Assembly (NCBI GenBank): GCA_947588855.1
Contig: CANQBN010000007.1
Location: forward strand, 1 to 33,101
Length of the DNA: 33,101 bases
Direction of reading: 5' to 3'
From: an uncultured Lachnospiraceae bacterium
GTDB taxonomy: Bacteria > Bacillota > Clostridia > Lachnospirales > Lachnospiraceae
In this document: positions 1 through 33,101 of the stretch, piece by piece
Layout of the letters: each line of letters starts with the position of its first letter
Position numbering within the stretch: position 1 is the stretch's first letter
Notes under the pieces: generated by a model
What the model was told of the DNA's origin: nothing
The model's input: only the letters and a program-made list of their open reading frames with translations
Databases searched by the model: none
Translations under genes and position numbers: made by a program

Positions 1-803
1 CCTGCAGCCTGCTGCTGCCTTTTTTGCTCTTCCTCCCGGCGCTTGCGCTCCTCTTCCTCACGCTTGCGGCGTTCCTCTTCCTCAGCCTTCCGAATCTGTT
101 CATTCTTCTGGGCAATGGTTTTCGTATAGGCCGCGACATTGGCCTTCGCCTGGGCAAGCTGCGCGTCAAAGTTGGCAATCTCTGTCCGTTTCTTGGCAAT
201 CGTCGCTTCAAGGCTGTCCTGATGTTCCTGATATTCTACCTTCATTCCCTCCATCTCAGCCATCTCATTGTCAAGCTGGACCTGATAATCCTGAACCTGC
301 TGTTTCGTCTCCTGATACTCCAGAAGCTTCTGACGATCATAAGAATAAATATTTTCTATATACTGGCTTTTATTGAGGAGGTCGGACATGCTCTTCACCT
401 TCAAAAGCACATCCAAAAACTCGGTATCGCCCTTTTCATACATATATTTGATCCGTTTTTTCATGGCAGTATACTGCTCCTGCTCACGGGCCTTCGCCGC
501 ATCATAATCAGCCTGAGCCTGAGCGATCTCCGCCTCTTTGGCGTCCATATCGGCCTCAAGAAGGGCAATTTCAGAAAGCAGATCGGTCAGTTCTTCATTC
601 AGACCTTCCACGACTTCCTGGGCCTGATTCATGTTGGCCTCAGCCTCCTGGGCCTGGGCGTTCGCCTCATTGAGTCCCCTCTGCGCCGCGTCCCTTTCTT
701 TTTCAATCTGGGCCGTATTTGTTGCCGTTACGCACATGGGACTCTCCACAGCCAGAATACCGGCGCATAACAGGCAAAGCATCTGTTTTCTCTTATTACG
801 CAT
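1..803 (-). CDS. Secreted CwlO-like coiled-coil protein (N-terminal part of a probable peptidoglycan hydrolase or activator), C-terminus cut by window edge
   Basis: Reverse-strand open frame from ATG at 803 (MRNKRKQMLCLLCAGILAVESPMCVTATNTAQIEKERDAAQRGLNEANAQ...), AGGAGA RBS, signal peptide-like start, long Glu/Gln/Lys/Ala coiled coil ending RKREEEERKRREEEQKRQQQAA; no stop before the window edge. The + ORF 24..770 is its antisense. Confidence 0.75.
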   Translation of the reverse strand, partial: MRNKRKQMLCLLCAGILAVESPMCVTATNTAQIEKERDAAQRGLNEANAQAQEAEANMNQAQEVVEGLNEELTDLLSEIALLEADMDAKEAEIAQAQADYDAAKAREQEQYTAMKKRIKYMYEKGDTEFLDVLLKVKSMSDLLNKSQYIENIYSYDRQKLLEYQETKQQVQDYQVQLDNEMAEMEGMKVEYQEHQDSLEATIAKKRTEIANFDAQLAQAKANVAAYTKTIAQKNEQIRKAEEEERRKREEEERKRREEEQKRQQQAA

Positions 804-838
804 CTTATAAAATCTCCTCTTTTGGCAGCTTTCAATCA

Positions 839-1333
839 TTAATTCTTTATTCTCACATATCTCCGAAACGTGTAACACAGGTTAAAATACGTATACTCAT
901 CCGTCTCCATATTCATTCGCCATGCCGGATCCCTGTCAAGATTCGTCAGGTACGTATCGGCGTGATACGCATAGTCAATGTAAGTAATGTGAGCGGTATC
1001 GCAAAAAGGCAGAAACTCTCTGTAGATATCGGCCCCTCCTATGACAAACACATCCTCCGAAGGCACATGCTTAATCTCCTCAAGAGTCTCTTCCACGCTC
1101 CTGCAGACAACGGCTCCCTTTACGGAGAAACCTGGATTTCTGGATAAGACAATATTCGTCCGTTTATAAAGCGGCTGGCCTCCCGGCATGCTTTCCAGGG
1201 TTTTCCGGCCCATAATAACTGTTTTTCCCCGGGTTTCCATTCGGAACAGTTCTTTATCCGCCGGGATGGATACCAGCAAACGTCCGTCTTTGCCGATGGC
1301 CCAGTTTCTGTCAACCGCCGCAATCAGGTTCAT
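839..1333 (-). CDS. folA: Dihydrofolate reductase
   Basis: MNLIAAVDRNWAIGKDGRLLVSIPADKELFRMETRGKTVIMGRKTLESMPGG...VFVIGGADIYREFLPFCDTAHITYID: canonical DHFR motifs. Confidence 0.96.
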   Translation of the reverse strand: MNLIAAVDRNWAIGKDGRLLVSIPADKELFRMETRGKTVIMGRKTLESMPGGQPLYKRTNIVLSRNPGFSVKGAVVCRSVEETLEEIKHVPSEDVFVIGGADIYREFLPFCDTAHITYIDYAYHADTYLTNLDRDPAWRMNMETDEYTYFNLCYTFRRYVRIKN

Positions 1334-1393
1334 AGCTTTCCTCGCTGTCTACCACAAAATCTTGTCTTCTTGTCACACAATTCCACAAAATAC

Positions 1394-1422
1394 ATTATAC
1401 ACCTATATAACGGAGTTGTCAC
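1394..1422 (-). promoter_or_regulatory. Putative sigma-A promoter of folA (GTGACA-17-TATAAT)
   Basis: Reverse strand GTGACA actccgttatataggtg TATAAT, about 60 bp upstream of the DHFR start. Confidence 0.6.
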
Positions 1423-1448
1423 TTACAATTTTATGAATAAAAATTGAA

Positions 1449-1481
1449 ATGGGGCTGTTGCGGAATGAACTGCAGCCCCAT
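1449..1481 (-). terminator. Rho-independent terminator downstream of the GAF/fRMsr gene
   Basis: Reverse strand ATGGGGCTGCAG...CAGCCCCAT stem followed by TTTCAATTTTTATT. Confidence 0.75.
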
Positions 1482-1508
1482 CACAAACGAAATAAACATT
1501 TATAAATT

Positions 1509-2033
1509 CTACAAAATTTCCGTTTCCAGCACTTTCACGAACAGTTCCAGACCTGCCCTGTCCTCCTCCGAGAAGCGGTTAAACACCGGGCTGTCGATAT
1601 CCAGGACGCCGTACAGCCTTCCATCCCTGTGAACAGGAATCACGATTTCTGAATTGGAAGCGCTGTCACAGGCAATATGCCCGGGAAACTGATGGACATC
1701 CGCCACTATCACCGTACGGTCCGCGGCCGCCGCCGTTCCGCAGACGCCCCTGCCCATGGATATCACCGTACAGGCCGTCCTGCCCTGGAACGGACCAAGC
1801 ACCAGTTTTCCGTCCTGATACAGATAGAATCCGGCCCAGTTCAGATCGGAAAGGACTTGATACAGAAGCGCTGACGCATTGGCCAGATTGCTGATCTCCC
1901 AGTCCACTCCCTCCGCCAGAGCCTTCATCTGCTCCGCCAGAATCTGATAATCTGCATGTTCCGTCTGCCTTCCGTCACCGCAAGCGTCCTGATTCACTGC
2001 CATCGTCCTGCCCTTTCTGCCATGTTTGATCAA
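1509..2033 (-). CDS. GAF domain protein, free methionine-(R)-sulfoxide reductase type (start may be internal, MAVNQ...)
   Basis: NWAGFYLYQDGKLVLGPFQGRTACTVISMGRGVCGTAAAADRTVIVADVHQFPGHIACDSASNSEIVIPVHRDGRLYGVLDIDSP matches the fRMsr/YebR-type GAF signature. Confidence 0.88.
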   Translation of the reverse strand: MIKHGRKGRTMAVNQDACGDGRQTEHADYQILAEQMKALAEGVDWEISNLANASALLYQVLSDLNWAGFYLYQDGKLVLGPFQGRTACTVISMGRGVCGTAAAADRTVIVADVHQFPGHIACDSASNSEIVIPVHRDGRLYGVLDIDSPVFNRFSEEDRAGLELFVKVLETEIL

Positions 2034-2166
2034 CGGAGGTATTATAGCATCATTTTATTAAAGTTTCAATCGGTCTCCCTGAGTTTTATTATCAGACATT
2101 TTTCTCTTGTGGATTCCCTGATTATCCGTTATAATGGATATAACAACAGGGAGGAGGACACATGTT

Positions 2167-2895
2167 ATGCCGATCGGAGTTATCGTCAACAGTCTCGCTA
2201 TCTTTTTCGGGGGAATCTTCGGCGTCGCCGCCGCACAGAAATTAAGTGATGAATTGAAAGTAAAACTGAACATGGTTTTCGGATGCTGCGCTATGGGAAT
2301 GGGAATCAGCTCCATACCTCTTATGACCTATATGCCGGCCGTTATCCTTTCCATGATCCTTGGGACCTCCGCCGGCGTTCTGATTCATCTGGACGGCTGG
2401 TTCCGAAAGGGCGGCGCGCTGATGCAGAAGCCAATCGCCGGCCTGATGAAGAATTCCGGTCTTGACACCAACTCGCCGGAATATATGAGCTCCCTGATCA
2501 CGGTCATTGTGCTGTTCTGCGCCAGCGGGTCCGGCATCTACGGTACTATTGTGTCCGGCATGACCGGCGACCACACCATTCTGATCTCCAAGTCCATCCT
2601 GGACTTCTTCACAGCCGCCATCTTCGCCTGCAATCTGGGTGCCGTAGTGTCCATGATCGCTTTGCCTCAGATTGTTATCTTCATAGTTCTGTTCCTGGCT
2701 TCCAGAGTCATATTCCCTCTGACCACGCCGGAGATGATCAACGACTTCAAGGCCTGCGGCGGTTTCATTCTGGTGGCCACAGGTCTCCGCATCGCCAAGA
2801 TCATGGAATTCCCGGTGGCAGACATGATTCCGGCCATGATCTTCGTCATGCCCATCAGCTGGGCCTGGAGCAGCTGGATCCTGCCGCTTCTGTGA
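2167..2895 (+). CDS. DUF554 family membrane protein
   Basis: MPIGVIVNSLAIFFGGIFGVAAAQKLSDELKVKLNMVFGCCAMGMGISSI...; GGGAGGAGG RBS upstream of ATG at 2167 (ORF track starts at 2134). Confidence 0.88.
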   Translation: MPIGVIVNSLAIFFGGIFGVAAAQKLSDELKVKLNMVFGCCAMGMGISSIPLMTYMPAVILSMILGTSAGVLIHLDGWFRKGGALMQKPIAGLMKNSGLDTNSPEYMSSLITVIVLFCASGSGIYGTIVSGMTGDHTILISKSILDFFTAAIFACNLGAVVSMIALPQIVIFIVLFLASRVIFPLTTPEMINDFKACGGFILVATGLRIAKIMEFPVADMIPAMIFVMPISWAWSSWILPLL

Positions 2896-2923
2896 ACAAT
2901 CCGATCGTTCACAGCGGCAGGAT
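2878..2923. terminator. Long hairpin overlapping the DUF554 stop codon, probable terminator between convergent genes
   Basis: ATCCTGCCGCTtctGTGAAC-aatccgatc-GTTCACAGCGGCAGGAT: 17 bp pairing with a 3-nt bulge. Confidence 0.6.
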
Positions 2924-2941
2924 ATTACTTTCTGGAGATGA

Positions 2942-3145
2942 TTACCGGACATCCTGCTGCATCTCTCTCCTGCGTTTCGTGATCAGCCCGCCGATTCGTC
3001 CGCTCTCCTTTGCTGTCAGACTTCTCCATCCGTTCTCAATCACTTTATCGCTCAGTCCCAGTTCCTCCGCAATCTCAAACTTCAGTCTTTCCTCGGGTTT
3101 AAGATTGTTGGGATCGACAGGTTCGTCATTTTTCCTTCTGGTCAT
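2942..3145 (-). CDS. Small acid-soluble spore protein, alpha/beta type
   Basis: LKFEIAEELGLSDKVIENGWRSLTAKESGRIGGLITKRRRE: EIAEELGL...GW..LTAKESGRIGG..TKR signature. Confidence 0.85.
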   Translation of the reverse strand: MTRRKNDEPVDPNNLKPEERLKFEIAEELGLSDKVIENGWRSLTAKESGRIGGLITKRRREMQQDVR

Positions 3146-3292
3146 AATGGCAGGTATACTCCTTTCCGCATTCTCACCCTGCTCGCAGGGCGTACAGGCA
3201 TCCCCTGAGGGGCCTGTTCTTCTGATTCCTTTAGAGTATACCCGCCATATCAGACTCTATTCATGTCTCAAACGGACTTCAGCTGTCTGAAA

Positions 3293-3493
3293 TTACATAT
3301 AAGGACTCTCCGGTATGATAACGGCCGCTATCAAATATGCCAGCAGTCCGGTACCGCATGCCGCCAGAGACACCGCGACCCACAAAAGCCGAATCAATGT
3401 CGGATCCACATTGAAATATTCAGCCAGGCCGCCGCATACGCCGCACATCATTCTCTCCCGCTTGGAACGGTATAATCTTCTGTTCAAGTCCAT
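3293..3493 (-). CDS. PspC domain protein
   Basis: RLYRSKRERMMCGVCGGLAEYFNVDPTLIRLLWVAVSLAACGTGLLAYLIAAVIIPE: PspC signature. Confidence 0.92.
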   Translation of the reverse strand: MDLNRRLYRSKRERMMCGVCGGLAEYFNVDPTLIRLLWVAVSLAACGTGLLAYLIAAVIIPESPYM

Positions 3494-3513
3494 CTCTCTT
3501 CCTCCTGCGCTGG

Positions 3514-4509
3514 TTAATTCGTGAAATCAATCGTAATATTTCCCAATTCGCTCTCCAGACTGGCCGTCTTCACCGCGCCGCGGTTGGAAACCGACTGTCT
3601 CTTTGTTCTGCCAAAAGTCTCATCCTGAATCCTGACAGAACCGCCTTCTACCTCCAGATTGTATGAGAAATCTTCTTTCTTTCCATTCAGGCGGAACTCC
3701 ATGTTTCCGGCTTCGCATTCTGCTTTAAGACTGGAGGCGATGCTTCCGGCATATTCAAGCTTCCCTGCGGAGCAGTCGGCCTCAAGCTGCCCGGCCGCGC
3801 CGTTCGTCACCCTGACGCTGCCTGCGGACGCGTCCAGCTCCAGCTGTCTGGCAGAGATCCTGTCAGCCGTAATGATTCCGGCTCCCGCGTCCAGACTCAG
3901 CTTGCCAAACTCATATCCCTTCGGGACCGTCACAACCGCCCGGGCGTCAGACGAAATATTGGTAAGTCCGCTTCCGGCCGGCCGGAACTCCAGCTTTCTC
4001 TCATTTCCCTCTATCTCGCTGCGCATCTGAATCTCATCAGAGAATATCTGTACCTGGATATTATCGCCGGTATCTCCTTCCACGATCTCAACACGGCCCA
4101 TCTCCACTTCGATCTCAAGCTGACTGGTCACCGTGTAAATTCCATTTTGACCGGAGTCCTGCGCCTGCCCTGCACCGTTCCCCGCTGACTGCTGCTGACC
4201 GGAAGGCTGTGTCTGCGGCAGACTCTGACTGCTGTGATGGCTGTCGTCATGGTGCAGCAGTTCATGCTCGAGATAATCATCCCAATCATCATAGTCGTCA
4301 TCATACCGGTCGTCCCAATCGTCATCAAAATAATCATCCCAGTCGTCATCGTAAACGTACCGGTCATTTCCATTCCGGTGTAATGCCTCTGTCACTCTCG
4401 CCTTTACAATTCCGGCGCCGCCGGCCATGGCAGCAGCCGCGGTTATCGTCAATCCAAGAGCAAAACAAACTGCCGCGGCAATCAAAACAACTTTGGAAAA
4501 CTTCTTCAT
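3514..4509 (-). CDS. DUF4097-type beta-helical putative surface protein with Asp/Trp/Tyr/His-rich N-terminal segment
   Basis: N-terminal hydrophobic segment, DDDWDDYFDDDWDDRYDDDYDDWDDY, then repetitive beta strands (LSLDAGAGIITADRISARQLELDASAGSVRVTNGAAGQLEADCSAGKLEYAGS). Confidence 0.82.
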   Translation of the reverse strand: MKKFSKVVLIAAAVCFALGLTITAAAAMAGGAGIVKARVTEALHRNGNDRYVYDDDWDDYFDDDWDDRYDDDYDDWDDYLEHELLHHDDSHHSSQSLPQTQPSGQQQSAGNGAGQAQDSGQNGIYTVTSQLEIEVEMGRVEIVEGDTGDNIQVQIFSDEIQMRSEIEGNERKLEFRPAGSGLTNISSDARAVVTVPKGYEFGKLSLDAGAGIITADRISARQLELDASAGSVRVTNGAAGQLEADCSAGKLEYAGSIASSLKAECEAGNMEFRLNGKKEDFSYNLEVEGGSVRIQDETFGRTKRQSVSNRGAVKTASLESELGNITIDFTN

Positions 4510-4559
4510 AGATCCATCTCCTTCCTGTTCTTACTTATTCTTACAGCCCCCGAATTGGA

Positions 4560-5270
4560 TCAGGCGGCCTGATTTTTATGAAACATGTGATTAACCAAAT
4601 CCACGCACCCTCTAACAAGCCATGGCAGGAACTTTCCGTAGAAAAGTACCGCCAGCAGAAGGACCAGAAGCCCGAAGGCCAGCAGAATCAATCCGATTCC
4701 GATACACATAACGCCGACAAGCAAATCGCTGAACAAGTGGACAACTCCATAGACAAGGACAGCCGCCGCCGCCACAAAAAGAGCCAATGTCATCACTGCC
4801 AGCAATACGATCAATCCAAACAAGACTCCCAATACTCCGGCAAGGATTCCCAGGGCTCCTCCGCCCACTCCAAGCAGGATCGGCATCGCCAGCAGAATCA
4901 CAGCAATTATGACGACTGCTTTCATAAAAGTCATGCCTTTTCCATCGGCTTTCTCTGGCCCCGCATTGTCAGGCTTTCTCTCATCCGGTCTCGTTCCCTG
5001 AGCCACCACCTGATAATTGGGCTCTCTGAACCTTTCATCCGTATATCCTGTGTCTGTAAACTGCCCTCCGTCCTTCAGACTTCCCTGAAGCTCAGAGCGG
5101 ATGATCGACGCGATTCTCTCTGGACTGCCGAACTCTCTGATCACTCGTTCCTCCTCGTCGCCCGCGTCATCCAGATAATCTCTGTAATACTGAAGCGCGT
5201 CTCTCTTCTCATCCTCCGGAATATCAGAGAGCAGGTATTCCAGCTGTTTCATAAATTCATCTTTTCTCAT
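4560..5270 (-). CDS. DUF1700/HAAS domain membrane protein
   Basis: MRKDEFMKQLEYLLSDIPEDEKRDALQYYRDYLDDAGDEEERVIREFGSPERIASIIRSEL plus multiple TMs; ATGA overlap with the upstream padR-like gene supports start 5270. Confidence 0.88.
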   Translation of the reverse strand: MRKDEFMKQLEYLLSDIPEDEKRDALQYYRDYLDDAGDEEERVIREFGSPERIASIIRSELQGSLKDGGQFTDTGYTDERFREPNYQVVAQGTRPDERKPDNAGPEKADGKGMTFMKAVVIIAVILLAMPILLGVGGGALGILAGVLGVLFGLIVLLAVMTLALFVAAAAVLVYGVVHLFSDLLVGVMCIGIGLILLAFGLLVLLLAVLFYGKFLPWLVRGCVDLVNHMFHKNQAA

Positions 5271-5587
5271 ACCTGTGCCTCCTGAAAAATCCGGGCAATC
5301 CTGCCGGAATAGTTTGCCCACTCACCCTTATACAAATTCAGCTGCAGCCGTCCTTTTTCTGTAAGCCGGTAATACCGCCGGTTCCTGCCGTCATATGCCT
5401 TGTCGTAGACCTCCAGACAATCTTCCTTCTGAAGCCGCCTCAGCACAGGATACAGGGTCGATTCCGAGATATCGATCGCTCCTCTCACATCCTGAGTGAT
5501 CTTATATCCGTAAATCCCTTCCGCGTCCCTGGAGGCGACGGCCAGAACTATGGCGTCCAAAAGTGCCGTTCCTGTATTAAATACCAT
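5267..5587 (-). CDS. PadR family transcriptional regulator
   Basis: GTALLDAIVLAVASRDAEGIYGYKITQDVRGAIDISESTLYPVLRRLQKEDCLEVYDKAYDGRNRRYYRLTEKGR: PadR winged-helix signature. Confidence 0.95.
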   Translation of the reverse strand: MVFNTGTALLDAIVLAVASRDAEGIYGYKITQDVRGAIDISESTLYPVLRRLQKEDCLEVYDKAYDGRNRRYYRLTEKGRLQLNLYKGEWANYSGRIARIFQEAQV

Positions 5588-5663
5588 CTTCTCAACTCCT
5601 TGCGATTACGCCTGTGGTTCTCTCATGTTGGCAAGCAAAATATAATATTATATTTATGGATAT

Positions 5664-5692
5664 ATTATACGCTGTATAATATTATATGTCAA
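5664..5692 (-). promoter_or_regulatory. Consensus sigma-A promoter of the PadR operon (TTGACA-17-TATAAT)
   Basis: Reverse strand TTGACA TATAATATTATACAGCG TATAAT. A 12-bp palindrome TATAATATTATA fills part of the spacer (5675-5686) and repeats at 5641-5652. Confidence 0.75.
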
Positions 5693-5761
5693 TAGGTAAT
5701 ACGTAACATTTTTTCACATGTGAATATAATGTTAAAGAAATGTTAAATCATTTTCTTTATA

Positions 5762-5790
5762 TTGATTTTTCAAAAAAGGGATTATATAAT
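5762..5790 (+). promoter_or_regulatory. Putative promoter of the priming glycosyltransferase gene (TTGATT-17-TATAAT)
   Basis: TTGATT tttcaaaaaagggatta TATAAT upstream of the start at 5857. Confidence 0.6.
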
Positions 5791-5798
5791 GTACTCGT

Positions 5799-5813
5799 CA
5801 TTGAAAATCAATG
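5799..5813. promoter_or_regulatory. Palindromic EPS-locus motif, copy 1
   Basis: CATTGAAAATCAATG, 8 nt downstream of the -10. Confidence 0.6.
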
Positions 5814-5856
5814 GCGAATGAATCAATATAACTTCTCAGCAGGAGGCGCGGCAAAG

Positions 5857-7260
5857 ATGAAAAAAGGACAACTCAGACACCTGGATTTTATTATAATAGA
5901 TATACTATCCATCGAAATGGCCCTCTTCTGTACTTACATATTTGACCGGCTTTATTTCTCTTCCGACGATGTGCCGTTCACGACCCTGTGCCTTCTGCTT
6001 CCTTTGCTGAGCCTGTTTCTGGATATTATGCTGGATACCTATAACGGCATCCTGCAGCGTGGATACATTAAAGAATTCCTCTCTCTGTTCCAGTTGGAAT
6101 TCAGTGTGTTTGCCGTGCTGATGTTCTTTTTCTATTTCCTGGGACTGATGCCGCTTCTGCCTCAGCATATACTGGCGATATATTTCTCGTTTTGCTTTCC
6201 TCTCACCTACTTTATGCGGTTCAGCCATAAGTTTTATCTTCACCACAGGTATGTCAACATCAAGTATTCCCGGCAGATTGTCGTCGCTTCCACCGAGAAC
6301 GCGGCGCGCAATATGATACGCACCATCACCCAGTCCGCCATCCGCAACTACCAGTTCTTCGGTCTGGCTGTCCTGGATCAGTCCATGATAGGACAGCATA
6401 TCGGCGGCGTAATCGTTTCGGCGGACCGCAACAATCTTATTGATTATATACAGAAGAATATCGTAGACGAAGTTCTGATCTGTATTCCTGATGAATCTTC
6501 TACCACGCTGGAGCTGACCAGAGAACTTCTGTCCATGGGCGTTACCGTACATATCTATATGGAAGAGGCTTATCAGTCGCTTCCCAACCGCAGTATCAGC
6601 AACGTGTTCGGCTATAACGTGCTGACTACATCCATCAGCCCCGTCACCTTCAGACAGTCATTAGGCAAGCGGCTCATGGATATCTCAGGCGGACTGGTCG
6701 GATGTATGATTACCGTTTTGCTCACCATCGTCATAGGACCGATCATCTTCATCAAATCGCCTGGCCCCATCTTTTTCACCCAGACCAGAGTGGGCAAAAG
6801 AGGCCGTCAGTTTAAGATTTATAAATTCCGCTCCATGTATACGGACGCGGAAAACCGCAAAAAGGAGTTGCTGGAGAAAAATAAGATTCAGGACGGCATG
6901 ATGTTCAAGATAGAGGACGATCCCCGCGTCATCAAGGGCATAGGCAAATTCATCCGCAGAACCAGTCTGGATGAATTCCCGCAGTTTTTCAATGTGCTGA
7001 AGGGCGATATGTCTATCGTGGGAACCCGCCCGCCGACTATCGATGAATATGAAAGATATTCTCCGCAGCACAAGCGCCGTCTCACCATGCTGCCGGGCAT
7101 CACAGGTCTGTGGCAGGTCAGCGGCCGAAGCAAGATTACGGATTTTGAACAAGTTGTACGTCTGGACACCCTGTATATTGAGAACTGGAGCCTGGGCGGA
7201 GATATAAAGATCATCCTGAAAACCATAGGACGGATCATAAAAAATGACGATGCCTTTTAA
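5857..7260 (+). CDS. Polyprenyl glycosylphosphotransferase (EPS priming sugar transferase)
   Basis: N-terminal TMs, then KRLMDISGGLVGCMITVLL...KSPGPIFFTQTRVGKRGRQFKIYKFRSMY...RRTSLDEFPQFFNVLKGDMSIVGTRPP...LPGITGLWQVSGRS; AGGAGG RBS at 5841-5846 before ATG at 5857. Confidence 0.94.
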   Translation: MKKGQLRHLDFIIIDILSIEMALFCTYIFDRLYFSSDDVPFTTLCLLLPLLSLFLDIMLDTYNGILQRGYIKEFLSLFQLEFSVFAVLMFFFYFLGLMPLLPQHILAIYFSFCFPLTYFMRFSHKFYLHHRYVNIKYSRQIVVASTENAARNMIRTITQSAIRNYQFFGLAVLDQSMIGQHIGGVIVSADRNNLIDYIQKNIVDEVLICIPDESSTTLELTRELLSMGVTVHIYMEEAYQSLPNRSISNVFGYNVLTTSISPVTFRQSLGKRLMDISGGLVGCMITVLLTIVIGPIIFIKSPGPIFFTQTRVGKRGRQFKIYKFRSMYTDAENRKKELLEKNKIQDGMMFKIEDDPRVIKGIGKFIRRTSLDEFPQFFNVLKGDMSIVGTRPPTIDEYERYSPQHKRRLTMLPGITGLWQVSGRSKITDFEQVVRLDTLYIENWSLGGDIKIILKTIGRIIKNDDAF

Positions 7261-7263
7261 AAA

Positions 7264-7295
7264 GGGGGGCTGCAGAAATGCAGCACCCCCTCTTT
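7264..7295. terminator. Terminator between convergent EPS genes
   Basis: GGGGGGCTGCagaaatGCAGCACCCCC then TCTTT. Confidence 0.75.
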
Positions 7296-7322
7296 CCGTC
7301 AGACTTTTACAGGCGTTTCCGT

Positions 7323-8423
7323 TTATTTATCATACTTGTCAACTACACTCAGCAAAAGCCGCTCCATCTTTCTTACGTTCTGTTTGAGAGAGAAACTTTC
7401 CCTGATCGTCTGATGGGCTCTCTCGCTTAACTCTGAACGCAGCTTCTGATCCGATACCAGGCACCGGATACGTTCTTCAAGCATGCCGATATCCCCCGGC
7501 GTTATCAGAAAACCATTGACTCCATCTTCGATAACCTCAGGGACGGCGGCAATCCTTGTGCTGATATTAGGGATTCCTCTTGCCATGGTTTCCAGTATAC
7601 TCATGGGAAGCACCTCTCTGTAAGAGGGAAGAACATGCATCATGGCTCTCGCCAGACACTTCTCTTTTTTCTCTCCGTCGATCCAGCCTACATGAAATAC
7701 CCTTTTTTGAAGGCCGTATCGTTTGACCAGGGCTTTGACTTCTTCTGTCTCTCCATCGCCGCAGAAAGCGGCCTTCACAAAGTCCGGGAGCTCGGAATCC
7801 AGATCTTTCAGGGCCTTAAGAAGGTCGTACGTGCCCTTTCTCTCTCCCAGACGTCCCATCGTGATAATATAACAGGCGTCTGCGCTGTATGGATTCTCAT
7901 CTCTCACATCAATGGCATTATACAGGTAATCGACCCGGGCAGCCGGCGCTTTCTCCAGAATATCCTTCTCCTGAGATTGGGAAAGAACAATATTCAGGTC
8001 CACCCGGGTAAGTATCTTCTGCACATATTTCTTTTTGTTTGCGGATAAAGTTCCGTAGAAATCATTAAATTCCGCGCCATGGTGATGAAAAACCACCGGC
8101 ACATGAAAAAAATGGCACAGCCTCATCAACAGTGCCTTCCTGTAAAAGCTTCCCCTCTCCGAAACATTCAAAAGAACTACATCTGCTTTTCTCCGCAGAA
8201 GGGATACTAAGATCCGAAACAAAGCGGAGGCAAATACCATAAGCTTCACAGGGGCAGGACCCTCCCTGTGAGTCGCCACATAGAACACCTCTGCCCGTTT
8301 CCAATAATCCGTCCGGAGATAATTCCGTGAAACGGATACCATTCCGCCCTTCACCGCATTCAGATCGGAGCCCGCCATCAAAACCCTGATTTTCTTTTTT
8401 TTCTTTTTTCTCTTTTCCTTCAT
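7323..8423 (-). CDS. Glycosyltransferase family 4
   Basis: IRVLMAGSDLNAVKGGMVSVSRNY...IITMGRLGERKGTYDLLKALKDL...VLPSYREVLPMSILETMARGIPNISTRIAAVPEVIEDGVNGFL; ATGA overlap with the upstream gene supports start 8423. Confidence 0.92.
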   Translation of the reverse strand: MKEKRKKKKKKIRVLMAGSDLNAVKGGMVSVSRNYLRTDYWKRAEVFYVATHREGPAPVKLMVFASALFRILVSLLRRKADVVLLNVSERGSFYRKALLMRLCHFFHVPVVFHHHGAEFNDFYGTLSANKKKYVQKILTRVDLNIVLSQSQEKDILEKAPAARVDYLYNAIDVRDENPYSADACYIITMGRLGERKGTYDLLKALKDLDSELPDFVKAAFCGDGETEEVKALVKRYGLQKRVFHVGWIDGEKKEKCLARAMMHVLPSYREVLPMSILETMARGIPNISTRIAAVPEVIEDGVNGFLITPGDIGMLEERIRCLVSDQKLRSELSERAHQTIRESFSLKQNVRKMERLLLSVVDKYDK

Positions 8424-9190
8424 TCCTGACACCTGTATTTTAACGCCATCCAAAATATCTTTACGTCATCGATAAAGTACCGCCGAAACAACCTTTTGGG
8501 ATCTTTTAAAAAACGGTAAAACCATTCCATACCAAGCTTTCCGATCCATCTGGGACAGCGTTTTACCTTTCCTGCCAGAAAATCCATGGTAGCGCCGGCG
8601 CACACCGATACAACGGCGTCGTACTCCTTATAATGTTCATAAATAAACTTCTCCTGTTTGGGACACCCGAAACACACAATCAGAATATCCGGAGCTGCCT
8701 GATTAATCAGATGGTTAATCCTCGCTATCTCTTCTGCATCCTTCTCGAATCCCAGGGGCGGAGAATAGGTGCCCACCACATTAAGGTTCGGGAATTTCTT
8801 CTTCAGATTATCGCGGGCCGTCTCCGGAACCCCCGGCATTCCGCCCAGCAGGAAAACTTTCCAGCCCCTTTTATTGGCCAGACTGCAAATAGCCGGAACA
8901 AAATCAGCGCCGGCCAGCCTCTCTTTGATCTTATCCTTATAAAATCTGGAAATCCATACCAACGGCATCCCGTCAACCAAAGAAAAATCCGCATGATTAA
9001 TAATCTGTCTCAGATACTCGTCCGTATCCGCTTTCACCGCTACATCTGAATTAACAAACACTATGTAAGACTTTTTTTTCTTTTCGATTTTATGTCTGAC
9101 TTGTGAGAACAATTCCTTTCTTGTCAGATTGTTACACTGAAAATTCATCAGCCTCACTTTTCCATGAACTGTCTCAGACATTATTCCCAT
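8420..9190 (-). CDS. WecG/TagA/CpsF family glycosyltransferase
   Basis: VNSDVAVKADTDEYLRQIINHADFSLVDGMPLVW...VFLLGGMPGVPETARDNLKKKFPNLNVVGTYSPP...PDILIVCFGCPKQEKFIYEHYKEYDAVVSVCAGATMDFLAGKVKRCPRWIGKLGMEWFYRFLKDPKRLFRRY. Confidence 0.95.
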   Translation of the reverse strand: MGIMSETVHGKVRLMNFQCNNLTRKELFSQVRHKIEKKKKSYIVFVNSDVAVKADTDEYLRQIINHADFSLVDGMPLVWISRFYKDKIKERLAGADFVPAICSLANKRGWKVFLLGGMPGVPETARDNLKKKFPNLNVVGTYSPPLGFEKDAEEIARINHLINQAAPDILIVCFGCPKQEKFIYEHYKEYDAVVSVCAGATMDFLAGKVKRCPRWIGKLGMEWFYRFLKDPKRLFRRYFIDDVKIFWMALKYRCQE

Positions 9191-9236
9191 CGCCTCTTAT
9201 CCACTATATATAGAATTCCCCCTAGAACAAAAGAAA

Positions 9237-9262
9237 TCTTCTAAGCTCTTCCGCTTAAAAGA
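9237..9262 (-). terminator. Terminator downstream of the short DivIVA-like gene
   Basis: Reverse strand TCTTTTAAGC-ggaaga-GCTTAGAAGA followed by TTTCTTTTGTTC. Confidence 0.6.
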
Positions 9263-9280
9263 CTTCTCTGTCCCGGATTA

Positions 9281-9658
9281 TCATCCAACCATCTTCTTCA
9301 GCTTAATCACTTTATCATGTATATCCTCATCCTGGGCAATCGCCACCGCAACTCTGGATTTGACGCCCTGCAGGATCTCCTCGGCTTCTCTTCTCTGCTG
9401 AACAATAATACGATTCGCCTCATCCTGAAATTCATTCAGCTGCGCTTCCAACTGGCTGATCCTCAGAGACGTACGGCTGCTCAATTCGTCATAATCGGCT
9501 TTATATGACTCAAGTTCTTCCTGCAGTCTGTTAATTTCATCATTCCTGGTTAACTGCAATTTCTCATTCTCTTCCTCGAGTTTCTCCACGTATGTCAGAA
9601 CGTCGTCCCTGCGGAATCCTCCGAATAATACTCTTCTAAACAGCACCGTACTCTTCAT
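9281..9658 (-). CDS. Short DivIVA-like coiled-coil protein (DivIVA-like B)
   Basis: LFRRVLFGGFRRDDVLTYVEKLEEENEKLQLTRNDEINRLQEELESYKADYDEL: DivIVA-type N-terminal F...GF...DV..Y...L motif plus coiled coil. Confidence 0.65.
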   Translation of the reverse strand: MKSTVLFRRVLFGGFRRDDVLTYVEKLEEENEKLQLTRNDEINRLQEELESYKADYDELSSRTSLRISQLEAQLNEFQDEANRIIVQQRREAEEILQGVKSRVAVAIAQDEDIHDKVIKLKKMVG

Positions 9659-9710
9659 CCTTATCTCCTTGTATTAACCTGCGCAACAATAAACACAACT
9701 GTTAATCACC

Positions 9711-10613
9711 CTAACCATGCATAAATTTGATAATCTTGCTGTGCGCGTCCCTCTCACTGTCCGAAAGGGCCCTTTCCGCATCAGAAAAGATGTCGTCAAG
9801 CGCTGCTGTCAGAGAATCCCCCGCCCTACGACCAACAGACTGCATATCCTTCAAATAATCCTGCCTGGCTTCCGATTGGGGCTCTGACTGCTCTTCCGGA
9901 ACCATCTGCGTACTTCTGGACTCAAGTTCATAACTCAGATTTTCCAGCATACTCTCTTTCTCGGTGATATTCGCTTCTAATTCTGATATCCTGGCCGCGC
10001 TTACCTCAAGCTGCACATTTAATTCGCGCGATTCGGATAAAGCCTGCTCCAGCTGTTCCTCCAGCTCCTGTATCCTGACATCTCTGCTGTGCAGAGCCTG
10101 CTCCAGTTCTTCCTGTTTCTCTCTGGTTTGCTGAAGCAGATCCGTTATATTGTCCTTTAATTTAGCAACCACGATCTCCGATTCTTTCTTCTGCCTGGCA
10201 ATGACCATCCTGGCATCCGTCTGCACCTTAAAAATCCGGCCGCTGTAATCCGTATTCGGCTGGGAGCTGGAAGCAAATTTCTTCGACAGCTCTGCCTTCT
10301 GCTCCTCCATAAGCCGAAGCTGCCTCTTCAGATCAGCCTCTGACATCTGCGCTTTTCGTAAATCATCCTTCAGAGAGGCAATCTCCCCTCTGTCTGCGGG
10401 TCCCTGGAACAACTTCTTCTGTTCCTCTATGGTGCTCATCGCTTCTTCCAGCTTCTGGTTACTGTCACTCAGGGCCAGCTTCAGCTTCTCTTTTTCAACT
10501 TCCAGATTCTCTATGTAATCAATTACATCTTCTTTCCGAAAACCGCCAACCACTGCCTTCCGGAATATCGTTGATTCCTCCATAACAATCCCGCCTTTCC
10601 GTGAACTTTCCAC
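9711..10613 (-). CDS. DivIVA-like coiled-coil protein (DivIVA-like A; likely start MEEST at 10583)
   Basis: IFRKAVVGGFRKEDVIDYIENLEVEKEKLKLALSDSNQKLEEAMSTIEEQKK; N-terminus closely parallels the 9281-9658 product. Confidence 0.65.
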   Translation of the reverse strand: MESSRKGGIVMEESTIFRKAVVGGFRKEDVIDYIENLEVEKEKLKLALSDSNQKLEEAMSTIEEQKKLFQGPADRGEIASLKDDLRKAQMSEADLKRQLRLMEEQKAELSKKFASSSQPNTDYSGRIFKVQTDARMVIARQKKESEIVVAKLKDNITDLLQQTREKQEELEQALHSRDVRIQELEEQLEQALSESRELNVQLEVSAARISELEANITEKESMLENLSYELESRSTQMVPEEQSEPQSEARQDYLKDMQSVGRRAGDSLTAALDDIFSDAERALSDSERDAHSKIIKFMHG

Positions 10614-10628
10614 AAAGAAATTACCTTT

Positions 10629-10657
10629 ATTTTATATCGAATTCTTATGGCTGTCAA
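10629..10657 (-). promoter_or_regulatory. Putative promoter of the DivIVA-like A/B operon (TTGACA-17-TAAAAT)
   Basis: Reverse strand TTGACA gccataagaattcgata TAAAAT just upstream of the gene starting near 10583/10613. Confidence 0.6.
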
Positions 10658-10676
10658 GATTTATACGAATTTTCGA

Positions 10677-10691
10677 CATTGATTTTCAAAG
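10677..10691. promoter_or_regulatory. Palindromic EPS-locus motif, copy 2
   Basis: CATTGATTTTCAAAG, 19 nt upstream of the -35 in the gene direction. Confidence 0.6.
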
Positions 10692-10723
10692 GCGAAGCTA
10701 GTTTCTGACCCCTGTGATACTTA

Positions 10724-11752
10724 TTATTTCCATATTTTTTTCAAACCGGCCACCGCCGCCTGACCGATAAGCTTCTGCCCCGCCCGGTTATAATGAATAT
10801 CCGTATAGGAACGCACGTAGCTTCCCACGTTCTCCGCCGTAATGCCGCTTCCGGATAGATCCACCAGTCCCAGACCGTTTTCCGCCGCAACCTGACAGAT
10901 CACATTGTTAAGAGCCTGGACATCCGATATTAAACTTCCGCCGGAAGAAGGAGAACCTACATACGGATAGGTAAACAGCGTAATGCTGGCATTGGGATAA
11001 CGCTGCTTCATGGCCGCGACCATCTGCCCGTATTCACTTTTAATCACGGAAGCGGACTTGCCCGCGAACATATCGTTAACGCCCATCAGAACAAAAATAT
11101 CGTCCGGCGTTCTGGCCGCCGTATGCAGCGCCGTACACCTTGTCAGGCCGGAGTCGCCGGCCCCCTGCCTGGATTCCAGGTTAATACCTGTAGCGCTGAC
11201 GCTGTTATTGACCAGGATATTCATGTCGTAGGTCTTCGCTGCCTCATACCACCATTTGGACGGAGCCGTATAGGCGTCCTGATCGTTATTATCGCTTCTC
11301 CAGGCGTCGGACGTCGAATAACTGTCTCCCAGAATCGAAAGGTAACGGCCGCTGTGAGAAGTCGCCGCCGAAGCCGCCCCGGGAATATTCAGATTCAGCA
11401 GATCGACCTCACTGGTATACACATTAAATCCGATCTCGCTCACTCCTGCCGGGATGGAAATCACATAGGTCCCTTTTCCGTAGACGCTTTTGGGCAGGGC
11501 AATATTGCTGCCGCTTGCGGAGGTGGCCCAGACATAATGGGAACCGTCCTTTGTAAATGTCACCTCGATGGAAGTAACCGGATGGAACTGCTCTTCCAGA
11601 ACCATATAGTAGTAGCTGCGGTTCTGATCCGCCGCATTGACTACTTTATGTCCCCAAAGAGATACCGCCCCAAAAGACGTTCCCACTGCGGATACTGCCA
11701 GAGCTGCCGCAGCAGCCAGGCATACCAGTCGTTTTTTCCATGCACTCCTCAT
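10724..11752 (-). CDS. Secreted SGNH/GDSL-type hydrolase
   Basis: Signal peptide; YLSILGDSYS, DDIFVLMGVNDMF, YTDIHYNRAGQKLIG (GDS, GxND, DxxH blocks). Confidence 0.88.
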   Translation of the reverse strand: MRSAWKKRLVCLAAAAALAVSAVGTSFGAVSLWGHKVVNAADQNRSYYYMVLEEQFHPVTSIEVTFTKDGSHYVWATSASGSNIALPKSVYGKGTYVISIPAGVSEIGFNVYTSEVDLLNLNIPGAASAATSHSGRYLSILGDSYSTSDAWRSDNNDQDAYTAPSKWWYEAAKTYDMNILVNNSVSATGINLESRQGAGDSGLTRCTALHTAARTPDDIFVLMGVNDMFAGKSASVIKSEYGQMVAAMKQRYPNASITLFTYPYVGSPSSGGSLISDVQALNNVICQVAAENGLGLVDLSGSGITAENVGSYVRSYTDIHYNRAGQKLIGQAAVAGLKKIWK

Positions 11753-11789
11753 TGTTTCTACCTCGCCATTTTCATTTTGTCATTCTAAT

Positions 11790-12395
11790 TTATTCAGCAG
11801 AAGCCTTTCCACGTAACAATCCCGAAGCAATGTAAGGGGAAGAATCCTTTGAACTGATCTTCCTGGCCGGCACCCCACCAACAGTGATGCCCGGGGTCAG
11901 AAAGGAAGACACCACAACGCTTCCCGCGCCGACCACCATATTGTCCGCAAGGCGGATGTCGCCGATAATCTTTGCTCCGGAACCGATAAACACGTTGTCT
12001 CCAATCCTGGGAGCCTTGCTGGAGCCTCCGGTCGCGCCTATGGTCACGCCCTCCTGAATACGACAGTTTTTCCCGATCCGCGCGTTGCCGTTTACTACAA
12101 GATAACCGTAATGGGCAATGGACAGTCCTTCCTCAAACACATGGAGGGGAATGGAGAAGCCCAGTCTGACGCTTAAACTGTGGTACAGAAAACGGCTGAC
12201 CAGCCGGTAGGGCGCCTGCCAGATATGTCTGCAGCAGGCGTCCGCATATTCGGCCCTGCGCAGGCGTATCTCAAATCTCCATATCTCGTCCCGGAAAAGC
12301 CTTGGCCTTCTTCCGACAGCTCCCAGGGCAATCTTGTCCTGGGCAAGATAGTATAAATAAGATTTGTAGGAATGAATCATAGCCGTCGCCTCCAC
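11790..12395 (-). CDS. Hexapeptide (left-handed beta-helix) O-acetyltransferase, serine acetyltransferase-like
   Basis: GLSIAHYGYLVVNGNARIGKNCRIQEGVTIGATGGSSKAPRIGDNVFIGSGAKIIGDIRLADNMVVGAGSVVVSSFLTPGITVGGVPARKI. Confidence 0.9.
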   Translation of the reverse strand: MEATAMIHSYKSYLYYLAQDKIALGAVGRRPRLFRDEIWRFEIRLRRAEYADACCRHIWQAPYRLVSRFLYHSLSVRLGFSIPLHVFEEGLSIAHYGYLVVNGNARIGKNCRIQEGVTIGATGGSSKAPRIGDNVFIGSGAKIIGDIRLADNMVVGAGSVVVSSFLTPGITVGGVPARKISSKDSSPYIASGLLRGKASAE

Positions 12396-12406
12396 AATTT
12401 CTCATT

Positions 12407-14395
12407 TCACCGAAGGGTATTCAATATCTGCCGCTGATTCACCGCAAACACGGATCTCCTGTCGTTGAAAAATTCCATGAATCCGTCAATCATCTCGTGT
12501 CCGTACAGGCTCCCGTCGCCGTTGACCGCCTTTACGTAAGGAACGTGGAACAGCTCCGCGTTGTTGGTCCAGGTGAGGAAATAACTGGCTCCGGTACCGG
12601 ACAGGACGTTCAACACCTTCTCAAACCACTGTTTTTCCGGATTGCCGGAACGGTTCAGAGCCGTAGCCACATCGCCCTGGGCGGGGACTGTGCGCATGAT
12701 TCCTGTTTCCGTTACCGCGAAAACCTTGCCGTGCTGACTGGCAAACTGCTGCGCCGCGGATACTTCGGCCGCGAATTTGGAAAACCAGGGGCCGCTGTCC
12801 GCTCCCGGATCCTTGTAATACATGTCAAATCCAATCACATCCACATAATCGTCGCCGGGATACCTGCTGCCGTAAGCCGCCACCGAGCCCTGGGTATTGT
12901 CGCCGTCAACGCTGTACACATAGATCAGATTGTGAACCTGTTTTGTATCCCGCAGATATTCTACCGTATATTGAAACAGCCTCTGATAGGTGGCCGCATC
13001 GCAGCCGGAGGTGCCCCACCAGAACCAGTTCCCCGTTCCCTCATGGAATGGCCTGAACAGGATCGGGCCGTTCACCTGCCCCGCGTAATCGGCAATCATA
13101 TCCAGATAAGCGTTAAATTTCTCGTTGCAGGCTCCGCCGGGAAGAATCTGATGAGCAGGATCCCCGCTTTGATCCCTGGCAGAAGAACCTGCGAAATTGT
13201 ATTTCGCATAAGAGGGTCCCTGCCCCGGCTTGTATCCAGAGGCCTCCGGAACCTGAACAAAATCAGGCATATGGCAGGAAAGGGTCACCAGCGAGCCTCT
13301 GCTTATAGCCGCATTGGCCACAGCCGCCGCCGCCTTTACATTGGCCGCGGCGGTTCCAAGGCCGCCTGCAGATATAGCCGGCAGGCCGTTTCGCGCCGCA
13401 AAACCTCCGTTGTACTGGGAGGCACTGAATTCCTGCCCGGTCAGGGACAAGGCGTCCATGCCCATGATTCCCGCATTGGATCCGGTTATATCCTCCACAT
13501 CGGACCCGGTCAGGCCTTTCTGACTGTCAGGAGCCGCTCCGGCCTTGCTCCACAGTTCATCTTCCATCCCGAATATCACATGATCTGTGGCTCCCACAGC
13601 TCTCAGATAAGCGTATGTCTTCACCGCGGCAGCCGTCGCCTGTTTATCAGCCAGGCTCACCTGACTCCAGTCTGCCGAAGACTGGCCTCCGCTTTCCGTA
13701 ACCAATGTGGTTCCGGAGAGAGACAAGGAAGTCCCATCGCCTCGTCTGACGGTGGAATTTACAGAATGTCCATCGCCTACACTGGCCTGGTCATAGGTAA
13801 AATACGGATTCTCGATGGCAATCTCTCCTGCGTAACTGCACCTGCGGCCCACGAAGAAGATCCTGACCTTCTTAACAGGCTGTTTTACCGCCTGGCTGTA
13901 GGGAACGGAACCAACCCACTGGCCGTTCACATTGGCTCCTACCGTATCGGAAAAAGGAATCGACACTGTCGCCCTGCTGTAAGTTTTCCCATCAATAGAG
14001 ACGGTCCCTGAAAAATCATCGGCCACAAGCTCCGCCACAGTATTGGACTGGGCCCACTCCTGGCTGCTTCCCAGAAGAAGCACCGCCAGCACATGGATAC
14101 GGCCCTCAAAGGAGGGCCTGCCGCCGGAAGACGGAACCAGAACGTTCATGGCCAGGGTGATGCCCTGCCTGGGCGTCTCCCCTGTGGTGATGTTCAGATC
14201 CCACTGGTCGCCGTCCATGTCCCAGGTATTATTTTTATCAAAACTCACCCCGTAAGAGGCGGAAATTTCTCCCTCTGCCGCTTCCGCGCAGCTTCCCGGG
14301 CCGACACTGACTGCCGCCATAATAAGTCCTCCCGCCATTATGCCGCCGGCCATCCTGCGCAGCCATCTGAATCTCCCGCCCGTCTCTATTGCCAT
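12407..14395 (-). CDS. Secreted glycoside hydrolase family 26 (beta-mannanase-like) with N-terminal carbohydrate-binding-like region
   Basis: Signal peptide; ILFRPFHEGTGNWFWWGTSGCDAATYQRLFQYTVEYL (acid/base Glu), YVDVIGFDMYY, KVFAVTETGIM (nucleophile Glu); N-terminal beta-rich region. Confidence 0.88.
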   Translation of the reverse strand: MAIETGGRFRWLRRMAGGIMAGGLIMAAVSVGPGSCAEAAEGEISASYGVSFDKNNTWDMDGDQWDLNITTGETPRQGITLAMNVLVPSSGGRPSFEGRIHVLAVLLLGSSQEWAQSNTVAELVADDFSGTVSIDGKTYSRATVSIPFSDTVGANVNGQWVGSVPYSQAVKQPVKKVRIFFVGRRCSYAGEIAIENPYFTYDQASVGDGHSVNSTVRRGDGTSLSLSGTTLVTESGGQSSADWSQVSLADKQATAAAVKTYAYLRAVGATDHVIFGMEDELWSKAGAAPDSQKGLTGSDVEDITGSNAGIMGMDALSLTGQEFSASQYNGGFAARNGLPAISAGGLGTAAANVKAAAAVANAAISRGSLVTLSCHMPDFVQVPEASGYKPGQGPSYAKYNFAGSSARDQSGDPAHQILPGGACNEKFNAYLDMIADYAGQVNGPILFRPFHEGTGNWFWWGTSGCDAATYQRLFQYTVEYLRDTKQVHNLIYVYSVDGDNTQGSVAAYGSRYPGDDYVDVIGFDMYYKDPGADSGPWFSKFAAEVSAAQQFASQHGKVFAVTETGIMRTVPAQGDVATALNRSGNPEKQWFEKVLNVLSGTGASYFLTWTNNAELFHVPYVKAVNGDGSLYGHEMIDGFMEFFNDRRSVFAVNQRQILNTLR

Positions 14396-14416
14396 GCCTT
14401 CAAAATTCCCCTTTCA

Positions 14417-14431
14417 CATTGATTATCAAGA
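14417..14431. promoter_or_regulatory. Palindromic EPS-locus motif, copy 3 (degenerate)
   Basis: CATTGATTATCAAGA (reverse strand TTGATAATCAATG); 14 nt downstream of the putative -10. Confidence 0.4.
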
Positions 14432-14445
14432 ACGTTCATTCCATA

Positions 14446-14473
14446 ATTGTATTCTTTTTTTAGAATAAATCAA
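14446..14473 (-). promoter_or_regulatory. Putative promoter of GH26 gene (TTGATT-16-TACAAT)
   Basis: Reverse strand TTGATT tattctaaaaaaagaa TACAAT in the 102-bp gap. Confidence 0.45.
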
Positions 14474-14497
14474 CCCTTTTACTCAAATTTATCCCGA

Positions 14498-16015
14498 TTA
14501 TGCTTTCCGCAGAACCTTCCGCGCGATTTTTTTCATTTCCGCAAATTCCCTCGTTTTCAGAGAGAACAGAAGGAACAGGAGATTGGGAACAACGCAGCAG
14601 ATCATGCCGCGCGATATCAGCTCCGCCCATCCTTCCAGCGTTACCAGACCGCAAAACAGCTCCGTTACAAGACACGCCGCTATCGTAGCTCCCGTATAGA
14701 CCAGCAGGCGGAGCACATACGGCTTCATGCTGCAGTGAAACAGCTTGCGATGAATCATCCAGGTCTGCCAGGGATAGGTGATCACCAGCAGAGACAGGAT
14801 GGTCGACAGCAGAACGCCTTCCACGCCGATCACCTGCACCAGAATCACATTGGCAATTAAATTAAACAGATTCGCCCCATAGGAACGCCACATATCCTCC
14901 CTCCAGAGTCCCGCAGCGTCCTTGTACGTGCTCTGAACGATCTTCAGCTGAAATACGTAAAAATATACGCAGAACCAGACGACCATTCGCTTTCCAAACA
15001 GCAGGTTCTCGCCGGCCCAGAGCCGGATGAAAGGCTGATACAGACAATACAGACAGACCGTACACCATCCGATGAGCCAGGCGTTGATGTATGACAGGTT
15101 CATGTAATCCCTGTAATTCTTCTCCGGCGTCTCCAGCACGATACTATTGCCTACCGTCGACTGAATGGAACTGAATATGACCGCTATAATCGCGATCAGG
15201 GCATCCATGACATAATAATAGTTATTGTATTTCGCCAGCGCCACCAGACCCAGGAAGGAAGAGATCACTACGCTGTCCACGGAATTATAGATAAGCGCGG
15301 TAATCTTAACGCCCAACAGGGCTCTTGTCTTCCTTCCGATTTCTCTTTGCGTTGCCTTATCAACCGCTCCCCTGCATTCATACTGAGGATAATACCGTCT
15401 GGCCAGATACGCCGTGATCAGATTCGTTAGGATCGATATCCCGGGGATCACCAGCACAAAACAGTAATAGTTGCGTATGGTAAGCAGTATGACTATCTGG
15501 ATCAGATTCTTCGCCAGATTCGTAACCATGCTGACCATCGATGGGATATCGTTCCGCTGATGAGCCGTCAGGATAGAAGCACGATAGGCAAAGAAGAAAT
15601 ACGTCGATACCGTATCCAGCAGATAGATCAGAAAAAGAATGCGTACGTTGACGTCCGCCGGCACACTGCCCGCGATCAGATGCGGAACGAACGGAAGAAG
15701 GAGCAGACCGACTCCCAGAATAACGGTTCCTATGATCCTGTATATCTTCCTGTACAGGCCAAGCAGGGCGCAGACCATTTCCTCATCGTTTTCCGCTACC
15801 GGTTTGTACATGCTGTATGTGATTGCCGTACCGAACCCCAGATCCGCCAGACTGAGGATCCGCAGCACGGAGCTGAACAGACTGTTAAGTCCCAGATATT
15901 CCGCCCCCAGGGTGTAGATCATGACGGTTCTGGCAATGAATGAAACCACCAGCGTAGAAAACTTATAGACCAGTCCCCACTTGATGTTTCTGGCCGCGTT
16001 TCTCGTTCTTCCCAT
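14498..16015 (-). CDS. Oligosaccharide flippase (Wzx-like, MOP superfamily)
   Basis: NIKWGLVYKFSTLVVSFIARTVMIYTLGAEYLGLNSLFSSVLRILSLADLGFGTAITYSMYKPVAENDEE: Wzx N-terminus, polytopic. Confidence 0.93.
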   Translation of the reverse strand: MGRTRNAARNIKWGLVYKFSTLVVSFIARTVMIYTLGAEYLGLNSLFSSVLRILSLADLGFGTAITYSMYKPVAENDEEMVCALLGLYRKIYRIIGTVILGVGLLLLPFVPHLIAGSVPADVNVRILFLIYLLDTVSTYFFFAYRASILTAHQRNDIPSMVSMVTNLAKNLIQIVILLTIRNYYCFVLVIPGISILTNLITAYLARRYYPQYECRGAVDKATQREIGRKTRALLGVKITALIYNSVDSVVISSFLGLVALAKYNNYYYVMDALIAIIAVIFSSIQSTVGNSIVLETPEKNYRDYMNLSYINAWLIGWCTVCLYCLYQPFIRLWAGENLLFGKRMVVWFCVYFYVFQLKIVQSTYKDAAGLWREDMWRSYGANLFNLIANVILVQVIGVEGVLLSTILSLLVITYPWQTWMIHRKLFHCSMKPYVLRLLVYTGATIAACLVTELFCGLVTLEGWAELISRGMICCVVPNLLFLLFSLKTREFAEMKKIARKVLRKA

Positions 16016-16029
16016 AGTCTTTGTTTCCT

Positions 16030-17229
16030 CTATCTCTTAATCTTTTCTAAAAGGAGGTCAGCAATATAGGCGTCTCCGTGCCCGTCCTCCTCAAGACCGA
16101 TCCGGGCGCAGAATTCCTCACATTTCTCCGCATAATCCTTATAGGAAAACCGTGCGATGGCTTCCTCCAGACGTTCCTCGGAATCATTAAACGTAAAAGG
16201 AAGCTCCTCCTGCTTAAAATAAAGCCCTCTGTCCTGATTGACATACTCATCCAGGTCCGGCATATAGGCAAACACCGGTTTTTTGACAAAAACCACATCA
16301 AAGACGCAGTCTGAATAATCCGAGATCAGAACATCCGCGGCAGCCAGAAGCTCCTGCACATCCGGGTACATGGTAGCGTTTATCACATCTCTGCTGTAGA
16401 ACAAGGCATCCGCCTTCTCCGCAACGGTGGGATGCAGGCGCATGAGCATCACAAAATCCGCATGTTTCTCCTGCCCCATTGACTTAAAGTAATGCTCATT
16501 CAGCGCCGCCAGGATGCGGCGATAATCAAAACGATAAACCGACACATCACGATTCACGCGGAACGTGGGCGCATAAAGAAGGAGCTGTTTCCCCTGTGGA
16601 ATCGAAAAGAACTGCCGTACCTTTCTGTCCGCTTCTTCTCTTCCGTGATACAATACGGAGCACCGCGGAACGCTGCACTTTAACACAGGTCCGTGATAAT
16701 AATATGTCTTCCGGTAATGCTCTCTGCGAAAATCATTATCTGAATACATGAGATCCGTGATTGAAGCATCGTACTGGGAGGCCTTCAGATAGGAATCGGG
16801 AAGGACCTTTTCCGCGTCCCCCTCGTTCCGCTTAAACCCTACAATGGAATGCCAGGTCTGCAGATAAAACTGACCTTTCCGTTTGCGGGGCTTATAAGCC
16901 GTTTTTACGTTGTCGACCCAGATTCCAGCTGTAGACAGTTCATACAGGGCGGCAAGAGAACCGTAGGGAACCTTCCTCACCCACGCCGGAATACTCTCCG
17001 CCTCTTCCGATTTCGCGCCTCCCCTGATGAGCCAGACCAGATCCAGGCTTTCATCCTTTTTGTGCAGCGCTTCGCATATGTATTTCGAGTCGTCTCCGTA
17101 ACCTCTCCCATGAAAATTGTCGAATACGATCTTATCCTTCCGGATCGGAAATAATTGGAAGATGACGGCAATTCTCCCCCTCAGGGCCAGACGGGTCCGC
17201 AACTGACGGATGCTCTCTTTTACGTTCAT
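16030..17229 (-). CDS. CDP-glycerol glycerophosphotransferase family protein (TagB/TagF-like)
   Basis: KIVFDNFHGRGYGDDSKYICEAL...GQFYLQTWHSIVGFKRNEGD...LLLYAPTFRV...ADFVMLMRLHPTV...YPDVQELLAAADVLISDYSDCVFDVVFVKKPVFAYMPDLDEYVNQDRGLYF. Confidence 0.93.
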   Translation of the reverse strand: MNVKESIRQLRTRLALRGRIAVIFQLFPIRKDKIVFDNFHGRGYGDDSKYICEALHKKDESLDLVWLIRGGAKSEEAESIPAWVRKVPYGSLAALYELSTAGIWVDNVKTAYKPRKRKGQFYLQTWHSIVGFKRNEGDAEKVLPDSYLKASQYDASITDLMYSDNDFRREHYRKTYYYHGPVLKCSVPRCSVLYHGREEADRKVRQFFSIPQGKQLLLYAPTFRVNRDVSVYRFDYRRILAALNEHYFKSMGQEKHADFVMLMRLHPTVAEKADALFYSRDVINATMYPDVQELLAAADVLISDYSDCVFDVVFVKKPVFAYMPDLDEYVNQDRGLYFKQEELPFTFNDSEERLEEAIARFSYKDYAEKCEEFCARIGLEEDGHGDAYIADLLLEKIKR

Positions 17230-18323
17230 AGTCTCTCCTTACCGTTCCTTTGATGCCCGCTCCTTTGATGGAACAATCGGTGTACCTTTTCCATTATCAG
17301 CGGTACTTTCAATAACAGGGTCAAAACCAGAATTCGATAGGTCTGTCTCTTTTCAAGCGCCCGCCAGGTTTCCCGATATAAAAACGGAAGCTTCATCCTG
17401 CCGACATCGACGCCTTCCATACACAGCGCAAGATCCTGGTTGCCATAACAGGCTTCAACATTCTTTCGTCCTCTGCCTGTAAGGACGCTCCGAGTACCGC
17501 CGGCACATTCCTTTATACCCACCGCCATCACCCAAACTTTATGGTATTGTAACTGTTCCTGGAGATCCTCCCGTTTTTTACTCGCAAAGCATGCATCCAG
17601 ATAATCATACAGATTCCGGTATTTCCGAAAATATTCCTGGCCAAACACTTTTGTCATGGATTCCTGACGTATTCGATAATGATAAAAACACCGGCTTTTA
17701 TAAATCTCTACGCACCCGGCATCCAATATACAGGCATATGTGCATGCCATGTCCTCTCCCATCGATACATTCTCGTTCACCGCGAACAGATTGGGAAGCA
17801 GTATTTCCCGCCGATACCACTTATTCCAAACCACGGGAAAAACACCCGGCAGATAAAACTTTCCCGAGTAGATCATTCGTTTGCGCAGGTTTTCCAGTCT
17901 CTTTCCACGGTAAATTCCTTCCGGAACAGCAGTCGTACATCTTACGGGATGTCCTCCATCATAAAAATAATCTGTAGTCAGAATATCAGCATTATTCTTC
18001 TGAATCCGTTCCATCATCACCTGATACATGCCACAGTCAATCCAGTCATCACCGTCAACAAAAGTAATGTACCGGCCGGTACTGATCTTTACTCCTGCCT
18101 TTCTGGCACTTACCAGTCCGCCGTTTGGTTTATGAATCACCCTGACGCGGGAATCCTTTTCGGCATAGTGATCGCAGATTGCCGGACAGCCGTCTGGAGA
18201 ACCGTCGTCCACCAGAATAATCTCCATATCCTGAAAGGTCTGCTCCAGAATACTGTCCAGGCACTGGCGCAGATAAGGTTCCACCTTGTAAATGGGAACG
18301 ATAACACTTAAAAAAGGGGTCAT
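17226..18323 (-). CDS. Glycosyltransferase family 2
   Basis: MTPFLSVIVPIYKVEPYLRQCLDSILEQTFQDMEIILVDDGSPDGCPAICDHYAEKDSRVRVIHKPNGGLVSARKAGVKISTGRYITFVDGDDWID; ATGA overlap with the upstream gene supports start 18323. Confidence 0.96.
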   Translation of the reverse strand: MTPFLSVIVPIYKVEPYLRQCLDSILEQTFQDMEIILVDDGSPDGCPAICDHYAEKDSRVRVIHKPNGGLVSARKAGVKISTGRYITFVDGDDWIDCGMYQVMMERIQKNNADILTTDYFYDGGHPVRCTTAVPEGIYRGKRLENLRKRMIYSGKFYLPGVFPVVWNKWYRREILLPNLFAVNENVSMGEDMACTYACILDAGCVEIYKSRCFYHYRIRQESMTKVFGQEYFRKYRNLYDYLDACFASKKREDLQEQLQYHKVWVMAVGIKECAGGTRSVLTGRGRKNVEACYGNQDLALCMEGVDVGRMKLPFLYRETWRALEKRQTYRILVLTLLLKVPLIMEKVHRLFHQRSGHQRNGKERL

Positions 18324-19321
18324 ATATCTTTTCCTTTCTTTTTCACAGCGAAATCCTTCACAGTGGGAAGGAGTGACACTGCCAGGCAGCAGACTGCAGC
18401 CGCCAGGAACACATCCCATCCATAATAAGCAAATTCTCTGAAACACAAAGTATACACAAATACAAACATCATATGCCAGTAATAGTTGATCTTACTGGCC
18501 CGGTCAAAATATCTCCATACAGGCGAAGGCTTTAAAGATACAGAGAGCGTCAAACAAAAAATTCCTACAGCCGCGAAAACAGTCATAAACCCCGACCAGA
18601 TGGGAATCCGCAACATTCCCGCCAGGAAAGCCGCTGCCAGAATCAACATCGTGCCCTTTACAGGGGGCAATACCTTCTTTCTGGACAGCCATCCACCCAG
18701 AACCAGGTATAAAGGAGCTGTGAATATCCGCCCCGACTCGAAGGTGCGTACGATCCCTGTACGAATCAGAGAAAGCACCGGCAGACTGCAGGGAAACTCC
18801 ACAAGATCCGACATGGCCACACCTACAAAAAAGAGAAACAGAGCTGCAGCGAAAATCGCCTTTTCAGACCAGTTATGTTTTATCAGCAGATACAGAAGAC
18901 CGCCGCCGTAAAACACTGACAGAAGATACCACAGATGCCAGGAACAAAAGTGATACCCACCCAGCACCGTTCCCTGCACCAACAGATACAAATCGACCCA
19001 AAAGCTCTTTCCATCTGTAAAATATCCATAAAAGGTACATGGCAGATATACAGCGGTCCACAGGAGATACAGGCGCAGCGCGTTTAAGGCATACCGTCTT
19101 ACTCTACGGACTGTCTCCTCCCTGCTCTCTTCTCTTTCCCGAAACAGAAAAAACCCTGAACACAGAAAAAAGCAGGGCACCGAGAGAGAAAAAAACATAG
19201 TTTCCCAGCGTTCAAAAAAAAGGTTTTCAACGCCTTCAAAAGGGCGCGTATGCTGCGCGATCACCACAACCGACATAGCCCATTTTAATAAGTCAAGACT
19301 ATCATATCGTTTTGCTTCCAC
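18320..19321 (-). CDS. Acyltransferase 3 family membrane protein (probable GTG start)
   Basis: YDSLDLLKWAMSVVVIAQHTRPFEG...VPCFFLCSGFFLFRE plus many TMs; the ORF-track N-terminus overlaps the upstream SGNH gene, so a GTG at 19321 with GGAGA upstream is more likely. Confidence 0.85.
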   Translation of the reverse strand: MEAKRYDSLDLLKWAMSVVVIAQHTRPFEGVENLFFERWETMFFSLSVPCFFLCSGFFLFREREESREETVRRVRRYALNALRLYLLWTAVYLPCTFYGYFTDGKSFWVDLYLLVQGTVLGGYHFCSWHLWYLLSVFYGGGLLYLLIKHNWSEKAIFAAALFLFFVGVAMSDLVEFPCSLPVLSLIRTGIVRTFESGRIFTAPLYLVLGGWLSRKKVLPPVKGTMLILAAAFLAGMLRIPIWSGFMTVFAAVGIFCLTLSVSLKPSPVWRYFDRASKINYYWHMMFVFVYTLCFREFAYYGWDVFLAAAVCCLAVSLLPTVKDFAVKKKGKDI

Positions 19322-19349
19322 TGTTTTCCCGAATCTCCCATCCCCGGAC

Positions 19350-20438
19350 CTAATCCTTTGTCTCCAGCAGCATCTTTGCCGCCCATCTTCCCACGATCTT
19401 CTGCCCGTTGGCGTTGGGATGCACGCCGTTACCGGAAGCCGGATCATAATCGTTAAACCGGTTCTCTGGCTCCGTAAGGCCCAGTCCGCAGCCTTCAAGC
19501 TCCAGCACTTTTACGCCCCGGGCCTCAGCCACGTCCCGGATCGTCTGGTTCAGCTCACCTGTAAGATTGGTCAGATACCCCGGAAACTCATAATAGGTAC
19601 ACAGCCTGATTTCCGCGTCCGGATATTCGTCCTGGATTATCTGCACCATCTCATCGTACTCACGGCCAAACTGTTCCATATCCACCTGCTTGAAGAAATC
19701 GTTGATGCCCAGGAGCACACAGATCACGTCCGGATCCCGGCCCGGTTTATCCAGATGCCTGCTCCGGTCCCCGTTTCCCATGAAAAATTCGTTATCACTT
19801 AAATTAGTGACGCCGGAACCGCCGCTGGCATTGATGGCACAGATATTCATACCGGTCAGGCGGGCCATCTCGTACCACCACATATCGGTCACATGCATAT
19901 CCCTGGAAGCGTAGTAGGAGCCGTAATAGCCTTCCTCCACATATCCTACAAAAGCACTGATGCTGTCTCCCAGAACTGACAGATACTTTCCCTCATAGGG
20001 GCCGCTTCCCTCAGGTTTGCCGCCCTGACCACGCATATTCAGGGCCGCTTCCTCCTCATCATGAACCGCAATATGAAAGTACGCGTCCCTCTCGGAAAAT
20101 GGTATGGTATGGGTCCCCTTGCCGAAGATCCACCGGCCGTTGAAGGAATTGTCGTCCCGGTAGCTGGTGACCAGATGATCCTCGTCCCGCGTAAAGGTAA
20201 CAGTCATGGAATCGGGATGGTCGAACTGATCCGCCACGTATACGGTATAAGTACTCCAGGCCGGATCGGCCTGCTCCACCACGCCGCTTCCTGACAAACG
20301 CTCATACACATCTCTGGTAACCTGGTACAGGATCGCTCTGCCCTTCTCCTCTCTATTTCCCAGAAGCAGGACGACTGCCGCTGCTGCCACTGCCGCAACG
20401 GCTAAGACACCTGCTGTAACTGCAACTGCTTTCTTCAT
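19350..20438 (-). CDS. Membrane-anchored or secreted SGNH/GDSL-type hydrolase
   Basis: N-terminal TM; KYLSVLGDSIS, DVICVLLGINDFF, GNGVHPNANGQKIVG. Confidence 0.87.
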   Translation of the reverse strand: MKKAVAVTAGVLAVAAVAAAAVVLLLGNREEKGRAILYQVTRDVYERLSGSGVVEQADPAWSTYTVYVADQFDHPDSMTVTFTRDEDHLVTSYRDDNSFNGRWIFGKGTHTIPFSERDAYFHIAVHDEEEAALNMRGQGGKPEGSGPYEGKYLSVLGDSISAFVGYVEEGYYGSYYASRDMHVTDMWWYEMARLTGMNICAINASGGSGVTNLSDNEFFMGNGDRSRHLDKPGRDPDVICVLLGINDFFKQVDMEQFGREYDEMVQIIQDEYPDAEIRLCTYYEFPGYLTNLTGELNQTIRDVAEARGVKVLELEGCGLGLTEPENRFNDYDPASGNGVHPNANGQKIVGRWAAKMLLETKD

Positions 20439-20457
20439 CCGGTGATTCTTCCCCTCT

Positions 20458-21585
20458 TTATCTCCTGCCCTGCAGGATACGATCTATGATTTCCAGATAA
20501 CGGTCTGCGGATTTTTCCACAGAAAAATCCAGGCTCCTGCTTATCAGCTTTTCCTTGTCCGCCTTTCGGGATACCGCTTTCTTTATGCCCTCCGCCAGGG
20601 CGCGGCTGTCGTCTGTCGGAACCAAAGTGCCGTAAACCCCGTCTCCCAGGATTTCCCTGGGGCCCGAAGGACAGTCCACGCTCACAATGGTGCTTCCGCA
20701 GGCCAGGGCCTCGATAAGGACCGTGGGAAGCCCCTCAAACCTGGAACTCAACACTACACAGTCTGCCGCCGCAAAATAGGCGTAAGGGTTATTCACATAT
20801 CCTCTGAAATCCACCCATTCTTCTATATGCAGACGGCGGCACAGCTGCCTCAGTTCCTCCTCCAGCTCTCCGATTCCCAGAAGGATCAGCCGCCAGTCTC
20901 CCTCCCTGCGAAGCCGATGCAGAGCCTGAAGCATCAGCTGATGGTTTTTCTGGTAGGACAACCGTCCTGCCAGCACCAGGGTCTTCCAGCTTCTGGGCCT
21001 CTCAAGCCAGGGATGTCCGGTCTCTTCCCCGGCCATCTGAAAAATCTCCTCAAAGACAACCGGATTATAGGCCGTAAAGACATGGCTCTCATCTGCCCGG
21101 CAGAGCCGGATATAATCTTCTCTGACCGCCTCCGACACGGCGATCACCCCATCCATGCTTTTGTCCATAAGTGGGAAAAGCATATTGCGGATTTTCTGGA
21201 AGCTGTGGGTCTCCTGGGACAGAGTATTATGTATAACGGCCGCTACAGGCATCCGGCCGGGATTCAGCCAGGACGCAACCATGGCCACCTGACTCATCTC
21301 CGCCGTTACGCAAAGGAGAATATCAAATTTCGCCTTTGCCATCAGCTGCCGCAAATAAATCACATTTTTCAGATTCTTGCGTATTTTGGAGGTCTCGGAT
21401 ACCTTCATATCCAATACTGGGATTCTCTCATCCAACAGCCGGCGCGTCTCCCCCCTGTCGTACCGGACGCAGAATACCACCTTATGCCCCCGACGGTGAA
21501 GCTCATTAGCCAATATCACCGTCATTTTCTCAGCCCCGCCGCCGTCAAAACGATGCATGAAGATACAGATTCTCTTTACAGCCAC
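20458..21585 (-). CDS. Glycosyltransferase family 4
   Basis: FDGGGAEKMTVILANELHRRGHKVVFCV...LVLAGRLSYQKNHQLMLQALHRL...VLSSRFEGLPTVLIEALACGSTIVSVDCPSGPREIL. Confidence 0.96.
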   Translation of the reverse strand: MAVKRICIFMHRFDGGGAEKMTVILANELHRRGHKVVFCVRYDRGETRRLLDERIPVLDMKVSETSKIRKNLKNVIYLRQLMAKAKFDILLCVTAEMSQVAMVASWLNPGRMPVAAVIHNTLSQETHSFQKIRNMLFPLMDKSMDGVIAVSEAVREDYIRLCRADESHVFTAYNPVVFEEIFQMAGEETGHPWLERPRSWKTLVLAGRLSYQKNHQLMLQALHRLRREGDWRLILLGIGELEEELRQLCRRLHIEEWVDFRGYVNNPYAYFAAADCVVLSSRFEGLPTVLIEALACGSTIVSVDCPSGPREILGDGVYGTLVPTDDSRALAEGIKKAVSRKADKEKLISRSLDFSVEKSADRYLEIIDRILQGRR

Positions 21586-22853
21586 GTACTGATCTCCCTC
21601 TCTTTCTCAACCTGTTCCTCAAAATGATGTCCCATTATCAAAATCGCCATGGGGATATTTCCATAGAAGAGAAAATACATATTTTCAGAAAAAAAGGTAA
21701 CATAACAGAAAACAGTTATCGTAAAGGCAATAATGCCCAGCGTGGTATTGCGGGACAGAAACAGCCGGATTCTCCAGACAAACATGGCCAACAGCCACAG
21801 AAGATATCCCAGGAAGCCCTGCTCGATAAACTGCCGCAGAAAGTCATTATGCATATCGCCAAGAAGACTGCCCTGAATACCCAGATCCAGTTCGCCCGTC
21901 TGTATCATTTTGGAAACATACCCCAAACCTTGCCCCAGATAAAATGGGCTGAACTCGTAAAGAGATCCGGCGTTCGCATATACAACGGTTCTTCCCATGG
22001 TATCGATCCCCAGCATATCTGTCAGCATCTCATAAAGTCCTGACTTAATCATCCATACATAGACAAAACCCACAATAATCAGAAGCAGTCCGCCGAAACT
22101 GACGAGGGCTTTTCTGCCGCCATCACGGGCAAAACGGAGAATCAGTCCAACCACCAGAGCGATGATCAAGGCCATTGAGGCACTCCGCTTAAACTCCATG
22201 ATAAAAAACAGAACCGCTACTGCAAGCGCCAGAACATCCCGCTTGCGGCCCTTGTTAAACAGTATAAAATACACGATATACATACCAAAGGCATAAGTGT
22301 GTCCCGTCTCCTCCATGCGTTCCATCAACTCGCCTGTCTCCATAGCGACAGTGGCTATAAGCGTCCTGAACTGACTGATGAATTCGACCACGCCTCCATC
22401 CCGTATGGCAGCAACCATAGTAATGACACTGGCCAGAGCAAGGCCAATAAAATGATACTCAATCCCTCTGTCTCCAAATAGATAGAGAGTTGACGCCGCC
22501 ACCATAATAGCCAGTATCTGATAGACAGAAAAGAACGTGCCGCGGATGATAACGTTGGGCGCCGACAGATCCAGCACCCAGACGATCATCGAAATGAATA
22601 CGTTAAGGAGATATGGCATGCAGAGCCACAGCATATATTTCACCAGCAGCCACGCCCGAGGTACCTGGGGATTGATGAGAAACGCCAGGAGCGCTATCCC
22701 GATTATGCCCATTCCAAGCAGATACATATACATGAATGTAAAGCCGCCAATGGTCACGCCGAGCGGGTTCCAGTTCAGCGCATTGTACATTAGCGCCGCC
22801 AAAACTACATAAATGGTAAAAAGCAGTCCTGTTCTAATCTTCTCCCAAAGCAT
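21576..22853 (-). CDS. O-antigen ligase/polymerase-like membrane protein (Wzy candidate)
   Basis: Polytopic; FSPFYLGQGLGYVSKMIQTGELDLGIQGSLLGDMHNDFLRQFIEQGFLGYLLWLLAMF is the typical Wzy-type loop. Confidence 0.85.
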   Translation of the reverse strand: MLWEKIRTGLLFTIYVVLAALMYNALNWNPLGVTIGGFTFMYMYLLGMGIIGIALLAFLINPQVPRAWLLVKYMLWLCMPYLLNVFISMIVWVLDLSAPNVIIRGTFFSVYQILAIMVAASTLYLFGDRGIEYHFIGLALASVITMVAAIRDGGVVEFISQFRTLIATVAMETGELMERMEETGHTYAFGMYIVYFILFNKGRKRDVLALAVAVLFFIMEFKRSASMALIIALVVGLILRFARDGGRKALVSFGGLLLIIVGFVYVWMIKSGLYEMLTDMLGIDTMGRTVVYANAGSLYEFSPFYLGQGLGYVSKMIQTGELDLGIQGSLLGDMHNDFLRQFIEQGFLGYLLWLLAMFVWRIRLFLSRNTTLGIIAFTITVFCYVTFFSENMYFLFYGNIPMAILIMGHHFEEQVEKEREISTWL

Positions 22854-22883
22854 GGGTTCTCCTTTATCTGCCTTTATTCAGCT

Positions 22884-23495
22884 TTATTTACATGATTCGC
22901 TGCATGAACCAGAAACCGTTTGATCTGATATATGCCGGTGATCAATGTAATTTTCTGTGGCGTTGTCTCTGTGCCTGATTACGCAGGGATTACCCAAAAC
23001 GATAGAATGGCTGGGGACATCGCAGTTTACGTAAGCATTCGGCGCGATCAGCACGTCGTCTCCTATGGTGATTTTTCCGACGACAGTGGAATTGATACCG
23101 ATCCATACCATATTGCCGATCGTGGGCGTTCCCTTCCTCGCGCCGCGGTTCTCCTGCCCGATGGTCACGCCCTTGTGGATATTGCAGTTTTCGCCAATCA
23201 CCACGTCCGAATTGATGGTAATGCAAAACGGGTGTCCGAGAAACAGGCCCTTTCCGACAGCTAATGACGGAGAAATTTCAAGATGGTGACTTCTGCAATG
23301 AGACAAAAATCGCAATTTGTAGTAATTTTTGCTCAGCGGATTCCTCGCCGTCTGGCATTTCCGCAGGAAATAATGAAATTTCCGGGTGTATGTTCCTCGA
23401 AGAAATGCCTTTATCCCCGTGCCGTCATTTTTGTATCGTTCCATATCCGCGAGATACAGTTCCCTGAACGCTTTCCCCATATCAGCCTCCATCAA
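22884..23495 (-). CDS. Serine acetyltransferase-like hexapeptide O-acetyltransferase
   Basis: LAVGKGLFLGHPFCITINSDVVIGENCNIHKGVTIGQENRGARKGTPTIGNMVWIGINSTVVGKITIGDDVLIAPNAYVNCDVPSHSIVLGNP. Confidence 0.92.
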   Translation of the reverse strand: MMEADMGKAFRELYLADMERYKNDGTGIKAFLRGTYTRKFHYFLRKCQTARNPLSKNYYKLRFLSHCRSHHLEISPSLAVGKGLFLGHPFCITINSDVVIGENCNIHKGVTIGQENRGARKGTPTIGNMVWIGINSTVVGKITIGDDVLIAPNAYVNCDVPSHSIVLGNPCVIRHRDNATENYIDHRHISDQTVSGSCSESCK

Positions 23496-23497
23496 AT

Positions 23498-25534
23498 TCA
23501 GGCTTCCTTTATCACCGGTTTTACATTATGCAGCGCATTGACCAAAAGCAGCTTGATCCGGTATACGCCGGAGGTCTTGGACTCGGCCATCCCGCACTCA
23601 TACTCAATCTTGCAGTCTGCAGTGGCATTGTATCCTTCGGCCTCGTTTTTCAGATACTGCGCGTAGGCGTCCATATGCTCCTTCGACATATCCTTTGAAT
23701 AGATAATATACTGTCCCACGCCATTAAGAGCGATAAAGCAATCGTCACTCTTCGGATAGACTTCCTTGATAATACTGTTAAATTTCAGCATCATCTTATC
23801 CATAGCTTCTCTGCCGTAAGCGGCATTCTTCTCCTGTATCCGAATGAGTCTGAGAACAATACATCCGAAATCATCGGGAAGCATACGGTTGGCGTAAGTC
23901 TCCATAAATTTATCACAGCCGACACGGTTGGGAAGATCGAACTTTCTGTCTCTGTATACATAGTAATCCACAATATCTCCCAGACGTCCCAGAATGATAG
24001 CCGCCACGCAGAATACGCACAGGAAAATGACAACTACCATTGCCGCGTACAAAAGGATCCTTTGATTGGCGACTACGATAATATTGCTGAGCAGGCTGAT
24101 GTTGGAAGCTCCGCAAAAGGCATTGAATTCCTTATTTACTTCCATCATGATCTCATACAGATGATTGGTCTTATTCACCAGCTCGGAAACCATGGCCGCA
24201 GCCGTATCAAGAGCCTCCTGGGAGGCTTCCGCGTAAGCGCCGGTTGTGACCGGGAGCGCCTCTTCCGCAGCAGCTGCTTCCGCGCCTTCACCGGGAACCG
24301 CTGCCTCTTCTGCACTTTCACCGGGAACCACCGCTGCCTCTCCCGCCTCCGCGGCAGAATCCGCCGGGGCGCTTATTCCCTCGATTCCCTGTATGTTCAG
24401 GGCATCCCCCACATTGGCTCCATCTCGATAGATACCAAGTATGTACTCGCAATAGGCTATGTCAATAAGCGCCCACTCATAATCTTCCCTTTCGTCTACA
24501 TAGTCCTTCATCAGGACATCATATTCGACCGTCTGATCAATCCGTTCCCTGCTCTGACTCTGCTCCTGATCCTGGCTTTGATTTTGGTTCCCGTCCTCCC
24601 ATTCATCATAAACGTCATCCAGAATATACTCGTAGGTAATACCGGTATTGCCGGACTCTCTCATCATACGCACATACGAATCAATAACCCGGTCAATGGC
24701 CTCGATCTGAGTCTGACTGGCATTATTGTCCAATCCGTAATTCTCTATACGGTTCTCATACTTGGCGATCAGAGCGTCCCTGTTCTTCGTCACCTTATTA
24801 TTCAGGATATAGGCATAGACATTGGACAGTTCCACATCCTTCAAATAAGCGAATTCCCGATACAGATCCATGAAAGAATAACCGTTGACCGACGCACGGA
24901 ACGTATTATTCTCATTAAAACTTTTGCTGATACCCGCCAGGACACTTTCCAGGGAATCCTCCAGGATCTCCGCCATCTCCAGATAATCGTAATTTCTCTC
25001 ATCCAGACCGGAAATATCGTTTGCGGCCATCAGGTTGTTAATATGCTTCTCTCCGTAATTCTCAATATAAATGTTCAGAAGATTATCCAGTACCTGTCTG
25101 GCAAACGCCTCGGGGTTATCGGAATCCGACTGAAGGGCCTCAAAAGAGACATAATATTTTGTGGGCTGAGCGGTGGACTGCTCTCCGGTAGCGTTCACCG
25201 CTTCCTGGACAGCTTTGTCCTCATCCGTCACAATTCCAGTCACCGTTACTCTGGAACGCAGGTCGTCCAGATTATACTCGCTGTAGTCCAGCCCCATCTC
25301 TTCAAAAACACGGGTCATGGCCTGGGAAGAATAAATCTCCGACACATCAATCACGCTTCCGTCCGGCGCATAGCCCTCGACTGCACGGTCGTTTGTATAA
25401 CTAATGACCGCAGACGCCGTGTAAGTCTGTTTCGCCTGCATGTATATATAGAAAATCAGACCGGCCAGAAGAGACAAAACGATAATCGGTATTTGATACT
25501 GCTTAATATAGTCAAAAACGCGAAATCTTTTCAT
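23498..25534 (-). CDS. Wzz-like chain-length/co-polymerase protein with C-terminal degenerate GGDEF-like domain
   Basis: N-terminal TM, long extracytoplasmic region starting TASAVISYTNDRAVEGYAPDGSVIDVSEIYSSQAMTRVFEEMGL, second TM (LLYAAMVVVIFLCVFCVAAIILG), then DRKFDLPNRVGCDKFMETYANRML...NGVGQYIIYSKD...IEYECGMAESKTSGVYRIKLLLVNALHNV. Confidence 0.78.
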   Translation of the reverse strand: MKRFRVFDYIKQYQIPIIVLSLLAGLIFYIYMQAKQTYTASAVISYTNDRAVEGYAPDGSVIDVSEIYSSQAMTRVFEEMGLDYSEYNLDDLRSRVTVTGIVTDEDKAVQEAVNATGEQSTAQPTKYYVSFEALQSDSDNPEAFARQVLDNLLNIYIENYGEKHINNLMAANDISGLDERNYDYLEMAEILEDSLESVLAGISKSFNENNTFRASVNGYSFMDLYREFAYLKDVELSNVYAYILNNKVTKNRDALIAKYENRIENYGLDNNASQTQIEAIDRVIDSYVRMMRESGNTGITYEYILDDVYDEWEDGNQNQSQDQEQSQSRERIDQTVEYDVLMKDYVDEREDYEWALIDIAYCEYILGIYRDGANVGDALNIQGIEGISAPADSAAEAGEAAVVPGESAEEAAVPGEGAEAAAAEEALPVTTGAYAEASQEALDTAAAMVSELVNKTNHLYEIMMEVNKEFNAFCGASNISLLSNIIVVANQRILLYAAMVVVIFLCVFCVAAIILGRLGDIVDYYVYRDRKFDLPNRVGCDKFMETYANRMLPDDFGCIVLRLIRIQEKNAAYGREAMDKMMLKFNSIIKEVYPKSDDCFIALNGVGQYIIYSKDMSKEHMDAYAQYLKNEAEGYNATADCKIEYECGMAESKTSGVYRIKLLLVNALHNVKPVIKEA

Positions 25535-27009
25535 CTTTTACTTTCCTCCGCTGCTTCTCCTTTTCTATCGATTCTTTCCGTTCTTACACGTCTCCTGTTC
25601 CTGCCTCTTCTTTTTCTTTCTGTGCCTCCGTGGGTTGCGTAAGCAACAGAACGGCTTCTTCCGTTCATCGCGATGATCAGGATGCAGAACGCAATGGCGA
25701 AAACAGCCGCAAGAATGACGGCTCTGCTGATTTCCGTTCCGATACGGGTCGTACGGCCGGAAACAACACTGACATAATTATTGGTCGTTTTCCTGTCATA
25801 ATCCGCCAGCGTATCCACAAGAAGCTTTGAGAGAACCTGATACTCATTCACTAAAGCTTCCAGCATATCTTCTACCTGGGCAATCTGACCGCTCCCATTG
25901 CCTGAAGCCTGCATCTGAGCGATGGCATAATCATTAAACTGTATTTTGTGCTGCCGATCGGCGGCGGACTGCATGGATACCTCGGCGTTCTCGGCAAAAT
26001 AGTCGACGCCGATCTTTGTCCTGGACATATAGAATTCCCCATCCACATCCTCGCTGGGAATCAGGACGATCGTCGCCATATCCCTCTCATACCGGTCTAT
26101 GGCAGCCAGATTGATATTGTGAGTCGCCACATCCTTCAGATATTCCTCATGAGTAATGGTATTATCATAGTTCAGCTTTGCCACATACTGGTTGACATTT
26201 TTGGCAAGGCCGTGGGAGAGGATAAACGCCTGAAAGCTTTCCAGCTGCACGTCCCGGAATGACTGGACTTTCTCGGTAATGGAGGAAAATGTCTCTCCTG
26301 TGGTCTCCGACTGAAAAGCGGCAGCCACAGCCGACATCGCGTAAGCATAATCCGAGATATCTTCCGCCTTCCTGTCAAACAACTCTACAATATCCAGATA
26401 ATCCATATTCTCCAGCTCGGAAAAGTCCATCGTCAGAACATTCGTCTTCCTGGAATACGTGTTGACAAATTCACGGCAGTATACCTGGGCCACCGAATCC
26501 ACCACATCGGCAGGCTTTAAGTGCAGCGTGTTTTTATTTGCCTCATAGGTCAGCTGATATTCCGCAGACATATACACCTGATTTGTGGATATGGAGTCTC
26601 CGGCGTTCAGAGGCATTACCTTAAAGCACCGCTTCAGATCATCTACGCTGACATTATTCAGATTTCCCTCCGTAATGGCTTTTTCCAGAATCCTGTCGGA
26701 AAGAATCTCTGAGATATTAAACCGGGTGCTGTTGGGATTCAGGCCGCTGGAAGCTTCCGGATAATTAAATCCGATAATAACCGATGCCTGCATGGCTGTC
26801 TCCATCTGCTTTACTCCCAGGTAAATTCCCCCGTACGCTGCCGCGAGAATAAGGACCGGTATCATCCTCCTCTTCAACGCGCGCAGTCCGTTCTTGGTCA
26901 GGTCAAGAAGATTTTCCTTACCCTGCCCCATAATAAGAATCAACGCACCCAGGATGATTACAACCGGAACAGCCATCAATACATACTTTAAAAACTGAAT
27001 GACCATCAA
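25531..27009 (-). CDS. Wzz-like chain-length/co-polymerase protein (no kinase domain)
   Basis: N-terminal TMs; MQASVIIGFNYPEASSGLNPNSTRFNISEILSDRILEKAI resembles the Wzz N-terminal region; second TM near C-terminus and basic tail. Confidence 0.72.
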   Translation of the reverse strand: MMVIQFLKYVLMAVPVVIILGALILIMGQGKENLLDLTKNGLRALKRRMIPVLILAAAYGGIYLGVKQMETAMQASVIIGFNYPEASSGLNPNSTRFNISEILSDRILEKAITEGNLNNVSVDDLKRCFKVMPLNAGDSISTNQVYMSAEYQLTYEANKNTLHLKPADVVDSVAQVYCREFVNTYSRKTNVLTMDFSELENMDYLDIVELFDRKAEDISDYAYAMSAVAAAFQSETTGETFSSITEKVQSFRDVQLESFQAFILSHGLAKNVNQYVAKLNYDNTITHEEYLKDVATHNINLAAIDRYERDMATIVLIPSEDVDGEFYMSRTKIGVDYFAENAEVSMQSAADRQHKIQFNDYAIAQMQASGNGSGQIAQVEDMLEALVNEYQVLSKLLVDTLADYDRKTTNNYVSVVSGRTTRIGTEISRAVILAAVFAIAFCILIIAMNGRSRSVAYATHGGTERKRRGRNRRRVRTERIDRKGEAAEESKR

Positions 27010-27027
27010 AATAATCCCTCCCTTCTC

Positions 27028-27924
27028 TTATGAATGGCTGATATCTATTACAACAAGCTCAGGCTTATTGTTAATCCTTGGCAAATGTCCGTGACCTCCC
27101 AGACCTCTGCTTACAATCAGAGTCCCATGGGTCAGGGAAAATTCACCGTAACAATACTTAGGGAAGAAACCTTCATCCACATGATACAGACCTCTCCCGT
27201 CAGGAAGCCTCACCTGACCTCCGTGAAAATGTCCCGCGACGCCCAGATCGAAATCCACATCCGCCAGGCAGTCGTAGTAAAGGGCCGGAAAGTGGGTGAG
27301 CAGAAGCTTAAAGCCATCTTTTTTCTCAAAGGCGGATACGGCATCCCCCGCAACCTCCTCATAATCGTCCGTCCCGGCCGTCACTCCCGCAATTTCAAAA
27401 GGATTTCCCCTTATCTCTGTACTTATGGAATTATTGTACAGGACCGTCACTCCCTTCTCCAGAAGGACTGCGTCCAGGGCTACCTGAGGCCCGCCTTCCG
27501 CATATTCCAGAGTACCCTCGTTATTGCCGAATATGTAATAGACCGGCGCCGTCTTAAGAAGCTTCCCGCACAGATCCGTTGCGATCGTTATGTTCGGGTC
27601 ATCTCCGTTCACCATATCTCCGGCCATAACGATAATGTCCGGTTTCAGCCTTTCAATCTCCTTGACAAGATCCCGATTGGCCCTTCCAAATTCATTATTA
27701 TGGAGGTCAGTCAGCAAGATGAGCCGTACCGGTTCCTGAATCTTAGCGGAAGACACCCGATAGAACGTAGTCTCAAAGGTATCGTCGTCTGAACATTTCC
27801 ATATAATAATTCCGGCGGTCAGCACTACTGCCAGTAATAATAAAATTACCGGAAAGCAGCCTCTGAACCGCCGTCTTCTTTTTTTTCTTATTATGTATTC
27901 CTCATCCATCGCATTAATTTCCAT
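27028..27924 (-). CDS. Calcineurin-like metallophosphoesterase, membrane-anchored, YkuE-like
   Basis: TM anchor; LILLTDLHNNEFGRANRDLVKEIERLKPDIIVMAGDMVNGDD...YYIFGNNEG...LLLTHFPALYYD...GVAGHFHGGQVRLP. Confidence 0.9.
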   Translation of the reverse strand: MEINAMDEEYIIRKKRRRRFRGCFPVILLLLAVVLTAGIIIWKCSDDDTFETTFYRVSSAKIQEPVRLILLTDLHNNEFGRANRDLVKEIERLKPDIIVMAGDMVNGDDPNITIATDLCGKLLKTAPVYYIFGNNEGTLEYAEGGPQVALDAVLLEKGVTVLYNNSISTEIRGNPFEIAGVTAGTDDYEEVAGDAVSAFEKKDGFKLLLTHFPALYYDCLADVDFDLGVAGHFHGGQVRLPDGRGLYHVDEGFFPKYCYGEFSLTHGTLIVSRGLGGHGHLPRINNKPELVVIDISHS

Positions 27925-27947
27925 TCCCTACTTTACCATTATGCTAT

Positions 27948-27976
27948 AGTATAGCATATTTATTCGGCAGATACAA
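27948..27976 (-). promoter_or_regulatory. Putative promoter of the metallophosphoesterase-Wzz operon (TTGTAT-17-TATACT)
   Basis: Reverse strand TTGTAT ctgccgaataaatatgc TATACT; a 19-bp perfect palindrome (27940-27958) overlaps the -10. Confidence 0.7.
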
Positions 27977-27995
27977 GGATTTATTTCTCTTTCAT

Positions 27996-28010
27996 CATTG
28001 ATTTTCAATA
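27996..28010. promoter_or_regulatory. Palindromic EPS-locus motif, copy 4
   Basis: CATTGATTTTCAATA, 19 nt upstream of the -35 in the gene direction. Confidence 0.6.
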
Positions 28011-28052
28011 ACAAATCAGTAAATCTGCGCCTGCCGGGCGGTTTGTCTGAAA

Positions 28053-28931
28053 TTATGCGTTGGCGTCGCTGTCAGACGCATTTTCATTCTTAACATCGGA
28101 CGATTCAATAAATTCTCCATCGATAATATTCTCAAGCCGCAGCGGCATGCCTTCCACCAGACGGCCTAACTGATTATAGGTATCCACAAGCTGGGTCTGG
28201 TATTTATTGAGCGACTTAAGATATTCCTTAATTCTATGCTTGGCGATAATATGCCGTTCCTCTTCCTCTTTCCAGCGTTCCTTAATCTTCTCTTCCGCTT
28301 CCTGCTGGCATAACGCCGCCTTCTCTTCCGCTTCCCGCTGACACAGCATAGCCTTCTCTTCCGCTTCCTGCTGACACTGCAGCGCTTTCTCCTTCGCTTC
28401 GTCAACAATCTTATCCGCATTGGCTTTGGCATCCGCCACCACCTGCGCCTTTTCCACCTCGGCATTGGCAAGAACTACCGCAAGCATGGCAAACTTCTTG
28501 TCATAATCCTTCATCTTCTCCTGCAGCTGGCTATCCACGGGATTCGCGTCAAATGACTGCTCCACCTGGCGTTCCCTTGCTTCTTTCGTAAGCCTGTCAA
28601 CCTGGCTCTCCAACTCCATCAGCTGTAACTGAAGATCTGAATTTGCAGTCCGGAGACTGTCTCTCTCAGCCTGGAGACTGTCCCGCTCGGCCTGGAGGCT
28701 TATATTCTTCGTCTTCAGATTATCCATCTCAGACTGAAGGCCGTTCTTCTCCATCTGCAAGTTATCCATCTCAGATTGAAGCGCTTCCATTTTACCTTTA
28801 AGCTCAGGATTCTCTTGATTGATTCCGGCTACACTGGAGAGTTTATTCAGCTTCTCCGTCAGCATTTCTATATATTCGTCAACTTCATCCTTGTTATATC
28901 CCATAAACAATGACGTGCGAAATCTTTCCAT
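28053..28931 (-). CDS. DivIVA-like coiled-coil protein (DivIVA-like C)
   Basis: MERFRTSLFMGYNKDEVDEYIEMLTEKLNKL (DivIVA-type N-terminus), heptad-rich LQSEMDNLQMEKNGLQSEMDNL and tandem KAxxCQQEAEE repeats. Confidence 0.75.
   Translation of the reverse strand: MERFRTSLFMGYNKDEVDEYIEMLTEKLNKLSSVAGINQENPELKGKMEALQSEMDNLQMEKNGLQSEMDNLKTKNISLQAERDSLQAERDSLRTANSDLQLQLMELESQVDRLTKEARERQVEQSFDANPVDSQLQEKMKDYDKKFAMLAVVLANAEVEKAQVVADAKANADKIVDEAKEKALQCQQEAEEKAMLCQREAEEKAALCQQEAEEKIKERWKEEEERHIIAKHRIKEYLKSLNKYQTQLVDTYNQLGRLVEGMPLRLENIIDGEFIESSDVKNENASDSDANA
28285..28383. repeat. Three tandem 33-bp (11-aa) repeats inside DivIVA-like C
   Basis: ATCTTCTCTTCCGCTTCCTGCTGGCATAACGCC / GCCTTCTCTTCCGCTTCCCGCTGACACAGCATA / GCCTTCTCTTCCGCTTCCTGCTGACACTGCAGC. 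Confidence 0.85.
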
Positions 28932-28968
28932 AATTTATCCCTCCGTTTTTAACAGTCTTAACGTACGG

Positions 28969-28983
28969 CATTGAAAATCAATG
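28969..28983. promoter_or_regulatory. Palindromic EPS-locus motif, copy 5
   Basis: CATTGAAAATCAATG, perfect palindrome, 12 nt downstream of the DivIVA-like C -10. Confidence 0.6.
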
Positions 28984-28995
28984 GCATACGGTTTT

Positions 28996-29024
28996 ATTAT
29001 ATCACCCTATGCCATAAAATACAA
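28996..29024 (-). promoter_or_regulatory. Putative promoter of DivIVA-like C gene (TTGTAT-17-TATAAT)
   Basis: Reverse strand TTGTAT tttatggcatagggtga TATAAT. Confidence 0.7.
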
Positions 29025-29101
29025 TAAAAAATGTCTTTTATAATTATGCGTGGAAAATGTAAAAAATGAATAGTCAGATAAAGAAGGGCTGAAATATACT
29101 C

Positions 29102-30520
29102 TTAAAACTGCGCATAAATAAACGCGCTGTCACCTATATATGCAAACACGGCCGTCAGCAGAATAAAGCAGCACAGTATGACGCGGCTGCTGAACCTGCC
29201 TAAATCAAGAGGACGCCAGATATCATTTCCCTGATTGCAACGGACTGCGGCCAGCTCCGTAAGAAGAAGACCGGCGCCGAAAATAAGGGCATACACATAT
29301 ACGTAGTGTATTCCCGGGGCCCAGGTGATAATACGCCGCAGAATAAGAATCGTCTTCCCGAAATCATTGGCACGGAAAGGAATCCAGAGAATCGAAACCA
29401 CACAGAAATTAAGGATTACAGATAAAACATGGGATGCCTTCCCCCACGCCGCGGAACCGGACCTTTCTCCTTTACGTTTCCTTCCGAAAGCCCTGCTGAC
29501 AGCCGAGGCAGCCCCGTGAAGGGCGCCCCAAGCCACGAAGGACCAGCTGGCCCCATGCCACAGGCCGCTTAAAAGCATGGTCAGAAACAGATTCAGATAA
29601 GTCCTGGCCTCCCCTTTTCGGTTCCCGCCCAGGGGAATATACACATAGTCGCGGAACCAGCTGGAAAGGCTGATGTGCCATCTTTTCCAGAACTCAGAAG
29701 GATTGGCTGCCAGATAGGGCAGGTTAAAGTTTCTCCCCAGATCAAATCCAAGAATACGGGCGGCGCCAATAGCCATATCCGAATAGCCTGAGAAGTCATA
29801 ATAGATCTGAAGGGCATAGGCAAGCACCGCCGTCAAAAGGCTGACGCCGCTGTACGCGCCGGGAGCGGCGAAAACCGCGTCCACGCAGACGCCAAGCCTG
29901 TCCGCAACCACCATCTTCTTAAACAAGCCCGTCAGAAACCGCTGACCACCCCAGGACAGGTTCGCCCATGTCAGTTCATGATCCGTCTCAAGCTGCGGGA
30001 AAAAATCGCGGGCCTTAACGATAGGGCCTGACACGATCTGCGGAAAAAATCCGATATATAAAAGCACCTTCCGCAGGGAGCTCTCCGCCTTCATTTTTCC
30101 CATATAGACATCGGCCAGATAGCTGACAGCCTGGAAAATATAAAAAGACAGGCCCAGCGGCAGCAAAATCCCTATAGTCGTCCGGGGCAGCCCAAAGGCC
30201 GCGGTGAAAGTATCCACGAAAAAACCTGCATATTTGAATATGCCAAGGACCAGAAGATCCAAGAAAACGCCCAGAATCAGCCAGGCTTTCCTGGCTTTCG
30301 CCTCCGATCTGACATCCCTGCCTCCGATCTGCAGGCCGCACTGCCACATGGCCAGCGAAATGCCTATAAGAAGCGCCAGAAATCTCCAGTCTCCCGCGGC
30401 GTAGAAAATATAGCTGGCTCCCAAAAGTATCAGCTGATGAGTTTTAGCTCCTCTGGTCACCTTCATAACCAGAAGAAGAATCAGAAAAAATATCCCAAAC
30501 CTGACTGACAAGAAGCTCAC
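29102..30520 (-). CDS. MBOAT family O-acyltransferase (AlgI/DltB-like)
   Basis: LLPLGLSFYIFQAVSYLADVYMGK...FFPQIVSGPIVKARDFFPQL...YYDFSGYSDMAIGAARILGFDLGRNFNLPYLAANPSEFWKRWHISLSSWFRDYVYIPLGGNRKG...LLSGLWHGASWSFVAWGALHG. Confidence 0.97.
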   Translation of the reverse strand: MSFLSVRFGIFFLILLLVMKVTRGAKTHQLILLGASYIFYAAGDWRFLALLIGISLAMWQCGLQIGGRDVRSEAKARKAWLILGVFLDLLVLGIFKYAGFFVDTFTAAFGLPRTTIGILLPLGLSFYIFQAVSYLADVYMGKMKAESSLRKVLLYIGFFPQIVSGPIVKARDFFPQLETDHELTWANLSWGGQRFLTGLFKKMVVADRLGVCVDAVFAAPGAYSGVSLLTAVLAYALQIYYDFSGYSDMAIGAARILGFDLGRNFNLPYLAANPSEFWKRWHISLSSWFRDYVYIPLGGNRKGEARTYLNLFLTMLLSGLWHGASWSFVAWGALHGAASAVSRAFGRKRKGERSGSAAWGKASHVLSVILNFCVVSILWIPFRANDFGKTILILRRIITWAPGIHYVYVYALIFGAGLLLTELAAVRCNQGNDIWRPLDLGRFSSRVILCCFILLTAVFAYIGDSAFIYAQF

Positions 30521-31557
30521 TGTCCGTTCCTCCCGACTAATATCTTATACAGTTCCTCCGCCATAACACGATGTCCAGCCTGGCTAAAGTGACCTTTTCC
30601 CATAGCTGCATTCATGAAACCATAAGGGACAGAATAATCCTCCGCATAAGCGTCTGCTATCGCCTGGGCGGCATCCATAAAAATGATGCCGTTCTCCCTG
30701 CACAGTCTGGCAAACACCTCTGTCTCCTCATAATGATTCAGGCTAAGGGAACCATCCTCAAGAATGGTCACATCCGGATGATACGCGATGATCAGCCTTC
30801 CGTCAAATTCTTTCCGCAACATTTTAAGCACCTGATCCAATCTGTCGGAAAAAGCCTCCATATCTGTTTCTTCCGCCGATTCCTCCTCATCGGACTGTTT
30901 TTGCTTCACCGTCTCTGCCTGCCTTTTCAGTATATTCAAAAGCGGCATCGCCTCTTTTATCTTCATGGTAAATCTCTTGACAGGAGAAAGCGACGCCAGT
31001 ATATTCTCGCCGTTCTGACGTTCATCATAATCCCTCTGATTCAGCGCCTCCTCCAGTTCCCGAATGGTAAAGGCAGTTTTGCCGGTTTCGATCACAATCG
31101 TTCCCGCATCCGGAAATTCTCTTGTCACAGCATAAAAGCCCCTGGCAATATCAGGAAAATAGTAACCCTCCTGAGATACATTGTATACAAACGACGGGAC
31201 AGATGCCTCTTTCACGCTTTCCGCGCCGGACAGCATCTCGTTCAGAAGATCCGTATATCGCTTTCCATGCTCTACTTCCTTTCCCTGGGTAAAGGAAGCG
31301 CCCACAACGACGCAGTATCCCGGCTCCTCAGGAAGCCGGTCGTTTAAATACCCTTTTTCGTCAACACGATAATGCCCACGTCCTTCCATGCCGGCAACTA
31401 CAGTGGTATTCGGATCCCAGATGGCCAGAGTCGCCCCCTTGTCCCGCTCTATCCAGCCGGGCTGCACCTCATACAAAAACATGGCCGCATTGCACAGGAA
31501 GACGGCTATTACAGCCGCAGCTGCCCAGGAAACGCCCTGCCTGATCCATTTTTTCAT
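30517..31557 (-). CDS. SGNH-like membrane-anchored protein partner of MBOAT (AlgJ/AlgX/DltD-like role)
   Basis: N-terminal TM; CVVVGASFTQGKEVEHGKRYTDLLNEML and KGHFSQAGHRVMAEELYKIL; overlaps the MBOAT gene by 4 nt. Confidence 0.75.
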   Translation of the reverse strand: MKKWIRQGVSWAAAAVIAVFLCNAAMFLYEVQPGWIERDKGATLAIWDPNTTVVAGMEGRGHYRVDEKGYLNDRLPEEPGYCVVVGASFTQGKEVEHGKRYTDLLNEMLSGAESVKEASVPSFVYNVSQEGYYFPDIARGFYAVTREFPDAGTIVIETGKTAFTIRELEEALNQRDYDERQNGENILASLSPVKRFTMKIKEAMPLLNILKRQAETVKQKQSDEEESAEETDMEAFSDRLDQVLKMLRKEFDGRLIIAYHPDVTILEDGSLSLNHYEETEVFARLCRENGIIFMDAAQAIADAYAEDYSVPYGFMNAAMGKGHFSQAGHRVMAEELYKILVGRNGQ

Positions 31558-31574
31558 AAAAATATATTCCTTCC

Positions 31575-32666
31575 CTAATAAACATTATATAACTTTTTCA
31601 TAATAATTCCCAATATCCGTATGTGATTCGCCAATTTCAAGATCAAAAGCGGAATGGCAAAGCTGAACACAACGCAAATTCCATATACTGCCATCAATGG
31701 CCATCCCAATCCATTATACAGAATCACTCCCACAAAGCCGCAGCAGAAGGGCTGATGAAGCAGATAAATCACATAAGATTTCTTACCTGCATATACCAGG
31801 CAGGAAAGCCGTCCCTCCAAACGGACCGCCGCCCGAAGGAAGCTGACGCTGGCCCCGATTTTAGATGCCACAACCAGCGCATACATTATCCATCCAAACC
31901 AACCGCCGTCTCCTATATTTAAACGGAACGCCGCGTTCGCAGCTTCCAGTGCAAGTATCACCCAGGACGCCAGACAATAGAGACTGACAAGAGGCGATTT
32001 CTCATAAAGAATATTCTTGTAATGAAGCAGTACTGCACCGCACACAAAATAGATCAGATAGCCGGTTATGTAAATTCCCAAATCCGGCATATGAATCTCA
32101 TGAAAATCCGCATAGCAGAGATACTCACATAGCAGGAAGGAAACAGGCAATAAAATTCGCCAATCTATTCGGAACCTTTCACTTATCACCTGCCACCAGA
32201 ATACTCCAAGCGAAAACAAAAACAGCAGCCAGATATACCAGAGATGCTGCGCATAGGGATTCTCTGCCAGAAATGTCCTGACTACATACTCTTTCACTCC
32301 GTACAGGGCATAGGAAGAGCCCTCCAGAATCCGTCCCAATACCGGGATCTGATAAGCAATAACAAAGCAGGCGTATATAGACAGACTATAGGCCAGAAGC
32401 GGAATCAAAAGAGTCTTGATGCGTCCGACCGTATATCGAATTCGCTCTGACAGATGTCTGTTACTTGAAATGGAATAGGTAAGCCCGGAAATCGTCCAGA
32501 AAAAAGGCATGTGAAACATGTAAATCAGCCTGTATATGTATTCGCAGGCCATGCTCGACGCCCTCATCTCATCGCGAAAGGCATGCCCCAAAATCACAAA
32601 GGTAATTCCGATCCCCTTTGCCAGGTCCACCCATTCCAGGTACTGTTTCGTATCGGTTTCTTTCAT
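31575..32666 (-). CDS. Acyltransferase 3 family membrane protein
   Basis: KQYLEWVDLAKGIGITFVILGHAFRDE...YMFHMPFFWTISGLTYS...KKSYVIYLLHQPF. Confidence 0.93.
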   Translation of the reverse strand: MKETDTKQYLEWVDLAKGIGITFVILGHAFRDEMRASSMACEYIYRLIYMFHMPFFWTISGLTYSISSNRHLSERIRYTVGRIKTLLIPLLAYSLSIYACFVIAYQIPVLGRILEGSSYALYGVKEYVVRTFLAENPYAQHLWYIWLLFLFSLGVFWWQVISERFRIDWRILLPVSFLLCEYLCYADFHEIHMPDLGIYITGYLIYFVCGAVLLHYKNILYEKSPLVSLYCLASWVILALEAANAAFRLNIGDGGWFGWIMYALVVASKIGASVSFLRAAVRLEGRLSCLVYAGKKSYVIYLLHQPFCCGFVGVILYNGLGWPLMAVYGICVVFSFAIPLLILKLANHIRILGIIMKKLYNVY

Positions 32667-32699
32667 TTTCCGCCTCGCTGAAAATACCGCCGGATACTA

Positions 32700-32738
32700 T
32701 ATATGGCACCCGGTTTCACTTAAACCAAGTGCCATATA
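32700..32738. other. Long inverted repeat/hairpin between the S1-domain gene and acyltransferase gene
   Basis: TATATGGCAC-cc-GGTTT-cactt-AAACC-aa-GTGCCATATA: perfect 10-bp outer and 5-bp inner arms. Confidence 0.7.
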
Positions 32739-32788
32739 CCTACCGTTTTCTTATCAATCTAACGTTCAGGCCTGTCATCCGCCCGCAC

Positions 32789-33101
32789 TTATTCTTCCTT
32801 CTCCAGCTGCGCTCCTACGGCCTCCACATCCACATCAGCCACATCCTCGTCTTCCGCAGGTGCCGGTTCCTTAGGCGCCGGCGCCTGAAGCGCCTTCATG
32901 CTCAGGCTGATCTTGTGATCCGCTTCGTTGAAGTCCACAATCTTTGCCTCGATCTCCTGACCAATCTTCAGAACATCAGCAGGCTTGTTCACATGCTCCC
33001 TGGAAATCTGGGATACATGAAGCAGCGCGTCTACGCCCGGCTCAAGCTCCACGAAAGCTCCGAAATCAGTCATACGGGCCACACGGCCTGTTACGATGTT
33101 G
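32789..33101 (-). CDS. S1 RNA-binding domain protein, C-terminal fragment (probably ribosomal protein S1 or an S1 fusion), truncated by window edge
   Basis: NIVTGRVARMTDFGAFVELEPGVDALLHVSQISREHVNKPADVLKIGQEIEAKIVDFNEADHKISLSMKAL plus acidic tail; frame open to the edge. Confidence 0.9.
   Translation of the reverse strand, partial: NIVTGRVARMTDFGAFVELEPGVDALLHVSQISREHVNKPADVLKIGQEIEAKIVDFNEADHKISLSMKALQAPAPKEPAPAEDEDVADVDVEAVGAQLEKEE

Follow-up and report, generated by a model that had tools for sequence, protein, structure and literature searches.

Synthase-type exopolysaccharides are switched post-translationally by c-di-GMP, and the EAL-domain proteins FimX and LapD are receptors. YdaK and PelD belong to exopolysaccharide systems other than the one considered here, and neither is known to be joined to a protein of the Wzz type. 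Among polysaccharide co-polymerases, those of the PCP-1 class are not known to carry a large cytoplasmic domain. In PCP-2a proteins a tyrosine kinase follows the second transmembrane helix (TM2), and both the assembly of the ring and the length of the chains depend on its state of phosphorylation (PMC12220298). Binding of c-di-GMP by YdaK requires the arginine of its I-site (PMC7064775). The post-translational control of Wzx/Wzy pathways was described in a 2025 paper as incompletely understood (PMC12802240). Both elements of the gene analysed here are already known separately: catalytically dead GGDEF receptors occur in exopolysaccharide operons (YdaK, PelD), and co-polymerases can carry cytoplasmic regulatory domains (Wzc). 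What appears to be new is the combination of a co-polymerase with a dead GGDEF domain. Among the papers searched, nothing relevant to a Wzz-GGDEF or Wzz-EAL fusion came up, in agreement with the first-pass annotation of this DNA, which knew of no described example.

Architecture of the fusion gene

The window, by which I mean the whole analysed stretch of 33,101 nucleotides from an uncultured Lachnospiraceae bacterium (contig CANQBN010000007.1), contains an open reading frame of 678 aa at 23498..25534, on the minus strand like all of its parts given below. Its translation and its homologues of the same architecture mark it as a Wzz-type co-polymerase with a C-terminal degenerate GGDEF domain. 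Hydropathy places TM1, which is also a helix in the structural model, at about aa 14-34 (25433..25495), and TM2 at aa 492-516 (23987..24061). Between them lies the predicted extracytoplasmic co-polymerase domain (aa 35-491; 24062..25432), delimited from the model, from Foldseek and from Pfam Wzz matches in relatives; two transmembrane helices flanking a large extracytoplasmic domain, as found here by hydropathy and in the model, are what is expected of a co-polymerase. The tail of the protein, aa 528-678 (23953..23501), follows TM2 and is occupied over aa 528-672 (23519..23953) by the degenerate GGDEF domain, which is identified below from Pfam, relatives, model and fold search. The linker from TM2 to this domain carries a conserved juxtamembrane motif, GRxxDxxxY (G516, R517, D520, Y524; 23963..23989). 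Provided that the basic N-terminus (MKRFRVFDYIKQYQ) is inside, aa 517-678 are cytoplasmic. The extracytoplasmic domain also contains an Ala/Glu/Pro-Gly-rich, repeat-like insert (aa 383-431; window 24240-24390), the length of which varies among relatives that are 74-77% identical.

Pfam Wzz (PF02706) found no match in the window protein itself; among 22 proteins homologous to the N-terminal part, 9 matched it (best 2.8e-7), and several relatives combine a weak Wzz match with a strong GGDEF or EAL match within one protein. When the model of aa 1-519 (pLDDT 76.8, with aa 297-334 and 383-431 of low confidence) was submitted to Foldseek, the top 11 matches were all Wzc or Wzz-type co-polymerases, Wzc being the best (4e-4, prob 1.00) and WzzE (prob 0.99) and KpsE coming next; the TM-scores are low, about 0.2, so that the superfamily is supported and not the exact co-polymerase class. 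The gene also adjoins Wzy and Wzx in a polysaccharide cluster, the context in which a co-polymerase is expected. The tyrosine kinase that would assign it to PCP-2a or PCP-2b was found neither in the protein, whose C-terminus is GGDEF-like, nor alongside it, and no BY-kinase above the family cut-off is encoded on the contig of the fusion cassette in the genomes checked. As judged from sequence and predicted structure, the window gene product is a polysaccharide co-polymerase of the Wzz/Wzc type.

The first-pass annotation had proposed a Wzz-type co-polymerase that continues into a degenerate GGDEF domain, and had suggested checking the fold of the C-terminal 150 aa and looking for the architecture in other genomes. 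The GGDEF-layout motifs that it quoted are all present, and hydropathy confirms that the tail follows TM2. Searched alone against Pfam GGDEF (PF00990), the window tail scored 19.7 bits (E=7.8e-4), under the cut-off of 23.8, so that the single sequence is suggestive and it is the relatives that settle its identity as GGDEF. Homologous fusions match the same family in the same place above the cut-off, with 24.5-34.8 bits in one set and 45.9-67.1 bits in another, and 44 of the 45 members of the domain alignment match it. Searched against the PDB, the family profile found 56 chains (best 4e-22), which to judge by their names are GGDEF proteins. The AlphaFold model of the tail domain, predicted from an alignment from which one plasmid-record row was left out, has a mean pLDDT of 94.0, and GGDEF structures account for all 50 PDB matches listed in a fold search with this model (best 4e-10). 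A non-GGDEF fold for the tail was rejected on these grounds, and the proposed fusion stands on the Pfam matches of the relatives, the PDB profile, the model and the fold search taken together. It might be objected that the resemblance is spurious or the fusion an artefact of assembly, since the window protein by itself stays below the Pfam cut-off. The architecture recurs, however, in 31 distinct fused proteins across many genera and in a complete plasmid record, and both the model and the fold search return GGDEF; I count this objection as already refuted, with a residual chance that is negligible.

Residues kept and lost in the GGDEF-like domain

The 31 distinct fused proteins (32 GGDEF rows) have a mean pairwise identity of 37%. 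In every one of them the catalytic Glu of GG[DE]EF is replaced: most have Gln instead, and one clade has Ser or Asn. This Ser/Asn clade still has Asp at the position of the first metal Asp, where the window protein has Arg and the fusions outside the clade have Arg, Lys, Gln or Thr. Most fused members lack the residues that bind phosphate and metal. In the alignment, the window protein has NGVGQY (23708..23725, minus strand) in place of the GG[DE]EF loop, and both the metal and the catalytic acids are gone. The loss of catalytic residues had been read correctly in the first-pass annotation. Retained diguanylate cyclase activity has the intact GGDEF fold in its favour, but with Arg at the metal Asp and GVGQY at the loop in the window protein, the metal Asp mostly replaced in relatives and the catalytic Glu replaced in all fusions, I rejected this possibility as next to impossible.

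The same annotation went astray over the I-site, which it placed approximately at KSDD. This segment is out of register: nine residues before the GG[DE]EF position, where RxxD would be found, the window protein has SDDC (23738..23749, minus strand), and RxxD is absent from the window protein and from every fused member. YdaK needs its I-site arginine (PMC7064775), and since KSDD is not an I-site, the parallel with YdaK that had been drawn does not carry over at that level.

Across the 31 fusions only 11 columns are at least 96% conserved: G516, R517, D520, Y524, N536, R537, D541, N570, D579, N604 and L663. The juxtamembrane GRxxDxxxY motif is 97-100% conserved at this mean identity of 37%. N570 (23825..23827, minus strand) and D579 (23798..23800, minus strand) are, by conservation, the equivalents of the guanine-binding Asn and Asp: Asn occupies the first column in 30 of the 31 distinct fusions and Asp the second in 31 of 31, and each is present in 12 of 12 canonical cyclases. 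I take the two to correspond to N335 and D344 of PleD, which bind the guanine base in active cyclases. The fusion tail is, by homology and in the model, a catalytically dead GGDEF domain, and the residue pattern reads as that of a dead enzyme in which selection still acts on the base pocket rather than as that of an I-site receptor. The Asn and Asp could instead be kept for folding.

The tail might also bind no nucleotide at all and act as a protein-protein module, for example in packing the ring or in docking a cyclase or some other regulator. Degenerate GGDEF domains can work through contact with a partner, as YdaK does with DgcK (PMC7064775); the I-site is lost here, and the conserved GRxxDxxxY segment and N604 lie outside known catalytic chemistry. 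However, without a ligand it is difficult to see why N570 and D579 should be retained almost perfectly at a mean identity of 37%, and the occurrence of two different c-di-GMP-type domains at one position, described below, argues for a common ligand. I consider a purely protein-binding role unlikely.

Cassette and EAL sister lineage

Directly upstream of the fusion gene, and overlapping it by 4 bases, is a plain Wzz-like paralogue (25531..27009) that is homologous to its N-terminal part and has no tail. The third member of the cassette encodes a putative membrane-anchored metallophosphoesterase (27028..27924; Pfam Metallophos 9.8e-11). A hexapeptide acyltransferase gene (22884..23495; Pfam Hexapep 1.2e-11) lies between the fusion and the candidate Wzy polymerase (21576..22853; Pfam Wzy_C 9.1e-11), and a candidate Wzx flippase (14498..16015; Pfam Polysacc_synt 6.5e-12) belongs to the same cluster; these five genes are all on the minus strand. 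Besides the Wzy_C protein and the Wzx-type flippase, the cluster holds an initiating sugar transferase and glycosyltransferases. It also includes a member of glycoside hydrolase family 26 (12407-14395), which has a signal-like segment at its N-terminus and may trim the polymer. Three DivIVA-like coiled-coil proteins are encoded in or beside the cluster (9281-9658, 9711-10613 and 28053-28931), one of them with a weak DivIVA match; genes of this type adjoin some related cassettes as well, which might point to placement at the pole or septum.

When the co-polymerase part was searched across the class, 56 of 392 genomes had matches, and these matches together with the loci collected earlier comprise the 32 GGDEF rows (31 distinct), 12 EAL fusions and numerous plain copies. 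The architecture occurs widely in Clostridia and sits in a conserved cassette made up of the plain Wzz paralogue, the fused Wzz, the metallophosphoesterase and usually Wzy. The metallophosphoesterase is found at most four genes away from 28 of the 32 GGDEF-fusion rows, as is Wzy, and the metallophosphoesterase and the plain paralogue adjoin all 10 of the EAL fusions counted; the plain partner is never fused in the relatives examined. On the complete plasmid record of Monoglobus pectinilyticus the fusion has Wzy, the plain paralogue and the metallophosphoesterase as neighbours. The distribution of the cassette within the window's own genus is patchy: it occurs in 6 of 26 genomes, and in the five besides the window's own it is likewise the GGDEF form that is present. 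The metallophosphoesterase at 27028-27924 is tied to the Wzz pair as tightly as Wzy is, across Clostridia. In one fusion homologue (L011, G272:C1:80625-81998) a stop codon interrupts the co-polymerase part.

The EAL form was seen in genome G482, which is congeneric with two genomes carrying the GGDEF form and whose homologue has an EAL domain at its C-terminus (aa 494-716 of 721; Pfam 2.4e-35). The EAL domains of the sister fusions have Pfam values from 2e-35 to 5e-60 and are placed where GGDEF sits in the others. Ten of the 12 have neither the second Asp of the metal pair nor one Glu, and ExxxR, N, E, K, E and Q are present in every one of the 12; the EAL domain of L243 retains all residues examined, and that of L253 has DN for DD. 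In a tree of 126 co-polymerase parts the GGDEF fusions form one clade (SH-aLRT 100) and the EAL fusions another (97), both within the same paralogue lineage, so that each form traces back to a single origin. A more careful tree of 60 rows supported the two clades at 100/100 and 99/97, respectively, and rejected GGDEF and EAL fusions as a single clade (AU p=0.00043). Since the joint clade is rejected, c-di-GMP-type domains were probably gained twice after TM2, and two independent gains are the simplest reading of the tree. A single gain of a tandem GGDEF-EAL unit followed by losses is disfavoured by the same rejection and by the start of the EAL domain just ~25 aa past the co-polymerase part.

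Standalone proteins of ~235 aa with transmembrane helices and a GGDEF-like domain were considered as a split version of the fusion and rejected, as the seven loci examined have no polysaccharide-cluster neighbours; the one scanned with Pfam adjoins T2SSF and T2SSE genes. They belong to a large family (L160-L165, e.g. L162:8760-9446; L013-L035) with two transmembrane helices and the motif GGN[KE]F, in which the catalytic Asp has become Asn and the Glu often Lys. The L162 protein lies next to T2SSF, T2SSE and a transglutaminase-like gene, and like gene runs occur at other loci; these proteins, too, are probably dead GGDEF receptors, in this case belonging to a pilus or secretion system.

Proposed ligand and comparison with known systems

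Building on the observed fold and homology, on the catalytic and I-site residues lost or retained, and on the cassette and the phylogeny, I propose that the window gene encodes a co-polymerase of the Wzx/Wzy pathway whose dead GGDEF tail gates it as a receptor for a nucleotide, probably c-di-GMP; I lean towards this reading, at slightly better than an even chance. c-di-GMP would be recognised by what remains of the active-site pocket (N570, D579), not by an I-site, and its binding would alter how the cytoplasmic domains pack in the co-polymerase ring. The GRxxDxxxY linker and TM2 would relay this change to the extracytoplasmic domain and to Wzy, with a resulting shift in chain length or output. 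Both ring formation and contact with Wzy are assumptions taken over from Wzz/Wzc. The lack of the I-site that YdaK uses and the patchy occurrence of the cassette even in the window's genus count against the proposal. Since PCP-2a proteins have a kinase after TM2 and the cassette contigs of the genomes checked encode no BY-kinase above the cut-off, the GGDEF- or EAL-like domain is proposed to stand in the kinase's place: a nucleotide-gated tail may substitute for kinase control at the very site where Wzc bears its tyrosine kinase, and the EAL sister lineage appears to work likewise. The wider proposition, that Clostridia have a class of co-polymerases gated by c-di-GMP through dead GGDEF or EAL domains after TM2, gained twice and replacing Wzc-type kinase control, is put forward tentatively, its chances falling a little short of even.

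Allosteric control of polymerisation by c-di-GMP, as suggested in the first-pass annotation, is plausible, and more so because the sister lineage has an EAL domain at the same place; it is only by analogy, though, that this lineage speaks for the relevance of c-di-GMP. This nucleotide is proposed as the likeliest ligand, with GTP or ppGpp as the main alternative. In the metagenome-assembled genome (MAG) of the window, which is 94% complete, GGDEF was recognised in just two proteins (L001 and L002; G000:C4:5122-6261 and G000:C163:5262-6476). Each is a GGDEF-EAL protein, their degenerate GGDEF motifs reading VGVEF and SEDVF, and only one of the two EAL domains keeps the key residues. No canonical diguanylate cyclase was recognised in this MAG, and none of 7 DNA matches coding for GG[DE]EF falls within a GGDEF domain. 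I therefore do not accept c-di-GMP as a certain ligand. This reservation is softened by the canonical cyclases encoded in the congener G114, in the genomes from which the 74-77% identical fusions come (L003-L005) and likewise in the other fusion genomes inspected; since relatives have cyclases and the MAG is incomplete, the missing cyclase is weak evidence against c-di-GMP.

The same guanine pocket might instead let the dead GGDEF domain sense GTP or (p)ppGpp, tying polymer assembly to the energy or starvation state. Retention of the guanine-recognition pair in a domain that has lost both catalysis and the I-site is consistent with this, as are the absence of a canonical cyclase from the window's own MAG and the presence, among the fold matches, of GGDEF structures with ppGpp and pppGpp (PleD 9g85, 9g86). 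But most members have lost the phosphate- and metal-binding residues, other fusion genomes do encode canonical cyclases, and the sister lineage has placed EAL, a c-di-GMP domain, at the same site. I regard GTP or (p)ppGpp as an improbable ligand and retain c-di-GMP as the preferred one. Bacteria may, then, tune their sugar coats directly through c-di-GMP. If the proposal is true, it provides a direct and testable link from a second messenger to chain assembly in gut Clostridia, and it means that the cytoplasmic side of a co-polymerase can be re-equipped with different regulators, be they a kinase, a GGDEF-like or an EAL-like domain.

Of the sequences on record, WP_320691487.1 of Monoglobus pectinilyticus has the same architecture and the same neighbours (Wzy, plain paralogue, metallophosphoesterase) with a longer C-terminal tail; it is annotated solely as 'GGDEF domain-containing protein', its co-polymerase part being left unnamed. 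YdaK (PMC7064775) and PelD resemble the fusion in having a catalytically dead, membrane-attached GGDEF fold encoded in an exopolysaccharide operon, but YdaK depends on an I-site and the fusion has none. FimX and LapD are the counterparts of the EAL sister lineage, in which metal residues are gone but ExxxR, N, E, K, E and Q remain; unlike that lineage, they are not co-polymerases. To Wzz/PCP-1 (PF02706) the fusion is related through the Wzz matches of its relatives and the fold match to WzzE, although the window protein alone has no Pfam Wzz match. The PCP-2a protein Wzc of E. coli shares with it two transmembrane helices, an extracytoplasmic domain of alpha/beta and coiled-coil structure and a regulatory domain after TM2. 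Wzc is also its best fold match, and the difference between them lies in that last domain, which is a BY-kinase in Wzc and a dead GGDEF (or EAL) domain in the fusion lineage.
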